64,000 bases of DNA from Romboutsia timonensis (GCF_900106845.1 NZ_LT629850.1:772257-836256); one strand, 5' to 3'. Positions 1 to 64,000 are shown, numbered from the stretch's first letter. Notes: generated by a model not told the origin, from the sequence alone. Translations and numbers: made by a program.

Positions 1-39
1 ATGTTTGGAGAAAGGATACCTAACTCTTACACAATATAA
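1..39 (+). CDS. possible C-terminal end of a gene entering from the left
   Basis: The first 13 codons of the window are open and end in TAA at 37-39, reading MFGERIPNSYTI. A reading frame this short has no statistical weight, and the ATG at position 1 has no visible upstream context. It may be the tail of a plus-strand gene or chance. Confidence 0.2.
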   Translation: MFGERIPNSYTI

Positions 40-127
40 ATTTTTTTGAAATTATGGAAAATTTAGTGTATAAATAACTAAATTAAACACATAATAATTG
101 TGTAAAGAATTCCAGTATTAGTATTTC

Positions 128-173
128 TCAAAAATAAAAAAATATTACTGGAATTTGAAATTTCCAGTAATAT
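128..173 (-). terminator. rho-independent terminator of the zinc-finger/DUF2829-like gene
   Basis: On the minus strand the 12-bp inverted repeat ATATTACTGGAA / TTCCAGTAATAT (142-173) is followed by a run of T residues (130-141). It lies just past the stop codon of the minus-strand gene that ends at 193. Confidence 0.8.
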
Positions 174-192
174 AAATTATAAAAAATCTTAT

Positions 193-525
193 TTACACAA
201 ATCTATAGACATTCTCGAATTCTTCCCATACATCATTATTTAACTTAATAAAATACTTAGTACCATCTCTTCTTCTAACATATCCTTCTTCATCCATATA
301 AATATAATGACTTTCATCCCAGTCTACTTTTCTTACCTTATATCCTTCCTTTAATTTAGTTATAGCATCTCCAAATGTCATTTTAGGTTTTTCTACCGGT
401 AATGTTCCTTCATATTTTTCATCATAGTTTTCCTTAAAACATTCAATAGAACAAAATACTAGACCTCTATCAACTAAATGACAATAATTATATTCTAATT
501 CAAATCCACACATACAACATTTCAT
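193..525 (-). CDS. zinc-finger protein with DUF2829 (Thoeris anti-defence Tad2-like) C-terminal domain
   Basis: A 110-residue protein in two parts. Residues 1-31 hold Cys3, Cys4, Cys6, Cys15, Cys25 and Cys29; the string FCSIECF is typical of TRASH/MYM-type treble-clef zinc fingers. Residues 49-105 begin MTFGDAITKLKEGYKVRK and carry W69 and the YIYMDEEGY strand, which is the layout of DUF2829 proteins. That family includes phage Tad2, which sequesters the gcADPR signal of Thoeris defence. No other phage gene is adjacent, so a host role is equally possible. The ribosome site AGGAGG lies just before the ATG. The family call rests on motif resemblance; the anti-defence role is inference and not demonstrated for this zinc-finger fusion. 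Confidence 0.6.
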   Translation of the reverse strand: MKCCMCGFELEYNYCHLVDRGLVFCSIECFKENYDEKYEGTLPVEKPKMTFGDAITKLKEGYKVRKVDWDESHYIYMDEEGYVRRRDGTKYFIKLNNDVWEEFENVYRFV

Positions 526-862
526 AAATGCCTACCTCCTATAAATTAAATTAATCTCATAATATTATCATTTGTATACGCAAGAGATACAAAATACTAT
601 CAAAGTCTAGATTAAAAAGGTTGTTTAATAGGGTAAAAATACCATCACTAATATATATTTTATTATATGTTTTAGGACAAATGTTTGTGTACAAACTGAA
701 TTGATATATATTTATCAATGATTTCCATGTTTTTATAATGGTACATCTTATAAATTAAAATTTGATATAAAAATATATATTTTATTTATAAGGTATGATA
801 AAATATATAATATCATTTTATATTAAAAAGAATTTTTATATTTAAAAACTAAGGAGAATAAT
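526..862. other. gene-free intergenic region between divergent genes
   Basis: About 340 bases of AT-rich sequence between the divergently transcribed zinc-finger gene and the membrane coiled-coil gene. It must hold both promoters. A short hairpin, GTTTG-TGTA-CAAAC, lies near 685-698. No open frame or RNA family is recognisable. Confidence 0.5.
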
Positions 863-1426
863 ATGAGACGAGTAGACTTAATGAGCAAAACTACGACTTT
901 AGTTACTATGCTAAGTATTGTATACGCTCTTATAGACATGAAGATAATATTTTTGGCGCCTATATTAACAATATCTATACCTTATAGATTTATGAAATAT
1001 AAAGAAGAAGGAAAGCATACTGAAAATAGAAAAATATTAAATAACTTATTTTTATTCAACTTAATTGTGTTTATAGGAGTAACAGCTATAACTAATAGGA
1101 TGAGCACAGACATATTTGAGATTATAGTAAATATAATAATCACATTTATTTATTTTAAAGTATTATCTATGATAGATAAGAAAAGGGAAACATTATATAA
1201 TAATCCTCAAATGGTATATGATAAAATAAATGAAAAGATAAATGCATTAGAGATGATGTATGAACAAACTGAAGAAGGTATGAGAAATGCTGAAACAGAA
1301 AAGGCTAGAAATTCAATGGAAGCAAAGTTAAATGCCATAAGATATAAAATAGATGAATTAAAAAGACAATCAGAGCTTATTAAAGCTCAAATAGAATCTA
1401 AAAATAACAATAAAAATATGAACTAA
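863..1426 (+). CDS. membrane protein with C-terminal coiled coil, unknown function
   Basis: A 187-residue protein I do not recognise. Residues 10-45, about 62-80 and about 88-108 are hydrophobic and would make three or four membrane passes. The rest, from about residue 118, is highly charged and helical, with heptad-like spacing around KINEKINALEMMYEQ, and predicts a cytoplasmic coiled coil. The ATG follows AAGGAG with an 8-base gap. The gene stands alone and ends at a bidirectional terminator shared with the convergent neighbour. The layout resembles small envelope scaffolding or stress proteins, but nothing supports a specific role. Confidence 0.65.
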   Translation: MRRVDLMSKTTTLVTMLSIVYALIDMKIIFLAPILTISIPYRFMKYKEEGKHTENRKILNNLFLFNLIVFIGVTAITNRMSTDIFEIIVNIIITFIYFKVLSMIDKKRETLYNNPQMVYDKINEKINALEMMYEQTEEGMRNAETEKARNSMEAKLNAIRYKIDELKRQSELIKAQIESKNNNKNMN

Positions 1427-1450
1427 TAAAAATTTTAGAATCTTTATCTA

Positions 1451-1488
1451 TAAAATGAGGAGTATCTTATAAGATACTCCTCATTTTA
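1451..1488. terminator. perfect bidirectional terminator between convergent genes
   Basis: A 38-base perfect palindrome centred on CTTATAAG, with A/T ends on both sides. It serves the plus-strand membrane protein gene. It also overlaps the last codons of the minus-strand gene ending at 1481. Confidence 0.85.
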
Positions 1489-2479
1489 TAGGTAAAGAAT
1501 TTAAACTTAAATTGTTTTTAGGTGCAAATATTGAAGTTATATTATCAGAAATGTATTGATATCTTATAAATGGTTGATTAGATATATTTTTATCCATTAT
1601 AGGTTTGCTCCAATTCATTCCATAATCACATGATTTACAAATGTACAAATCAAAGTATTCAACCCACTGTATATATATAGTAGAATTTTCTTTTATTATA
1701 CTTGGAAATAAGCACATAACATCTTTACTTATAATAGACTCTTGATTTATTTTCAAAAAATTATTTTCTAAACTGATATTGACATATTTGCAATAATATT
1801 TGTTATCGTGGTTTTCTGAAAATACTATATGATAGTTACTGTTTTCATCTTGTAAAACAGATAAATATATTTTATTCTTATTTGATTTAGTAATTTGAAT
1901 AGGCTTAGACCAAGAACGAGAATTTAAATTAAAGGTAGATACAAATAATTCTTCAAATTTATCGACTAGCTTAAAGTAAAATATAATAGGTCTGTTATTT
2001 GAGTAGGCTACAACGAAGTTACTAAGAATATTATAGTCTATAAAATCTATTGTATTTTTTACATAAATATTATCATCTTCATATATATGAATTAGATTTG
2101 CTAAAAGAGGTATACTTTTGTTTATTGAGTAATATATAGTATGTTTTATATTAGATATGTGTTTTGTATATGGAAACTTTACTATAAAGTTTTTATAATC
2201 ATATTTTATCATAGTATGTTTATCGATATTATCTTCTTCTATATTTAAGTTTAATATTTTTCCTTTTTTATCATTGATGATTCCATAGATATTGTCTTTT
2301 TCATTTGTATCTAGCCATATATCTACAAAGGAATAGTCCCCAGTAAATAAAATTTTAGGTAGTAAAATATCATTTTTATTATTTATTTTAGTTAATACTA
2401 TATCTTTATCTATGTCAAAGTAATATAAGTCGTTGTTATTTTTTTTTATTACTATATTTGTTTTATCTATAAAAGACAT
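1481..2479 (-). CDS. Asp-box (BNR/sialidase-like) repeat protein
   Basis: A 332-residue protein starting at MSFIDKTN, chosen because AGGAGG sits 6-7 bases upstream; an in-frame ATG 20 codons earlier has no such site. There is no signal peptide. The sequence is Asn/Ile/Tyr-rich and made of short beta strands. It contains one textbook Asp-box, SCDYGMNW (residues 283-290, pattern S-x-D-x-G-x-x-W), and a weaker relative, LNSRSWSKPIQIT, suggesting a beta-propeller fold as in BNR-repeat proteins. Catalytic sialidase residues cannot be assigned. It is divergent from the Cys-rich gene, whose start is 180 bases away. A spore- or cell-surface role is inference from the neighbours. Confidence 0.55.
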   Translation of the reverse strand: MSFIDKTNIVIKKNNNDLYYFDIDKDIVLTKINNKNDILLPKILFTGDYSFVDIWLDTNEKDNIYGIINDKKGKILNLNIEEDNIDKHTMIKYDYKNFIVKFPYTKHISNIKHTIYYSINKSIPLLANLIHIYEDDNIYVKNTIDFIDYNILSNFVVAYSNNRPIIFYFKLVDKFEELFVSTFNLNSRSWSKPIQITKSNKNKIYLSVLQDENSNYHIVFSENHDNKYYCKYVNISLENNFLKINQESIISKDVMCLFPSIIKENSTIYIQWVEYFDLYICKSCDYGMNWSKPIMDKNISNQPFIRYQYISDNITSIFAPKNNLSLNSLPIK

Positions 2480-2660
2480 AACTATCCTCCTAAAAATCTT
2501 TATACTAATATTTATATTAAAATATGCAAATTTATACATATATTAGTAAAAATTATTAAATAGAGAATCTAAATTAGTAACATGTATCTTATAAAATCAT
2601 ATATTTTATTAAGAAGAGAATATAATCTTTTCAAAATAAATACAGGAGAGGATAGAAGGC

Positions 2661-3623
2661 ATGAGTGAAATAAAAGACAATAAAGATATAGAAGAAGTTA
2701 AAGAGTCTGAGGCGAGATACAATAAACCTTGTAAACCAGACAATTTATGCTGCACATGCAAAGATGGCCCAACGGTTGTAAAAAATGAAAGCCAATGTAA
2801 AGAACAATGTTGCAAACCAAAAACTGTTAGATGTCCAGATATAAGAGAAGCAAAATGCATACCTGCATTAATAGATAGAATATATGACTATGTACATTTA
2901 GATAATGAACAAACAAGATGTGCTAAAGATAAAACATTTGAAATAATATGGGCAGGTACTAATGATAGAGCTAATTTAATAGGAAAAGATATATGTATAA
3001 AAACTATAACTTTGAAATATGATTGCCTAGGAATAGATGCGGCAGAGATACCAACTGAAATAGGTCTTAATCAGACTATAACACTAGTAAGTGATCTATG
3101 TTCAGCATGTAGAACTTCTGGATGTGAAAATATATATACTGAATATAGTGGAAGTATAACTTGTGGTGAAGGAACTGGTTGTTGTGAAAATGGTAGGGCT
3201 AGAAAAATATGTCAAGCAGATATAACTCCAGATTCTTGTAATTTGTATATTATAGTAGATGGTACTGCAGGATGTATACCTTTTAGAGCTCAATATCTTG
3301 TAGATGGCTTAACTGATAGTGTGATGGGATTAGGATTTAAAGATGTTGATTTCTTTGGTCAAGTATGTTTACCAGATGATAGAAGGAAAGTAAATTTAAG
3401 ATCAATGTTTGATGTTTGTGTATCAGTACCATGTGTAGCACCTAAATCTACTATAGAATTAAACGAAAGTGCAGGCGAATATGAATTTACAGCTAATATA
3501 TTTGCATCACTTTTAGTAACTGAAAAATTATACGTAGTAGTTAAAGATGAAGTTGCAGTTTATACAACACCTAACACATTAGTAGCTACTAATGGAGGGT
3601 TTACATCAAACTGTGAAGCATAA
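2661..3623 (+). CDS. cysteine-rich protein, possible spore coat/exosporium component
   Basis: A 320-residue protein with 25 cysteines, unusually many for this genome. They cluster in the N-terminal 60 residues (DNLCCTC, CKEQCC) and at residues 150-195 (SACRTSGC, TGCCENG). The rest is beta-rich and ends with a Val/Thr-rich strand region. There is no signal peptide or membrane segment, so it is not exported by the usual route. Cys-rich cytoplasmic proteins of this size in clostridia are often spore coat or exosporium proteins cross-linked by disulfides; that is analogy, not homology I can show. GGAGAGG lies 10 bases before the ATG. A terminator follows. Confidence 0.55.
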   Translation: MSEIKDNKDIEEVKESEARYNKPCKPDNLCCTCKDGPTVVKNESQCKEQCCKPKTVRCPDIREAKCIPALIDRIYDYVHLDNEQTRCAKDKTFEIIWAGTNDRANLIGKDICIKTITLKYDCLGIDAAEIPTEIGLNQTITLVSDLCSACRTSGCENIYTEYSGSITCGEGTGCCENGRARKICQADITPDSCNLYIIVDGTAGCIPFRAQYLVDGLTDSVMGLGFKDVDFFGQVCLPDDRRKVNLRSMFDVCVSVPCVAPKSTIELNESAGEYEFTANIFASLLVTEKLYVVVKDEVAVYTTPNTLVATNGGFTSNCEA

Positions 3624-3641
3624 TGATAATATGTAGGTATA

Positions 3642-3672
3642 AGGCTCATTAAAAAATGAGCCTTATATTTAT
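3642..3672 (+). terminator. terminator after the Cys-rich gene
   Basis: Inverted repeat AAGGCTCAT / ATGAGCCTT (3642-3665) with a six-base loop, followed by T-rich sequence. Confidence 0.75.
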
Positions 3673-3753
3673 GTAATAAAATAGCATTAATAAACATATA
3701 TATAATGAGGATAATTTTAGCTATAAAAGTTAGTTGTAAAGGAGTGTGTATAA

Positions 3754-5358
3754 ATGCAGAGAAATTACAATAATAGATCAATAGAAAAGATACTTAATAC
3801 TATTAAAGAATTAGTAGATATATCTTCAAATAAGGAGAAAATTTCTGTTGATTTAGAAATTACAACTACAGATGGATACACTAATAAAATACAAATAAAT
3901 AAAGAGAATAATAGCAACTTAGCAATTAAAAAGAACATAATAATGAATGATAACGTAGCAATATCAATGGATAATATAACTAAAGTTAAGATATTAAATA
4001 ACAATGACAATCCTAATTTTAAGAAATTATTAATAAAAGAGATACAAGATAGTACTATAGATGAAGAAAATAACTATAGATATGATCCTAATACTGGATA
4101 TTCTAGAGCTTTTTCAAATAAACTAAAAGACAAAAATATTGAGGATTACATAAGACGAAATTATAAAGATATAAAAAACATAAATTATTATGCAATAAAA
4201 AATGACAACCAAATAAATAGTATAGAAAATATAAAAAGTGAAGAGGTTCTAAAATATAATACAGATTTAGATGTAAATACTAAAAAATCATTAGAAAATA
4301 TAGAGTTAGGTAAAAATAAAAAAAGCGTAGTAGAAAATATAACAAGTGAAAAAAAGAATGTAGTAAAAGATGTAAAAATAGAAAAGAAAAAAGTATTAAC
4401 TTCTAATTGCGAAGAGGTTGAAGTTTCAAGACCTATAAAAACTAATAAAATAGGTGTATTGTCTAATATTAATACAAAAAATTGTAATGTAGTTACAAAT
4501 CAATCAAAAACAAAGGTTGTAAAGGAATTAAATCCAAATAAATCAACATCAGTTATAGATGTAAAGCCTACTTATGTAGATAATGTAATAAAAAATATAG
4601 ATATAAATCAACAAATAATAAAGCCAAAGACTGTAGAATTAATGATTATAGGACCTATGAATAATTATTTAAATAATGAAGAAATAAAAGATAAGCCTTT
4701 AAGAATGGATCCAACAGGGGATGGTTTTATAGGAGTTGTATTAGATGATGGAACATTTGAACCGCTTAAAGTAAGTTTAGAAACATTTACTATAATTCCT
4801 AATGAAGCTAAAAATATATTAGCTAATATTGAAAGTGAAAATATAGAAAATAAGGTAATTAATAATATTAATATAGAAAAAGATGAATTTGTAAACTCAA
4901 TAAATGTTGCCTATGATAATAGTGTATCAAAATATAAAGAGGAATATATAAAACCACTAAATGATATTTTAAAAACAACAAAAACAATTGTAAATAATAT
5001 AATTAATGAAGAAGATACTATTTCGGTAGTTACAAAGCAAGGAAGCGAATATATAAACAATATAAAAGATATTAAACATGATATTGTGTCAAATATATCA
5101 GGGATAGAAACTACTGAAGTTATTGAATCTATAGATATCTTAAAAGATTATGGAGAAGTTGTAGATGATGTTAAATTAAATAAAGATTGTGTAAATGCCG
5201 TAAATGACATATATGTTACAGAACAGAAATTTGCAAGTTGCATTAATGAAAAGATAAAAGGAAATTTAGAGTTTGTAAGAAACGGAATTATGTTGATTAA
5301 CGATGATGGAGAATTAACTATCTATTCTACAAATAAAATAAGTTCTATAAATAAGTAA
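3754..5358 (+). CDS. large Asn/Lys-rich protein, possibly spore-associated
   Basis: A 534-residue protein with no recognised domain. It is rich in Asn, Ile, Lys and Val and contains almost no Cys, in contrast to its upstream neighbour. The N-terminal 80 residues (IEKILNTIKELVDISS and a following beta segment) and a central segment at about 295-345 (MIIGPMNNYLNNEEIKDKPL, then DPTGDGFIGVVLDDG) look folded. The stretches between are low-complexity and probably extended. It lacks a signal peptide and membrane helices. The ribosome site AAAGGAG precedes the ATG. It is read in the same direction as the Cys-rich gene but behind that gene's terminator. I do not know its function. Confidence 0.5.
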   Translation: MQRNYNNRSIEKILNTIKELVDISSNKEKISVDLEITTTDGYTNKIQINKENNSNLAIKKNIIMNDNVAISMDNITKVKILNNNDNPNFKKLLIKEIQDSTIDEENNYRYDPNTGYSRAFSNKLKDKNIEDYIRRNYKDIKNINYYAIKNDNQINSIENIKSEEVLKYNTDLDVNTKKSLENIELGKNKKSVVENITSEKKNVVKDVKIEKKKVLTSNCEEVEVSRPIKTNKIGVLSNINTKNCNVVTNQSKTKVVKELNPNKSTSVIDVKPTYVDNVIKNIDINQQIIKPKTVELMIIGPMNNYLNNEEIKDKPLRMDPTGDGFIGVVLDDGTFEPLKVSLETFTIIPNEAKNILANIESENIENKVINNINIEKDEFVNSINVAYDNSVSKYKEEYIKPLNDILKTTKTIVNNIINEEDTISVVTKQGSEYINNIKDIKHDIVSNISGIETTEVIESIDILKDYGEVVDDVKLNKDCVNAVNDIYVTEQKFASCINEKIKGNLEFVRNGIMLINDDGELTIYSTNKISSINK

Positions 5359-5376
5359 TTAAAAATATTATAATAA

Positions 5377-5406
5377 GGGCATCATAAATATTTGATGTCT
5401 TTTTTT
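5377..5406 (+). terminator. terminator after the Asn-rich gene
   Basis: Hairpin GGCATCA / TGATGTC with a short A/T loop followed by seven T residues. Confidence 0.8.
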
Positions 5407-5462
5407 GTTATAAATAAATAGTTATATGTACATAATTTTAATAAAAATAGGAGGTGTATATT

Positions 5463-6746
5463 ATGGCGCATATAACGGCTAAAAATGCTTATAAAAGCCT
5501 AGAAGAAAGAATAAATAAATTTCCACAAGGAGCTCCTCCTTCGAAAACTTTGTATCAAATTTTAAGTATATTATTTACAGAAGAAGAAGCAAGGTTAGTA
5601 GCTAAGCTTCCTATAAAAGCTTTTAGGTTAAAAAATGCAGCAAATATTTGGAATGTAAGTCAAAGTGAAGCATATAAAATATTAGATAATTTAGCTAAAA
5701 AAGCTTTGATACTTGATTTAGAAGATAATAAGGGGAAAAAATACATATTACCTCCTCCAATGGCTGGTTTTTTTGAGTTTTCAATGATGAGAACTAGACA
5801 GGACATAGATCAAAAACTTTTAGCAGAGCTTTATTATCAATATATAAATGAAGAAGAAGATTTTATAAAAGAACTATTCTATTCAACAGATACTAAGCTA
5901 GGAAGAGTATATGTTCAAGAAGAAGTATTAACTAATGAAAATGAAGTTACAATACTAGACTATGAAAGAGCAACGCATATAATAGAAGAATCAAAACATA
6001 TCGGTATAAGTATGTGTTACTGTAGACATAGAATGAGTCACGTAGGAAAATCATGTGATGCTCCTATGGATATATGTATGACTTTTAACAATACAGCAAA
6101 CTCTTTAATAAATAATAATTTTGCAAGAAGAGTAGATGCATCGGAGTGTAAAGAACTTCTTCACCAGGCTTATGAACACAACTTAGTTCAATGTGGAGAA
6201 AATGTAAGAAGTGGAGTAACATTTATATGTAATTGTTGCGGATGTTGTTGTGAAGCATTAGTAGCAGCAAAACGATTTGGAAATATGAATCCAGTTCAGA
6301 CAACTAGTTTTATACCACAGATAAATTATGACTCTTGTATAAACTGTGGTAAGTGTATAAAGGTTTGTCCAATAGATGCTATAAGTAAATCAGTTGAAAA
6401 TAACAAAGAAGTTGTAAAAATCGATGATGATAGATGTTTAGGGTGTGGAGTGTGCGTTAGAAATTGCCATAAAAAAAGCATTACACTTAGAAAACGTAAG
6501 GAAAAAATAATAACACCAGCAAATTCTGTTCATAGAGCAGTATTAATGGCTATTGAAAAAGGTCAGCTACAAAATCTTATATTTGATAATGAAGCTTTAA
6601 CTAGCCATAGAGCTATGGGTGCAGTTTTATCTAGTATATTAAGTTTAGAACCAGCTAAAAGAGCCTTAGCTAATGAACAATTAAAGTCAACATATTTAGA
6701 TAGACTACTTAGTATAAAAAAACCTGAACGAAAAAAGTCAAATTAA
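5463..6746 (+). CDS. HTH-ferredoxin protein: winged helix, extra Cys clusters and two [4Fe-4S] ferredoxin motifs
   Basis: A 427-residue protein. The ATG at 5463 is preferred over the in-frame GTG at 5454, because AGGAGG ends at that GTG. Residues about 35-95 look like a winged helix-turn-helix (NVSQSEAYKILDNL). Residues 184-206 hold CYC...C...C, and residues 256-263 read CNCCGCCC. Residues 292-302 (CINCGKCIKVCP) and 325-335 (CLGCGVCVRNC) are two classical [4Fe-4S] ferredoxin motifs. The protein probably binds two to four clusters and may pass electrons or sense redox state. The LUD-domain gene follows by 57 bases with no terminator, so the two are probably an operon. The exact substrate or regulon is unknown. 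Confidence 0.75.
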   Translation: MAHITAKNAYKSLEERINKFPQGAPPSKTLYQILSILFTEEEARLVAKLPIKAFRLKNAANIWNVSQSEAYKILDNLAKKALILDLEDNKGKKYILPPPMAGFFEFSMMRTRQDIDQKLLAELYYQYINEEEDFIKELFYSTDTKLGRVYVQEEVLTNENEVTILDYERATHIIEESKHIGISMCYCRHRMSHVGKSCDAPMDICMTFNNTANSLINNNFARRVDASECKELLHQAYEHNLVQCGENVRSGVTFICNCCGCCCEALVAAKRFGNMNPVQTTSFIPQINYDSCINCGKCIKVCPIDAISKSVENNKEVVKIDDDRCLGCGVCVRNCHKKSITLRKRKEKIITPANSVHRAVLMAIEKGQLQNLIFDNEALTSHRAMGAVLSSILSLEPAKRALANEQLKSTYLDRLLSIKKPERKKSN

Positions 6747-6802
6747 TTGAAATGATATGATATTATAATAATATGAAAATATGTTAAGGTGGGAGAATAT
6801 TT

Positions 6803-7444
6803 ATGGATAAGTATGTAGCTTGGGTAAATGAAACTAAAATAAAAAATACAATAAAATCATTAGAAAATAATAATATGAAGGGTTATATTGCAAATAATAA
6901 AGATGAACTTATTAAAATAATAGATGAACTTACAAATGAAGGGGATACTGTTAGTTGTGGAGGATCTATGACATTATTTGAAGCAGGTGTTATAGATTAT
7001 TTAAGAAGTAAAAGATTTAATTTTCTAGATAGATATGAAGAAAATCTAACTAAGGATGATTTAAAAGAGTTATACAGAAAGACTTTTAGTGCAGATGTAT
7101 TTTTTACTAGTACTAATGCTATAACAGAAGATGGAGAATTATATAATGTAGATGGAAATGGAAATAGGGTAGCAGCCATGCTTTATGGACCAGACAAAGT
7201 TATAGTAGTAGTTGGAGTTAATAAAATAGTAAAAAATATCAATGAAGCTGTAGAGCGTAATAAAAGTATGTGTGCTCCTGCTAATGCTAAAAGACTAGAT
7301 ACTAATACACCATGTAAAATAAAAGGATATTGTATGGATTGTAGTAGTACAGATAGAATATGCTGTGAGTATACAGTTATAAAAAGACAAAGAACTGCAA
7401 ATAGAATTCATGTAATATTTTTAAATGAAAATCTTGGTTATTAA
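6803..7444 (+). CDS. LUD domain protein (LutC/YkgG-like, DUF162)
   Basis: A 213-residue cytoplasmic protein of the LUD family. The family hallmark is visible: a beta-alpha region with VSCGGSMTLFEAGVIDYL, then FFTSTNAITEDGELYNVDGNGNRVAAMLYGP, quoted here only in outline. LUD proteins such as LutB/LutC take part in iron-sulfur-dependent oxidation of lactate or related organic acids. Here the C-terminus (about 155-190) carries five or six cysteines, which may hold a metal. It follows the HTH-ferredoxin gene and ends at a strong terminator, so the pair probably works together in an electron-transfer reaction. The substrate cannot be read from sequence. Confidence 0.8.
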   Translation: MDKYVAWVNETKIKNTIKSLENNNMKGYIANNKDELIKIIDELTNEGDTVSCGGSMTLFEAGVIDYLRSKRFNFLDRYEENLTKDDLKELYRKTFSADVFFTSTNAITEDGELYNVDGNGNRVAAMLYGPDKVIVVVGVNKIVKNINEAVERNKSMCAPANAKRLDTNTPCKIKGYCMDCSSTDRICCEYTVIKRQRTANRIHVIFLNENLGY

Positions 7445-7450
7445 TAAAAT

Positions 7451-7484
7451 AAAGGATATACTAAAATAAAGGTATATCCTTTTA
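7451..7484 (+). terminator. terminator of the ferredoxin-LUD operon
   Basis: Stem AAGGATATAC / GTATATCCTT with a ten-base loop followed by T residues. Confidence 0.8.
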
Positions 7485-7528
7485 TACATCTAATATATAT
7501 CATAAAGGTTAAGTTTTAAGGAGGTTTC

Positions 7529-8422
7529 ATGAGAAAAGCAAAACTTATATACAACCCAAATTCAGGTGAAAAATCCATAGTAAATAGTTTAGATTTTATA
7601 ATAAGTATATATCAAAAAAATAACATTACACTTATACCATATAGAATAGACAAAAATGAGTGTATAGATAAAGCCTTTTTAGATATAGATGATACATATG
7701 AGCATTTAATAATAGCAGGTGGAGATGGAACAATAGATATAATAATAAATGCTATGAAAAATTTAAATATAAACCTACCAGTTGGAATACTTCCTGTTGG
7801 TACAGCTAATGATTTTGCGCACTCTCTTGGATTAGAATTTGATATAAAAAAAGCAGTAGATAATATTATAAATTCTAATCCAAGAAATTTTGATATAGGA
7901 AAAATAAATGATAAGTATTTTATAAATGTAGCAAGTGCAGGTATGTTTACGGATGTATCTCAAAAAATAAATCCTGATTTTAAAAATTATATGGGAAAAG
8001 TAGCATATTATATAGCTGGGATAGAGGAAACGCTTCATCTTAGAGCGTTTAATATAAAAGTAAAATCTGATGAAGTAGAGTATAAAGGAAATATGTATCT
8101 TATGTTAGTTTTTAATGGAAAAACTGCAGGTAATTTAAATTTAGCATATAAAGCAAAACTAGATGATGGATATTTAGATGTAATTATTTTTAAAGATATG
8201 CCAATTCCAAAATCTATACCAGTATTTATAAATGTATTAAAGGGAGAACATTTAGATAATTTAAATGAGGATGATATATTATACTTTAAAACTAAGGAAA
8301 TATATATTGAATGTGAGGATGGATTAACTACAGATATTGATGGTGAAAAGGGTCCAGATTTTCCATTAGATATAAAATGTATAGAAGGTGGATTAGAAAT
8401 ATTAGGTGTGGATTATAGTTAA
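7529..8422 (+). CDS. diacylglycerol kinase-type lipid kinase (YegS/BmrU family)
   Basis: A 297-residue protein of the usual length for YegS/DgkB-like lipid kinases. The nucleotide-binding glycine motif AGGDGT is at residues 63-68, and the second family motif LPVGTANDFAHSLGL lies near residue 90. YNPNSG at residues 8-13 is the conserved first strand. Such enzymes phosphorylate diacylglycerol or related lipids with ATP at the inner face of the membrane, recycling lipid left by polymer synthesis. The ATG follows AAGGAGG. It is monocistronic and convergent with glnS. The family is sure; the lipid substrate is not. Confidence 0.9.
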   Translation: MRKAKLIYNPNSGEKSIVNSLDFIISIYQKNNITLIPYRIDKNECIDKAFLDIDDTYEHLIIAGGDGTIDIIINAMKNLNINLPVGILPVGTANDFAHSLGLEFDIKKAVDNIINSNPRNFDIGKINDKYFINVASAGMFTDVSQKINPDFKNYMGKVAYYIAGIEETLHLRAFNIKVKSDEVEYKGNMYLMLVFNGKTAGNLNLAYKAKLDDGYLDVIIFKDMPIPKSIPVFINVLKGEHLDNLNEDDILYFKTKEIYIECEDGLTTDIDGEKGPDFPLDIKCIEGGLEILGVDYS

Positions 8423-8434
8423 ATTAAATAAAAG

Positions 8435-8470
8435 AAAAAACCTACTAAAATATTAATTAGTAGGTTTTTA
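8435..8470. terminator. bidirectional terminator between the lipid kinase gene and glnS
   Basis: Stem AAAAACCTACTAA / TTAGTAGGTTTTT with A tract and T tract on either side, suited to both convergent genes. Confidence 0.85.
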
Positions 8471-8481
8471 TATATTAAATA

Positions 8482-10146
8482 TTATTTTCCAGGTTTGAAA
8501 GAGCTCTTTAATGGTACAACTCTATTAAATACTAATTTATCATCTGTAGTATATTTTGTATCAACAGAGAAGAATCCATTTCTTACAAATTGGAACTTAT
8601 CTAATGGTTTTGCATCTTTTATTTGAGTAGGCTCAGCAAATCCTTGTAATATTTCCATAGAGTTTGGATTTATTTGCTCTAAGAAGTGCTTTCCTTCATT
8701 TTCTGGAGCATCATCAAGTATTAATGGCTCATATAATCTAAATTCACAAGGAATAGCAGTATTTGCTTCTACCCAGTGTATAGTAGATTTTACTTTACGT
8801 CCTGTAAATCCTGAACCACTCTTAGTTTCTGGGTCGTAAGTACAATGTACTTCAACTACATTTCCGTCTTCATCTTTTATAACATCAGTACACTTAACAA
8901 AGTAAGCTCCCTTTAAACGAACTTCATTTCCTGGGAATAATCTGAAGTATTTCTTAATAGGTTCTTCCATAAAGTCTTCTTGTTCGATATATAATTCTCT
9001 ACCAAATGGTACTAATCTAGTTCCTTTAGTTTCATCTTTTGCATTATTTTCAAGTTCAATCATTTCTGTTTGACCTTCTGGGTAGTTAGTTATAACTAAC
9101 TTAAGTGGATTTAAAATACCCATAGCAAGAGGAGCTTTAGTTTGTAAGTCTTCTCTTACGAAGAAATCAAGCATTTGACTATCAACTTTTGAATCAGCTT
9201 TAGATACACCAATTTCTGAACAGAACTTACGTATAGCATCAGCAGTATATCCTCTACGTCTAAATCCTGATATAGTAGGCATACGAGGGTCATCCCATCC
9301 ATCAGTAACTCCTTCATCAACAAGTTGCTTTAATTTTCTCTTACTCATAACAGTGTTTGTAAGGTTAAGTCTAGCAAACTCTATTTGTCTTGGAGTAGCT
9401 TCCATTTCACACTCTCTAACAACCCAATCATATAAAGGTCTTTGGTCTTCGAATTCTAAAGTACATATAGAGTGAGTTATTTTTTCTATAGCATCTTCTA
9501 GTGGATGAGCAAATGCATACATTGGGTATATACACCACTTATCTCCAGTATTGTGATGAGTAGAATGAGCGATTCTATATATTACAGGGTCTCTAAAGTT
9601 TATGTTAGGAGAAGACATATCTATTTTAGCTCTAAGTACTTTTTCTCCATCTTTAAATTCTCCGTTTTTCATTTTTTCAAATAGTTCTAAGTTTTCTTCA
9701 ACCGATCTATTTCTGTAAGGACTTTCTTTACCTGGTTCAGTTAAAGTACCACGATATTCTCTCATTTCTTCAGAAGTTAAGTCACATACATAAGCTTTAC
9801 CTTTTTTTATTAAAAGAACAGCTCTATTGTACATTTCTTCAAAGTAGTCAGATGCAAAGTATAGGTTGTCCCAATCAAATCCTAACCATTTAACATCTTC
9901 TTTTATAGAATTTACGTATTCTACATCTTCTTTTAATGGGTTTGTATCATCAAATCTTAAATTAACTTTTCCGTTAAATTCTTTCGCAAGTCCAAAATTT
10001 AAGCATATACTTTTGGCATGTCCGATATGTAAGTAACCATTTGGTTCAGGTGGAAAACGAGTTATAATGCTATCATGTTTTCCTGTTTCTAAATCATTTA
10101 TAACAATGTTTTTTATAAAGTTAGATGAATTAGTTTCATTTGACAT
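8482..10146 (-). CDS. glnS: glutaminyl-tRNA synthetase
   Basis: A 554-residue class I aminoacyl-tRNA synthetase, the normal length for GlnRS. The N-terminus reads [17 protein letters not shown], with HIGH at residues 40-43, and the KMSKS loop appears as VMSKRKL. The C-terminal half has the two beta-barrel anticodon-binding domains of the GlnRS/GluRS group, ending in the FQFVRNGFF segment typical of GlnRS. It charges tRNA-Gln directly in the cytoplasm. GAGGT precedes the ATG by about 8 bases. No T-box antiterminator sequence was found upstream, so regulation is not evident. The call is certain. Confidence 0.97.
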
Positions 10147-10594
10147 TATATAATACCTCTCAATTTATTAAATTTCTATATAGTACATAAAGGGTACTAT
10201 AATACATATTATTAATTTTAATCTAAGATTAATAAAAAATAAAGACATAATTACTCTATATTAATAAGAAAATAGTTAACAAACACTATATTTAAGATTA
10301 TTGTACAAATTTTAAAAAAATATGACTGTAAAATGAAAAAGGAAATAATATTTTAGGAAATAAATACCATTTACAACAAACGGTAACATTATTATAATAG
10401 AAAGTCAGTATAAATATATAATGGTTTAGAAAATATTAAAATAAAAAATAATATCATAATTATAGACTTACAAATAGAAATTAATAATCTATTTAATTTA
10501 TGAATAAATACAACATAAATAAATAGGTTGTAATTTTATATATAATATGATATAATGAATTAGTTGTACTAAAAATCAAAGAGGGGGGAAGACT
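10147..10594. other. gene-free divergent intergenic region
   Basis: About 450 bases between glnS and the papain-like gene, which diverge. The only structure I can support is the sigma-A-type promoter for the rightward gene (10528-10556). No T-box, riboswitch or small gene is recognisable. Confidence 0.5.
10528..10556 (+). promoter_or_regulatory. sigma-A-type promoter of the papain-like gene
   Basis: TTGTAA (10528-10533) and TATAAT (10551-10556) are separated by exactly 17 bases, about 40 bases before the start codon at 10595. In such AT-rich DNA chance matches occur, but spacing, hexamers and position all agree. Confidence 0.55.
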
Positions 10595-11161
10595 ATGAAG
10601 AAGATATATATAGTTACTACATTTACAGGTACGCTTTTATCTTGCTTAATTAGAAATATAAGTAAAACCCCATACGCACATGTATCTATAGCTTTAAATG
10701 AATATTTAAGGCCTATGTATTCTTTTGGAAGATTAAATCCTAAAACACCAATATTTGCAGGATTTGTAGAAGAAAATATAAATGAAGGGTTATACGCTAT
10801 AAGAACTAATACTATGTGTAGAGTGTACTCATTAATGGTAACAGAAAGACAGTATGAAAAGTTAAAAGAGAATATAGATAATGTTAGTATTAATAGAAAA
10901 CAATATGTATATGATGTAAAAGCTCTTGTATACTTATCTGTAAATAAACCTAGAAAAAAAGACTATAAATATGTATGTTCTCACTTTGTGGCAGATATGC
11001 TAAAAAGAAGTGAGATAAATATATTAGATAAAGAGCCTCATCAAGTTAGGCCAAATGATTTTTATGATTTAAATGAGTTAGAGTTAGAATATGAAGGATT
11101 ACTATCTAATTATTATGAAAAGGATAAAGTTCATAATATTGGAGACGTTGTAAAAATATAA
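10595..11161 (+). CDS. permuted papain-fold (NlpC/P60-like, YiiX/YycO type) protein
   Basis: A 188-residue protein without a signal peptide. The order of motifs is that of permuted papain-like hydrolases: an early catalytic His in PYAHVSIAL (His29) and a late Cys in YVCSHFVADML (Cys128). This fold group includes YiiX, YycO and acyltransferase-like members that cleave or form amide and thioester bonds. Absence of a signal sequence argues against a cell-wall hydrolase acting outside. RBS AGAGGGGGGA is very strong. The gene is monocistronic with its own promoter and terminator. Substrate unknown. Confidence 0.6.
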   Translation: MKKIYIVTTFTGTLLSCLIRNISKTPYAHVSIALNEYLRPMYSFGRLNPKTPIFAGFVEENINEGLYAIRTNTMCRVYSLMVTERQYEKLKENIDNVSINRKQYVYDVKALVYLSVNKPRKKDYKYVCSHFVADMLKRSEINILDKEPHQVRPNDFYDLNELELEYEGLLSNYYEKDKVHNIGDVVKI

Positions 11162-11203
11162 AATAAACACCTCTTAAATACTTAAGGGGTGTTTATTTTT
11201 TTA
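11162..11203 (+). terminator. terminator after the papain-like gene
   Basis: AAATAAACACC and CTTAA pair with TTAAG and GGTGTTTATTT, followed by a long T run. Confidence 0.85.
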
Positions 11204-11257
11204 CAAAATATGTATATAATAGTAATAATAACTAATTGTGGGTGAAAGGAGTACAAA

Positions 11258-12901
11258 ATGAAAAGATTCATACAGAGCTATGCAGTAGCAGCTATTATAG
11301 TAGCTATATATGCTTTTATTAAATTGCCAGTATTAAGACTAGATTTCTTATCTTTTATTTCAGTTTTAATAATATTCTTTGGGATAGCTGGGATATTAGA
11401 TATGATGCTAGATAGAGGCGAGCATACATCTAAATTAGCAAAATATAACTTTGGAATAGCTATTGTATTAATAATTTTTAATATAGTAGCACCATTTATA
11501 ACTTCATCACCAATATTACATGCAAAAGCATACAGAAACTTAATAGGTGAAGTTAAAGAAAGTAAATTTACAAAAGATGTAAGTCCTGTAAGTGTATCAG
11601 ATATTCGTTTAGTTGACGAAGATATGGCTATGAGACTTGGAGATAAAAAAATTGGTGAAGATCCAGCCCTTGGAAGTGTTGCTAAACTTGGACAGTTTCA
11701 TATACAAAATGTAAATGGAGAATTATACTGGGTTGCACCACTTGTACATAGAGATATAATAAAATGGATAACATCACTTGATGGTACTGATGGATATGTA
11801 ATGGTATCGGCAAGTAATCCTCAAGATGTTAGATTAGTTCAAGAGATAGATAAAAAGCCGGTAAAAATAGTTTATCAACCAGAAGCATACTTCTTACAAG
11901 ACCTTCATAGACATATGTATTTAAAAGGAATTGTAAATGCAGGTATGACAGATTTTACATTTGAAATAGATGATGATGGTAATCCATATTGGGTAACTAC
12001 TTTATATGAACATAAAGTAGGATATAGTGGAGCAAATGCTATAGGAGTAGCTACTGTTAATGCATCAACTGGAGAAACTAAAAGATATTCTATAAAAGAT
12101 GCTCCAAAATGGATTGATAGAATACAACCTGAATCATTTGTTGTAGATCAGATAAATGACTGGGGATTATATGTTAAAGGATTCTTAAACTCAGTTATAT
12201 CGGAAGAAGGAGTACTTGTTGCAACAGAAGGTACATCTTTAGTATATGGAACTGATGGAAAAGCATATTGGTATACTGGAATAACTTCAGCAGGTGGAGA
12301 TGAATCAACTATTGGATTTATGTTAGTTGATACACGTACTAAAGAAGCTAAGCTTTATAAACAGCCTGGAGCTACAGAAACAGCAGCAATGACTTCAGCT
12401 GAAGGTAAAGTACAAGAGAAAAACTATCAAGCTACTTTCCCTGTAATGTATAACATACTTGGAAAACCAACATATGTAATGTCATTAAAGGATAAAGCAG
12501 GTCTTGTTAAAATGGTTTCATTTGTATCAGTTGAAGATTATAGTGTATTAGGTCTTGGTGAAAACAAAGAAGAAGCTTTAAGAAACTATAGAGAAGCATT
12601 AGCATCAAAAGGTAATTCTATAAAGCTTGAAAATGATGAAACACAGCAAACTATAGAAGGTACTATAACAAGAATAAATCAAGATGTTCAAAGTGGTAAT
12701 ACATTCTATTATTTAACAATAGATACTGATACTTCAAGAATATTTAATGCAATGTCTAAAGTATCATCAGAGCTTCCTTTAACTCAAGTTGGAGATAAAG
12801 TTAAGTTATCTTATCAAAAAGAAGCAAAGGGATTAGTTGATATAAATGAATTTGATAATTTAAATATTTTAAATGTTGAAGTAGATACAACTAAACAATA
12901 A
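11258..12901 (+). CDS. membrane-anchored protein with large beta-rich domain, unknown function
   Basis: A 547-residue protein. Residues 5-25, 30-48 and 66-85 are hydrophobic, giving three membrane passes and probably placing the remaining 450 residues outside the cell. That portion alternates short strands and turns. It includes segments such as VNGELYWVAPL, DDDGNPYWVTTLYEH and TDGKAYWYTGIT, whose repeated G-x-x-Y-W pattern (three times, about 140, 235 and 330) suggests an internally repeated beta domain. ATVNASTGETKRYSI resembles a PepSY-like strand-turn. I know similar proteins only as uncharacterised Firmicute proteins. Strong RBS AAAGGAG; monocistronic, ending at a terminator. Confidence 0.6.
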   Translation: MKRFIQSYAVAAIIVAIYAFIKLPVLRLDFLSFISVLIIFFGIAGILDMMLDRGEHTSKLAKYNFGIAIVLIIFNIVAPFITSSPILHAKAYRNLIGEVKESKFTKDVSPVSVSDIRLVDEDMAMRLGDKKIGEDPALGSVAKLGQFHIQNVNGELYWVAPLVHRDIIKWITSLDGTDGYVMVSASNPQDVRLVQEIDKKPVKIVYQPEAYFLQDLHRHMYLKGIVNAGMTDFTFEIDDDGNPYWVTTLYEHKVGYSGANAIGVATVNASTGETKRYSIKDAPKWIDRIQPESFVVDQINDWGLYVKGFLNSVISEEGVLVATEGTSLVYGTDGKAYWYTGITSAGGDESTIGFMLVDTRTKEAKLYKQPGATETAAMTSAEGKVQEKNYQATFPVMYNILGKPTYVMSLKDKAGLVKMVSFVSVEDYSVLGLGENKEEALRNYREALASKGNSIKLENDETQQTIEGTITRINQDVQSGNTFYYLTIDTDTSRIFNAMSKVSSELPLTQVGDKVKLSYQKEAKGLVDINEFDNLNILNVEVDTTKQ

Positions 12902-12907
12902 TTAATT

Positions 12908-12938
12908 AAAAATCGCATTTTATATGCGATTTTTTTGT
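12908..12938 (+). terminator. terminator after the large membrane protein gene
   Basis: AAATCGCAT / ATGCGATTT hairpin with a seven-T tail. Confidence 0.85.
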
Positions 12939-12980
12939 GTTTAAAGTTATTTATAGTATTAAAAAGTGTTTATAAATTTT

Positions 12981-13075
12981 AAGTGTAAGTAATATCAATA
13001 TACTTATATTAACACAAAAAAGATTTTGAAATACTTAGCCAACGCAGTAGCTTAAGTGAAGCTAATTTTTTTATC
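12981..13075 (+). repeat. dispersed structured repeat, degenerate copy 1
   Basis: This copy shares the 5' block GTAAGTAATATCAAT (near 12985), the middle block AAAAAAGATTTTGA and a T-run 3' end preceded by GTGAAGCTAA with copies at 15426, 17545 and 23108. Its central GC-rich part has decayed. It lies in the gap before the wHTH gene. Confidence 0.55.
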
Positions 13076-13153
13076 AAAACTGTAAATTTTAAAGGACTAG
13101 TTTAATATATTGATACTATAACCAATAAATAATAACTTCGAGGAGATTTTGAC

Positions 13154-13765
13154 ATGATGGTAGGAGTAGAAAAAGAGATATTAATACTAGTTAGCAAGAT
13201 TAGATGTATAACAGAATCACAAGTTGGAAAGTTTTTTGGGACAAGAAAAAGATATGCTAGAAAACCATTTAAAAAGACATTGAGAAAGATGTGTAATGAG
13301 TATACTTTAAGAAAATATCCTTGCAATCTAAATTACTCCGGGTATAGGGAGAATACTTATATATACTATTTAAATGGAAGTAAAATGTATAAAGGCAAAG
13401 AGCTACTTAAAGTAGTACTTGGTTCAGAGTTAGCCATAAAGCTTGAAACTGGAGGATATAAAGTAAGACGTTTTTATAGAAATGTTAAAGTAGATAACTT
13501 AACATATGATTTATTTGTAGAGTATGTGGACAATTATAATGATATAAAACAAATCTTAGTTGATATAAACTTAGATGAAAATTTCAATATATTTAAGTAT
13601 GATAAGATTGAAGAAAAAATAGAAAAATCAACTATACCATTCTTTGAAGTTCCTAAAATATTAGTAGTAACTAAAAATAACAAAGATATAAAAGTCCCAG
13701 ATAAATTAGATTTAGATATAGACTTTGTTGATATAAACTTAAGTAAACTTTTTAAGGTAATATAA
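13154..13765 (+). CDS. winged-helix protein resembling the replication-relaxation family
   Basis: A 203-residue protein. Residues 1-65 (KEILILVSKIRCITESQVGK and a following basic segment KRYARKPFKKTLRKM) look like a winged helix that binds DNA. The C-terminal half, with YDLFVEYVDNYNDIKQILVDI and PKILVVTKNNKD, has the strand pattern of a restriction-endonuclease-like fold. Together this resembles replication-relaxation (PF13814) proteins found on plasmids and integrated elements. No other mobility gene is near, so it may be a leftover of a mobile element or a domesticated gene. AGGAG lies 8 bases before the ATG. Assignment tentative. Confidence 0.45.
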   Translation: MMVGVEKEILILVSKIRCITESQVGKFFGTRKRYARKPFKKTLRKMCNEYTLRKYPCNLNYSGYRENTYIYYLNGSKMYKGKELLKVVLGSELAIKLETGGYKVRRFYRNVKVDNLTYDLFVEYVDNYNDIKQILVDINLDENFNIFKYDKIEEKIEKSTIPFFEVPKILVVTKNNKDIKVPDKLDLDIDFVDINLSKLFKVI

Positions 13766-13805
13766 GTTTCACTTTTAAATAGATAGGTAAAATTTCTAAA
13801 ATAAT

Positions 13806-13846
13806 AAAATCTATAATTATTCTTATAATAATAATTATAGATTTTA
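13806..13846 (+). terminator. terminator after the winged-helix gene
   Basis: A 16-bp stem AAAATCTATAATTATT / AATAATTATAGATTTT with a short loop, about 40 bases past the stop codon. Confidence 0.7.
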
Positions 13847-13973
13847 TTATTTTAAAGATTAATTTAAGAACTAACTTAAAATGAGATTTGCTTTATAGAT
13901 TTTATAACATAAATATTAAAAAAATGTAAATTATAATATTAATATTTAAATAAAATCTATGTGAGGTGAGTAT

Positions 13974-15224
13974 ATGGGAGAGATGAACACAGCTGCAATA
14001 AGTGCTAATGAACTAGTGCTTATAATGTCGTCTATCGGTGTACTTGGAGTAATAGGAGGATGGATTGGAGAAAAATTAAATATACCAGATGTTGTAATAT
14101 ATTTAATTTTAGGAGTATTATTTGGTCCTGTATTTTTAAATCTGGTAAATATAGATTCATTTCCTGTAGTAAATGAAATAATATTAACTTTTGGATCTGC
14201 TTTTATATTATATGAAGGTGGTAGAGAGATAAAGTTTAAGGTATTAAATGAAGTTAAAGTAAGTGTAGGATTACTTGCTTCTTTAGGCGTGTTTATTACT
14301 GCAGCAATAGTTGGCTTAACTACTTATTATGTATTTAAGTTACCACCAGGTCCAAGTTTATTATTAGGTGCAACTATAGCATCTACTGACCCAGCAGCCC
14401 TTATACCAGTATTTAAAAAAATACCTATTAAAAATAGATTAAAGCAAACTGTAATTAGTGAATCTGCATTTAATGATGCATTTGGAGCAATATTATTTAC
14501 ATCTATACTTACAAGTATAACTTTAAGTAAAAGTAGTGGATTATTATCAATATCATTAGAATTAATATTTATGATACTTATTGGTGTTTTAGTTGGTACA
14601 ATAGTAGCTTTGATAGGTGTATCTTTATCATCAGATAAAAGGTATGGGATATTTCATGACTATGCTCCTATAATATCTATAGTTATAGTTGTATTTGCAT
14701 ATGAAATATCAGAAAGACTAGGTGGAAGTGGATATATGTCTGTATTCGTTTCTGGCCTTGTAGCAGGGAATAAGAAAAAATTTGGTCTATGGGTACCTGA
14801 TGAAAATTATGTAGCAGGACTTCATTTTAGAGAAAATATTGCAACTTTAGCAAGAATGTCTATATTTATAATATTAGGAACTCATTTAGACTTAAATAGC
14901 TTATTAAAATATGGATTAAAATCAGTAATAATAGTCCTGGTACTTATGTTTGTAGCTAGACCAATAGTAGTGTTAGTTTGTACATTATTTGATAGAAAAG
15001 CATCTTGGTCTAAAAATGAAAAATTATTTATGATGTGGGTAAGAGAGACTGGTGTAATACCTGCAGCACTTTCTGGTATTATAGTATCTACAAAAGTACC
15101 TGGATATGAAGTTATTTCATCAGTTGTGTTTATGACCATAATAATAACTCTTTTAGTACAAGCTAGTACTACTAAGATAGTTGCACAAAAGTTGGATGTA
15201 TTAGAAGATGAAAATATAGGTTAG
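13974..15224 (+). CDS. cation:proton antiporter (CPA1/NhaP-like)
   Basis: A 416-residue integral membrane protein with about 12 hydrophobic segments. The CPA1 hallmarks are present: GxxLGEKLNIPDVVIYLILG near residue 25-45, the STDPAALIPVF turn near residue 138, and the ESAFNDAFGAI segment near residue 163 with the ion-binding Asp. It lacks a C-terminal TrkA or CNMP regulatory domain. Such proteins exchange Na+ or K+ for H+ across the cytoplasmic membrane for pH and salt homeostasis. GAGGTGAG precedes the ATG. Monocistronic. Family sure, ion specificity unknown. Confidence 0.88.
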   Translation: MGEMNTAAISANELVLIMSSIGVLGVIGGWIGEKLNIPDVVIYLILGVLFGPVFLNLVNIDSFPVVNEIILTFGSAFILYEGGREIKFKVLNEVKVSVGLLASLGVFITAAIVGLTTYYVFKLPPGPSLLLGATIASTDPAALIPVFKKIPIKNRLKQTVISESAFNDAFGAILFTSILTSITLSKSSGLLSISLELIFMILIGVLVGTIVALIGVSLSSDKRYGIFHDYAPIISIVIVVFAYEISERLGGSGYMSVFVSGLVAGNKKKFGLWVPDENYVAGLHFRENIATLARMSIFIILGTHLDLNSLLKYGLKSVIIVLVLMFVARPIVVLVCTLFDRKASWSKNEKLFMMWVRETGVIPAALSGIIVSTKVPGYEVISSVVFMTIIITLLVQASTTKIVAQKLDVLEDENIG

Positions 15225-15297
15225 AGTATTTGTTTAAAATTTAATTTTATTATAAAGAATATAGACTTATTACTATTTTAAAATATTACTTAAAATT

Positions 15298-15342
15298 AAA
15301 AATGAGTATCTGTAAAATTACTTCTACAGATACTCATTTTTA
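15298..15342 (+). terminator. terminator of the antiporter gene
   Basis: A 17-bp perfect stem AAAATGAGTATCTGTA / TACAGATACTCATTTT with a ten-base loop and T-rich tail. Confidence 0.85.
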
Positions 15343-15425
15343 GATTTAAGATAAAAAATAATGATTATATTATTTTTTTACGCTTAAGGATATTATAATA
15401 TTTAAAAAAATGTGGATAACTTCTG

Positions 15426-15526
15426 AATGTAAGTAATATCAATCAACTGGTTTTGAGCGTAAAAAAGATTTTGAGCAACGGACGAAGTCGTTGGCGACAT
15501 GAGCGAAGCGAATTTTTTATTATCAC
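15426..15526 (+). repeat. dispersed structured repeat, short copy 2
   Basis: It begins with the shared GTAAGTAATATCAAT block and ends in GAGCGAAGCGAATTTTTT. The core TTTTGAGCAACGGA is identical to the first part of the longer copies 3 and 4. It then jumps to CGAAGTCGTTGGCGACATGA, as if the inner stem of the long form were deleted. The core can fold as a hairpin and is GC-rich against an AT-rich background. Confidence 0.75.
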
Positions 15527-15713
15527 TAACAGTAATTTAAAATATACTAAGTTGACATTTTTACTTAAATAATTACATTAATATATAGTTAAATAATATT
15601 AATTTTACAGGGAATATTAAATATACTATAATAATTAAGGAGTTTATCTAAAAAACTACATTTTTCTCCATTAAACTAAAAAATATGATAAAATTTATAT
15701 ATGGAGGTATTTT

Positions 15714-16358
15714 ATGAAATATAAGAATATATTAATAATTATGATTATAACAATACTTTTTACAGGATGTTCAGCATTTAAAAAAGATGAATTGCTTAAT
15801 GAAGGTAAGTTAGCTTTAGAAAAACATGAATATACAAAAGCACAAGAACTTTTATCTCAGGCTTTAACTGCAGATAGCACAAATGAAAATGCAAGAAGTA
15901 TGTATATACAAGCTGTAAAAATGAAAGATGCAGCTGAATATGAAGAAAAGAAAAATTATGATAAGGCTATAGCATGTTTAGAGGCTATAGAAAATTTAAA
16001 AGGTGGTTCATCAGATATAAAAAATGAAGCATCTAAAAAGAAAAAAGAGCTTATAAAGTTAAATGAAGAATATAAAAAAGCACAAGAAGAAAGAAAAGAA
16101 AATGCAAAAGATGCATCAAGTCAAGGTCAGTATAAATTAGAACAAGATGCAATAAAGGAAAACCAAAAACAAGAAGCAATAAAAGAGGAAGAAGAACAAG
16201 CAACTCAAGAGGAAGAAAATAATCAACAAAATAATCAATCAGGAAATACTCAAGATGGTACTAGTCAAGAAAATACTGGGGATGTAATTCAAACTCCAAG
16301 TAATCAACAAAGTCAACCTGGACAAGTTCATCAACCACAACAACAGCCACAAGTGTAA
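15714..16358 (+). CDS. TPR-like lipoprotein with Gln-rich tail
   Basis: A 214-residue lipoprotein. The N-terminus is a lipoprotein signal peptide with lipobox ILFTGC (Cys19). Residues 25-100 form helical pairs such as EGKLALEKHEYTKAQELLSQAL and YEEKKNYDKAIACLEAI, which match tetratricopeptide repeats. Residues 100-160 are charged and probably coiled coil. The last 50 are Gln/Asn/Pro-rich and disordered. It would sit on the outer face of the cell membrane, perhaps as a scaffold for cell-wall or protein-folding complexes. GGAGG precedes the ATG. Single gene ending at a bidirectional terminator. Confidence 0.75.
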   Translation: MKYKNILIIMIITILFTGCSAFKKDELLNEGKLALEKHEYTKAQELLSQALTADSTNENARSMYIQAVKMKDAAEYEEKKNYDKAIACLEAIENLKGGSSDIKNEASKKKKELIKLNEEYKKAQEERKENAKDASSQGQYKLEQDAIKENQKQEAIKEEEEQATQEEENNQQNNQSGNTQDGTSQENTGDVIQTPSNQQSQPGQVHQPQQQPQV

Positions 16359-16380
16359 AATTTAATTAGTTTAATATATA

Positions 16381-16416
16381 AAAATAGTGCATCTATTAAA
16401 AGATGCACTATTTTTT
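16381..16416. terminator. bidirectional terminator between the lipoprotein and hydrolase genes
   Basis: AAAATAGTGCATCT / AGATGCACTATTTT stem with six-base loop and T run, between convergent genes. Confidence 0.85.
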
Positions 16417-16424
16417 ATATCGTA

Positions 16425-17372
16425 TTAATTTTCAATGTATTTTTCAAGGAAACTATTAACTGTTGACCAGTAAAGCTTAGGATTAACTAAATCTGAGTTA
16501 GCATGTTCTCCACCCTCTATAGTTAGCTTTTCTTTTTCTGAATTAGTTGCATTATACAGTTCATCCATCATATAATATGGAACAAAATCATCCTTATCTC
16601 CATGAAGATATAATATTGGAGTTGTTGATTTTTTTACTTGATTTATAGCTGAAGCATCATTTAAGCAATATCCAGCTCTTATATGTGTAACAACATCTGA
16701 AAAATTCATAATAGGAAAGGCTGGTAAATTAAATAATTGCTTAAGTTGATAGCTAAATTCATCATAAACTGATGTATATCCACAATCAGCAACAATAGCC
16801 TTTACATTAGATGGTAGCTTTTCTCCAGATACCATTAAAACAGTAGCAGATCCCATAGACGTTCCATGAAGAGCTATTTCAGAGTTTGGATTATTTTTAA
16901 CTATATAATTAATCCAACCAATTATATCAAGTCTATCATGCCATCCCATACCAATATAGTTTCCTTCACTAGTTCCGTGACTTCTTAAATCTGGAACTAA
17001 TACATTATATCCCATATTGTATAAATGCTTAGCTTTAGAACTTAATAATTTTCCTTCACTTGTATATCCATGTACTACAATAGCCCATTTATCAGTTTTA
17101 TTTTCATTTTTTACTTCGTATGCATGTAATTTTAAATTGTCAGATGAAGTTATATATGTATCTATATAATTAGAATCTTTTATAAGCCAGTTAACATCAG
17201 CTTCTACCTCTAGAGAAGTATCATCATCATCGTCGCCAAAAATCATATCCTTTGAAGTGAAAGGATTTAGTGCTAGGTTATAAAAATAGTTACCTACTAA
17301 TCCACCTACACCTAAAATTACTACTAATAGTAATATAGAAATCGTTAGTATTATTTTTTTCTTTTTGTTCAT
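16425..17372 (-). CDS. membrane-anchored alpha/beta hydrolase (YqkD-like)
   Basis: A 315-residue protein starting at MNKKKKI, with GGAG placed 7 bases upstream; an in-frame TTG two codons earlier is less likely. One N-terminal membrane helix (residues 7-30) tethers it. The alpha/beta hydrolase core shows the oxyanion loop HGYT (101-104), the nucleophile elbow GTSMGS with Ser172, an acid in GDKDDFVP and a His in EGGEHANSD. This arrangement matches serine hydrolases of the YqkD/Bem46 group, of broad or unknown ester specificity. The hydrolase domain is probably outside the cell. Single gene. Confidence 0.82.
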   Translation of the reverse strand: MNKKKKIILTISILLLVVILGVGGLVGNYFYNLALNPFTSKDMIFGDDDDDTSLEVEADVNWLIKDSNYIDTYITSSDNLKLHAYEVKNENKTDKWAIVVHGYTSEGKLLSSKAKHLYNMGYNVLVPDLRSHGTSEGNYIGMGWHDRLDIIGWINYIVKNNPNSEIALHGTSMGSATVLMVSGEKLPSNVKAIVADCGYTSVYDEFSYQLKQLFNLPAFPIMNFSDVVTHIRAGYCLNDASAINQVKKSTTPILYLHGDKDDFVPYYMMDELYNATNSEKEKLTIEGGEHANSDLVNPKLYWSTVNSFLEKYIEN

Positions 17373-17465
17373 GGTCAATCTCCTATTTGATGTATATTAT
17401 ATTACTATAATAATAGCTAAACAAAAATATTGCAAGTCAATTAATTCGACTATCGAAGTACTATA

Positions 17466-17497
17466 AAAAATATCTATCAATATTGATAGATATTTTT
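17466..17497 (-). terminator. terminator of the AI-2E permease gene
   Basis: A perfect 32-base palindrome, AAAAATATCTATCAAT and its complement, roughly 200 bases past the permease stop codon, with the repeat between. Confidence 0.7.
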
Positions 17498-17544
17498 ACG
17501 TACAAGTAAATTATGATATAAAATTTTTTGTTGATAACTTATAA

Positions 17545-17687
17545 ATATAAGTAATATCAATAACTTTAGAAACGTAAAAAATGATATTTTGAGCAACGGA
17601 TGTGACCGAAGCGGTAGCGAGTGTAATATCGTTGGCGACATGAAGTGTTTCGCCGACACGTAGCTCAAGCGTAGCGAATTTTTTATT
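17545..17687 (+). repeat. dispersed structured repeat, long copy 3
   Basis: It is nearly identical over about 130 bases to copy 4 at 23108. The order is TAAGTAATATCAAT, then AGAAACGTAAAAAATGA, TTTTGAGCAACGGATGTG, ACCGAAGCGGTAGCGAGTG, ATATCGTTGGCGACATGAAG, TTTCGCCGACACG, GCTCAAGCGTAGCGAATT and a T run. It can fold into an outer TTGAGC/GCTCAA stem, a CCG-AAG-CGG mini-hairpin and an 8-bp GTTGGCGA/TCGCCGAC hairpin with one G-T pair. Confidence 0.85.
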
Positions 17688-17701
17688 TAGAATATAAGAA
17701 G

Positions 17702-18796
17702 TTATCTTTGTATTCTTATATGAATTTTATTTTGAACATATTTATCTATTGAAAACTTTATAATAGCGGCTATAGGAACAGATAAAAATACTCCAATTAT
17801 TCCAAATAATGAGCCTCCTATTAATACTGCAGATATTATCCAAAGAGGGCTAAGCCCAACTTGATCACCCATAATCTTAGGTCCAATTAAGTTTCCATCT
17901 AATTGTTGGAGTATAAGTAGAAATAAAGCTACCCATAATGATTTTATTGGGCTGTAAACTAAGGTCATAACAATAGGGAATACTGCACCTATAAATGGTC
18001 CGAAATATGGTATTATATTTGTTAAAAATATTATAAATGATAAAAATAATGCATTATTAATTTTTAGTATAAATTGAAATCCAATAAAAGCTAAACAACC
18101 TACGATTAAAGAGTCAATAAGTTTTCCAATAATATAATGATAGAAAATATTATGAGATACTTTAAAAAATTCAATTATGTTGTTAGCTTTATTTATAGGA
18201 AAACAAGCATATAATATTTTTTTACATCCAAGTCCTATTTTTTCTTTATCGTATAGCATGTATATAGATAAAATAATTCCCATTATTATATCAAATAACA
18301 ATGATGTTATACTAAATATATATATAAATAAATCTGAAGATACTTTAGAAAATAAATCTAATAGCCTTGTTAATATACTATTTAAATTGTTTTGAAGATG
18401 AGGTATAACACTTTCTAATACCTGAGACTGAGATAGATGTTTATTTAAAAATATATTTAACATATTTATAAGGTTTGGGATTTCATTTATTAATGTATTT
18501 AAAGTATCTATTATAGCTGGTATTAATAGCTTAAATCCGACACTTAATACAAAAGTTATCAATATATATGAAATAAATATGTTAATAAGTCTATGAGATT
18601 TAAATTTTCTTTCTAAAAACATTATCATAGGATTTAAAAGCAATGTTAAAAGTATTCCAATTAAAAATGGACTAAAAAAAGACATTAATCCATTAATACT
18701 ATCTAATATTTGTCTTGGAGAGTCGATAGCTTTGTACAGTATTATAGAAATAAATGCTATAAGTATGTAGTATTTTATATTGTCCTTTGAAATCAT
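17702..18796 (-). CDS. AI-2E family transporter (PerM/YtvI-like permease)
   Basis: A 364-residue integral membrane protein with about eight hydrophobic segments and a soluble region in the middle (about 85-150), the standard architecture of the AI-2E transporter superfamily. Late motifs FIGAVFPIVMTLVYSP, QQLDGNLIGPKIMGDQVGLSP and IGVFLSVPIAAIIK are typical of the family. Members export autoinducer-2 or act as Na+/H+ antiporters or unknown exporters, so the substrate stays open. GGAGG precedes the ATG. It is a single gene; the dispersed repeat lies immediately downstream. Confidence 0.88.
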   Translation of the reverse strand: MISKDNIKYYILIAFISIILYKAIDSPRQILDSINGLMSFFSPFLIGILLTLLLNPMIMFLERKFKSHRLINIFISYILITFVLSVGFKLLIPAIIDTLNTLINEIPNLINMLNIFLNKHLSQSQVLESVIPHLQNNLNSILTRLLDLFSKVSSDLFIYIFSITSLLFDIIMGIILSIYMLYDKEKIGLGCKKILYACFPINKANNIIEFFKVSHNIFYHYIIGKLIDSLIVGCLAFIGFQFILKINNALFLSFIIFLTNIIPYFGPFIGAVFPIVMTLVYSPIKSLWVALFLLILQQLDGNLIGPKIMGDQVGLSPLWIISAVLIGGSLFGIIGVFLSVPIAAIIKFSIDKYVQNKIHIRIQR

Positions 18797-19139
18797 AATA
18801 AACTCCTCCTTAGATAATGTTAAAAATTTCTACTAAATATATTTTATGCAAATATAAAAAATTAAGTATCACTATAAAATAATTTACTTAAGAGACTTTT
18901 ATAATAAGAATATTAACAATATATCTTTTTTTTAGTACATTTAATAGATAAACTATTTTTAGAAGAGTTAATTTGAGTAAATAGTAAATTAAATATTTTA
19001 ATTTTTACTTATATAGATTATATTATAATAATGAAATAAAAATTGATTTGCTAGAAGTGTTAAATAAACATTTTAGTGTTGATATAATATATAGTCATTA
19101 AAGATGATTATATTAAAACTATAAGAGAAAGGTGAAATT
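18797..19139. other. gene-free divergent intergenic region
   Basis: About 340 AT-rich bases between the divergent AI-2E and rluB genes. TTGATATAATATAT near 19078 offers a -10-like TATAAT for rluB, but no convincing -35 is placed 17 bases upstream. No other structure seen. Confidence 0.4.
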
Positions 19140-19856
19140 ATGAGAATAAATAAATATATAGCATCTTGTGGTGTGGCATCAAGAAGAAAAGCAGAAGAAA
19201 TAATACTAGATAGTAGAGTTACTGTAAATGGAAAGTTAGTTACAGAGCTTGCTTTTAATATAGATGAGGAAAAAGATATAGTTGAAATTGATGGAGAACA
19301 AATAGGTGTAGAAAAAAATAATGTTTATATTGTTTTAAACAAACCAGAAGGTTATATAACAACTGTTAAAGATCAATTTGACAGACCAAGTGTACTTGAT
19401 TTAGTAAAAGATATAGATGAAAGAGTATACCCTATAGGAAGACTAGATTATGAAACTAGTGGTTTATTAATACTTACTAATGATGGTGATTTAACTTATA
19501 AATTAACTCATCCAAAACATGAAGTTGATAAAACTTACATGGCTATAGTTAAAGGTGTACCAAATGCACAAGAAATTAAAAACTTTGAAGAAGGTTTATA
19601 TATAGAAGACTACAAAACAGCTCCTGCTAAAATAAAAGTAGTTAAAATAAATGAAGAAAAGAACTACTCAATATGTCAAATAAAAATACATGAAGGTAGA
19701 AATAGACAAGTAAGAAAAATGTGTAGAGCTATAAATCACCCAGTACTTAGACTTAGAAGAGCAGCTATGGGGAAAATAGTATTAAAAGATTTAGAAGTAG
19801 GTAAGTACAGACATTTAACTAAAGAAGAAGTGGCTTATTTAAAAAGTATAAAGTAG
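19140..19856 (+). CDS. rluB: 23S rRNA pseudouridine synthase, RluB/RsuA family
   Basis: A 238-residue protein with the two-domain RsuA/RluB layout. The S4 RNA-binding domain is at residues 1-50 (RINKYIASCGVASRRKAEE). The pseudouridine synthase domain carries the catalytic motif GRLDYETSGLLILTNDGDL with Asp103, and EGRNRQVRKM near residue 185. RluB converts a uridine in helix 80/90 of 23S rRNA to pseudouridine in the cytoplasm. The next gene begins 9 bases after the stop, so the two are co-transcribed as an RNA-modification operon. RsuA and RluB cannot be split with certainty here. Confidence 0.92.
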   Translation: MRINKYIASCGVASRRKAEEIILDSRVTVNGKLVTELAFNIDEEKDIVEIDGEQIGVEKNNVYIVLNKPEGYITTVKDQFDRPSVLDLVKDIDERVYPIGRLDYETSGLLILTNDGDLTYKLTHPKHEVDKTYMAIVKGVPNAQEIKNFEEGLYIEDYKTAPAKIKVVKINEEKNYSICQIKIHEGRNRQVRKMCRAINHPVLRLRRAAMGKIVLKDLEVGKYRHLTKEEVAYLKSIK

Positions 19857-19865
19857 AGGTAAAGT

Positions 19866-20453
19866 ATGAAATTAGGAAAGTGTTTAACTAAGATTACAGA
19901 TATAAATAAATTATATTTAGAAAAAGTTATAAATAAAGGTGATATAGTAGTTGATGCTACTATGGGAAATGGATACGATACAAAGTATTTAGCAGAGAAG
20001 GTTGGAGAAGAAGGATTTGTATATAGCTTTGATATACAAGAAACTGCTCTTAAATCTACTAAAAAAAGATTAGATAAAGAAAACTTAAGCGATAGAGTTA
20101 AGTTAATACTTGATGGTCATGAAAATATGGACAAGTATGTTGAAGGAGAAGTAAGTTGTGTTTTATTTAATTTAGGATATCTTCCAAGAGCTGACCATAA
20201 TATAATAACTAAACCTGAAACTACTATTAAGGCCATTAAACATTCTTTAAATTTATTAAAACCTCATGGAGTTATAAGTATAGCAATATATACAGGGCAT
20301 GAAGGTGGAATGGAAGAGAAAAATAGTGTTTATGAATTTGTAAAAAATCTTGATCAAAATGAATTTAACGTATTAGAATCTGGATTTATAAATCAAATAA
20401 ATAATCCACCACAACTTGTTTTAATAGAGAAGAAAAAAGAATATATAAAATAA
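19866..20453 (+). CDS. mnmM: class I SAM methyltransferase, MnmM/YtqB type
   Basis: A 195-residue methyltransferase of the PF06962 family. The SAM-binding loop VVDATMGNGYDT is at residues 28-39, an acidic strand-2 end is in YSFDIQ, and the family-specific segment FNLGYLPRADHNIITKPETT lies near residue 100. NPPQLVLIEKK ends the fold. Bacillus YtqB is MnmM, which methylates the nm5s2U34 wobble base of tRNA; this assignment by family is likely but not proven by motif alone. It is translationally coupled to rluB and ends at a long hairpin. Confidence 0.82.
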   Translation: MKLGKCLTKITDINKLYLEKVINKGDIVVDATMGNGYDTKYLAEKVGEEGFVYSFDIQETALKSTKKRLDKENLSDRVKLILDGHENMDKYVEGEVSCVLFNLGYLPRADHNIITKPETTIKAIKHSLNLLKPHGVISIAIYTGHEGGMEEKNSVYEFVKNLDQNEFNVLESGFINQINNPPQLVLIEKKKEYIK

Positions 20454-20557
20454 ATTAGTAAATGTATTGGAAGTTATTGATATTTTTAATATATAATTAT
20501 ACAATGTTTGTATAGTACTTTATACTAGGTAAACATAACACAAAATAAAAAGATATT

Positions 20558-20625
20558 AAAAGGCATTTTAAAATATATATTTATGAGATATAAATCTCAT
20601 TAAGGTATTTTGAAATGCCTTTTTA
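20558..20625 (+). terminator. terminator of the rluB-mnmM operon
   Basis: Long hairpin AAAAGGCATTTTAAAATA / TATTTTGAAATGCCTTTT with a nested ATGAGAT/ATCTCAT stem in the loop, followed by T residues. Confidence 0.8.
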
Positions 20626-20735
20626 TAATACTTTGGAATTGGTTATATAAAAGGAATATTTATTTATAATAAAACATAATAATAGTTACGATATATAAAA
20701 TGTTTATTAAATTAAAATGTTAAGGAGATGAGAAA

Positions 20736-22091
20736 GTGATAACTGTTGTAAAGAATGGGAGAGTTATAGATCCGTATAATAACATAGACTCAAAACTAAA
20801 TATAGTTATAAAGGATGGAAAAATACTAGAACTAACACCCTATGAAATTAGTGGAGAAAAAAATATAGATGCAACAGGATTAATCGTATGCCCAGGATTT
20901 ATAGATATACACATGCATGAAGATATGTATCATAATGAAGAAGATTATCTAGATGAATGGATTGCAAAATCAATGCTTAACATGGGAGTTACAACTTGTA
21001 TAGGGGGAAATTGCGGAATAAACTTAACAGAACCTCTAACATATTTAGATGCAGTGGACAGATTAAAGTTACCAGTAAATATTGGACTTATGGCAGGTCA
21101 CACTAATATTAGAGAATGTGTTGTAGAAAATAGTGATAAATATAATCCTATTCAAACTGATGATATAAAAAAAATAATGTACACAGCAAGAGAGTACTTA
21201 GAAGGTGGGTGCTTTGGAATATCCTATGGGATAAGATATGTACCTGGAATTACAGAACTTGAACTTATAGAAGTATCAAAGGCATGTAAGCCTGAAAATA
21301 AAATTATAAATGCACATGTTAGAGATGATGCAAAGAATATAATATGGGCAACTAAAGAATTTATAAAGGTAGGTATGAAGCTTGATATACCAATTCAAAA
21401 TTCACACATAGGTAGCATGGGTGGATATGGACAAATGAAAGAATTATTAAGACTTCTTGATTCAGTTAAGTCTAGTGGTTTAGATATAACTAGTGATTGT
21501 TATCCATATTATGCTTTTAGTACACGTATAGGTGAAACCACTTATGATGATGGATTTTTAGAAAGATATAATATAGATTATGACTCAATAGAAATAAGTG
21601 AGGGAAAATATAAGGGGCAAAGATGCACAAAGAATATATTTGATGAACTTAGAAAAAATTCTCCAGATACTATAACAGTTGGTCATGTTATGAATGAAAA
21701 AGATATAGATATGGCTATACTTCACCCTAATGTTATGATAGCAAGTGATGGATTTTTACACAATGAACAAGGTCATCCAAGGGCAGCAGGAACTTTCCCA
21801 AGACTTATAGATAAGTATGTTAAAACTGGGAAGTTAAGTTTATATGATGCAATAAATAAAATGACTACAATGCAAGCTAAAAAGCTTGGTCTTAGTAATA
21901 AAGGAAATTTATCTAAGGGAAGCGACGCTGATATTACTATTTTTTCTTATGATGAGATAAAAGACAATGCAACTTTTGATAATCCAATTAAAAAGCCTGA
22001 TGGAATTAAATATGTTTTAATTAAAGGTAGCGTTGCTCTAAAAGATGGAGAAATAGTAAATGGAAAACTTGGAACTTCTGTAAGAAGATAA
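20736..22091 (+). CDS. amidohydrolase, N-acyl-D-amino acid deacylase-like
   Basis: A 451-residue metal-dependent hydrolase with a GTG start placed 8 bases after AAGGAG. The metal motif DIHMHED (His59, His61) follows the first beta domain. Further ligands are visible in IINAHVRDD, NSHIGSMGGYG and VGHVMNE, and the catalytic Asp in ASDGFLHNEQGHPRAAGTF. The last motif matches D-aminoacylase and dihydroorotase-like deacylases. The family removes acyl groups from D-amino acids or acts on similar amides in the cytoplasm. It is a single gene bounded by terminators. Exact substrate unknown. Confidence 0.82.
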   Translation: MITVVKNGRVIDPYNNIDSKLNIVIKDGKILELTPYEISGEKNIDATGLIVCPGFIDIHMHEDMYHNEEDYLDEWIAKSMLNMGVTTCIGGNCGINLTEPLTYLDAVDRLKLPVNIGLMAGHTNIRECVVENSDKYNPIQTDDIKKIMYTAREYLEGGCFGISYGIRYVPGITELELIEVSKACKPENKIINAHVRDDAKNIIWATKEFIKVGMKLDIPIQNSHIGSMGGYGQMKELLRLLDSVKSSGLDITSDCYPYYAFSTRIGETTYDDGFLERYNIDYDSIEISEGKYKGQRCTKNIFDELRKNSPDTITVGHVMNEKDIDMAILHPNVMIASDGFLHNEQGHPRAAGTFPRLIDKYVKTGKLSLYDAINKMTTMQAKKLGLSNKGNLSKGSDADITIFSYDEIKDNATFDNPIKKPDGIKYVLIKGSVALKDGEIVNGKLGTSVRR

Positions 22092-22100
22092 ATTTATTAA

Positions 22101-22137
22101 AAATAGAACTTTCATATTTAGAAAGTTCTATTTTTTT
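22101..22137 (+). terminator. terminator of the amidohydrolase gene
   Basis: AAATAGAACTTTC / GAAAGTTCTATTT hairpin with a seven-base loop and seven-T tail. Confidence 0.85.
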
Positions 22138-22178
22138 GTAAGAAAATCGTAAGAATTTAGTTAATAATTATGTAAGAA
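22138..22178 (+). promoter_or_regulatory. three GTAAGAA repeats upstream of the two-component operon, possible response-regulator site
   Basis: GTAAGAA occurs at 22138-22144, 22149-22155 and 22172-22178. The spacing is 11 and 23 bases, about one and two helical turns, on the same face of the DNA and about 120 bases before the response regulator start. OmpR-family regulators commonly bind such direct repeats and control their own operon. Function is inferred. Confidence 0.35.
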
Positions 22179-22297
22179 ATTTATCTTATTATAAATATAT
22201 AGTAAAAGTTGATAAGCAATATAAACTATAAATTATAAAAGGATGTGATTTTCGTGTATAATACAGTGAGAAGTAATTTATAAAAGGGGTAGATACA

Positions 22298-22993
22298 ATG
22301 TATAACATATTAGTAGTCGATGATGATAAGGAAATAGTTGAATCAATTGAAATATATTTAAAAAATGAAGGGTTCAATATATTTAAAGCTTACAATGGTA
22401 TAGAAGCTTTAGAAATTTTAGTAGAAAAGGAAATCCATTTAATATTAATGGATATAATGATGCCTAAATTAGATGGAATAAAGGCAACCATAAAAATAAG
22501 AGAAGAAAAAAACATACCAATAATATTAGTATCAGCAAAAAGTGAAGATACAGATAAAATAATAGGGTTAAATATAGGTGCAGACGATTATATAACAAAA
22601 CCATTTAATTTATTAGAACTTATAGCAAGGGTAAAATCAAACTTAAGAAGATATGTTACTTTAGGCAATTATGATAATAATTTTAATAAAGATATATTAA
22701 AAAGTGGTGGACTTGAGCTTAATATATCAACAAAGGAAGTAAAAGTTGATGGAGAAATTGTAAAAATAACTCCAATAGAATTTAAAATATTAAAGCTATT
22801 ATTATCTAACAAAGGCAGAGTATTTTCTATAGATGAGATATACGAAAAAGTATGGAATGAAGAAAGTTTTAATGTTGAAAATACTGTAGCAGTACATATT
22901 AGAAGGATAAGGGAAAAAATAGAGATTAATCCGAAAGAACCAAGGTATTTGAAGGTAGTGTGGGGAGTTGGATATAAAATTGAAAAATTATAA
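22298..22993 (+). CDS. OmpR/PhoB-family response regulator
   Basis: A 231-residue two-domain regulator. The receiver domain (1-118) has the acidic pair in VVDDDKE, the phosphoacceptor Asp52 in LMDIMMPKLDG and the Lys of YITKPF. The C-terminal winged helix (130-230) ends in VAVHIRRIREKIE...VWGVGYKIEKL, typical of OmpR/PhoB. It would bind DNA when phosphorylated by a partner kinase, presumably the one encoded at 23281. A kinase-like N-terminal fragment overlaps its 3' end in another frame. RBS AAAGGGG precedes the ATG. Confidence 0.93.
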   Translation: MYNILVVDDDKEIVESIEIYLKNEGFNIFKAYNGIEALEILVEKEIHLILMDIMMPKLDGIKATIKIREEKNIPIILVSAKSEDTDKIIGLNIGADDYITKPFNLLELIARVKSNLRRYVTLGNYDNNFNKDILKSGGLELNISTKEVKVDGEIVKITPIEFKILKLLLSNKGRVFSIDEIYEKVWNEESFNVENTVAVHIRRIREKIEINPKEPRYLKVVWGVGYKIEKL

Positions 22994-23107
22994 TGGGAAA
23001 ATATTAAAAAATAAAAGCCTTATATTTAATTGTATTTTTATTCTAGCTATGTTTATGATTACTCAAGTTTTAGGAGTAATGATATGTCTTAAATTAATAA
23101 ATACAAC
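22968..23107 (+). pseudogene. orphan N-terminus of a sensor kinase, ended by a dispersed repeat
   Basis: An open frame beginning at TTG 22968, or at a later codon, overlaps the response regulator's last codons. It encodes a basic start followed by a clear membrane helix (SLIFNCIFILAMFMITQVLG). That is exactly how a histidine kinase directly downstream of its regulator usually begins. After about 45 codons the frame enters repeat copy 4 and is meaningless (stop at 23204). The remaining kinase domains are absent; a complete kinase with its own start begins at 23281. It is therefore probably a truncated kinase gene. Alternatively it is a short transmembrane leader peptide. Confidence 0.5.
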
Positions 23108-23243
23108 TAATATCAATAGTTTCAGAAACGTAAAAAATGACATTTTGAGCAACGGATGTGACCGAAGCGGTAGCGAGTGTCATATCGTTGGCGACATGAA
23201 GTAGTTCGCCGACACGTCGCTCAAGCGTAGCGAATTTTTTATT
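23108..23243 (+). repeat. dispersed structured repeat, long copy 4, between regulator and kinase
   Basis: It is a near copy of the repeat at 17545. The hand-counted GC content of 23145-23234 is 49/90, about 54 percent, far above its flanks. Outer stem TTGAGC (23145-23150) pairs with GCTCAA (23219-23224). An 8-bp hairpin GTTGGCGA (23187-23194) pairs with TCGCCGAC (23206-23213). ATGACA and TGTCAT also pair. It ends with GCGTAGCGAATTTTTT, like a terminator tail. Confidence 0.85.
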
Positions 23244-23280
23244 GTGTAAGGTTTTACTGTTTAATTAAAAAGGAGAGCGT

Positions 23281-25344
23281 ATGAAGGAAAATAAAAAGTT
23301 AAAATTTAGTTTTTTAATCGTGGCAATGATATCTTTGTCATTATTATTAGCAATGATACCAACTACTTTTAATTTTATTACTACTAATAGTAGAGGTGTT
23401 ATGACAAGTTATATGCATGAGGATAAAAAGCTTATAGAAGATGATTTTTACAAAAGTAAAGCTTTTGATGAAGCCTTAATTAGACCGTTATTATATTGGA
23501 CAAGTACATCTGTAATAGATGAAAATGATAATAGAAATTATGAAAAAGACTATTTAGAAAATAAAAAGGAATCTGCAAAAAAACAATTATCATATGTAAA
23601 AAATATAAAGTATATAGCTATAAATAAAGATACTAATGAAGTTTACTCTAATACAGATTATAAAAGTATAGAAGATTTTAAGAAAAATATAAAAGGGAAA
23701 TGTGATGTATATGTATCATCTAATGACTATAACACAAGTTATACAAAAGAAATTAAAAATAAAACATATGAAAAAGCAAATGTAAATAAAGAACTAGGAG
23801 ATGTTTTAGTTTATAATTTAAAAGATTTTGATGTATGCATATCAATTAATAAAAACTTTGAAAATTATAGTGGTTATTATGATAAGGTTTCAGAGATAAA
23901 AATTGATTTTGATAGTGAGGTATTTTATTTTAAAATTATAATAGTATCTTCTATAATATCTTTAATATTATTTATAGTTTCAATATCTATATACAAAAAA
24001 ATGAAATGTGAAGTTTTAGATAGAAATAGTTTTTACTTAAAGTTTTACAAAACAATACCTTTAGAGATTTATATTATAGTAGGTATACTTTTACTATATA
24101 GTCTAATTGGAATTATAAAAACAGGTTATTCTGTTTATTATTACTACAATGTATTAGATCATCTAGTATATACTTTTATATGTATATTTGGATTATTTAC
24201 AATATATTACATTTTAAGAAAAGAATTAAAAAGCTTTGATAAACCTATAGAAATATTAAAAACTAGTTTAATAGTTAGAGTATTAATATTAGGAAAGAAA
24301 ATCTTTAAAGATACTAATAAAGTAACAAAATCAGTTCCATTAGCTAAAAGAATTATAATTTTAGCAATGCTAAGTGTAGGAGTTGGTACAATAGGTTGGT
24401 TTATAGGATTTTTATTCGGAAGTACTTTATTATTATTTTTATTTGGACCAATACTTAGTTTAACTATTGTTGTACTATATGTTTATTACTTAATTAAAAA
24501 GCTAGCATACTTAAGTTATATAATGGAAGGGACTGAGCGTATAAAAGGTGGCGACATACATTATAAACTAGATATTATAGATGATGATAACTTTAGCAAT
24601 TTAGCAGAAAATATAAACAATATAGGAGAAGGTCTTGATAAGGCAATATATAATCAGTTAAAAAGTGAAAGATTAAAATCAGAACTTATAACTAATGTAA
24701 GCCATGACTTAAAGACACCTTTAACTTCTATAATTAATTATATAGAGTTAATAAAAAAAGAAGAAGATATAAAACCTGAACATATTAAAGATTATGTAAA
24801 TGTGCTAGATTCAAAGTCTAAAAGATTAAAGGTATTAATAGAAGATTTATTTGAAGCTAGTAAGGCAAGTAGTGGTAATTTAGAGCTTAATATGGAAAAA
24901 ATAGATATAACTCAACTTTTAAGACAAGCTATAGGTGAGATGGAAGAAAAGTTATCAAAAGCTAATTTAGATTTAAAGTTAAGAGTACCAGAAGAAAAGA
25001 CTTATATAATGGCAGATGGAAAAAAATTATATAGAGTTCTTGAAAACTTATTAAGCAATATATCAAAATATTCACTTAACAATACTAGAGTATATATTGA
25101 TATAATTGAAGAGGATGATAAGGTAAAACTGACGATGAAAAATATATCATCTTATGAATTAAATTTTGACCCTGAAGAAATTATGGAAAGATTTAAAAGA
25201 GCCGATGAGTCTAGAAATACTGAAGGTAGTGGGTTAGGTCTTGCTATTGCAAGAGACTTAGTAAATGCTCAAGGTGGTAGATTTGAGATAGATATAGATG
25301 GAGATTTATTTAAGTCAGTTGTAGAATTTAATTTAATAGATTAA
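23281..25344 (+). CDS. membrane sensor histidine kinase
   Basis: A 687-residue kinase. One N-terminal helix and an extracellular region of about 180 residues are followed by several further membrane passes (residues about 220-420) and a HAMP-like linker (EGTERIKGGDIHYKLD). The HisKA box NVSHDLKTPLTSIINYIEL has the phosphoacceptor His475. The HATPase_c domain shows an N-box (LENLLSNISKYS) and a G-box (EGSGLGLAIARDL). It is long for a kinase because of the multi-pass sensor region. RBS AAAGGAGAG precedes the ATG. Its partner is the regulator at 22298, separated by the fragment and the repeat. Confidence 0.92.
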   Translation: MKENKKLKFSFLIVAMISLSLLLAMIPTTFNFITTNSRGVMTSYMHEDKKLIEDDFYKSKAFDEALIRPLLYWTSTSVIDENDNRNYEKDYLENKKESAKKQLSYVKNIKYIAINKDTNEVYSNTDYKSIEDFKKNIKGKCDVYVSSNDYNTSYTKEIKNKTYEKANVNKELGDVLVYNLKDFDVCISINKNFENYSGYYDKVSEIKIDFDSEVFYFKIIIVSSIISLILFIVSISIYKKMKCEVLDRNSFYLKFYKTIPLEIYIIVGILLLYSLIGIIKTGYSVYYYYNVLDHLVYTFICIFGLFTIYYILRKELKSFDKPIEILKTSLIVRVLILGKKIFKDTNKVTKSVPLAKRIIILAMLSVGVGTIGWFIGFLFGSTLLLFLFGPILSLTIVVLYVYYLIKKLAYLSYIMEGTERIKGGDIHYKLDIIDDDNFSNLAENINNIGEGLDKAIYNQLKSERLKSELITNVSHDLKTPLTSIINYIELIKKEEDIKPEHIKDYVNVLDSKSKRLKVLIEDLFEASKASSGNLELNMEKIDITQLLRQAIGEMEEKLSKANLDLKLRVPEEKTYIMADGKKLYRVLENLLSNISKYSLNNTRVYIDIIEEDDKVKLTMKNISSYELNFDPEEIMERFKRADESRNTEGSGLGLAIARDLVNAQGGRFEIDIDGDLFKSVVEFNLID

Positions 25345-25712
25345 ATATGTAAAAGCTATGAAATTAGAATAAACTTGATTTCATAGCTTTTTATATTTTT
25401 ATAATTTAGAAAATAAGGAAGATAAAATGTAGATGAAAAGCAGATATAAGTATTATGAGCTATAGAATAAAAGGATAATAGTGGTTTGGAAAATAAAGTA
25501 AATTTATCAAAAGAATATATTTATAAATATAGAATATTAAAGAATCTATAAATATATAGTTAGAAAATGTTTTCAAAAAATAAAAAATATTTCACAGAAT
25601 ATATTAAAATTTATGTAAAAGATGATATAATATTAATAGTAAGAATAAAATTTTTGTAATATACAGAAAATTTAAAAATTAATTATAGATTTATTTAATC
25701 GAAGGAGAAATC
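25345..25712. other. intergenic region with a terminator
   Basis: About 370 bases between the kinase and the RpiR gene. It holds the kinase operon terminator (25351-25393). The rest is AT-rich; short in-frame stretches near 25426-25560 break into stops and look like decayed or non-coding sequence. Confidence 0.5.
25351..25393 (+). terminator. terminator of the two-component operon
   Basis: AAAAGCTATGAAAT / ATTTCATAGCTTTT stem followed by T residues. Confidence 0.85.
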
Positions 25713-26591
25713 ATGAAAGATTCGAAGCAAGAAATAAAAGATAGCAAATATTTAATATCACATATACAATCACAATATACAAGATTTAGTAAAGGACAAA
25801 AACTTATAGCTCAATATATATTAAAAAATTACGATAAAGTTGCATTTATGACAGCTTGTAAGTTAGGAGAAGCAGTAGGAGTTAGTGAATCTACTGTTGT
25901 AAGATTTGCAAATGCATTAGGATATTCTGGATATCCTAAACTTCAAGATGCTCTTCAAGAAGTTATAAAAAATAAATTAACAACAGTTCAAAGAGTTGAT
26001 ATGGTAAAAGAATTTAATGATGATTCTGCAATACTTAAAAAAATAGTAAAAAGTGATATGGATAACATAAAAGACACTTTAGAGGAAATTGATGAAAAAG
26101 CTTTTGAAGAAGCAGCAAATAGAATATTAAAAGCAAAGCGAATTTATATAGTAGGAATGAGAAGTTCATTTACAATAGCTCAGTACTTAGGATTTTATCT
26201 AGGTATAATATTAGATAGTGTTCATGTTATAAGAACAGATATGGGAGATGCTTTTGAACAAGTTGTAAAGATAAATGAGGATGATGTTTTAATAGCTATA
26301 AGTTTCCCTAGATACTCTAAGAAATCATACCAAATAGTAAGTTATGCTAAAGAAAAAGGAGCTCATATAGTATCTTTAACAGATAGTCCCTTTGCACCAG
26401 TTGCATCTTTTACAGATAATTTATTATTAGTTAAGAGTAATATGGTATCATTTGTTGACTCTTTAGTTCCAGCTTTAAGTATAGCAAATGCACTTATAGT
26501 ATCAGTTGGGATGAAAGAAAAAGAAGATATAAAACAACACTTTGATGATTTAGAAGCTATTTGGGAAAAATATTCTGTTTATGATAAATAG
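25713..26591 (+). CDS. MurR/RpiR family transcriptional regulator
   Basis: A 292-residue regulator. Residues 15-90 form the RpiR-type helix-turn-helix (KLGEAVGVSESTVVRFANALGYSG). Residues 125-270 form a SIS sugar-phosphate-binding domain (AKRIYIVGMRSSFTIAQYL, AISFPRYSKKS). The family controls sugar or amino-sugar catabolic genes in response to phosphosugars. No sugar enzyme or transporter is adjacent, so its target lies elsewhere or is itself. GAAGGAGA precedes the ATG. Single gene between two terminators. Confidence 0.9.
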   Translation: MKDSKQEIKDSKYLISHIQSQYTRFSKGQKLIAQYILKNYDKVAFMTACKLGEAVGVSESTVVRFANALGYSGYPKLQDALQEVIKNKLTTVQRVDMVKEFNDDSAILKKIVKSDMDNIKDTLEEIDEKAFEEAANRILKAKRIYIVGMRSSFTIAQYLGFYLGIILDSVHVIRTDMGDAFEQVVKINEDDVLIAISFPRYSKKSYQIVSYAKEKGAHIVSLTDSPFAPVASFTDNLLLVKSNMVSFVDSLVPALSIANALIVSVGMKEKEDIKQHFDDLEAIWEKYSVYDK

Positions 26592-26617
26592 TTAGTATAA
26601 ATTGAATAATAAACTTT

Positions 26618-26659
26618 AAAAGGAGTATACACAAATAATATTTTGTGATACTCCTTTTA
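26618..26659 (+). terminator. terminator of the RpiR-family gene
   Basis: AAAAGGAGTATACACAAA / TTTGTGATACTCCTTTT stem with short loop and T tail. Confidence 0.85.
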
Positions 26660-26729
26660 TATATAATTAACTGTATAAATTAATTTAATGATATTATATT
26701 TATATAAGGGAAATTTAAAGAGGTGAAAT

Positions 26730-28724
26730 ATGAATAAGACAATAGGAATACTTGCACATGTAGACTGTGGGAAAACCACATTTTGTGAACAACTTCTTTA
26801 TCATACAAATGCAATAAGAAAAAGAGGTAGAGTTGATAATAAAGATACATTTTTAGATAATCATGATATAGAAAAACAAAGAGGGATAACAATATTTTCA
26901 GAACAAGCAACATTTAAATATAATGAATCTAATTATTATTTAATAGACACACCAGGACATATAGATTTCTCTCCAGATATGGAAAGATCTATTAGCATAA
27001 TGGATTATGCTGTAATTATAATAAGTGCAATAGAAAAAGTTCAATCACATACTAAGACAGTTTTTAGATTACTTAGAAAGTATAATGTTCCTACTATATT
27101 TTTTGTAAATAAAATAGATAGAGAAGGAGCTAACTTAGATGAAGTTATAAGTGATATAAAAAATAGTTTAACTAGTGATGTTATAAATATAAGTAATAAT
27201 TTAAATTTAGATTTAGAAAATATTTTAAATGAAGATATTATAGAATTTATAGCTGAAAGAGATGATTATTTATTTGAACGATATTTAGAAGAAGATTATG
27301 ATAAAGATTTATGGATAGATAGTATAAAAAAAATGGTAAAAGAATCTAAGATTTATCCATTAATGTATGGTTCAGCACTACAAGATATTGGAATAAATGA
27401 ATTTATTAAAAGATTAGATTACTTAACTCATACAAATTATAACAAAGAAGATGACTTTATAGGTAAAGTATATAAGGTTAAATATGATGATAATAAAAAT
27501 AGAGTTACATATATAAAAGCTTTACAAGGGAGCATTAAGGTTAAAGATGAAGTAAATTATAGCCAGGGAAATAATGTAAATGAAAAGATAAATGAAATAA
27601 GGATATATAACTCTAACAAATATACATCTGTAAATGAAGTTTACGCAGGAGAAGTTTTTGCTGTATGTGGATTAAGTGAAGCAAAAATTGGTGATTTTGT
27701 ATTAAGTCCTAATATACCAAAAGTTAATTTAGATAAATTAAAAGTAAAAAATAATCTAGAAATGGTTCCAACACTAAAATCTAAGGTTATATTTGATAAT
27801 AGTTTAAATATAAGAGAGGTATTAGGAGACTTTAATATATTAAATAATGAAGAACCAGCATTAAATGTAGTTTGGGATGAAACATTAAAGGAAATACATA
27901 TTCATGCTATGGGAAAAATACAACTTGAAATATTAAAGGCTATAGTGAAAAATAGATTTAATATTGATGTTGAATTTGGTCCATGTGAAATACTTTATAA
28001 AGAAACAATAGAAAGTGAAACAATTGGATATGGTCATTTTGAACCATTAGGTCATTATGCTGAAGTACATTTAAGGATTACTCCAAGTGATAGAAATAGT
28101 GGGATAAGTTTTGATAGTACTGCCCATGTTGATGATTTAATTTTAGGTCATCAAAATTTAGTTAAGACTCATATATTTGAAAAGAATCATAAGGGAATAT
28201 TAGGAGGGTATCCTTTAACTGATGTAAATATAACATTACTTACAGGTAGAGCTCATAATAAACATACTAGTGGTGGAGACTTTAGAGAAGCTACTTTTAG
28301 AGCTTTAAGACAAGGTCTTGAAAATACTAAAAACATATTACTTGAGCCTTATTATAAATTTAGTATAGAAATAGATATTGATTATGTTGGAAGAGTTATG
28401 TCTGATATTTCTAAAATGAGTGGTGAATTTGAACCTCCTATTATTAATGAGAATTTAGCTATAGTAAATGGAAGAGGTCCAGTAGCTACATTTATGGATT
28501 ATTCTCTTGAAATTGTATCTTTTAGTAAGGGAACAGGTTCTATTAGTTACATATTTGATGGATATGATATATGTCATAATACTGAATATGTATTAGAAAA
28601 AAGAAATTATGATAAAGATAGTGATATAGAGTATACTTCTAATTCTATATTTTGTTCTAAGGGACAAGCATATGTTGTAAAAGGAAATGAAGCAAAAAAT
28701 CATATGCATTGTCTAGATAAATAG
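26730..28724 (+). CDS. Tet(M)-like ribosomal protection GTPase
   Basis: A 664-residue translational GTPase of the size and layout of Tet(M)/Tet(O). G1 is AHVDCGKTT (9-17, with Cys in place of the usual Ala), G2 lies in RGIT (51-54), G3 is DTPGH (73-77) and G4 is NKID (127-130). The stretch PTIFFVNKID and the C-terminal FEPPIINENLA region, with a domain V-like fold, resemble the ribosomal-protection group more than EF-G itself. Such proteins displace tetracycline from the ribosome. The sequence is divergent and sits among housekeeping genes, so intrinsic resistance or a different ribosome role are both possible. RBS AGAGGTGA. Confidence 0.72.
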   Translation: MNKTIGILAHVDCGKTTFCEQLLYHTNAIRKRGRVDNKDTFLDNHDIEKQRGITIFSEQATFKYNESNYYLIDTPGHIDFSPDMERSISIMDYAVIIISAIEKVQSHTKTVFRLLRKYNVPTIFFVNKIDREGANLDEVISDIKNSLTSDVINISNNLNLDLENILNEDIIEFIAERDDYLFERYLEEDYDKDLWIDSIKKMVKESKIYPLMYGSALQDIGINEFIKRLDYLTHTNYNKEDDFIGKVYKVKYDDNKNRVTYIKALQGSIKVKDEVNYSQGNNVNEKINEIRIYNSNKYTSVNEVYAGEVFAVCGLSEAKIGDFVLSPNIPKVNLDKLKVKNNLEMVPTLKSKVIFDNSLNIREVLGDFNILNNEEPALNVVWDETLKEIHIHAMGKIQLEILKAIVKNRFNIDVEFGPCEILYKETIESETIGYGHFEPLGHYAEVHLRITPSDRNSGISFDSTAHVDDLILGHQNLVKTHIFEKNHKGILGGYPLTDVNITLLTGRAHNKHTSGGDFREATFRALRQGLENTKNILLEPYYKFSIEIDIDYVGRVMSDISKMSGEFEPPIINENLAIVNGRGPVATFMDYSLEIVSFSKGTGSISYIFDGYDICHNTEYVLEKRNYDKDSDIEYTSNSIFCSKGQAYVVKGNEAKNHMHCLDK

Positions 28725-28755
28725 TATTATAAAACATTAATTTTAGGAGATAAAT

Positions 28756-29517
28756 ATGAACAAAAGAAAATATATAATGTTTACTATGATTATTATAGGT
28801 GCATTATCTATATTTGAATGGGGAATTAGTTTTTCATCTATATTTTTAATAGTATCTATGACACTTGTATATATAGTTTTTACTATGAAAGATTTATGTA
28901 GTAAAAATAAATATTTAAAGATGATTTATAATATATACAAAGTTATAATAATTATATTTGTATCTTCATTTGTATTATTAGAAGGGTTGATACTTTTCAA
29001 TATAAATGAAACAAAAGATGTAGATAAAGTAGATAATATAGATACAATGATAGTTCTTGGGGCTAAGGTAAATGGCACTGAAGTTTCTAATACATTAAAA
29101 TTAAGACTTGATAAGGCTACAGAGTATTACAACAAACATAAATCTGTAAATATAATAGTATCTGGAGGTCAAGGTAATGATGAAAATATTACTGAGGCTT
29201 TAGCAATGAAAAATTATTTGGTATCTAATGGAGTTAATATAAATAATATTATAGAAGAAAATAAAGCTACTACTACATTAGAAAATATTATATATAGTAA
29301 AAAAATACTAGATGATATGAATAATAAAGGAAAGGTACTTATAGTGACTAGTGATTATCACTTATTTAGAGGAAGACTTATTGCTAGTATTTTAGGTATA
29401 GAAAATGAAGGTCTTTGTTCTATTAGTTCAATATCGGGGAGACTATATTATATGATACGAGAATATCCAACTAGTATTATAGATTTAGTTAAAAGTATAG
29501 AATATGCTTATTTATAA
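28756..29517 (+). CDS. YdcF/SanA-family membrane protein (DUF218)
   Basis: A 253-residue protein with two or three N-terminal membrane helices (7-25, 28-45, 56-78). A DUF218 domain follows: DTMIVLGAKVNGTEVSNTLK, IIVSGGQGNDENITEA, NKATTTLENI and VTSDYHLFRGR, the four conserved motifs in order. The family is linked to envelope integrity and perhaps binds a nucleotide-like ligand, but the reaction is not known. It follows the Tet-like gene by 31 bases with RBS TTAGGAG and probably shares its transcript. Confidence 0.85.
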   Translation: MNKRKYIMFTMIIIGALSIFEWGISFSSIFLIVSMTLVYIVFTMKDLCSKNKYLKMIYNIYKVIIIIFVSSFVLLEGLILFNINETKDVDKVDNIDTMIVLGAKVNGTEVSNTLKLRLDKATEYYNKHKSVNIIVSGGQGNDENITEALAMKNYLVSNGVNINNIIEENKATTTLENIIYSKKILDDMNNKGKVLIVTSDYHLFRGRLIASILGIENEGLCSISSISGRLYYMIREYPTSIIDLVKSIEYAYL

Positions 29518-29583
29518 AAACATATAATATTAAATTTTTTCATATTATTTATAGATATTATTTTAATTTATAGGAGTAATAAT

Positions 29584-30624
29584 ATGAAAAGAGATGAAAA
29601 ATATTTTAAGGGGTGTATACTAGGTGGAGCTATAGGCGATGCTTTAGGTCGCCCTATTGAGTTAAAAAAGCTTAAAGAGATTAAAGCTACATATGGAAGT
29701 AAAGGAATAAATAATTTAACTCTAAATGATAAAGGAATTGCAGAAATAACTGATGATACCCAAATGACTTTATTTACTGCAGAAGGAATATTAAGAGCAA
29801 ATTGTAAAAATGGAAGATGCTATATACCAGCTGTAGTATACAATGCATATTTAAGATGGTACTCTACACAAAGAAATATAGATACAAGGGGATATGATGA
29901 GTGCACATATAATAGCTATCTATTAAAATATGATGAGTTATATGAAGATAGAGGTGCAGGAAATACTTGTTTAACTTCATTAAGCAAAGAGGAAATTGGA
30001 AGTATAAAAAATCCTATAAATAACAGTAAAGGATGCGGTGGAGTTATGAGAGTAGCACCAATAGGCCTTGTTTATAACAAGAAAGAAGCATTTAGATTAG
30101 GTTGTGATTGTGCAGCATTAACCCATGGACATCCAAGTGGATATATTAGTGGGGGAATGTTATCTTGTATAATATCATGTATTATTGAAGGAATGGAAAT
30201 TGATGAAGCTATAAATTGTGCTATAACATTTTCAAAAGATATGGATGGATATTGTGAGTGTGTAGAGACAATAGAAAAAGCAGTTAAACTTTCTAAAGAT
30301 GACTTAGTAGATACAGATGCTATAAGAATGATTGGTGAAGGATGGACTTCAGATGAGGTATTAGCTATAGCTATTTATAGTAGTTTAAAATATAAGGATG
30401 ACTTTAAAAAAGCATTAATTTGTTCAGTTAACCATGATGGGGATAGTGATAGTACTGGAGCTATTTGCGGTAATATTTTAGGTGCATACTTGGGTATTGA
30501 TAATATACCTAAATAATGGATTGATGTAATTGAGCTTAAAGATTTATTAGAGAATATTTCAATTGATTTATTAACTGGATATGAAGAAAGTGAAGAGTGG
30601 TTTGAGAAGTATCTTGAAAACTAA
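29584..30624 (+). pseudogene. ADP-ribosylglycohydrolase family protein with in-frame TAA near the C-terminus
   Basis: The open part (29584-30516, 310 residues) has all the family metal sites. GGAIGDALGRPIE and TDDTQMT (Asp57, Asp58) lie near the start, HGHPSGYISGG is central, and NHDGDSDSTGAICGN lies late. These enzymes remove ADP-ribose from proteins or small molecules using Mg2+. At 30514-30516 TAA interrupts the frame. Reading on in the same frame gives 35 more sensible codons, WIDVIELKDLLEN through EEWFEKYLEN, ending at TAA 30622-30624. That is the tail length and composition typical of the family (IP-x-x-W...). One base change (AAA to TAA) explains it. The shortened protein may still work, since all metal ligands precede the stop. 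Confidence 0.75.
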
Positions 30625-30916
30625 GTAGAAATATGGCGAATTACAATAATTTACAATAGGTTATGGATATGATAATATAAATATATGTTGTTGTGTGTTT
30701 ATTAGCTCTAATGGTAAATAGAGTTAACTCTTCCTAAAGTATAGATTTATAACTTTAGGATGGTCATCAATCTCCAAAAAAAGTGTGTTTAATTGTGCGA
30801 TAAGAAGAAGGTATAGAAATATGCCTTCTTTTTATTTTATAATATATAATCACAGGATAATTAAAAAAGCATATTTTAGTATAAGTGAAATAAAAAATAT
30901 TTTAAGAGGTGATATA
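30625..30916. other. gene-free interval with a candidate structured RNA
   Basis: About 290 bases after the ADP-ribosylglycohydrolase frame. It holds a cluster of stems at 30706-30760 and a terminator at 30805-30838 upstream of the small gene at 30917. No open frame of note. Confidence 0.45.
30690..30838 (+). ncRNA. candidate small structured RNA or leader
   Basis: Three stems in a row: CTCT/AGAG with a tRNA-D-loop-like AATGGTAAAT loop (30706-30723), the palindrome GAGTTAACTC (30721-30730), and a 9-bp hairpin TCCTAAAGT/ACTTTAGGA (30732-30760). A terminator-like hairpin AAGAAGG/CCTTCTT plus T run (30805-30838) closes the unit before the gene at 30917. It could be a free small RNA or an attenuating leader. 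No known RNA family was recognised, and the ends are uncertain. Confidence 0.3.
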
Positions 30917-31192
30917 ATGAGTTGTTGTTCATATACGATAGGAACTATTGTAGATATAAGTGATATTATGAATCAGCCCTATAAATTTATAACAATAGGT
31001 AAAGTACCAGGTGATATATATACTTATACTAGGTTAGTACACAGCGAAGAAACTATAATATTAGATCATGAATACAATGAAATAGGTATTGAGGATTTAA
31101 AGGTAGGGGATACTATTGTTGCATTTCATTCTAATGCAATGACAATGAGTATACCGCCTCAAACGTCAGTATTTATTATAGAGGTAAAATAA
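30917..31192 (+). CDS. small beta-rich protein of unknown function
   Basis: A 91-residue protein starting at MSCCSYTIG; AGAGGTGA sits just upstream and decides this start over earlier in-frame codons inside the terminator hairpin. The sequence alternates short strands (GTIVDISDI, KFITIGKVPG, TIILDHEYNEIG, VGDTIVAFHS, TSVFIIEVK), which suggests a small beta-barrel like an OB-fold. Its only cysteines are the CC pair at 3-4. No signal peptide. It ends at a bidirectional terminator shared with the ABC transporter gene. Function unknown. Confidence 0.6.
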   Translation: MSCCSYTIGTIVDISDIMNQPYKFITIGKVPGDIYTYTRLVHSEETIILDHEYNEIGIEDLKVGDTIVAFHSNAMTMSIPPQTSVFIIEVK

Positions 31193-31236
31193 AACTGTAG
31201 GTAAGTTTGTATTTATACAAACCTACTTACAGTTTA
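31192..31236. terminator. bidirectional terminator between the small gene and the ABC transporter
   Basis: A 20-bp stem AAACTGTAGGTAAGTTTGTA pairs with TACAAACCTACTTACAGTTT (one bulge), with T residues downstream. Confidence 0.85.
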
Positions 31237-31281
31237 TTATTTCTCTTTTTCATCTATAAAACTTTTTAAATTTACTATGTA

Positions 31282-32979
31282 TTATACTAAATCGCTAGCA
31301 ACTTCAAATGCAAAATTTTTAGATTCCTCAATTAAATTTCCATCTTCAAGTCTTAATATTCTATCACAAATAGCTAAGGCACCCGGTCTGTGAGTTATAA
31401 TAATACAAGTTGGTTTGTGTTCTAAATTTTTAATAGATTTTAAAACATTAATCTCAGTTTTTGCATCAAGAGCAGAAGTTGCCTCATCTAGTATAAGAAT
31501 AGGGCGAGTTCTTAAGAAAGACCTAGCAATTGATATTCTTTGAGCCTGACCTTCAGATAAACCAAAGCCTTTTTCACCTAAAACTGTATCAAACTTATCA
31601 TCAAGTTCACTTATAAAATCAAAGGCATAAGCATTAATACAAGCTTTTTTAATTTCTTCATAAGTAGCATCAATATTTCCATAAGTTATATTTTCTTTTA
31701 CAGTACCTGAAAATAAAGTATTGCCTTGAGGAATGTAAGATATAAGGTTTCTATGGTCTTTAGTAATTTTCTCAGAAATATTATCTGTACTAATAGATAA
31801 GCTACCTTCATTTGGACTTAAAAGAGAAAGTAATAACTTAATCATAGTAGTTTTACCTTGACCAGAAGGTCCAACTAAAGCAATAGTTTCACCAGGATTT
31901 ATAGTACATGATACATTTTTTAAAACAGGACTATCTTCTTTGTATCCAAAAGTAACATTATTAAACTCTATTGAAGGGTAGCTATAACTATCTATATCTA
32001 ATAAACCACTTCCTTCCTCTAAGGCCATTTCCTCTAACTCCATAAGACGTTCACATGCTGCAAGAGTAGTGATAATAGGAGAATAACACCCTGCAAGACT
32101 TGATAAAGGAGATCTTACTTTATTAAATAATTGAAGAAGGGCTGTCATAGTACCAAAAGTAATAGCACCACTAACAAGATTTAATGCACCCCATGCAAAT
32201 ACAATAAAATAAAGTCCTGAAGAACCTATAGAAAAGGCTATACCAACTAAAGAGCTAAATAAAGTTTGTTTAAACAAAAGTTTAAATTTTTCAGATTGTA
32301 ACTTAGTTAAATTAGATATAGTTCTTTTTTCAGCACAGAATGTCTTAACTATCATAAGGTTTTGTATAGATTCTTGAACAAAGGAATTATACTTTATGCT
32401 TTGATCTTGAATGTCTTTGTAAAACTTTTTGATTCTTGTTCCTAAAAGCTTATTCATAATAAGAAGCATTGGAAAAACTAAAACAGTGAAAACTGCAATA
32501 AATGGATTAATACTAAGTAATGTAAAAAATGAAATAATCAAAGTTATACTAGAATATATCATTGATGGAACAGTGCCACATATAAAACCATTTATAGTAG
32601 AAGTATCACTAGTTATTCTAGTTAAAAGTCCAACACTGTGATATTTTGAATTTGCCATGTACTCACTATAAGTAACATGAGAGAAAAACTTTTTTTGAAG
32701 CTCATTATATATTTTGTTATTAGTGTAAGTTGATAAAAGAGAGTTTATAGTACCAAAGACTAAGTTAAATATTATTATAGCTACCATAACAGTAAGCCAT
32801 TTAATAACAATATTAACTTGGCCACTAGTTGCAGCATCTATAAGGTTTTTTGAAATCATAGTATTATAAACACCAACAGCAGATGTAATAGAGCCTATTA
32901 TTACACTTATAATAAGAGTTGGGTAAGCTGGTTTTCCTTGAGAGAAAATCCATTTAAGTTTTTTTAAAGTTTCTTTCAT
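31282..32979 (-). CDS. ABC exporter, fused permease and ATPase
   Basis: A 565-residue half-transporter starting at MKETLKK, since the in-frame GTG three codons earlier lies in the ribosome site TAGGTGA. Six membrane segments occupy residues about 15-300. The ATPase domain has Walker A GPSGQGKTT, Q-loop SYIPQGN, signature LSEGQAQR (Glu for the usual Gly), Walker B LILDEATSALD and the switch His in IITHRPG. Homodimers of this type export drugs, lipids or peptides. It stands alone facing away from the capsule operon, so the substrate is not suggested by context. Confidence 0.9.
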   Translation of the reverse strand: MKETLKKLKWIFSQGKPAYPTLIISVIIGSITSAVGVYNTMISKNLIDAATSGQVNIVIKWLTVMVAIIIFNLVFGTINSLLSTYTNNKIYNELQKKFFSHVTYSEYMANSKYHSVGLLTRITSDTSTINGFICGTVPSMIYSSITLIISFFTLLSINPFIAVFTVLVFPMLLIMNKLLGTRIKKFYKDIQDQSIKYNSFVQESIQNLMIVKTFCAEKRTISNLTKLQSEKFKLLFKQTLFSSLVGIAFSIGSSGLYFIVFAWGALNLVSGAITFGTMTALLQLFNKVRSPLSSLAGCYSPIITTLAACERLMELEEMALEEGSGLLDIDSYSYPSIEFNNVTFGYKEDSPVLKNVSCTINPGETIALVGPSGQGKTTMIKLLLSLLSPNEGSLSISTDNISEKITKDHRNLISYIPQGNTLFSGTVKENITYGNIDATYEEIKKACINAYAFDFISELDDKFDTVLGEKGFGLSEGQAQRISIARSFLRTRPILILDEATSALDAKTEINVLKSIKNLEHKPTCIIITHRPGALAICDRILRLEDGNLIEESKNFAFEVASDLV

Positions 32980-33395
32980 TTGATTCACCTAAATTCTAAT
33001 ATAATTAATCTAAATAATAAAAAATTTTAAGTAATAATATATTTAAACTAAGTCAATATTAACACCTATTATAAAATTTATATATAAATTAAGAGTATAA
33101 AAGATATTACACAAAGGTATAAGAGGTTTAAATATGACTAATTTAAAAAGATTAATTTAATAGATAAATATAAAAATTTAATAAGAAAGTATTGTAATAA
33201 AAATAGCTATGTAATCATAGCTATTTTTTATATACATTACTCAATAGTAGTAGAAAAGTATAATAGTCAATACTCTACCATAAGTATTACTAAAATAATA
33301 CCCATGATATATATATATCGAGAGGAACAAATAATACAATAATTAATAAATATTTAGAAATTTTCTTAAAAGTATAAACGAAAGAGGTGAACAAA
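32980..33395. other. promoter region of the polysaccharide operon, with an upstream terminator
   Basis: About 415 bases between the divergent ABC transporter and the first polysaccharide gene. It contains a strong hairpin with T run (33199-33230), a possible -10 box GTATAATAG near 33255, and a GTATTACTAAAATAATAC hairpin near 33283-33300. The hairpin might be an attenuator or the end of a short transcript. No gene is seen. Confidence 0.5.
33199..33230 (+). terminator. terminator or attenuator upstream of the polysaccharide operon
   Basis: AAAAATAGCTATG / CATAGCTATTTTTT hairpin with five-base loop. It is plus-oriented but no gene precedes it on that strand, so it would end a short leader or small RNA starting after about 33000. 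Confidence 0.65.
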
Positions 33396-34067
33396 ATGGA
33401 AGAAAGTATAGATTTAAGAGAGTACTTTACTATTATAAAAAAGCGATTTTGGATTATTATACTCACAACAGCAATATCAGTTGGAATATCAGTGATAATG
33501 GTTAATCTTAATAAAATACAACGTTATAAAGCTCAAACAACGTTGATAGTAAATGTTGAAAATTATGAAAATCAATCAATGCTTACAGGTTATCAAATCT
33601 CAGAAGGAGAAAAACTAGCAAGCTTGTATGGGGAGATTATTAAATCTAGATCAGTACTAAAGCCTGTAATAGAAAAATTGAATTTAGAAATGAGCCCTCA
33701 ACAGTTAGCTGGTATGATAAATGTATCTCAAGTTGAAGAGACGCATATAATGAACTTATCAGTTACAGATACAGATCCAGACAGGGCAAAGGACATTGCA
33801 AACACAATACCAGGAGTATTTACTGAGGAAGTAAAAAGAACTATAAAAGCAAATGGTGTGGAAGTATTAGATGAATCATTAGGAGGATATCCAATAGCAT
33901 CAAATAATTCAAGGAAAGTAGCAATTGCTGGTGTACTTGGAGTTATGATAGGAGTATTTATAATATTTTTAATAGAGTATTTAGATAACAAGGTAAAGAC
34001 ACCACAAGATATGGAAAAATACTTTAACATACCAGTATTAGGGGTTATACCAAATGAAAATAAGTAA
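33396..34067 (+). CDS. Wzz/CpsC-like chain-length and kinase-activator protein
   Basis: A 223-residue protein starting at MEESIDLREYF; AGAGGTGA lies directly upstream and contains an in-frame GTG that is not the start. One helix near residue 18-40 and another near 168-190 bracket an external domain of about 125 residues, as in Wzz/CpsC. A Pro-rich turn follows the extracellular part. In Gram-positive bacteria this protein sets polymer length and activates the separate tyrosine kinase encoded next. First gene of a 21-gene operon. Confidence 0.88.
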   Translation: MEESIDLREYFTIIKKRFWIIILTTAISVGISVIMVNLNKIQRYKAQTTLIVNVENYENQSMLTGYQISEGEKLASLYGEIIKSRSVLKPVIEKLNLEMSPQQLAGMINVSQVEETHIMNLSVTDTDPDRAKDIANTIPGVFTEEVKRTIKANGVEVLDESLGGYPIASNNSRKVAIAGVLGVMIGVFIIFLIEYLDNKVKTPQDMEKYFNIPVLGVIPNENK

Positions 34068-34081
34068 ATAAGGGGGATACA

Positions 34082-34807
34082 ATGAAAAAAATAATAACTA
34101 TAAGTAATCCCAAATCCCCTATATCAGAATCTTATAGAGGGATAAGAACGAGCATACAGTTTTCAAATTTAGATAAAAACATAAAAGTTATAAATGTAAC
34201 TAGTAGCAAACAGGGAGAAGGGAAAACAACTATATTATCAAATTTAGCAACAACATTTGCAAATTTAGAAAAAAAGGTTTTAATACTAGATGGAGACTTA
34301 AGAAATCCAACTATTCATAAAATATTTGAACTATCAAATGTTTGTGGACTTACTGATGTACTTTTAGAAGAGAAGAGTTTTGAAGAATGTGTACACTGCA
34401 CAGATACAAAAAATTTACATATATTAACTTGTGGAACAATACCTCCAAACCCATCTGAATTATTAGCATCTAACAAGATGACTGAGTTTATAAATAAGTT
34501 AAAAGAAAACTATGACTATGTATTTATAGACACACCACCAATAGGAGTTGTTACAGATGCTGGAATAATATCAACTTATAGTGATGGATGTGTATTTGTC
34601 GTTGGTGCTAAGGAAGTTGAAATTGAAATGGTTAAAATTTCAATAGAGAGATTAGAAAATGTGGGAGCAAATATATTAGGAAGTATACTTAATAAGTTTG
34701 AAGTAAGTAAAAATAGCTCAAATTACTATAATAACTATTATAAGGAAGATAATACACATAAAAAATTAAGATTTAAAATAAGACAAAAAAGAAACAAAGA
34801 AGAATAA
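34082..34807 (+). CDS. CpsD/CapB-type tyrosine kinase (BY-kinase)
   Basis: A 241-residue ATPase. Walker A is SSKQGEGKTT (41-50), Walker A' is VLILDGDLR (66-74) and Walker B is VFIDTPP (147-153). The C-terminus has the tyrosine cluster NYYNNYY (Tyr215, 216, 219, 220), the usual autophosphorylation tail. It pairs with the preceding Wzz-like protein to control polymer length and export at the membrane. No PHP-type or low-molecular-weight tyrosine phosphatase that would reverse it is present in the operon. Confidence 0.92.
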   Translation: MKKIITISNPKSPISESYRGIRTSIQFSNLDKNIKVINVTSSKQGEGKTTILSNLATTFANLEKKVLILDGDLRNPTIHKIFELSNVCGLTDVLLEEKSFEECVHCTDTKNLHILTCGTIPPNPSELLASNKMTEFINKLKENYDYVFIDTPPIGVVTDAGIISTYSDGCVFVVGAKEVEIEMVKISIERLENVGANILGSILNKFEVSKNSSNYYNNYYKEDNTHKKLRFKIRQKRNKEE

Positions 34808-34842
34808 TTAGTATATAAATTATTTCAAAGGAGGGAGCGTTA

Positions 34843-36762
34843 ATGGATATAGATACTATAGACCCTCAACGAGAAAACTTACTAAATAAAGTGTTAAGTA
34901 CATATAAAGTAAGGCAGTTTATATTATGGTCAATAGATATGTGTAGTGTATTATTATCATTGCTTATTATAAGTAAATTAACAACGATAACAACTATAGA
35001 AGAAAATAATATTACCATAGTATTTTTTATATATGCAGTATTTCATACACTATCGTTTACATTATTCAAATGTTACTCAAGTATATGGAGATATGCTAGA
35101 GAAGAAGAAATGATATCAATAATAGTTGCATCTATTATATATGTACTACCAGTTTACTTAATAATCAAAATGGTGGGGCTAAATTACTCATTATTATTTT
35201 ATATTGTAAACAGTATATTAATAATTTGTTTTACTGGGGGGCTAAGATTAACTTATAGAACTTGTAGAAGAATAAAAACTAGGCTAAAAGTAAAATCAGG
35301 AGATACTAAAGTCCTTATTATAGGTGGAGGTAGTGGTGGAGAAAGGGTGGTTAATGAACTAAAAGAAAATCCACAACTAGGAAAAGTACCTATAGGAATT
35401 ATTGATGATGATATAAATAAAATCGGAAGAAGAATACATAATGTAAAAATACTAGGAGATACCTCTCAGATAAAACAAATAGTAGAAAATAACAATATAG
35501 ATGAAATAATATTTGCTATATCAAATATAAACAAATCAAGAAAATCCCGAATTATAAATATTTGTAAAGAAACAAAATGCAAACTAAAAACAATACCAGG
35601 AATCTATGAAATTATAGATGGTAAGGTAGATATAAAAAAAATTAGAGATGTCGAAATAGAAGATTTACTTGGAAGAGAGCCTATAAAGGTTAATCTTAAT
35701 GAAATAAGTGAGTATATAACAGATAAGGTTATATTAGTTACTGGTGGTGGAGGAAGTATAGGAAGTGAGCTGTGCAGGCAAATAGCAAGCTTTAATCCAA
35801 AACACCTAATTATACTAGATAACTATGAAAACAATGCTTATGCAATACAACAAGAGTTAAAGCGAAAGTATAAAAATGATCTTAACTTAAGTACAATAAT
35901 TGCATCAGTAAGAGAAGATGTTAGGTTAGAAGAAATATTTAAGATGTATAGACCAGAAGTTGTATTTCATGCAGCAGCTCACAAGCATGTTCCATTAATG
36001 GAAGATAGTCCAAGTGAAGCTATAAAAAATAATATATTTGGGACATTAAATGTTGCAAAGTTATCAGATAAGTATAAGGTAAAAAGGTTTGTACTTATAT
36101 CAACAGATAAAGCAGTTAATCCAACTAATATTATGGGAGCTACAAAAAGAGCTGCTGAAATGATTATACAGATGATGAATAATAAAAGCAAAAGTGAGTT
36201 TGTTGCAGTTAGATTTGGTAATGTTCTTGGAAGTAATGGTAGTGTAATTCCTTTATTTAAAAAGCAAATAGAGGAAGGTGGACCAGTTACAATAACTCAT
36301 CCAGAGATTATTAGGTACTTTATGACAATACCAGAAGCTGTACAGCTTGTAATACAGGCAGGTGCTATGGCTAAAGGTGGAGAAATATTTGTACTTGATA
36401 TGGGAGAGCCTGTTAAAATAGTTGATTTAGCTAAAAACCTTATAACTTTAAGTGGGCTTGAGCCTGATGTTGATATTAAGATAGAATACACTGGTCTTAG
36501 ACCGGGTGAGAAGCTTTATGAGGAGTTACTTATGAGTGAAGAGGGGCTTTCTAAGACTTATAATGAAAAAATATTTATTGGAAGACAAATAGATATAGAT
36601 GGAAATAAAGTAGAGAAGCATTTACAAATGCTTAAGAGGGTGGTTGATATTGAGGAAGTTGACCTTATTGAAAGCTTGATGAGGGAGTTTGTACCAACAT
36701 ATATAAGACCAGAGGATGTAAATGGAAGGGAGAATATAGATGAAGTTGCAATCTCTAATTAA
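34843..36762 (+). CDS. membrane UDP-GlcNAc 4,6-dehydratase (FlaA1/PglF/CapD type)
   Basis: A 639-residue protein. Four N-terminal membrane helices (about 28-45, 58-78, 90-112, 118-135) are followed by a first Rossmann domain (VLIIGGGSGGERVVNEL). A catalytic SDR domain follows, with TGGGGSIGSELCRQI near 300, FHAAAHKHVPLMEDSP and STDKAVNPTNIMGATKRAAE. The Met in place of the SDR Tyr is normal for this family. It makes the 4-keto-6-deoxy sugar from UDP-GlcNAc that the aminotransferase at 39046 would aminate. Its end overlaps the next gene by 23 bases. Confidence 0.92.
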   Translation: MDIDTIDPQRENLLNKVLSTYKVRQFILWSIDMCSVLLSLLIISKLTTITTIEENNITIVFFIYAVFHTLSFTLFKCYSSIWRYAREEEMISIIVASIIYVLPVYLIIKMVGLNYSLLFYIVNSILIICFTGGLRLTYRTCRRIKTRLKVKSGDTKVLIIGGGSGGERVVNELKENPQLGKVPIGIIDDDINKIGRRIHNVKILGDTSQIKQIVENNNIDEIIFAISNINKSRKSRIINICKETKCKLKTIPGIYEIIDGKVDIKKIRDVEIEDLLGREPIKVNLNEISEYITDKVILVTGGGGSIGSELCRQIASFNPKHLIILDNYENNAYAIQQELKRKYKNDLNLSTIIASVREDVRLEEIFKMYRPEVVFHAAAHKHVPLMEDSPSEAIKNNIFGTLNVAKLSDKYKVKRFVLISTDKAVNPTNIMGATKRAAEMIIQMMNNKSKSEFVAVRFGNVLGSNGSVIPLFKKQIEEGGPVTITHPEIIRYFMTIPEAVQLVIQAGAMAKGGEIFVLDMGEPVKIVDLAKNLITLSGLEPDVDIKIEYTGLRPGEKLYEELLMSEEGLSKTYNEKIFIGRQIDIDGNKVEKHLQMLKRVVDIEEVDLIESLMREFVPTYIRPEDVNGRENIDEVAISN

Positions 36763-37348
36763 AAGAAGCATTGATATACTTGGATCTGGAATTGGACTTA
36801 TAGTGATTTCTCCTATCCTTTTAATAGTAGGCTTAGCTATCAAATTTAAATTAGGTTCACCAATATTTTTTACTCAAGATAGATTAGGTAAAGATGGTAA
36901 AGTATTTAAAATGATAAAGTTTAGAACAATGTCAAATAAAACTGATAAGTTTGGAAATCTACTTTCAGATGAAGAAAGGATGACTTCATTTGGAAAAATT
37001 CTTAGAAGTACTAGTATAGATGAACTTCCAGAACTTATAAATGTATTTAAAGGTGAAATGAGCTTAGTAGGACCAAGACCACTATTAGTTGAGTATAAGG
37101 ATTTATATTCCAAAGAACAATTTAGGCGTCATGAAGTGAGACCGGGTATTACAGGATGGGCACAAGTAAATGGAAGAAATTCATTATCATGGTCAGATAG
37201 GTTTAATTTAGATGTTGAATATGTGGATAGATACAACTTTTTTATGGATGTAAAGATACTGTTTATGACAGTAGGAAAAGTAATAAAAAGAGATGGAATA
37301 AGTCAAGATGGAAACGCTACAATGGAAAAGTTTAACGGTAATAACTAA
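36740..37348 (+). CDS. initiating sugar-phosphate transferase (PglC/WcaJ C-terminal type)
   Basis: A 202-residue monotopic phosphoglycosyl transferase. One membrane helix (about 12-35) is followed by the family signature FFTQDRLGKDGKVFKMIKFR, then LRSTSIDELPELINVFKGEM and GPRPLL with the RPGITGWAQVNGRN motif. It moves a sugar-1-phosphate from UDP-sugar onto undecaprenyl phosphate and so starts each repeat unit. The short form without extra helices matches PglC, which uses UDP-diNAc-bacillosamine. Its start overlaps the dehydratase gene, suggesting that the dehydratase product leads to its substrate. Confidence 0.93.
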   Translation: MKLQSLIKRSIDILGSGIGLIVISPILLIVGLAIKFKLGSPIFFTQDRLGKDGKVFKMIKFRTMSNKTDKFGNLLSDEERMTSFGKILRSTSIDELPELINVFKGEMSLVGPRPLLVEYKDLYSKEQFRRHEVRPGITGWAQVNGRNSLSWSDRFNLDVEYVDRYNFFMDVKILFMTVGKVIKRDGISQDGNATMEKFNGNN

Positions 37349-37369
37349 TAATAGAGGGGATAGTACTTG

Positions 37370-38347
37370 ATGAAAAATATAAACGTACTCATATTAAGTG
37401 CAGGTAGAAGAGTAGAACTTGTAAATTGTTTTAAAGATGCTAGAGATACCTTAAGTATAAAAGGAAATGTAGTTGCTTGCGATTTAAGTAGTACAGCACC
37501 TGCAATATATCATGCAGATAAACATTATTTAGTTCCTAGAATATTAGATGAAAATTATATACCAGAAATAATTGAAATATGTAAAAGAGAGGATATACAT
37601 TTAGTAGTTCCTACAATAGATACAGAATTATATAAACTCGCGGAAGCTAAAGATCTTATAGAATCAAATACTAATGCGAAGGTTCTTATTTCAGATATAA
37701 CTGTTATAAAAATATGTAGAGATAAATATAATACACAGGAATTCTTCGAAGAAAATGGATTTGGAATGCCAAGGATTATAGATAAGGAAGCAATAAAAAA
37801 TAAAGATTACAAGTTCCCGTTATTTATAAAACCTCTTAATGGTAGCTCAAGTATAAATACATTCAAGGTTAATAATGAAAAAGAGTTAGAATTCTTCTTA
37901 GAATATGTGCCAGAACCAATAGTACAAGAATTTATGGAAGGGGAAGAATATACAATAGATGCATTTGTTGATTTTAATCATAATCCTATAACTATAGTTC
38001 CGAGGCAAAGATTAGCGACTAGAGGAGGAGAAGTTCTAAAAGGTATTGTTAAGAAAGATAGAGATATTATAGAAATAGTAAAATGTGTAATTGAAGAATT
38101 GAAACCAATAGGACATATAACATTACAGTGTATGAAAACAAATGAAGGAATAAAGTTTATAGAGATAAATCCTAGATTTGGTGGAGGTGCACCAATTAGT
38201 ATAAAAGCAGGAGCTAATTCACCAATGAATCTATATAGATTATTACTAGGAGAAAATTTAGAATACAATGAAGAATATGAAGACGGTTTGCTAGCATCAA
38301 GACATGATTGGGCTGTGTTTATAAATTCCAATGGAGATCTAGTGTAG
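37370..38347 (+). CDS. ATP-grasp ligase
   Basis: A 325-residue enzyme starting at ATG 37370, with GAGGGG upstream. The N-terminal preATP-grasp domain is residues 1-110 (NVLILSAGRRVELVNCF). The ATP-grasp domain follows with FPLFIKPLNGSSSINTF, the nucleotide loop PIVQEFMEGEEYTID and metal ligands in FIEINPRFGGGAPIS. ATP-grasp enzymes form amide bonds through an acyl phosphate. In this position, next to an aminotransferase and an initiating transferase, it probably acylates the amino sugar or makes a small building block for it. The HAD gene starts directly after its stop. Confidence 0.8.
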   Translation: MKNINVLILSAGRRVELVNCFKDARDTLSIKGNVVACDLSSTAPAIYHADKHYLVPRILDENYIPEIIEICKREDIHLVVPTIDTELYKLAEAKDLIESNTNAKVLISDITVIKICRDKYNTQEFFEENGFGMPRIIDKEAIKNKDYKFPLFIKPLNGSSSINTFKVNNEKELEFFLEYVPEPIVQEFMEGEEYTIDAFVDFNHNPITIVPRQRLATRGGEVLKGIVKKDRDIIEIVKCVIEELKPIGHITLQCMKTNEGIKFIEINPRFGGGAPISIKAGANSPMNLYRLLLGENLEYNEEYEDGLLASRHDWAVFINSNGDLV

Positions 38348-39049
38348 ATGATAAAGGCTATAGTATTTGATTTAGACGATACACTTATATCTGAAAGAGA
38401 GTATATAAGAAGTGGATTTAAAGTAGTGTCAGAGAAGATAGGTAAAGAATATAAGTTAGATATAAATCATGTTAATGAACTTATGCATAATTTATTTAAT
38501 GAAAGTTCTAAAAATGTATTTAATAGAGCACTAGATAAATTAAATATACAATATGATTTAAATTATATAAAAGAGCTTATAAATACTTATAGAGAACATA
38601 TGCCAGATATAAGGCTTTATGATGATGCTAAAGAAATATTAGAATACTTATATTCTACAGATTTGAAGTTAGGTATTATAACGGATGGATATAAAATAAC
38701 TCAAAGAAATAAACTTAAAGTTTTAAATATTGAAAAAAATTTTGAGTGTATTGTAGTAACTGATGAATTAGGAAGAGAGTATTGGAAACCACATAGAAAG
38801 TCATATGATCTTGTAAAGGAAACACTAGGTGTAGAATTCAATGAAATGGTATATATAGGAGACAATGTTAGTAAAGATTTTGTAACTGCAAACAAACTTG
38901 GTATAAATACAATCCTAATCAATAGAGAGAATGGTATTTATTCAAGTATTTATAAAGAAGATGAATATAACGCAAAAAATGAGATAAACAATTTAAAGGA
39001 GATATTAGAATTATTAAATATAAATAAAGTTTTGGGGGAGAAATATTGA
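38348..39049 (+). CDS. HAD-family phosphatase
   Basis: A 233-residue haloacid-dehalogenase-type hydrolase. Motif I is FDLDDTL (residues 7-13) with Asp8 nucleophile, motif II is the Thr in LGIITDG, and motifs III/IV are near KPHRKSYD and VYIGDNVSKDF. A four-helix cap lies between residues 18 and 85. These enzymes remove phosphate from small metabolites. The ATG touches the preceding stop codon and the gene overlaps the next by four bases, so ATP-grasp, HAD and aminotransferase genes are translationally coupled and likely work on one sugar precursor. Confidence 0.85.
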   Translation: MIKAIVFDLDDTLISEREYIRSGFKVVSEKIGKEYKLDINHVNELMHNLFNESSKNVFNRALDKLNIQYDLNYIKELINTYREHMPDIRLYDDAKEILEYLYSTDLKLGIITDGYKITQRNKLKVLNIEKNFECIVVTDELGREYWKPHRKSYDLVKETLGVEFNEMVYIGDNVSKDFVTANKLGINTILINRENGIYSSIYKEDEYNAKNEINNLKEILELLNINKVLGEKY

Positions 39050-40209
39050 AAAAAAGAATATACCTTGCTTCACCACATATGGGTGGAGATGAGATTAAAT
39101 ATATAAATGAAGCATTTGATACAAATTGGGTAGCCCCTCTTGGACCAAATGTAAATAACTTTGAAAAAGAAATATGTAAATATACAGAAGCTAAGTATGC
39201 GACAGCTCTAGTTAGTGGTACTAGTGCAATACATTTAGCACTTAAATGTTTAAGCGTAGGAGAAGGTGATGTTGTATTTTGTTCAACATTAACATTTGCT
39301 GCAACTTGTAACCCTATAATATACCAAGGAGCAGAGCCTGTATTTATAGATTCAGACTATGAAACTTGGAACATGTGTCCAATAGCACTACAAAAAGCAT
39401 TTGATGATGCTACAAAGAATAATAAAATGCCAAAGGCAGTTATAGTAGTGAATTTATATGGTCAAAGTGCAGACTATGATAAGTTAAAAGTTATATGTGA
39501 CAAATATAATGTTCCTATAATTGAAGATGCAGCAGAATCTTTAGGATCTACTTATAAAGGAAAGCAAACTGGAACTATAGGTGATATAGGGATATATTCT
39601 TTTAATGGAAATAAGATAATAACTACATCTGGTGGTGGTATGATGGTTTCTAATAATGAAGAATATACGAAAAAAGCATTATTCTGGGCAACTCAAGCAA
39701 GAGAGAATGAGAGACATTATGAGCACAAGGAAATTGGGTTTAATTACAGAATGAGCAATGTTGTAGCAGGTATAGGCAGAGGTCAGATTAAGGTTTTAGA
39801 TGAGAGGATAGCTAAGAAAAAAGATATATTTAAAATTTACAAAGAGGCTTTTAAAGATATTGATGATATAGAGATGATGAATATATGTGATTTTGGTGAA
39901 CCAAATTATTGGTTATCAGTAGCTACTATAAAGGAAGGTTGTAAGATCAAGCCACTTGATATAATTTTAGCTTTAGAAAAAGAAAATATAGAGTCAAGAC
40001 CTGTATGGAAGCCAATGCATTTACAACCATTTTTTAAAGGTTATAAGTTTTTTAGTTCGTTAGAAGATGGTAGTGTATCAGAGGATTTATTTAATAGAGG
40101 GATATGTTTACCTAGTGATACTAAGATGAATGAAGATGATATACAAACTATATTAGATATAATAGTGAATATATTGGAATCTAAACAAATGGAGATTACA
40201 TATGAATAA
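39046..40209 (+). CDS. PLP-dependent sugar aminotransferase (DegT/DnrJ/EryC1/StrS family)
   Basis: A 387-residue enzyme with a TTG start six bases after GGGGGAG. The internal PLP Lys is Lys190 in YSFNGNKIITTSGGG. Other cofactor contacts appear in ALVSGTSAIHLAL (55-66) and EDAAESLGSTYKGK (160-173). It most resembles PglE, which puts an amino group at C4 of the UDP-4-keto-6-deoxy-GlcNAc made by PglF. Here the PglF-like enzyme is at 34843, the PglC-like one at 36740, and no PglD-like acetyltransferase is beside them. Confidence 0.9.
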   Translation: MKKRIYLASPHMGGDEIKYINEAFDTNWVAPLGPNVNNFEKEICKYTEAKYATALVSGTSAIHLALKCLSVGEGDVVFCSTLTFAATCNPIIYQGAEPVFIDSDYETWNMCPIALQKAFDDATKNNKMPKAVIVVNLYGQSADYDKLKVICDKYNVPIIEDAAESLGSTYKGKQTGTIGDIGIYSFNGNKIITTSGGGMMVSNNEEYTKKALFWATQARENERHYEHKEIGFNYRMSNVVAGIGRGQIKVLDERIAKKKDIFKIYKEAFKDIDDIEMMNICDFGEPNYWLSVATIKEGCKIKPLDIILALEKENIESRPVWKPMHLQPFFKGYKFFSSLEDGSVSEDLFNRGICLPSDTKMNEDDIQTILDIIVNILESKQMEITYE

Positions 40210-41359
40210 AAAAGGTAAAATAATTCAAGTCTCAGCAATAGATGCAACTATGGATAAGTTATTAAGACGATTGAATGAATTATCAATAGAAGAAGGATAT
40301 GATGTAATCGGTGTCTGCTCACAAGGAAGTAAAACAGACTCTTTAAAAAAAGAAGGTTTTAATATAAAAAATATAAATATAGATAGAAGAATAAGTCCTT
40401 TATCAAACTTAAAATCTATATATGAAATGTATAAATTTTTAAAAAAAGAAAAGCCAGACATAGTACATGTCCATACACCTATAGCAGCAGTCTTAGGAAG
40501 AATAGCAGCAAAGTTTGCAAAAGTACCTAATATAATATACACAGCACATGGTTTTTACTTTCACGAAAATATGAAACCATTAGTGTATAAAATATTTTTA
40601 AATATAGAAAAATTTATAGCAAGATGGGCAACAGATTTTATATTTACACAAAGTGAAGAAGATGCACAAACTGCATTAAAAAATAAATTTATTGATACAG
40701 ATAAAATAATTGCTATAGGCAATGGAGTAGATGTTTGTGGCAAATTTAATCCTAGAAACATAAATAAAGATGAAATAAATGATTTATATAAAGAACTAGG
40801 ATTAAAAAAAGGAGATAAGATAGTTTCTTTTATAGGAAGACTAGTAAAAGAAAAAGGTATATTTGATTTATTAGATTCTTATAAATATATAAGAAATGAT
40901 GTAAAATTCCTAATAATAGGTGACATAGCTCAAGGAGATAGAGATATTGAAACAATAGAAAAAATAAATAGATATAAAGAAAATAAAAACATAATATTTA
41001 CTGGAAATAGAACTGATATACACAACCTACTTTATATATCTGATATATTTTGTTTACCTTCATATAGAGAAGGGATGCCTAGATCTATAATAGAGGCTAT
41101 GGCTATAGAATGTGCTGTAATAGCAACAAATATAAGAGGATCAAGAGAAGAGGTAATAAATGGAAAAACAGGATATTTAGTAAATCTTAATTCTCCAAAA
41201 GAAATAGCTAATAAAATTGATGAAATATTTAATAATGAATCATTATTAAATAGTATGAAACTAGAAGGTAGAAAAAGGGCAGAACAAATATATGATGAAG
41301 ATGTAGTTGTTAGAAAGCAACTAGATGTATTTAAATCTTTACTTAATATAAAAAATTAA
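40202..41359 (+). CDS. glycosyltransferase family 4
   Basis: A 385-residue GT-B enzyme. The N-terminal domain has DIVHVHTPIAAVLGRIAAKF and the acceptor-side loop YTAHGFYFHEN. The C-terminal domain shows VSFIGRLVKEKGI and the nucleotide-sugar motif EGMPRSIIEAMAIECAVIATN, in which the E-x7-E pattern of GT4 is present. The pattern is close to PglA/CapM-type enzymes that add the second sugar. Its start overlaps the aminotransferase gene by eight bases, consistent with acting just after the initiating sugar is made. Confidence 0.9.
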   Translation: MNKKGKIIQVSAIDATMDKLLRRLNELSIEEGYDVIGVCSQGSKTDSLKKEGFNIKNINIDRRISPLSNLKSIYEMYKFLKKEKPDIVHVHTPIAAVLGRIAAKFAKVPNIIYTAHGFYFHENMKPLVYKIFLNIEKFIARWATDFIFTQSEEDAQTALKNKFIDTDKIIAIGNGVDVCGKFNPRNINKDEINDLYKELGLKKGDKIVSFIGRLVKEKGIFDLLDSYKYIRNDVKFLIIGDIAQGDRDIETIEKINRYKENKNIIFTGNRTDIHNLLYISDIFCLPSYREGMPRSIIEAMAIECAVIATNIRGSREEVINGKTGYLVNLNSPKEIANKIDEIFNNESLLNSMKLEGRKRAEQIYDEDVVVRKQLDVFKSLLNIKN

Positions 41360-41382
41360 TATTATAAGGGGAATATTTTATA

Positions 41383-42759
41383 ATGTATAAAAATTTATAT
41401 GAGAGAATAGTAGAAAAAAAAGAAAACATATCGGTTATAGGTTTAGGATATGTAGGAATGCCACTTGCAATATCTTTTGCAAAAAAAGCTAATGTAATAG
41501 GATTTGATGTAAATAAAGAAAAAGTAGAATTATACAATAAGGGAATAGATGCAACAAATGAAGTTGGAAATAAAGCATTAGAAGAAACAACGGCTTTAAT
41601 GACTTGTGATGAAACTAAATTAAGAGAATGTAAGTTTCATATAGTTGCAGTACCAACACCAACTAATGATGATAAAACTCCAGATTTAAGACCAGTTATA
41701 GGAGCAAGTAAAACATTAGGAAGAAATTTAACTAAGGGATCTATAGTAGTATATGAATCAACAGTATATCCAGGTGTAACTGAGGATATATGTATACCAG
41801 TACTTGAAGAAGAATCAGGACTTAAATGTGGTATAGATTTTAAAATAGGATATTCTCCAGAAAGAATAAATCCAGGAGATAAATTACATAGATTAGAAAC
41901 TATAGTAAAAGTAGTATCTGGTATGGATGAAGAATCATTAGATATAATAGCAAAAACGTATGAATTAGTTATAGATGCAGGTGTTCATAGAGCTGAAAGT
42001 ATAAAAGTAGCAGAAGCTGCTAAGGTTATAGAAAACTCTCAAAGAGATATAAATATAGCCTTTGTAAATGAGCTATCTATAATATTTAATAAAATGGGAA
42101 TTGATACAAAAGCAGTATTAGAAGCAGCAGGAACTAAGTGGAATTTCTTAAAATTCTCACCAGGATTAGTTGGAGGTCATTGTATAGGAGTTGACCCATA
42201 TTATTTAACTCATAAAGCAGAGCAACTTGGATATCATTCACAAGTTATATTATCAGGTAGAAGAATAAATGATGGAATGGGGAAACATATTGCAGAAAGT
42301 ACAATTAAAAACTTAATCAAATCAAATAAGCAAGTCAAAGGAGCTAATGTAGCAGTATTAGGAATTACATTCAAAGAAAATTGTCCAGATGTTAGAAATT
42401 CTAAAGTTATAGATATAATAAATGAATTAAATGAATATGGAGTAAATGTATCTGTAACAGACCCAATAGCGGAAGAAAAAGAAGTAAAAGAAGAATATGG
42501 AATAGATTTAATAAAATATGAAGATATAAAAGATATGGATGCTGTAATAGTTGCAGTCGGTCATAAGGAATACTTGGAATTAGGATTAGATGATATAAAG
42601 GATTTATACTCAACAGATATATCAACTACAAATAGTGGAGAAATATTAGAAGAAATTGCAGTAGATTTTGAAGATAGTGGGTTAGTACTAGTTGATGTAA
42701 AAGGAATATTTAATAAAGAAGAAGCAAAATCAAATGGATATTTATATTGGAGGTTATAA
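41383..42759 (+). CDS. nucleotide-sugar dehydrogenase (UDP-HexNAc 6-dehydrogenase, TviB/WbpA/CapL type)
   Basis: A 458-residue enzyme. The NAD domain begins [20 protein letters not shown] (16-35), the conserved VPTPT follows, and the active-site Cys267 sits in [15 protein letters not shown]. The C-terminal UDP-binding domain has [16 protein letters not shown]. It oxidises the C6 of UDP-GlcNAc or UDP-GalNAc to a uronic acid with two NAD+. Its neighbour is a TviC-like 4-epimerase, so the product is probably UDP-N-acetylgalactosaminuronic acid. Confidence 0.92.
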
Positions 42760-42760
42760 A

Positions 42761-43735
42761 ATGGGGTACAAAGATATAAATTTTCCAAAAGGAACTAAGT
42801 TTTTAGTAACAGGTGGAGCTGGGTTTATCGGCTCTAACCTTGTTGAAGTTTTATTAGAAAAAGGGTGCTTTGTAAGAGTATTAGATAATTTATCTATAGG
42901 AAAAAAAGAAAATATAGAAGAATTTATGAATCATGAAAATTTTGAGTTTATTGAAGGAGATATAAGAAATATAGAAACTTGCCAAGAGGTATGCAAAGAT
43001 ATGGAATATGTACTTCATCAAGCAGCTTGGGGATCTGTTCCTAGGTCAATAGAGATGCCTTTACTATATGAAGAAATAAATATAAAAGGAACATTAAATA
43101 TGTTAGAAGCTGCTAGGCAAAATAAAGTTAAAAAGTTTGTATATGCATCAAGTTCTTCTGTATATGGAGATGAACCTAATTTACCTAAAATAGAGGGAAG
43201 AGAAGGGAATATACTTTCACCATATGCTCTTACTAAAAAAGTAAATGAAGAATATGCAAAATTATACACTAAATTATATGGTTTAGATACTTATGGACTA
43301 AGATATTTCAATGTATTTGGAAGACGTCAAAATCCAGATGGAGCATATGCAGCTGTTATACCTAAATTTATAAATCAACTTCTAAATAATGAAGTTCCTA
43401 CAATAAATGGAGATGGAAAACAGTCAAGAGATTTTACATATATAGAAAATGTAATAGAAGCGAATTTAAAGGCTTGTTTATCACCTCATGAATCGGCAGG
43501 GCAATCATATAATATTGCTTATGGAGGAAGAGAGTATTTAATAGATATTTATTACGCGCTTACTAAGTCATTAGAAAAAGATATTGAACCTAATTTTGGA
43601 CCAGATAGAGCTGGTGATATCAAACATTCAAATGCTGATATTAGTAAAGCTAAATCACTGTTAGGTTATAGTCCAGAGTATAGTTTTGAAGATGGAATTA
43701 AATTATTTATAGAGTGGTATAAGGAGAATTTATAA
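42761..43735 (+). CDS. UDP-N-acetylhexosamine 4-epimerase (TviC/WbpP type)
   Basis: A 324-residue extended SDR enzyme. Start at ATG 42761, eight bases after TTGGAGG; an in-frame ATG at 42734 inside the previous gene has no ribosome site. NAD motif is TGGAGFIGSN, the active-site Ser lies in ASSSSVYGD, and Tyr/Lys in SPYALTKK. GGREYLIDIYYALT and FGPDRAGDIKHSNAD are typical of the WbpP/TviC branch that interconverts UDP-GlcNAc/GalNAc or their uronic acids. It starts two bases after the dehydrogenase stop. Confidence 0.9.
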   Translation: MGYKDINFPKGTKFLVTGGAGFIGSNLVEVLLEKGCFVRVLDNLSIGKKENIEEFMNHENFEFIEGDIRNIETCQEVCKDMEYVLHQAAWGSVPRSIEMPLLYEEINIKGTLNMLEAARQNKVKKFVYASSSSVYGDEPNLPKIEGREGNILSPYALTKKVNEEYAKLYTKLYGLDTYGLRYFNVFGRRQNPDGAYAAVIPKFINQLLNNEVPTINGDGKQSRDFTYIENVIEANLKACLSPHESAGQSYNIAYGGREYLIDIYYALTKSLEKDIEPNFGPDRAGDIKHSNADISKAKSLLGYSPEYSFEDGIKLFIEWYKENL

Positions 43736-43736
43736 T

Positions 43737-44315
43737 ATGACTCATATTCGAGGGAGAGATAAATTTAATAAGATAAAACCAATAATTAGTGTACTAATAA
43801 ATATAAGTAGATTAATTCCTAAAAAAGCACGTAAAAAATTATTTGAGTTATTTAGAAATAAAAAAGGAAATATAGGGCTACTTATTAGATATATATTACT
43901 TACAACAATTACAAAACAATGTGGAGAAAATGTATCAATACATCCAGGAGTATATCTATTTGGATTAGATAAATTATCTATAGGTAATAATGTATCAATA
44001 CATCCGATGAGTTATATTGATGCAAGTGGAGGAATAGAAATAGGAAATGATGTATCTATTGCACATGGAGTTAGTATTTTATCTACTTCACATAGATATG
44101 ATGAAATAAATATACCTATAAAAGATCAAGGAATTGATTCTAAAAAGACAATTATAGAGGATAATGTATGGGTTGGTGCAAAAGCTTCAATATTATATGG
44201 AAATATAGTAAAAAAAGGTAGTATTATTGCTGCTAATACTGTAGTTACAAAAAATATTGACTGTAATGTTATTGTTGGAGGAGTACCAGCTCGTACAATA
44301 ATTGAAAGGAAATAG
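43737..44315 (+). CDS. left-handed beta-helix O-acyltransferase (WbbJ-like)
   Basis: A 192-residue hexapeptide-repeat protein. Residues 60-180 show repeated I-G-N-x-V turns (KLSIGNNVSIHPMSYIDA, IEIGNDVSIAHGVSIL), the catalytic His in STSHRYDE and the closing GGVPARTI. Such trimeric enzymes transfer acetyl from acetyl-CoA to sugars or lipid-linked intermediates. In this operon it probably acetylates a sugar of the repeat unit. The initiating-sugar N-acetyltransferase role of PglD is less likely, since PglD has an N-terminal Rossmann-like domain not seen here. Confidence 0.82.
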   Translation: MTHIRGRDKFNKIKPIISVLINISRLIPKKARKKLFELFRNKKGNIGLLIRYILLTTITKQCGENVSIHPGVYLFGLDKLSIGNNVSIHPMSYIDASGGIEIGNDVSIAHGVSILSTSHRYDEINIPIKDQGIDSKKTIIEDNVWVGAKASILYGNIVKKGSIIAANTVVTKNIDCNVIVGGVPARTIIERK

Positions 44316-44317
44316 AA

Positions 44318-45598
44318 ATGAGAGTATTAGTAATTACACGTAGTAGTTGGAGTAATGATAATAACATAGGAAATACAATGACTAATTTATTTTCAGGATT
44401 TAAAGATACTGAATTTACAAATATATATTTTAGAGAACAAATTTCTAATAATGATATTGCTAGCAAAACTTTTCATATAACAGAACAACAGATAGTATCA
44501 GCCTTTATTAAAGGGACTGAAGTTGGAAAGCAAGTGAAAGAATATAAAGAAGAAAAAAATATAGATGAATCTTTAGAAAGTAAAATATATAGAAATACAG
44601 CTATTAAAAGTAATAACTTTATGTTGATGATAAGAGAATTAATGTGGACATTAGGAAATTGGAAAAATTCTAGACTAGATGAATTTTTAGATGAATATAA
44701 GCCAGATATTATATTTATGCCAGTATTTGGATGTTATTACCCACATAAAGTTTTATCTTATATAAAAAATAAGACAAAAGCAAAGGTTGTATTATTCCAT
44801 GCAGATGATAATTATACGCTGAAACAATTTTCTCTTTCACCATTATATTGGATGTATAGAATAGGATTAAGAAGATGGGTAAAAAAATCTGTTCAGATTT
44901 CAGATATTAATTATTGTATTTCTGAGCTACAAAGAATTGAGTATGAAAAATGTTTTAAAACTAAATGTAAAATTTTATATAAAGGAGGAGATTTTGAAGC
45001 AGACCCTTATATAAAAAATAATACTCAAGAAGTGATAAAATTAGTTTTTACAGGTAATATTAGCTCGGGAAGATGGAAAACTTTAGCGAATATAGGAGAA
45101 GCTTTAAATAAAATTAATAGAGAAAAAATAAAAGCACAATTAGTAATTTATTCTCATACTCCTATGACAAAAAGAATGAAAAAGGCACTGGATATTGGAA
45201 ATAGTATTATATTAATGGGAGGAGTACCTGCAAGTGAAATACAAGATATTCAACAAAATGCAGATATTTTAGTTCATGTAGAATCATTTGATTTAAAAGA
45301 AAGATTACAAGTAAGGCTTTCTTTCTCAACAAAGATTGTAGATTATTTTTCATCAGGGAAATGTATTTTTGCTGTTGGAAATAAAGATGTTGAATCTATT
45401 AATTATTTAATTAAAAATGATAGCGCAATTGTTGCAACAAATAAATCAGAAATATTTTATCAGTTAAAAAAAATAATAGATAATCCTATACTAATAAATG
45501 AATACTCCAAAAAATCATGGGAATGTGGAGTAAGGAATCATCAGATAAATAAAATACAAAAAGAATTATATGAAGATTTAAGAATATTATGTGAGTAG
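44318..45598 (+). CDS. glycosyltransferase, GT-B type
   Basis: A 426-residue protein with a GT-B fold. The N-terminal part has VLVITRSSWSNDNNIGNT and DIIFMPVFGCYYPHKVLSYI. The C-terminal part has LVFTGNISSGRWKTL and ADILVHVESFDLKERLQVRLSFSTKI (given in outline), where the acceptor/donor loop contains two acidic residues. It ends with a helical segment as usual. Family 4-like but divergent, consistent with a serotype-specific linkage. The gene begins two bases after the acyltransferase stop. Confidence 0.75.
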   Translation: MRVLVITRSSWSNDNNIGNTMTNLFSGFKDTEFTNIYFREQISNNDIASKTFHITEQQIVSAFIKGTEVGKQVKEYKEEKNIDESLESKIYRNTAIKSNNFMLMIRELMWTLGNWKNSRLDEFLDEYKPDIIFMPVFGCYYPHKVLSYIKNKTKAKVVLFHADDNYTLKQFSLSPLYWMYRIGLRRWVKKSVQISDINYCISELQRIEYEKCFKTKCKILYKGGDFEADPYIKNNTQEVIKLVFTGNISSGRWKTLANIGEALNKINREKIKAQLVIYSHTPMTKRMKKALDIGNSIILMGGVPASEIQDIQQNADILVHVESFDLKERLQVRLSFSTKIVDYFSSGKCIFAVGNKDVESINYLIKNDSAIVATNKSEIFYQLKKIIDNPILINEYSKKSWECGVRNHQINKIQKELYEDLRILCE

Positions 45599-45606
45599 GT
45601 GGAAGT

Positions 45607-46818
45607 TTGAAAGTTTTGCAAATTAATGCAGTAAATATTATTAGAAGTACTGGTAGAACTACAAAAGAAATACATGATTACTTAAAAAAATACGGTCATG
45701 AGAGTATTGTTGCTTACTCTGAAGGACCAGATTGTGAAAATACTTATAAAATAGGATCAACTATTGAAAAAAAGATACATGGATTACTTTCTAGGCTTTT
45801 AGGGTTACAAGGTTATTTTTCTAAAATAGGAACCAAAAACTTAATTAATTATATTGTTCAAGAAAAGCCTGATGTTGTAAGATTAGGTAATCTACACAGC
45901 GATTATATAAATATTCCTATGGTATTGAAGTTTTTAGCTAAGGATGATATACCCACTGTACTTACATTAGATGATTGCTTCTTTTTTACTGGAAAGTGTT
46001 GTCATTATACAGCTGATAATTGCTATAAGTGGAAAATAGGATGTAAGAATTGTATAAGAGTCCATAAGGATAATAATAGTTGGTTTCTAGACAGAACTAA
46101 AAAAATGTGGAAAGATAAAAAAAATCTATATGACAATATTCCAAGATTAGCTGTTGTAGGGGTTTCAGAATGGATAACAAGAGAAGCTAAAGAATCTATA
46201 TTATCTTCAGCTAAATATATAAAAACAATATATAATTGGATTGATACTGATTTATTTAAACCTATTAATACAATAGAATTAAGAAAAAAATTATTTTTAC
46301 AAAATAAATTTATAATACTAGGTGTAGCGAGTGGTTGGAGTAATAGTAAAGGATTAAATTATTTTATTGAGCTTTCTAAGTGTATAGATGATAATCATAG
46401 CATAATTTTAGTAGGAAATATTCCAAAATCTATAGAGTTACCTAATAATATTATACATATACAAGAAACTAATAATGTACAAGAATTAGTACAATATTAT
46501 TCTATGGCAGATGTATTTTTACAGCTTTCTCTTGAAGAAACTTTTGGAAAAGTAACAGCAGAAGCTTTATCATGTGGAACACCTGTAATTGTATTTGACT
46601 CAACTGCTAATCCAGAACTTGTAGGTTATAAGTGTGGCTATGTAGCAAATAAAAGTTCTTTAAAAGATGTAGTCAAATACATAGAGTGTATAAAGTTTAA
46701 TACAAAAGAATATTATTCTAATTCGTGTAGAGAATTTGCTTTAAATAACTTTAATAAAGAAGATAGAATATCAGATTATATTAATTTATTTGAAAATCTT
46801 ATAAATGTAAGGGAGTAG
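45607..46818 (+). CDS. glycosyltransferase family 4 (WcaC/EpsF-like)
   Basis: A 403-residue protein with TTG start after GTGGAAG. A Cys-rich insert, FFFTGKCCHYTADNCYKW then IGCKNC, lies at about residues 125-150. This insert is characteristic of one GT4 subgroup in polysaccharide loci, and with the two His/Asp residues it may bind zinc. C-terminal motifs are LGVASGWSNSKGLNYF and EETFGKVTAEALSCGTPVIVFD, the classic E-x7-E donor site. Part of the variable central portion of the operon. Confidence 0.85.
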   Translation: MKVLQINAVNIIRSTGRTTKEIHDYLKKYGHESIVAYSEGPDCENTYKIGSTIEKKIHGLLSRLLGLQGYFSKIGTKNLINYIVQEKPDVVRLGNLHSDYINIPMVLKFLAKDDIPTVLTLDDCFFFTGKCCHYTADNCYKWKIGCKNCIRVHKDNNSWFLDRTKKMWKDKKNLYDNIPRLAVVGVSEWITREAKESILSSAKYIKTIYNWIDTDLFKPINTIELRKKLFLQNKFIILGVASGWSNSKGLNYFIELSKCIDDNHSIILVGNIPKSIELPNNIIHIQETNNVQELVQYYSMADVFLQLSLEETFGKVTAEALSCGTPVIVFDSTANPELVGYKCGYVANKSSLKDVVKYIECIKFNTKEYYSNSCREFALNNFNKEDRISDYINLFENLINVRE

Positions 46819-46819
46819 T

Positions 46820-47890
46820 ATGAGTACTTATTTAATTAATATTATTCTTATATTATCGTGGGCTGTAGTTTTACTTAATAATAACACAAGTAAAAGAAAT
46901 AAAAAAATATTCTGTATAATAGTAATAATTCAATGGATTTTAATATCTGGTCTAAGGCATATTAGTGTAGGTGCAGATACGTATGCATATATGGTTAATA
47001 GATTTAATAAAACAATAAATAGTTCATGGCAAGAATTATTTACAAATTTTCATAATATTGTGTTTTTGGGAGGAGAAGGTAAAGATCCAGGTTACCCAAT
47101 ATTAGAAAAAATATTTCAAATATTTTCTGATAACTATCAATTATTTTTAATATTTATTGCAATGGTATTTAAAATTCCTATGGGAAAGTTTATATATAAG
47201 TATTCAAAATTACCATGTGTTAGTTTTATAATTTACTCTTGTCTTTTTTATAGCTTTTTTTCTATAACAGGCCATAGACAGACAATAGCAGCTGGTATCG
47301 CTCTTTTTTTAGGATATGAACTTATTAAGGAACGAAAATTTTGGAAATTTATATTATTAATTGTTTTTGCTTCAACGATTCATAAATCGATTATTTGTTT
47401 AATACCATTTTACTTTATAGCAAATAAAAAAATAACATGGAGATATTCTTTATCTATGTTATCTAGTTTTATATTAATATTTATATTTAAAAATAAAGTT
47501 ATGAAGTCATTAGCTTTCTTTGCTGGATATGAGAATTATAGTGAACAATTTCAAGGTGCAGGAACATGGACATTTACATTTATTTTTATTATGGTTATTC
47601 TAGTTGCATTATGGCAAGCACCTAAGATTTTAAAGGAAAATAATAAAGATATTACAATATGGTATAATGCAATATTTATGGCATTATTATTTATACCACT
47701 TACATATGTAGACCCTAGTGCAATGAGAATTGTACAATATTTTTCTATTTTTATTATGGTATTGATTCCAGAAATTATTAAGAGTTTTAATATAAAAACG
47801 CAACCAATTGTATATTATACAGGAATATCTCTAATAGTACTATTATTTATAAAAGGTAATCCACAATACTTATTTTTCTGGCAGGGGTGA
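46820..47890 (+). CDS. EpsG-like polysaccharide polymerase (Wzy role)
   Basis: A 356-residue membrane protein with about 10 hydrophobic segments. It shows the EpsG family signature LRHISVGADTYAYMVNRF near residue 45-65 and ITGHRQTIAAGIALFLGYELI near 150. EpsG-like proteins act as the Wzy polymerase that joins lipid-linked repeat units outside the cell. It is the only polymerase candidate in the operon, and a Wzx flippase lies 3 kb downstream, so the pathway is Wzx/Wzy-dependent. Confidence 0.85.
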   Translation: MSTYLINIILILSWAVVLLNNNTSKRNKKIFCIIVIIQWILISGLRHISVGADTYAYMVNRFNKTINSSWQELFTNFHNIVFLGGEGKDPGYPILEKIFQIFSDNYQLFLIFIAMVFKIPMGKFIYKYSKLPCVSFIIYSCLFYSFFSITGHRQTIAAGIALFLGYELIKERKFWKFILLIVFASTIHKSIICLIPFYFIANKKITWRYSLSMLSSFILIFIFKNKVMKSLAFFAGYENYSEQFQGAGTWTFTFIFIMVILVALWQAPKILKENNKDITIWYNAIFMALLFIPLTYVDPSAMRIVQYFSIFIMVLIPEIIKSFNIKTQPIVYYTGISLIVLLFIKGNPQYLFFWQG

Positions 47891-47896
47891 GTTTAA

Positions 47897-49039
47897 ATGA
47901 ATAAAGAAATTAAATATATAGGATTTTATGACTTAGTAGACAGTAAAATTCAAAGAAGTAGCTGTTTAGCAGCAGTAAATAAGATGAATTACATAGCTAA
48001 TGCTATAACACGTTCTGGAATGAAAGTACAGATAGTTTCACCAGCTTGGTTTGTCGATAAAAGCGCACCTAATACACAAAAGCAAACTATACATATTAAT
48101 GAAGATATTACATTGGTTTTAGCTCCAAGCTTTTCTACTAAAAATAAATTAACAAATAAGCTTAAATATTATTTTTCACAACTATGGATGTTTTTTTGGT
48201 TAATAAATAATGTTCAAAAAGATGAAGAAATAATAGCTTATCATTCATTAGCACTAATAAGACCATTGTATTGGGCTAAAAAAATAAAAAAATTTAATCT
48301 AATATATGAAGTTGAAGAAATATACACAGATGTAATTAATTATGGGAAGTTAAAAAGGAGATCTGAATTTAAGATGATTAATTATGCAGATAAATATATT
48401 TTTTCTACAGAATTATTAAATGAAAAAATAAATAAAGATGGTAAACCATATACCATAATTTATGGAACTTATAAAGCAGAAAAGGATAGAAATGTAAAAT
48501 TTAATGATGATAAAATTCATGTTGTTTATGCAGGAACTTTTGATCCAAGAAAAGGTGGATCAACAGCAGCAGCAGCAGGGGAATATCTAGATGAAAAGTA
48601 TCATATACATATAATTGGTTTTGGTAGTGAAGATGAAAAAACAGCTTTACAAAATTTAATTAAAGAAGTTTCTAAAAAGACAAAGTGTACAGTTACATAT
48701 GACGGATTGTATAACGGTGAGGAATATATAAAATTTTTACAAAAGTGTGATATTGGTTTAAGTACTCAAACACCTAATGCAGAGTATAATGATACATCAT
48801 TTCCATCAAAAGTGCTTTCATATATGGCAAATGGGCTTAGGGTTGTATCAATAAGAATAAAAGCTATAGAAAAAGCAAAGATTAGTAAATTACTATATTA
48901 CTATGATAAAGATTGTCCAAATGAAATTGCAAAGGCTATAAAAAGCATTGATTATAATGGTGATTATGATAGTAGAGTTATAATAAAAGCACTAGATACA
49001 GAATTTACACAAGACTTAAAACATCTGTTGGAGGTTTAG
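47897..49039 (+). CDS. glycosyltransferase, GT-B type
   Basis: A 380-residue protein. IQRSSCLAAVNKMNYIANAI at the N-terminus resembles proteins that read a sugar acceptor at the membrane. The C-terminal half has VVYAGTFDPRKGGSTAAAAG, then CDIGLSTQTPNAEYNDTSFPSKVL, in which the PSK segment is typical of GT4-like donor sites. No membrane helices. It forms one of the four or five linkages of the repeat unit. Start is 7 bases after the polymerase stop, within GGGGTGAG. Confidence 0.75.
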   Translation: MNKEIKYIGFYDLVDSKIQRSSCLAAVNKMNYIANAITRSGMKVQIVSPAWFVDKSAPNTQKQTIHINEDITLVLAPSFSTKNKLTNKLKYYFSQLWMFFWLINNVQKDEEIIAYHSLALIRPLYWAKKIKKFNLIYEVEEIYTDVINYGKLKRRSEFKMINYADKYIFSTELLNEKINKDGKPYTIIYGTYKAEKDRNVKFNDDKIHVVYAGTFDPRKGGSTAAAAGEYLDEKYHIHIIGFGSEDEKTALQNLIKEVSKKTKCTVTYDGLYNGEEYIKFLQKCDIGLSTQTPNAEYNDTSFPSKVLSYMANGLRVVSIRIKAIEKAKISKLLYYYDKDCPNEIAKAIKSIDYNGDYDSRVIIKALDTEFTQDLKHLLEV

Positions 49040-49040
49040 T

Positions 49041-49580
49041 ATGTATTATGTAATAGATAGAATAAAAGAAAAATTTTTAAGGTTTTATAGAAAAAAGGTG
49101 TTTTTATCTAGAATAAAAAGTAATCAAAAAGATACTAAAATTATAGGGTCAGGAATTCTTGTAAATGCATCTAATGTTAAAATTGGAAAGAATGTAACAA
49201 TTTATCCAAATGTAATGTTTTGGGGAGATGGTGAAATTATTATTGGAGACAATGTTGATATTGGTAAAGATACAATTATTTTTTCTAAGAAAAGAGTGAT
49301 TATAGGCAATAATGTTTCTATTGCAGCGCAGTGTTATATTATAGATAGTAATCATGGAACTAAGAAAGATATACTTATCAAAAATCAACCACTTGAGTAT
49401 GATGAAAATGGTATTGTAATAGGTAATGATGTGTGGATAGCAGCAGGATGTAAAATAATAAAAGGAGCTCAAATCAATGATGGAGCTGTTATAGGTGCTA
49501 TGAGTTTAGTTAATAGTGAAATTAAAAATAATAGTATTGCAGTTGGAATACCTGCTAAAGTAATAAAGGAGAGAGAGTAA
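49041..49580 (+). CDS. left-handed beta-helix acyltransferase
   Basis: A 179-residue hexapeptide-repeat protein, a second acyltransferase of the operon. Repeats include VKIGKNVTIYPNVMFWGDG, IIIGDNVDIGKDTIIFS and VIIGNNVSIAAQCYIIDSNH with the catalytic His. NDVWIAAGCKIIKGAQINDG and VGIPAKVIKERE close the helix. It would O- or N-acetylate a sugar. The two acyltransferases are only distantly alike, so each probably has its own target. Confidence 0.82.
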   Translation: MYYVIDRIKEKFLRFYRKKVFLSRIKSNQKDTKIIGSGILVNASNVKIGKNVTIYPNVMFWGDGEIIIGDNVDIGKDTIIFSKKRVIIGNNVSIAAQCYIIDSNHGTKKDILIKNQPLEYDENGIVIGNDVWIAAGCKIIKGAQINDGAVIGAMSLVNSEIKNNSIAVGIPAKVIKERE

Positions 49581-50582
49581 ATGAGTAAACATCAATACAA
49601 AATAGATATACCAGTACTTTTAATATTTTTTTCTAGAGATGAACAATTTAAACAAGTTTTTGAACAAGTAAAAAAAGCTCGTCCAAGTAAATTATATCTT
49701 TATCAAGATGGACCCAGAGATAATAGACCAGATGATATAATCGGAATAAATAAATGCAGAAAAATAGCAGAAGATATAGATTGGGAATGTGAAGTTCATA
49801 AATACTATCAAAATAAAAATTTTGGTTGTGACCCATCTGGGTACATTGCTCATAAGTGGATGTTTGAAAATGAAGAAATGGGTATTGTTTTAGAAGATGA
49901 TGTTGTTCCTTCTCAATCATTTTTTCCATTTTGTAAAGAACTTTTAGAGAAATATAAAGATGATGAACGAATAAATATAATTTGTGGCATGAATAATACT
50001 GGGGTATCAAAACATATCTCTGCTGACTACTTATTTACTAAAAAAGGATCTATTTGGGGATGGGCATCATGGAAACGTGTAATAGATACATGGGATGAAA
50101 CATATTCATGGTTAGATAATGAAAAATCAGTACAACTAATAAGAAATCAATTTTATAGTGAAGAAGAGTTTAAATGTTATATTAAAACAAGTAAATCTCA
50201 TAGAAATTCTGGAAGAGCTCATTTTGAATCAATATTAGCTGCATCGTTATATTTAAATTCAAGGATAAATATTGTTCCAAAATATAATATGATTTCCAAT
50301 ATAGGTATAGCGTCTGAGAGTACTCATTCTGTTGATAATATTAATAAACTACCTAAAAGAGTTCAAAAGTTGTTCTTTATGAAAACTTATAAATTTGATT
50401 TTCCTTTAAAACATCCTGTAAATATTATAAGGGATTATAAGTTTGAAAAATTAATGACTCCTACAAAAATTCAAAGATATTATGATAGAGTAGAAGGTAT
50501 TATACGTAAAATTAGATATGGAGGATTTAAAGAAATTTATAACAGTTTTAATAGGAAAATTATGAGGTATAGAAAATGTTGA
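49581..50582 (+). CDS. GT-A type glycosyltransferase (HlpA-like)
   Basis: A 333-residue protein with a GT-A style nucleotide-sugar fold. VLLIFFSRDEQFKQVFEQV begins the domain. IVLEDDVVPSQSFFPF contains the D-x-D-like metal motif (EDDV), and KKGSIWGWASWKRVIDTWDE holds the Trp-rich acceptor region of the hemolysin-associated (HlpA-like) glycosyltransferases. No helices. It overlaps the flippase gene by seven bases. It is the fifth glycosyltransferase of the operon. Confidence 0.7.
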   Translation: MSKHQYKIDIPVLLIFFSRDEQFKQVFEQVKKARPSKLYLYQDGPRDNRPDDIIGINKCRKIAEDIDWECEVHKYYQNKNFGCDPSGYIAHKWMFENEEMGIVLEDDVVPSQSFFPFCKELLEKYKDDERINIICGMNNTGVSKHISADYLFTKKGSIWGWASWKRVIDTWDETYSWLDNEKSVQLIRNQFYSEEEFKCYIKTSKSHRNSGRAHFESILAASLYLNSRINIVPKYNMISNIGIASESTHSVDNINKLPKRVQKLFFMKTYKFDFPLKHPVNIIRDYKFEKLMTPTKIQRYYDRVEGIIRKIRYGGFKEIYNSFNRKIMRYRKC

Positions 50583-52144
50583 AAATGAAAAAATACAGTA
50601 AAACCAAACCAAATTCAGAAAGTGTAAGCGAGATTAAGTTAGGTGTTATAATTTCTTATCTTACTATAATATTTAACATTTTATCGGGTTTAATATATAC
50701 ACCTTGGATGGTTAGACAAATTGGACACTCTGATTATGGATTATATACTTTATCGGCATCGTTTATAAGTATGTTTGCTGTAGATTTTGGACTTGGATCA
50801 GCTGTGTCTAGATTTATTTCTAAATATAGAGCTCAGGGTGAACAAAAGAAAATTAGTGAATTTTTAGGTATAACTTATAAAATTTATTTGGTAATAGCTA
50901 TTAGTATTTTTACTGTTCTATGCATAATGTTCTTCTATATAGATAATATTTATATTCAATTAACACCAAGTGAAATAGAAAAATTTAAAGTGATTTATTG
51001 CATTTCAGGATTGTTTACAGTTATTTCATTTCCATTTATGACACTAAATGGGATTATTATATCTCATGAAAAATTTATTTTTCAAAAAAGTTTAGATTTA
51101 CTGCATAAAATATTAATTATAGTGCTGATGGCAATTTCATTACTTTACGGATATGGATTGTATTCTTTAGTGTTAGTAAATGCTTTTGTTGGGATTTTAT
51201 TAATTATAATAAAATTGATGTATATAAAAAAATATATACCGCAAAAAGTAGATTTTGGATGTAAAAATAAAAAAATAGTGAAACAGATATTTTCCTTTTC
51301 TATTTGGACTACAATAATTTTAATTATGCAACGATTTATTTTAAATATTACACCATCTATCTTAGCGATTACTTCAGGAACCGAAGAAATTGCTATATTT
51401 TCTGTAGCTATGACAATTGAAGGTTATACTTTTACATTTTCAACAGCACTATCAGGGTTATTTTTACCAAAGGTAACTCAAATGGTTTATAAAGATAATA
51501 CAGAAAGTTTAAATGATATTGAAGATTTAATGATTAAAGTTGGAAGAATACAATTAATAATCATTGGAGCGATAGTTACTATCTTTATTACTCAAGGCAA
51601 CGAATTTATAACATTGTGGATGGGAAAATCATTTAAAGATTCATATATAGTTTCTATATTGCTTATTTTAAATTCTGTAATTATAGTAACTCAAGAAATT
51701 GCAAACACGATGTTAATTGCAGTTAATAAAATAAAGTATGAAGCATTAAGTGTTAGTATAACTGCTATAATAAGTATTTTACTATCATTTACTTTATCTA
51801 AGTATGGGGGTGCAATAGGATCAGCTACAGCAATTTTTATTGGTAATTTCGTTGGAAGGGTTGTCGTTAGGAATATTGTATATAAGAAAGTATTAGGTCT
51901 TAATATAAAAAGATTTTTTAAAGAATGTCATTTAAAAATGTCTATACCATTAATACTAACATTAGTCATAGGATTTGTACTTTCACAATTTATAGTAGCA
52001 AATAATTTATTTATATTTGCGTGTAAAGTTGTTATATTAGGATTATTCTATATTTTATTAATGTGGTTGTTTTCATTTAATGAATCAGAGAAAAAATCAT
52101 TATTACAGCCTTGCAATTTAATAATTAATAAATTACAAAAATAA
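50576..52144 (+). CDS. Wzx-type flippase (polysaccharide exporter, MOP superfamily)
   Basis: A 522-residue membrane protein with about 14 helices. The opening LGVIISYLTIIFNILSGLIY, then YTPWMVRQIGHSDYGLYTLS and DFGLGSAVSRFISKYR, is the standard N-terminal pattern of polysaccharide-specific MOP exporters. It moves the undecaprenyl-linked repeat unit across the membrane for the EpsG-like polymerase. The start overlaps the preceding stop, and GAGGT sits 8 bases upstream. Its length is normal for Wzx. Confidence 0.9.
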   Translation: MLKMKKYSKTKPNSESVSEIKLGVIISYLTIIFNILSGLIYTPWMVRQIGHSDYGLYTLSASFISMFAVDFGLGSAVSRFISKYRAQGEQKKISEFLGITYKIYLVIAISIFTVLCIMFFYIDNIYIQLTPSEIEKFKVIYCISGLFTVISFPFMTLNGIIISHEKFIFQKSLDLLHKILIIVLMAISLLYGYGLYSLVLVNAFVGILLIIIKLMYIKKYIPQKVDFGCKNKKIVKQIFSFSIWTTIILIMQRFILNITPSILAITSGTEEIAIFSVAMTIEGYTFTFSTALSGLFLPKVTQMVYKDNTESLNDIEDLMIKVGRIQLIIIGAIVTIFITQGNEFITLWMGKSFKDSYIVSILLILNSVIIVTQEIANTMLIAVNKIKYEALSVSITAIISILLSFTLSKYGGAIGSATAIFIGNFVGRVVVRNIVYKKVLGLNIKRFFKECHLKMSIPLILTLVIGFVLSQFIVANNLFIFACKVVILGLFYILLMWLFSFNESEKKSLLQPCNLIINKLQK

Positions 52145-52159
52145 AGGGGGAGCAAGTTA

Positions 52160-53215
52160 ATGTTTAAAGATAAAGTACTTTTAATAACAGGTGGAACAGG
52201 ATCGTTTGGTAATGCTGTACTAGATAGATTTTTAAATACCGATATAAAAGAAATAAGAATATTTAGTAGAGACGAAAAAAAGCAAGAAGATATGAGAAGA
52301 ACTTACAGAAACGATAAACTTAAGTTCTATATAGGAGATGTAAGAGACTATAATAGTATAAACTATGCACTAAAAGGAGTAGACTATGTATTCCATGCAG
52401 CAGCACTAAAACAAGTTCCATCATGTGAATTTTATCCAATACAAGCAGTACAAACAAATGTACTTGGTACAGAAAATGTATTAAATGCTTGTATAAACAA
52501 TAAAGTAAAAAAAGTAGTGTGTTTAAGTACAGACAAAGCAGCATACCCTATAAATGCTATGGGTATATCAAAAGCAATGATGGAAAAGGTTGCTATAGCA
52601 AAATCAAGACAAGTAAATCCTGACGATACATTAATAAGTATAACAAGATACGGAAATGTAATGGCATCAAGAGGTTCTGTTATACCACTATTTGTTGAGC
52701 AAATGAAAAGAGGAGAAGATATAACAGTAACAGATCCAAACATGACAAGATTTATGATGAGTTTACCAGATGCAGTTGAATTAGTTTTATATGCTTTTGA
52801 AAATGCAAGACAAGGAGATTTATTTATACAAAAAGCACCAGCTGCAACTATAGAAACTTTAGCACAAGCAGTAAGAGAAATATTTGACTGTAAAGATACT
52901 GGAGTTAAAACTATAGGTACTAGACATGGTGAAAAATTATATGAAACGTTAGCTACAAGAGAAGAGTTAGCTAAATCAGAAGATTGTGGTGATTATTATA
53001 GAATATGTGCAGATAATAGGGACTTAAATTATGATAATTACTTTAGTGATGGAAAAGAAAAAACATCTACATTAGAGGATTATCATTCGCATAATACAAT
53101 ACGATTAAATGTAGAGGAAATGAAAGAATTATTATTAAAATTAGACTATATAAAAGAAGAATTAGCAATCTTTGAAGAAGAAAGACAGTTAAAAGAAATA
53201 GCAGCATCTAAATAA
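52160..53215 (+). CDS. capE: UDP-GlcNAc 4,6-dehydratase/5-epimerase (CapE/FnlA)
   Basis: A 351-residue soluble SDR enzyme. NAD motif TGGTGSFGNAV (10-20), DVRDYNSINYALKGVDYVFH, the catalytic region STDKAAYPINAMGISKAMMEK and RYGNVMASRGSVIPLF match CapE/WbjB/FnlA, which starts UDP-N-acetyl-L-fucosamine synthesis by inverting dehydration of UDP-GlcNAc. The next two genes complete this pathway. It differs from the membrane dehydratase at 34843, which is of the retaining type, so the operon contains both routes from UDP-GlcNAc. GGGGGAG precedes the ATG. Confidence 0.92.
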   Translation: MFKDKVLLITGGTGSFGNAVLDRFLNTDIKEIRIFSRDEKKQEDMRRTYRNDKLKFYIGDVRDYNSINYALKGVDYVFHAAALKQVPSCEFYPIQAVQTNVLGTENVLNACINNKVKKVVCLSTDKAAYPINAMGISKAMMEKVAIAKSRQVNPDDTLISITRYGNVMASRGSVIPLFVEQMKRGEDITVTDPNMTRFMMSLPDAVELVLYAFENARQGDLFIQKAPAATIETLAQAVREIFDCKDTGVKTIGTRHGEKLYETLATREELAKSEDCGDYYRICADNRDLNYDNYFSDGKEKTSTLEDYHSHNTIRLNVEEMKELLLKLDYIKEELAIFEEERQLKEIAASK

Positions 53216-53244
53216 TACTTAAATTTTAATAGTGGGGATAAAAT

Positions 53245-54426
53245 ATGAAAAAAATACTAGTAACAGGGGCAAATGGATTTGTAGGTAAAAATGCTGTAGT
53301 AGCCTTAAGACATAGTGATGAATACGAAGTAATTACAATAGATAAGGAAAATAGCGAAGAGGAATTAAAAGAAGGTATACTAAGAGCAGATTTTATAGTT
53401 CACTTAGCAGGAGTCAATAGACCAAAGGAAAATAAAGAATTTTATGAAGGCAATGGACAATTAACAGAAAAAATAACTAATTACTTAAAAGAGCATAAGA
53501 AAAATACTCCAATCCTAATAACATCATCAACTCATGCAACTCTCAATAATGATTATGGAAAAAGTAAAAAACAATCAGAAGAAGCACTAATAAAATATAG
53601 TGATGAATGCAATTCAAAAGTTTACATATTCAGATTACCAAATGTGTTTGGAAAATGGTGCAGACCTAATTATAATTCAGCAGTAACAACATTTTGTTAC
53701 AACATAGCACATGATAAAGAAGTATGGGTAAACGACCCATCTATAGAATTAAATTTAGTATACATAGATGATGTAGTAGCAGCAATAATTGATTGTATAA
53801 AAGAAGAAAATATAATAAACCTTAAAAATATAGAGGAAGAACTTGCAATAACTACAACAAAAGCAACTAGTATACAAATTGATAAATATTTTTATGAAAT
53901 ACCTAAAGTATATAAAAGAAGTTTAGGTAATATAGTTGATACGTTAAAAATGTTTAGAAATATGAGAAATAGCTTATTAATACCAGATTTAAGTGATAGC
54001 TTTAATAAAGCATTGTATTCAACATACTTGACATATTTAGAAGAAGATGATTTCTCATATTACTTAGATAAAAAAGAAGATAGCAGGGGATGGCTAGCTG
54101 AACTTGTTAAATCACCACAGTTTGGTCAAATGTTTGTGTCAAAAACACATCCAGGAATAACTAGAGGAAATCATTGGCATCATACTAAAACTGAAAAGTT
54201 TATTGTTGTCCAAGGAAAAGCAAATATAAGATTTAGAAAAATAGATGAAGATAAAGTTATTGAGTATATAGTAGATGGTGAAAAACCACAAGTACTTGAT
54301 ATACCCCCAGGATATACTCATTCTATAGAAAATATAGGGGAAGAAGAAGTTATAACACTTTTCTGGTCAAATGAAATGTTTAATCCAGAAAAGCCTGATA
54401 CTTATTTTTTAGAGGTGGAGAGATAA
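53245..54426 (+). CDS. capF: bifunctional UDP-4-keto-6-deoxy sugar epimerase/reductase (CapF/FnlB)
   Basis: A 393-residue protein with two domains. Residues 1-270 are an SDR fold (ILVTGANGFVGKNA, then STHATLNNDYGKSKKQSEEA with Tyr/Lys). Residues 290-390 are a cupin, GNHWHHTKTEKFIVVQGKA, with metal-binding His residues. CapF does the C3-epimerisation in the cupin and the NADPH-dependent C4-reduction in the SDR part, second step of UDP-L-FucNAc synthesis. Its TAA stop shares one base with the next gene's ATG. Confidence 0.92.
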   Translation: MKKILVTGANGFVGKNAVVALRHSDEYEVITIDKENSEEELKEGILRADFIVHLAGVNRPKENKEFYEGNGQLTEKITNYLKEHKKNTPILITSSTHATLNNDYGKSKKQSEEALIKYSDECNSKVYIFRLPNVFGKWCRPNYNSAVTTFCYNIAHDKEVWVNDPSIELNLVYIDDVVAAIIDCIKEENIINLKNIEEELAITTTKATSIQIDKYFYEIPKVYKRSLGNIVDTLKMFRNMRNSLLIPDLSDSFNKALYSTYLTYLEEDDFSYYLDKKEDSRGWLAELVKSPQFGQMFVSKTHPGITRGNHWHHTKTEKFIVVQGKANIRFRKIDEDKVIEYIVDGEKPQVLDIPPGYTHSIENIGEEEVITLFWSNEMFNPEKPDTYFLEVER

Positions 54427-55550
54427 TGAAGAAGTTAAAGCTAATGACTATAGTTGGTACTAGACCAGAGATAATAAGACTTTCTGAAACTATAAAAAAA
54501 TGTGATAAATACTTTGACCATGTGTTAGTACATACAGGACAAAATTGGGATTATACATTAAATCAAGTATTCTTTGAAGATTTAGAATTAAGAGAGCCAG
54601 ACTATTACTTAGATACAGTTGGAAAAGATTTAGGTGAAACTATGGGAAATATAATTGCTAAATCTTATGAAGTAATACAAAAAGAACAACCAGATGCATT
54701 ATTAGTATTAGGAGATACAAACTCTGCAATGTCTGCAATATCTGCTAAAAGGCTTAAGTGTCCAATATTCCATATGGAAGCAGGAAATAGATGTTGGGAC
54801 TGGAATGTATCTGAAATGATAAATAGAAAGATAGTTGACCATATAGCAGATATAAATTTACCATATACAGAACATTCAAGAAGATATTTAATATCTGAAG
54901 GAATAGATGGAAAAACAATATTTGTTACAGGATCTCCAATGCAAGAAGTATTACAAGCACATATGGATAAGATTAAGCAAAGTGATGTATTAGAGAGGTT
55001 AAACCTTGAAAAAGGAAAATATATATTAGTTTCTGCTCATAGAGAAGAAAACATAGATAATGAAGAAAACTTTATTAGTTTAATGAACTCTATAAATAAT
55101 ATAGCTGAAAAATACCAAATGCCAGTTATATATTCTACTCATCCAAGAAGTAAGAAGTTTATAGAGCAAAGAGAGTTTAAGTTTCATCCATTAGTTCAAA
55201 GTATGAAACCATTTGGGTTTATGGATTATAATCAACTTCAAATGAATAGTTATTGTGTTTTATCTGACAGTGGTACTTTATCAGAGGAAAGTGCAATGCT
55301 TAATTTCCCAGGGGTACTTATAAGGACTTCTACGGAAAGACCAGAGGTGCTTGATAAGGGTACTGTTGTTATTGGTGGGATAAAAGGTAATGATGTTGAG
55401 CAGGCTATGGAGCTTGCTGTAAATATGTATAAAAATAATGAAGAAGTAATACTTGCAGATGATTATTTAGATACAAATGTATCAGTTAAGGTTGTAAAAT
55501 TAATACAAAGTTATTCTAAAATTGTTAATATAACAACTTGGAACAAGTAG
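54426..55550 (+). CDS. capG: UDP-N-acetylglucosamine-type 2-epimerase (CapG/FnlC)
   Basis: A 374-residue GT-B-like 2-epimerase. Motifs VGTRPEIIRLSETI, HTGQNWDYTLNQVFFEDL, HMEAGNRCWDWNV, VSAHREENID and SDSGTLSEES are diagnostic for the FnlC/CapG branch, which turns UDP-N-acetyl-L-pneumosamine into UDP-N-acetyl-L-fucosamine. It is the last gene of the polysaccharide operon. No terminator is visible between it and the downstream membrane gene, so read-through is possible. Confidence 0.93.
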   Translation: MKKLKLMTIVGTRPEIIRLSETIKKCDKYFDHVLVHTGQNWDYTLNQVFFEDLELREPDYYLDTVGKDLGETMGNIIAKSYEVIQKEQPDALLVLGDTNSAMSAISAKRLKCPIFHMEAGNRCWDWNVSEMINRKIVDHIADINLPYTEHSRRYLISEGIDGKTIFVTGSPMQEVLQAHMDKIKQSDVLERLNLEKGKYILVSAHREENIDNEENFISLMNSINNIAEKYQMPVIYSTHPRSKKFIEQREFKFHPLVQSMKPFGFMDYNQLQMNSYCVLSDSGTLSEESAMLNFPGVLIRTSTERPEVLDKGTVVIGGIKGNDVEQAMELAVNMYKNNEEVILADDYLDTNVSVKVVKLIQSYSKIVNITTWNK

Positions 55551-55620
55551 AGAAATTATTACTCATGTGTTAGCTTTAATTATAGGTTATATCATGAGTA
55601 TTTTATTTGGAGGAGTTAAA

Positions 55621-56184
55621 TTGGAATATATAAAGTTGATGTTTTTATCTATGGTTCCAATCATAGAGCTAAGAGGAGCTATACCATTAGGTATAGCTAT
55701 GAATCTAAATCCCATATACATATATATAACTTGTTTAATTGGTTCAAGTATTATAGCAGTACCAGTAGTATTAGTTTTTAGACAATTAATAGAGTACTTA
55801 AGGCATAGAAAGTACTTTAATATAATAATAAGATGGATAGATAAAAAAATAGAAGGTAGAGCTAAAAAGCTTAAAGCTGTAAGTATAATAGGTATAATAC
55901 TATTTGTTGGAATACCACTTCCTACTACTGGATCATGGAGTGCATCAGCACTTGCATCAATATTTAAGATGAGAATAAAAGATGCATTAATTGGCGTATT
56001 TATAGGAAATGCAATAGCTGGAATAATAATGTTAGCTATATCTATGCATTTAGCAGAAGGTATATCTTTTGGTAGTTTATTAATAATTGGTTTAGGCATA
56101 ATTATAGGAGTAATTTTATATTATAAGAGTAAAAAGAATAGATTAAATAAAGAGAGTCAACTAGAGGAAAAATATATAAATTAG
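55621..56184 (+). CDS. small multi-drug export protein family (COG2426) membrane protein
   Basis: A 187-residue membrane protein with about five helices. TTG 55621 is preferred as start, because GGAGGAG lies 5 bases upstream and the protein then begins MEYIKLMFLSMVPIIELRGA, matching the usual family N-terminus. An in-frame GTG at 55567 would add 18 residues but has no ribosome site. The signature PIIELRGAIPLGIA and the later PLPTTGSWSASALASIF are typical of COG2426. Name notwithstanding, the transported substrate is unknown. It lies between the polysaccharide operon and the RiPP-like locus. Confidence 0.78.
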   Translation: MEYIKLMFLSMVPIIELRGAIPLGIAMNLNPIYIYITCLIGSSIIAVPVVLVFRQLIEYLRHRKYFNIIIRWIDKKIEGRAKKLKAVSIIGIILFVGIPLPTTGSWSASALASIFKMRIKDALIGVFIGNAIAGIIMLAISMHLAEGISFGSLLIIGLGIIIGVILYYKSKKNRLNKESQLEEKYIN

Positions 56185-56285
56185 ACTAGAGTATTATAAA
56201 CATACTATAACATATCAATATGATAATAGTTAAATTATCAGTAAAATTATATAAAATTTATATAATCAAAGAAAGGTATAAGGGT

Positions 56286-57497
56286 ATGAATAAAACTCAG
56301 GATTATTTAGTAAAATTATTAGATAGTGCTATTCATGGAAATAAAATAAACTTCAATATAGATGAAAATATACAGTGGGATAAACTTTTAGATGAAGCTA
56401 GAGCTCATAAAGTTGAATCTTTAGTTTATTCAGCAATAGATAGAAAATCATTAGAACATATAGATAATAAAAAATTATTAGATTTATGGAAAAGAGAGAC
56501 TTTTTTATCAGGTGTAAATCAATTAAATCATATAAATAATGTTTCAGAATTTTTAGCTGAATTCAATAAAGAAAATATACAAGTAATTGTACTTAAGGGT
56601 ATAGTAATAAGAAACTTATATCCAAAACCGGAATTAAGAACTATGTGCGATGCAGATATATTAGTCAAGAATAAAGATGACTTGAATAGAGTAAAAAATG
56701 TACTTTTAAATCTAGGATATAAAGAAAGTGTATCATCAGATAAAGATTTATGTTTTAGAAGAGGTATTACATATGTAGAGGTTCATTGGAGTATTGCAAA
56801 TGAGAAAAACTTTTTAAATATAGAAAAATTTGAAGAGGAAATTTGGAAAAATTCTGTAACTGTTAAGGTTGGAAATGCAAGTGCATTGTCAATGTGTGAC
56901 GAAGATTTAATACTACATTTATGTATGCATATGGCAGCACACATAAAGTATAGTGGATTTGGTATTAGACAACTTTGTGATTTTGTTTTAATTGTAGAAG
57001 AAAAAGGAGATTTAATAGATTGGAGTATATTTAAACGTAAGTTGGAAAGACATGGAATATACAAGTTTATTATTAGTATATTTGAAATTTGTAATAAACT
57101 ATTTGGGCTAAAAATTCCTTATGAACTAAAATCAGAAAATCTTATGAATAATAAATTTATAGATTTATTGATAGATGAGATATTTTTAAGTGGAGTTCAT
57201 GGAAAAAGAAATAAAATTTTACAAATTTCAAATGCTATTTCACATGCTAATATAGAAGAAAAAAGAAATTGTATTCATTTTTTTAAAAAATTATATTTTC
57301 CATCTATTAATACTCTGTCAGATAAGTATATGTATGCAAAACGATACAAAATTTTACTACCAATAGCATGGATTCATAGATTGTTTATTGGGGGATTAAA
57401 TTATAAGGAGAGTATAAGTGATAAATTAAAAATTGCTATATTTGGAGCTAGTATTTCGAGAAGAAGGAATAAATTGATAAGTTGGTTAGAATTATAA
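56286..57497 (+). CDS. nucleotidyltransferase of the PF14907 family (lasso-cluster N protein-like)
   Basis: A 403-residue protein starting at ATG 56286 (MNKTQDYL); AAAGG lies upstream, and an earlier in-frame ATG at 56220 lacks a site. The N-terminal helical part is followed by the nucleotidyltransferase core VIVLKGIVIRNLYPKPELRTMCDADILV. Key residues are Lys104, Gly105, Arg118 and the D-x-D pair Asp122/Asp124. The family occurs in paeninodin-type lasso peptide clusters beside an HPr-kinase homologue (here at 59615), and also in some polysaccharide loci. In the former context it acts on the phosphorylated C-terminus of the peptide. Which applies here is inference from the neighbouring peptide gene. 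Confidence 0.78.
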   Translation: MNKTQDYLVKLLDSAIHGNKINFNIDENIQWDKLLDEARAHKVESLVYSAIDRKSLEHIDNKKLLDLWKRETFLSGVNQLNHINNVSEFLAEFNKENIQVIVLKGIVIRNLYPKPELRTMCDADILVKNKDDLNRVKNVLLNLGYKESVSSDKDLCFRRGITYVEVHWSIANEKNFLNIEKFEEEIWKNSVTVKVGNASALSMCDEDLILHLCMHMAAHIKYSGFGIRQLCDFVLIVEEKGDLIDWSIFKRKLERHGIYKFIISIFEICNKLFGLKIPYELKSENLMNNKFIDLLIDEIFLSGVHGKRNKILQISNAISHANIEEKRNCIHFFKKLYFPSINTLSDKYMYAKRYKILLPIAWIHRLFIGGLNYKESISDKLKIAIFGASISRRRNKLISWLEL

Positions 57498-57500
57498 ATA

Positions 57501-57544
57501 AAGGGCATATAAGCTTAATTTAAAGCTTTAATATGCCCTTTATT
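57501..57544. terminator. bidirectional terminator between the nucleotidyltransferase and VanZ-like genes
   Basis: AAAGGGCATATAAGCTT / AAGCTTTAATATGCCCTTT stem, with an A/T loop, between convergent genes. Confidence 0.85.
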
Positions 57545-58030
57545 TATAATCTTAGCAATTAAAATACCTATATATCCACCTAAAGTGTTTAGCCATAAAT
57601 CATCTATCTCACAAAATCTATAAGGAATAAATCCTTGTATAAACTCAATAGACAATGTTAATAAAAATATTATTAATATAGATTTTCTAACATTTGAATT
57701 TTTTAAGAATATAAAAAATCCAAATGGAATAAATAATACTATATTACCAAACACTTGATGAATAAAATAAGAAAAATCATAGTTAAGATATATATTAATA
57801 GGAACTCTGAAAGGAATTAAATTGTATACTTCAAATCCATCAAAATTAGCATCTAATTCAATAGGAAAAAGTGTCTGAGAAATTATAAAAATAAATGACA
57901 AAAATAAAGATAGATCTATAAATCTATCTTTGTAGTTAAATTTATTATTCATAAAATAGTCATAAATTATAACCATACCTAAGTAAAAAAATGTTACACC
58001 CAAGAATATAGATTCAGAAAATTCTATCAT
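57515..58030 (-). CDS. VanZ-like family membrane protein
   Basis: A 171-residue membrane protein. ATG 58030 is chosen over the adjacent TTG; GAGGTG lies 9 bases upstream. It has four or five helices and the VanZ-family pattern: a first Leu-rich helix, ETLFPIELD-like loop (TLFPIELD), VYNLIPFRVPI, and QVFGNIVLFIPFGFFIFL then IEFIQGFIPYRFCEIDDLWLNTLGG. VanZ-like proteins affect teicoplanin susceptibility or other envelope features; the mechanism is unknown. It runs against the neighbouring genes, so it may be a passenger rather than part of the RiPP-like locus. Confidence 0.85.
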   Translation of the reverse strand: MIEFSESIFLGVTFFYLGMVIIYDYFMNNKFNYKDRFIDLSLFLSFIFIISQTLFPIELDANFDGFEVYNLIPFRVPINIYLNYDFSYFIHQVFGNIVLFIPFGFFIFLKNSNVRKSILIIFLLTLSIEFIQGFIPYRFCEIDDLWLNTLGGYIGILIAKIINKGHIKALN

Positions 58031-58564
58031 CAAAATAACACCTCATAATTTTTATATAATATCATATTAAAATACACTTTCAAAAAAGTATAATATAAAT
58101 AATCTATTGCGCTAGTTAAAATTATATTCAAAATAAAGTAAATTGTTTTATATAAAAAATAATATACGGCAAAGATTAGTATTTACAAATTTTACTAAAT
58201 TACAATCTTTTAATTTTAGCTACATAATTATCGATTACAATCAAGTTATTTATTAGAAATGAAATATTATGAGATAAAACCTTTATTGAAGTTCTATTTA
58301 TAAATACTATGTAGTATATATTAATAATTTCAAATGATGATAATGATAATATATTAAATGAGTGTTAGAAAAGCTATAAAATAGATTTTGGTGGAAGTTA
58401 TATTTAAAGTAGCATCTTTAGAGTTATTATATATTATCCATAAGTATAATGGATAGGTGATTATATTATTGATATTATTATGTTACTAATATATTAAGTC
58501 AATATAAAGTAGTATGTAAATAATGATTTTACAAATTATATATTAAATATTAGGAGGGAGAACT
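58031..58564. other. gene-free interval before the peptide gene
   Basis: About 530 AT-rich bases. Only very short open frames are present, such as 14 codons near 58259 and 8 near 58361, without convincing ribosome sites. It must contain the promoter of the Cys-rich peptide gene and that of the VanZ-like gene. No recognised RNA structure was found. Confidence 0.45.
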
Positions 58565-58789
58565 ATGAAAAAAGTATGGAATAAACCTAATATAAGTAAT
58601 TTATCATTAGAAGATACAATGGCTAAAGGCGAAATAATGTCTAATTTTACTAGAGGTGATAAAAGATGGTTTGCATGGAGATGTTGTTGTGGAGTTACAA
58701 GTGACTTTATTTATCCAACTGCAACTGATGCAGATATAGCACTAAGTCAACATGAATCAACTTGCCAACATCCTTGCCTTATATCATAA
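58565..58789 (+). CDS. candidate RiPP precursor peptide with lasso/paeninodin-like leader and Cys-rich core
   Basis: A 74-residue peptide behind the very strong ribosome site AGGAGGGAG. The leader MKKVWNKPNISNLSLEDTMA has Trp5-x-x-Pro8 in place of the YxxP recognised by lasso RRE proteins, Ile10, Leu13 and a Thr18-Met19 pair where lasso leaders keep Thr at position -2. The rest is not a lasso core: no Asp/Glu falls at core positions 7-9. It has Trp35, Trp38, Cys40-42 (CCC), Cys67 and Cys71, with His63 and His69 near the last two. It ends in Ser74, the kind of C-terminal Ser that paeninodin kinases phosphorylate. Cyclase, PqqD-like and transglutaminase-like genes are missing. Confidence 0.6.
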   Translation: MKKVWNKPNISNLSLEDTMAKGEIMSNFTRGDKRWFAWRCCCGVTSDFIYPTATDADIALSQHESTCQHPCLIS

Positions 58790-58915
58790 TAAAATAATGT
58801 ATTTTTTATAAGTATATTAAACTTTATTAATAAAAGATATGTTCAGCATATTCAATATGTGTATATATTAACTAGTACGCAGATTAAATAACATTTATAA
58901 TAAAGTAGGGAGAAA

Positions 58916-59482
58916 ATGAAAAAAAATAAAATATTAATTATTACTTATATATTAGCATTAAGCATAATATCAAGTGGATGTAACTTTATAAAGGTTAATG
59001 AAGGTATATTATATGGAAATGAAGATTCACCTATAGAAATAATTAACTATACAAGTTTTCAATGCAGTGCATGTACTACATTGCATGAAGAACTTGGAGA
59101 AAGTATAAAAAAATATATAGACTCTGGACAAATAAAATATATAGAAAAACAAATTGATATAAAACGATTTGAATATGATGATGTAATCTATAAACATATG
59201 AATGAAGAACAAATCTCAGATTTTGAAAAACTATCGGAAATATATGAAAAACAAGATAAATGGATAGTATTAAAGTCACCAGAAGAAGTAATAGAATTTC
59301 TAAATCTAGAACAAGAAGAAAATAAAAAACATGTAAAAGATCTAAAAAAGATAAATAAAGAAAAAGATAAATTAGAAATAAAAGCAGTACCTACTATGTT
59401 TATAAATGGTGAAAGAATAGAAGGAAATATACCAAAAGAAGAGTTTGAAAATAAAATAGAATCATTATTAAATAAAAAATAA
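58916..59482 (+). CDS. DsbA-like thioredoxin-fold lipoprotein
   Basis: A 188-residue lipoprotein with lipobox ISSGC (Cys22). The active site FQCSACT has Cys50 and Cys53, and the cis-Pro is Pro159 in AVPTMFING. A helical insertion of about 90 residues lies between, as in DsbA/thioredoxin_4 proteins. It would form or shuffle disulfides on the outer face of the membrane. It follows the Cys-rich peptide gene by 126 bases in the same direction, so the peptide may be its substrate. The CSAC pair is unusual compared with CPHC of classical DsbA. RBS GTAGGGAG. Confidence 0.78.
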   Translation: MKKNKILIITYILALSIISSGCNFIKVNEGILYGNEDSPIEIINYTSFQCSACTTLHEELGESIKKYIDSGQIKYIEKQIDIKRFEYDDVIYKHMNEEQISDFEKLSEIYEKQDKWIVLKSPEEVIEFLNLEQEENKKHVKDLKKINKEKDKLEIKAVPTMFINGERIEGNIPKEEFENKIESLLNKK

Positions 59483-59511
59483 TCTAGTTATATAGCTAGA
59501 TTATTTTTTAT
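59478..59511 (+). terminator. terminator after the DsbA-like gene
   Basis: AATAATCTAG / CTAGATTATT stem with a T run. Confidence 0.8.
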
Positions 59512-59614
59512 TTAATAAGTATACTTTAGTGTAATTAAAATTAAATATAAAGATAATATAGTATATTATCCAAAAACAGTATAATGAAAAATATAATTAT
59601 TATTGGAGGATAGA

Positions 59615-60553
59615 ATGAGCTATTTTTATAGAGTATATGGATTAAATGTTAAATCAGAAATATTGATACCAGAACTAACTATTTTAGAAGAGGATAAAAG
59701 AGATAAAATAGATGTAAATATATGCTACAAAATGATGGATGCAGATATAAGATTAATGATGCTTCAAGGTAAAAAAGCAAACTATGAAAATAAAAAAATG
59801 TGGTTTCATATAGATAATTTAGCGACTTATTGTATAACTAATGGTAATAAAATAGATATACAATTATGTGAAAATCCTGATCACCAGTTAGTAAAAGTAT
59901 ATATACTAGGTAGCGTACTAGGGATGGTGCTTTTACAAAAAAATATAGTAGCAATTCATGGTGGAGGAGTAGTAATAAATGATAAGGGGTATGTATTTAC
60001 AGGAGATAAAGGAGCTGGTAAATCAACACTTACTACAGCACTAAGACAATGTGGATACGGTTTTATAGCAGATGATGTTTGTTCTATAAAACAAGGAGAA
60101 ATAAATAAAATATATCCAGGTTTTGGATATCAAAAATTATGTGATGATACAATGATTAAATTAGGATATACACCGAATGATTATGAGCCTTTTAGAAGTG
60201 ATTTTAATATAAAGTACATAGTACCTGCGTTAGATGATTTTGTAAATTATGAAGTACCTTTTGAAGGTATATTTGAACTTACTGTTTCAGATGTTGAAAG
60301 TGTAGAGATTAAAGAAATTACTGGTATTGAAAAAATACAAAGCTTAATTAAGAATATTTTTAGAATTGAGATGTTACACTACTCTGGAGGGATAAATTCT
60401 CTATATTTTAAAAAGTGTGCAGACATAGCGAAGAGTATAAAATATTATAAATTAACTAGACCTAAAGATGTATTTTCTGTAAATGAGCAAATCGAAGTTA
60501 TTGAAAATATAATTTATAAAGATGAAATAGATAAGTTAGAAAAGTTGGGATAA
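59615..60553 (+). CDS. HPr-kinase-like serine kinase (lasso-cluster K protein-like)
   Basis: A 312-residue protein starting at MSYFYRVYGL; TTGGAGG precedes this ATG and an in-frame TTG inside it at 59603 is rejected. The C-terminal HPrK/P fold has a Walker A loop GDKGAGKST (130-138), a preceding AIHGGGVV strand (113-120) and IADDV (151-155) as in HPr kinases. There is no N-terminal HPrK regulatory domain; instead 100 residues of other sequence precede it. Homologues in paeninodin-type clusters phosphorylate the C-terminal Ser of the precursor peptide. Here the peptide at 58565 ends in Ser and is a fitting target. Confidence 0.72.
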   Translation: MSYFYRVYGLNVKSEILIPELTILEEDKRDKIDVNICYKMMDADIRLMMLQGKKANYENKKMWFHIDNLATYCITNGNKIDIQLCENPDHQLVKVYILGSVLGMVLLQKNIVAIHGGGVVINDKGYVFTGDKGAGKSTLTTALRQCGYGFIADDVCSIKQGEINKIYPGFGYQKLCDDTMIKLGYTPNDYEPFRSDFNIKYIVPALDDFVNYEVPFEGIFELTVSDVESVEIKEITGIEKIQSLIKNIFRIEMLHYSGGINSLYFKKCADIAKSIKYYKLTRPKDVFSVNEQIEVIENIIYKDEIDKLEKLG

Positions 60554-60573
60554 TTTTTATGCCAACTTTTTTA
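60541..60573 (+). terminator. terminator of the kinase gene
   Basis: AAAAGTTGG / CCAACTTTT hairpin overlapping the end of the gene, with a T run. Confidence 0.8.
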
Positions 60574-60686
60574 TGTATAAGAAAACTATTATAAATTAAA
60601 AAATTGATTTTAAACTTTATAAATACATATGATTTTAAACAATAGTGATGCAGTGAACTTAATAATACTATTACAGTAATAAATAA

Positions 60687-60735
60687 TAGGCCTCTTAAGA
60701 TGTTTAGGTATAAAACACCGTAAGAGGTCTTTAAT
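60687..60735 (-). terminator. terminator of the small membrane protein gene
   Basis: On the minus strand GACCTCTTA / TAAGAGGCC with a loop of about 25 bases that itself folds, 30 bases past the stop at 60761. Confidence 0.6.
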
Positions 60736-60760
60736 GTAATATAAATATAAAGCATTGTAC

Positions 60761-61135
60761 TTAATATGAAAACTCATAAATAAACATATTAATTGTATAT
60801 AACACCATTAATATAGAGAATAAAGTAAAAATTAATGATTTTTCTATTTTAATTATAGAATTAATCATTTGGATATTATCTAAATAATTTCTCTTATATT
60901 TCTTATCTTTATAATACTTACAATAGTACTTTTGAAACTTTGAAATAAGATATACTATTATAAAAATATAAAATACAGTAACTAATAATACAGTAGCAAG
61001 TCCTGTTAAATAAACAAAAACACGAGCTATACAAAGTATAAGCTTATGACATAAAAACATTAAAAATAATACAAGAGATCCTAGAACTACAGATGTTAAT
61101 AGTGCAAGCTTAGAATCGTTATTTTTATTCATCAT
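60761..61135 (-). CDS. small membrane protein, unknown function
   Basis: A 124-residue protein with three or four hydrophobic segments (residues 9-30, 36-64, 102-120) and a basic, Tyr-rich loop (about 66-85: FQKYYCKYYKDKKYKRNY). RBS AAAGGAG precedes the ATG. It faces the kinase gene and is divergent from the phage-type replication genes. I cannot link it to a family. Confidence 0.55.
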   Translation of the reverse strand: MMNKNNDSKLALLTSVVLGSLVLFLMFLCHKLILCIARVFVYLTGLATVLLVTVFYIFIIVYLISKFQKYYCKYYKDKKYKRNYLDNIQMINSIIKIEKSLIFTLFSILMVLYTINMFIYEFSY

Positions 61136-61393
61136 AATATCTCCTTTAATATTTAATACTACATTATATTAAATAAATAATATTTGTTAGAACATTATAA
61201 TAACTACAAATTTAATATGAAAAATATATTTAAATTAAATATAAAAATAAATAGTATAAATATAGTTGTTAAATAAATATTTATATAACTATTGAAAATA
61301 ATTGTAAAATATATTAATATAAAAGCATAGAACATGTTCGATAAAAGAGAACATAAATGGAATTTGAATTTATACATATGGAGGATATAAAGA

Positions 61394-62155
61394 ATGGAAT
61401 CACAAAGGGGATATTTTAAAACTAATATACAAGTATTAAAATTTGATAATATAAAAGACACAGACAAAATAATATTTAACCATTACATAATGAAAAAAGT
61501 AAACTATAACAATATGAATGGCAATCTACCAAAAGGCCAATTCTACATAAGCAATGGCACAGTTTCCAAGGACTTAAACATATCAATAGGAAAAGCCAAA
61601 AGGCTTATAAAAAACTTTAAAGAACTAAACATAATACAATTAGTTCAATTAGGAAACACTGATAACACACCATCAGTATACGAATACAGCAATAATATTG
61701 ATCTAGGTCATGACCTAGGACACAACCTAGGCAGAGGAGATACTAAAGTTAGTAATAGCAATAATTTATGTATATTGGACGAACATATATACGATATAGG
61801 TAAGGACATAGAGAACTGCCACTCTAAAAAAGATAATATAAATAATAATAAAATACATTCTTGTGTGGTTGATTATTTAAACAAGAAAACTAATAAAAGA
61901 TTTAAGAAAACTTCAGTTAAAACAAAGAGCCTTATAAACGCAAGGCTTAATGAGGGATTTGATGAAGAAGACTTTTACAAGGTAATAAATATAAAATCAA
62001 AACAATGGTTACACACTGAAATGGAAAAATACTTAAGACCAGAAACCTTGTTTAGTAACAAGTTTGAAGGATACTTAAATGAAGAAGTTGATACAAATGA
62101 AGATATAGAGGATTTAGATGATATAAAGCCATTTGATATAGAATTTGATTTTTAA
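61394..62155 (+). CDS. phage-type replication initiator with Phg_2220_C domain
   Basis: A 253-residue protein. Residues 35-95 contain a winged helix typical of phage replication proteins (ISNGTVSKDLNISIGKAKRL). A hydrophilic linker follows from about 98. The C-terminal part (about 155-225: VVDYLNKKTNKRFKKTSVK through ETLFSNKFEGYL) is the conserved phage C-terminal domain TIGR02220/PF09524, found fused to such initiators. The linker is encoded by three tandem 12-bp repeats (residues 103-114, DLGHDLGHNLGR), which may be the origin itself. A DnaB-like helicase gene follows 23 bases later, so the pair is a phage replication module. Confidence 0.85.
   Translation: MESQRGYFKTNIQVLKFDNIKDTDKIIFNHYIMKKVNYNNMNGNLPKGQFYISNGTVSKDLNISIGKAKRLIKNFKELNIIQLVQLGNTDNTPSVYEYSNNIDLGHDLGHNLGRGDTKVSNSNNLCILDEHIYDIGKDIENCHSKKDNINNNKIHSCVVDYLNKKTNKRFKKTSVKTKSLINARLNEGFDEEDFYKVINIKSKQWLHTEMEKYLRPETLFSNKFEGYLNEEVDTNEDIEDLDDIKPFDIEFDF
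61700..61735 (+). repeat. three tandem 12-bp iteron-like repeats and a 16-bp palindrome inside the initiator gene
   Basis: GATCTAGGTCAT, GACCTAGGACAC and AACCTAGGCAGA follow each other in frame and share the CTAGG core. The first two form a perfect 16-bp palindrome, CTAGGTCATGACCTAG, at 61703-61718. Phage initiators such as lambda O carry their origin within the coding sequence at just such a linker. Confidence 0.7.
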
Positions 62156-62178
62156 ATAATTTTAATTAGGGGGATTAT

Positions 62179-63480
62179 ATGGCACCATTAGAAGCTATAA
62201 ACATTGAAAACTCAATACTAGGGAGTATTATACTAGATAATACCCTAGCATATAAGCTAGATGAATTAAGTAAGGATATGTTTTCAGTATCTTACAACAA
62301 AGAAATCTTTGAAATAATGAAAAGCTTATATAAAAATAATTACACCTTAGATATACCAACAATAAAAACTAAGTTAGATGAAAGAAAAGTTGATGTAATG
62401 GTTTCATACATAAGTAATTTATCATCAATTGGTGAGACTTATGCAATAGATACACATATAAACATATTAAAGGACAAGTTTAAAAGAAAATGTATAAAAA
62501 ATAGCTGTATGAATTTAATAACTGAAATATTTGAAAATAAAGATATAGATTCATCTCTTTTTAAATTTGAAAATGATATAAAAAGTACAGTAGATCAGGA
62601 TATAGAAGATAAAGATGATATGAGTTCTATTTGTGAAAGAATACTAGATTTTCTTGAAAATGATAAAGAAACAGGTCTTAAATTTGGAGTACCTTTGTTA
62701 GATGATGTTATAGGTGGGCTTTTTAAGGGAGAGCTTACAACTATTGCTGCAAGAAGTGGAGTTGGTAAAACTGCATTAGCACTTCAAATAATGTTAAACT
62801 GTGCAAGTCAAGGTAAAAAGGTACTATTTATAAGTAGGGAAATGAGTAATGAGCAAATAGTTATGAGAAATATAAGCAAAAAAACTGGTATAAGTGCTAA
62901 AAGTTTAAAGTACAAAAACTTAAAAGAAATAGATAGGAAAAACATTATAGATGTAATGCATGAGTTTAGCAAGGATAACCTAATATACATAAATGACAGA
63001 ATAAGCACAATATCTCAATTAAAAAGAAGAATAAGACAAGTTAAGCCTGATTTGGTAATAGTGGATTATTTACAGCTTTTAACTGTAGAACAAAACTTAC
63101 AAAATAGGGAAAGGGAAGTTGCAACTTTATCAAGAGAACTTAAAAATATAACTTTAGATTTTCATATACCAGTTATACAGTTAAGTCAATTAAATGATGA
63201 AATGAAGGATTTAAGACCTTGGGGAGAGCGTCCAATGAGAGATAGTAAGGCAATATTTCATGATAGCAACAATGTTGTATATATACATGAGCCAGTACTT
63301 TCTGATTTTGAGGAAGCTGTTATAAAGATTAAAAGGGACAAGAAAAGTGTACTTAAAGCAAGGGAAGAGGGAATAAAAATAGTAGATTTAATAGTTGCTA
63401 AATGTAGAGATGGAGAAACAAAATTTAGACATTATTGTTACAATGGTCTAAGGCTACATTTTCAACATATAGATTATTAG
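62179..63480 (+). CDS. replicative DNA helicase, DnaB family (phage type)
   Basis: A 433-residue helicase. The N-terminal DnaB domain begins INIENSILGSIILDNTLAYK. The RecA-like domain has Walker A AARSGVGKTALAL (about 190-202), Walker B PDLVIVDYLQLL, and motif QLSQLNDEMKD. It unwinds DNA as a hexamer. It is shorter than most chromosomal DnaB, whose gene usually sits near rplI and purA, so this copy is more likely phage-derived. It follows the initiator gene with RBS AGGGGGA and is followed 10 bases later by the Mor-like gene. Confidence 0.9.
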   Translation: MAPLEAINIENSILGSIILDNTLAYKLDELSKDMFSVSYNKEIFEIMKSLYKNNYTLDIPTIKTKLDERKVDVMVSYISNLSSIGETYAIDTHINILKDKFKRKCIKNSCMNLITEIFENKDIDSSLFKFENDIKSTVDQDIEDKDDMSSICERILDFLENDKETGLKFGVPLLDDVIGGLFKGELTTIAARSGVGKTALALQIMLNCASQGKKVLFISREMSNEQIVMRNISKKTGISAKSLKYKNLKEIDRKNIIDVMHEFSKDNLIYINDRISTISQLKRRIRQVKPDLVIVDYLQLLTVEQNLQNREREVATLSRELKNITLDFHIPVIQLSQLNDEMKDLRPWGERPMRDSKAIFHDSNNVVYIHEPVLSDFEEAVIKIKRDKKSVLKAREEGIKIVDLIVAKCRDGETKFRHYCYNGLRLHFQHIDY

Positions 63481-63489
63481 GAGGATAAT

Positions 63490-63759
63490 ATGGATTATAT
63501 AAAAATGGAAGATATTCCAGAGGAGTTTGTGGGACTTGCTAATTTTATGGGGATAGATAAGTTTATTGAATTTTGTAATGAATATGGTGGTATCGCTATT
63601 TATTTTCCAAGTAAGAAGACACTTCTTAGAAATGGAAGAAATAGAGAGATTATAAAAAGATATAATGGAAAAAATATAAAAGATCTTGCAAGGGCATTTG
63701 AAATAAGTGAGGTTCAAGTTAGAAATATAATTCGCACAAGTGGGAAGTGTATAAATTAA
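63490..63759 (+). CDS. Mor-family transcription factor-like protein
   Basis: An 89-residue protein. The C-terminal half RNREIIKRYNGKNIKDLARAF then EISEVQVRNIIRT is a helix-turn-helix, as in the Mor transcription activator family (PF08765) common in clostridial prophages. The N-terminal part (MEDIPEEFVGLANFMGIDKF) is the usual dimerisation piece. GGAGGA lies upstream of the ATG, which follows the helicase stop by 9 bases. It may activate the next phage operon or be a relic. It ends at a palindromic terminator. Confidence 0.75.
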   Translation: MDYIKMEDIPEEFVGLANFMGIDKFIEFCNEYGGIAIYFPSKKTLLRNGRNREIIKRYNGKNIKDLARAFEISEVQVRNIIRTSGKCIN

Positions 63760-63790
63760 TAAAAAGGATAGCAGCTGCTATCCTTTTTTC
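63760..63790. terminator. bidirectional palindromic terminator
   Basis: AAAAAGGATAGCAGCTGCTATCCTTTTT is a perfect palindrome between the Mor-like gene and the minus-strand YvrJ gene, whose last codons it overlaps. Confidence 0.85.
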
Positions 63791-63930
63791 ATGTTTAAAA
63801 TATTTTTAGATAGTTCATTTATACTATCTGTTAAAATTGTAAGCTTTCCTTCAATTCTAATAAGTAAGTACATACTTATAGCAATTGGAAAGCCTACATT
63901 TGCAATCAGAACTTCTAAATTACCATCCAT
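63778..63930 (-). CDS. YvrJ family protein
   Basis: A 50-residue peptide read from ATG 63930: MDGNLEVLIANVGFPIAI followed by SMYLLIRIEGKLTILTD and a charged helix to LNMKKG. The opening with a short hydrophobic helix (VGFPIAISMYLLIR) and then the linker KLTIL is the YvrJ family (PF12841) pattern. These tiny proteins occur in clostridia next to DUF2922 and DUF1659 genes, as here, and their role is unknown. The gene is oriented against the phage-type genes and so belongs to the neighbouring chromosomal locus. Confidence 0.78.
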   Translation of the reverse strand: MDGNLEVLIANVGFPIAISMYLLIRIEGKLTILTDSINELSKNILNMKKG

Positions 63931-63938
63931 ATATTATA

Positions 63939-64000
63939 TTAAAATACTAAGTCGTAGTTAGTAGTATCAGTTTCAACAACTTTTGCAGAAACTAAAGATG
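63939..64000 (-). CDS. C-terminal end of a DUF2922-like protein, cut by the window edge
   Basis: Read from the right edge, the last 19 full codons give SLVSAKVVETDTTNYDLVF and then TAA. The VVxTDTT-x-YDLV ending fits DUF2922, the usual neighbour of YvrJ in Peptostreptococcaceae, though DUF1659 ends somewhat alike. Its stop lies 8 bases before the YvrJ start. Confidence 0.6.
   Translation of the reverse strand, partial: SLVSAKVVETDTTNYDLVF

Follow-up and report, generated by a model that had tools for sequence, protein, structure and literature searches.

What is made by a locus that carries enzymes for modifying the tail of a lasso peptide but no enzyme for closing its ring? The question is raised by positions 56286–60553 of the window, the whole 64,000-nucleotide stretch of Romboutsia timonensis DNA analyzed here. 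A preliminary description had listed at this locus a PF14907 nucleotidyltransferase, a VanZ-like gene, a 74-residue peptide with a paeninodin-like leader, a thioredoxin-fold lipoprotein and an HPrK-like kinase, and had considered it an orphan that represents either a new peptide class or a decayed lasso cluster. We consider it probable that the locus belongs to a paeninodin-type RiPP pathway that functions although a macrolactam cyclase is missing, and the products of which would be linear, C-terminally phosphorylated peptides.

Gene content and recurrence of the locus

ORF calls and profile scans confirmed all of the listed genes in their places (Table 1), and the profile scans bore out the identities of the kinase and of the thioredoxin-fold lipoprotein. 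The peptide gene is preceded by an AGGAGG ribosome site and does encode a leader of the paeninodin type, MKKVWNKPNISNLSLEDT. The kinase alignment retains H115, K136, D153 and D154, and solved HPr kinases match the same region. The HprK-like fold is accompanied by the residue types (a His, a Lys and a pair of Asp) that are reported to be essential in lasso-tailoring kinases (reviewed in PMC9266682). PF14907 is represented by a single copy in the genome, and its product shows 41% identity to a copy in the cluster of genome G070.

Table 1. Features of the locus and its surroundings in the window
Feature	Coordinates	Strand	Evidence and assignment
PF14907 nucleotidyltransferase	56286–57497	+	PF14907 E 5e-61 (profile scan); candidate modifier of phosphorylated C-terminal Ser (probable)
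VanZ-like gene	57515–58033	-	
Precursor peptide, 74 aa	58565–58789	+	W-type leader (residues 1–18), Cys/His-rich core, C-terminal Ser74
DsbA-like thioredoxin-fold lipoprotein	58916–59482	+	Thioredoxin_4 E 1e-23; CSAC; lipobox SSGC
HprK-like kinase	59615–60553	+	His/Lys/Asp/Asp conserved; candidate C-terminal Ser kinase (probable)
MsbA-like ABC exporter	31282–32988	-	ABC_membrane and ABC_tran; 65% identity to G058 exporter; probable peptide exporter
Capsule/exopolysaccharide locus	33387–55550	+	ORF order and sequences; between exporter and tailoring genes

The long gene group between the exporter and the tailoring genes consists of what we take to be capsule/exopolysaccharide families; it is regarded as context, outside the core pathway.

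The kinase proved a better bait for relatives than the peptide, for which direct searches found none by pattern in genome contigs and none in 71 genomes of the family. Kinase relatives adjoin short ORFs with a WxxP leader in nearly all loci, within 300 bp in most of those that lack a cyclase (see below). Pairing of the kinase with PF14907 recurs in G070, Clostridium sp. K13 (G072), G104, G115, G263 and Clostridium sp. D53t1; in G057 (Romboutsia lituseburensis) and G058, two genomes of one genus, no PF14907 gene was noticed in the vicinity of the kinase. A regulator gene that flanks the locus is orthologous in R. timonensis (G000), G057/G058 and G070 (59–78% identity), so the locus has probably been inherited in place.

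Carriage on phages or plasmids found no support: the kinase was absent from phages and from IMG/VR contigs, and plasmids returned distant matches only, at about 31% identity or less.

Capsule loci are rich in genes and variable, and the VanZ-like gene has no consistent tie to the system, as would be expected if unrelated genes had merely come to adjoin a capsule locus. Such a chance neighborhood is nevertheless hardly credible, as the association recurs in approximately 25 genomes and the kinase has the same phyletic distribution as the leader peptidase B2: within the family of R. timonensis, the kinase is present in 4 of 71 genomes and B2 in exactly the same four (p ~1e-6 if the genomes are treated as independent, which ignores shared ancestry). 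Co-occurrence by chance in this strain only, which the preliminary description had named as grounds for rejecting its proposal, is refuted for the kinase and the peptide; for the PF14907 gene of R. timonensis the refutation is less firm.

Leader-processing genes, exporter and the missing cyclase

The view of the locus as an orphan without B1, B2 or exporter genes was not sustained. A probable exporter is encoded in the window itself and is 65% identical to the exporter that adjoins the kinase and a precursor in G058 (Table 1). The genome also encodes one Transglut_core3 protein, the lasso B2, with a PqqD-family RRE (B1) directly adjoining it; R. timonensis accordingly possesses both leader-processing components of lasso pathways, as a pair (G000:C5:1830606–1831221) located ~1.0 Mb from the window. 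Adjacent B1 and B2 genes are likewise unlinked to the locus in G057 and G058. In G070 a capsule gene group lies between B1 and B2, and G263 has PF14907, B1, peptide, kinase, B2 and exporter in a single block, again without a cyclase, at a locus within a 5.8-Mb contig. With 1 Mb separating B1 and B2 from the kinase in R. timonensis, their partnership with it rests on co-occurrence in a few genomes, two of which share a genus, and is probable by comparison with these relatives.

The absence of a lasso cyclase, by contrast, held for the window and for the whole genome. With a Clostridium lasso cyclase as the query, only matches at the level of asparagine synthetase (1.5e-18) were detected in R. 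timonensis, whose two full Asn_synthase genes are both AsnB-like (N-terminal MCG), whereas cyclase-bearing Clostridium genomes gave E<1e-144 and a contig-end fragment in G109 gave 1e-67. A cyclase was not found in G057, G058, G070, K13, G104, G115 or G263 either. Together with R. timonensis, these make up a set of eight genomes from two families, several of them draft assemblies, that possess the kinase and B2 and in which the macrolactam cyclase (C protein) is matched at AsnB level only; B2 is retained in 8/8. In the other kinase-bearing genomes searched the cyclase was evident, either at E<1e-144 or as a fragment at the end of a contig. The proposal of a lasso-derived pathway that keeps tail-modifying enzymes in the absence of a ring-former is supported, and this arrangement recurs in at least eight genomes of two families.

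Precursor peptides and their cores

Precursors were selected by the rule M-x0-7-W-x2-[PA]-x9-T in the cyclase-free loci and in the locus of Clostridium sp. D53t1, which yielded 31 ORFs that are plausible precursors, besides two false matches on the antisense strand. As many as 29 of the 31 end in Ser, as opposed to 6.4% of background ORFs; the exceptions are a precursor ending in PSA and a 38-residue ORF that is probably truncated. When the latter is excluded, 29 of the 30 curated precursors end in Ser (binomial p ~6e-34, with the caveat that related peptides are not independent). The C-terminal Ser is the residue phosphorylated by related lasso kinases (reviewed in PMC9266682).

The cores differ in length and composition from those of cyclase-positive loci. 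Their median length is 56 residues in cyclase-free genomes and 28 in cyclase-positive loci, with Cys contents of 5.9% and 2.4%, respectively. Among the short precursors of cyclase-positive loci, 15/18 combine Asp at Thr+11 with Gly, Ala, Ser or Thr at Thr+3; in a register taken from the lasso set, these positions are presumed to be residues 9 and 1 of the ring. The same signature is seen in only one of the 30 remaining precursors (Fisher 1e-8). In the R. timonensis peptide Thr+3 is Lys, and Thr+11, where a lasso peptide would have its acceptor Asp or Glu, is Thr. This peptide is unmatched by the paeninodin precursor model NF033524, to which sister precursors score below the cut-off (at best 16.9 vs 27 bits), and no NCBIfam or Pfam family matched the precursors above cut-off.

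These features bear on the suggestion that the locus is a decayed lasso cluster whose cyclase has been lost and whose other genes are relics. R. timonensis does lack a cyclase and has its genes scattered, and stop codons occur in some kinase copies of K13 and other Clostridium genomes. We find decay very unlikely, however, given that the ORFs are intact, that all eight cyclase-free genomes keep B2, that the long precursors have no Asp9, and that the G263 cluster is compact yet free of a cyclase. Furthermore, in the comparison of G057 with G058 (the source of all selection figures), dN/dS was 0.05 for B2, 0.12 for B1, 0.14 and 0.22 for the kinases and 0.10 for the exporter, with values of 0.17–0.47 for the peptides. 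Such values indicate purifying selection on B1, B2, the kinases and the exporter in these genomes, which makes decay unlikely.

For the Cys/His-rich core, both disulfide bonding and metal binding come into consideration. The peptides of R. timonensis and D53t1 (L017) align over their full length (30% identity, pairwise E 2e-8, largely driven by the leader) and have Cys and His core positions in common. Each gene is flanked by PF14907 on one side and by the gene for a DsbA-like lipoprotein on the other, and the two lipoproteins are 51–52% identical. Disulfide maturation is plausible for the window peptide only, with the lipoprotein as a possible oxidase of its cysteines. Beside other precursors, a close DsbA-like gene was found only in D53t1, which is not among the eight genomes searched and found to lack a cyclase, and in none of the cyclase-free clusters outside R. 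timonensis; 207 Clostridiaceae gave weak matches only. The expectation that all these genes would recur together held in part: kinase, peptide and PF14907 do so in cyclase-free genomes, but outside R. timonensis the DsbA-like gene accompanies them only in D53t1, and its role as a general pathway partner is unsupported.

The DsbA-like gene directly downstream of the peptide gene, the same pairing in D53t1, the adjoining capsule genes and the divergent VanZ gene between PF14907 and the peptide are all compatible with another explanation, namely a disulfide-bonded, bacteriocin-like peptide that needs the DsbA-like protein alone, with the kinase and PF14907 serving the capsule. We regard this as a very improbable alternative, because it leaves aside the WxxP-leader precursors beside nearly all kinase relatives, the conserved C-terminal Ser and the recurrent kinase–PF14907 pairing in six other genomes.

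Metal binding may be an alternative to disulfides. The motif C-x1-4-C-x8-22-H-x2-6-[HC], picked after the sequences had been seen, occurs in 9/30 cores vs 3.4 ± 1.5 in shuffled cores, and none of 2000 shuffles reached nine matches. C2H2 zinc fingers are characterized by C-x2-4-C-x12-H-x3-5-H/C spacing and a beta-beta-alpha fold. One K13 peptide (C-x2-C-x12-H-x4-H) matches zf-C2H2 weakly at E 0.005, below the cut-off, and the best Foldseek matches of its low-confidence model are zinc fingers (top 2lvh, prob 0.92, E 0.79, Z 3.4). The model of the window peptide combines strands (a hairpin) with a helix, residues 31–74 having pLDDT of about 70–84; Foldseek and VIA-align gave no usable fold matches for it. 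A literature search returned nothing relevant on zinc-finger RiPPs or Romboutsia lasso peptides.

Relation to known systems and proposed pathway

The closest known system is that of the linear polyphosphorylated peptides (LPP), which comprises an RRE, an HprK-like kinase, an NTP-transferase, an exporter, a SipW-like peptidase and a Y-type leader; its phosphosite is core Ser3, and its loci often lie within capsule loci (Popov et al. 2026, PMC13381572). The two systems have a common plan of RRE, HprK-like kinase, NTP-transferase and MsbA-like exporter with no need for a cyclase, and they resemble each other in the capsule context and in the variable cores behind a conserved leader. The present locus might accordingly be an LPP member or a close branch that makes a linear peptide with the help of a SipW-like peptidase encoded elsewhere in the genome, but this appears unlikely. 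The leader is of the W type (WxxPxI..L....T) rather than YxxPxVLxHQxIxFETxxS; by pairwise E values, PbaB1, the RRE of paeninodin, is the nearer match to B1 (2e-14, against 0.009 for LppB), which fits the W-type leader; a lasso-type B2 is present and coupled to the kinase, and no gene for a SipW-like LppS was noticed among the ORFs of the loci read; and the conserved Ser is C-terminal. The hosts differ as well, LPP having been described in Bacilli and the present system, with its Cys/His-rich cores, occurring in Clostridia.

With the phosphorylated lasso peptides of the paeninodin family (PadeK/ThcoK), the system has in common the W-type leader with Thr at W+13, the C-terminal Ser, the HprK-like kinase (His/Lys/Asp/Asp), B1, B2 and the ABC exporter; it differs in the absence of a cyclase from the genome, in cores of 34–80 residues and in the lack of the Gly1/Asp9 ring signature. 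Its pair of kinase and nucleotidyltransferase also recalls PsmK and PsmN of pseudomycoidin, the latter of which presumably belongs with PF14907. In pseudomycoidin, a lasso peptide that, unlike ours, is made with a cyclase, the kinase and the nucleotidyltransferase-type enzyme act on the C-terminal Ser (reviewed in PMC9266682). By its genes, the present system fails the lasso definition (cyclase, acceptor) as well as the LPP definition (leader), yet would work like both.

In the cyclase-free paeninodin-type pathway that we favor, the enzymatic steps are probable from the activities of relatives. The leader (WxxPxI...T) of the 74-residue precursor would be bound by B1 and cut by B2, both supplied in trans from the unlinked pair. 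The HprK-like kinase would place a phosphate on Ser74, onto which the PF14907 enzyme would probably transfer a sugar or a nucleotide, so that the phosphorylated peptides are perhaps C-terminally glycosylated. In a genome devoid of a cyclase the peptide would remain linear, and the MsbA-like exporter would carry it out of the cell. Folding of the Cys/His-rich core would follow, either around a metal, as the zinc-finger-like sister cores suggest, or by disulfides, possibly via the adjoining DsbA-like lipoprotein. Both states are speculative, as is a surface role with the capsule, at which gene position alone hints. There is also some chance, albeit a low one, of a distinct Clostridia RiPP class in which lasso leaders and processing enzymes have been re-used to release metal-binding mini-proteins, tethered to the adjoining capsule polysaccharide by a phosphorylated, sugar-modified C-terminal Ser.

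With the conserved Ser, the kinase, PF14907 and the capsule context at hand, what phosphorylated lasso peptides and LPP do becomes testable, and culturable strains for such work include Romboutsia lituseburensis DSM 797. Genome mining centered on the cyclase would overlook clusters of this kind. Lasso leader recognition and tail phosphorylation seemingly persist under selection without a ring-former, separately from the LPP of Bacilli, which suggests that the shared constant is the leader and the C-terminal serine rather than the ring.

Precursor cores and their kinases

One type of precursor core, roughly EYxDPNNxPxxHPxWxWCxxHxxWHPxxH, was found repeatedly in Romboutsia and Clostridium, which argues that this core, at least, is conserved rather than merely variable. 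In Clostridium sp. K13 (loci L019 and L089), about seven homologues of the HprK-like kinase, some of them partial or with stop codons, lie within one 20-kb cyclase-free cluster, together with at least five precursors whose cores differ; this cluster looks like an expansion of kinase-precursor pairs.

Positions of precursors and neighbouring genes (L, loci in other genomes, own coordinates)
Feature	Position	Remark
EYxDPNN-type precursor	L009 13508-13693	
EYxDPNN-type precursor	L010 5971-6189	
EYxDPNN-type precursor	L017 15696-15941	
EYxDPNN-type precursor	L019 15787-16041	
EYxDPNN-type precursor	L023 9725-9898	
TIGR02220-type protein, DnaB-like helicase, Mor-like regulator	window 61394-63759	phage-like
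Mor-like and replication-like genes	L011 11839-12466	G070
CapE/CapF/CapG-like genes	window 52160-55550	
PqqD-like, ABC transporter and DsbA-like (CIDC) genes	L037 14881-16657	R. lituseburensis
Probable radical SAM, 61-aa peptide and small-protein genes	L088 4994-7323	C. polyendosporum
Kinase relative, B1-, B2- and cyclase-like genes, WxxP peptide	L027 3526-5314	Bacteroidales MAG

Genes adjoining the loci

Phage-like replication genes lie immediately downstream of the locus, and similar genes are likewise close to the kinase in the related genome G070. Three genes resembling, by eye, those for UDP-N-acetylfucosamine synthesis suggest that the capsule made by the adjoining locus probably contains N-acetylfucosamine. 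The R. lituseburensis genes, which lie downstream of the B1-B2 pair and include a further DsbA-like protein, are possibly a second peptide system, and those of C. polyendosporum, a probable radical SAM protein, a Cys-containing peptide and an adjoining small protein, look by eye only like a sactipeptide-type locus.

Reach beyond Bacillota

In the Bacteroidales MAG, a kinase relative adjoins the B1-, B2- and cyclase-like genes and the WxxP peptide, which has a C-terminal Ser (...DFNPNAS). Judging by this gene set and peptide, the tail-serine lasso type extends outside Bacillota.
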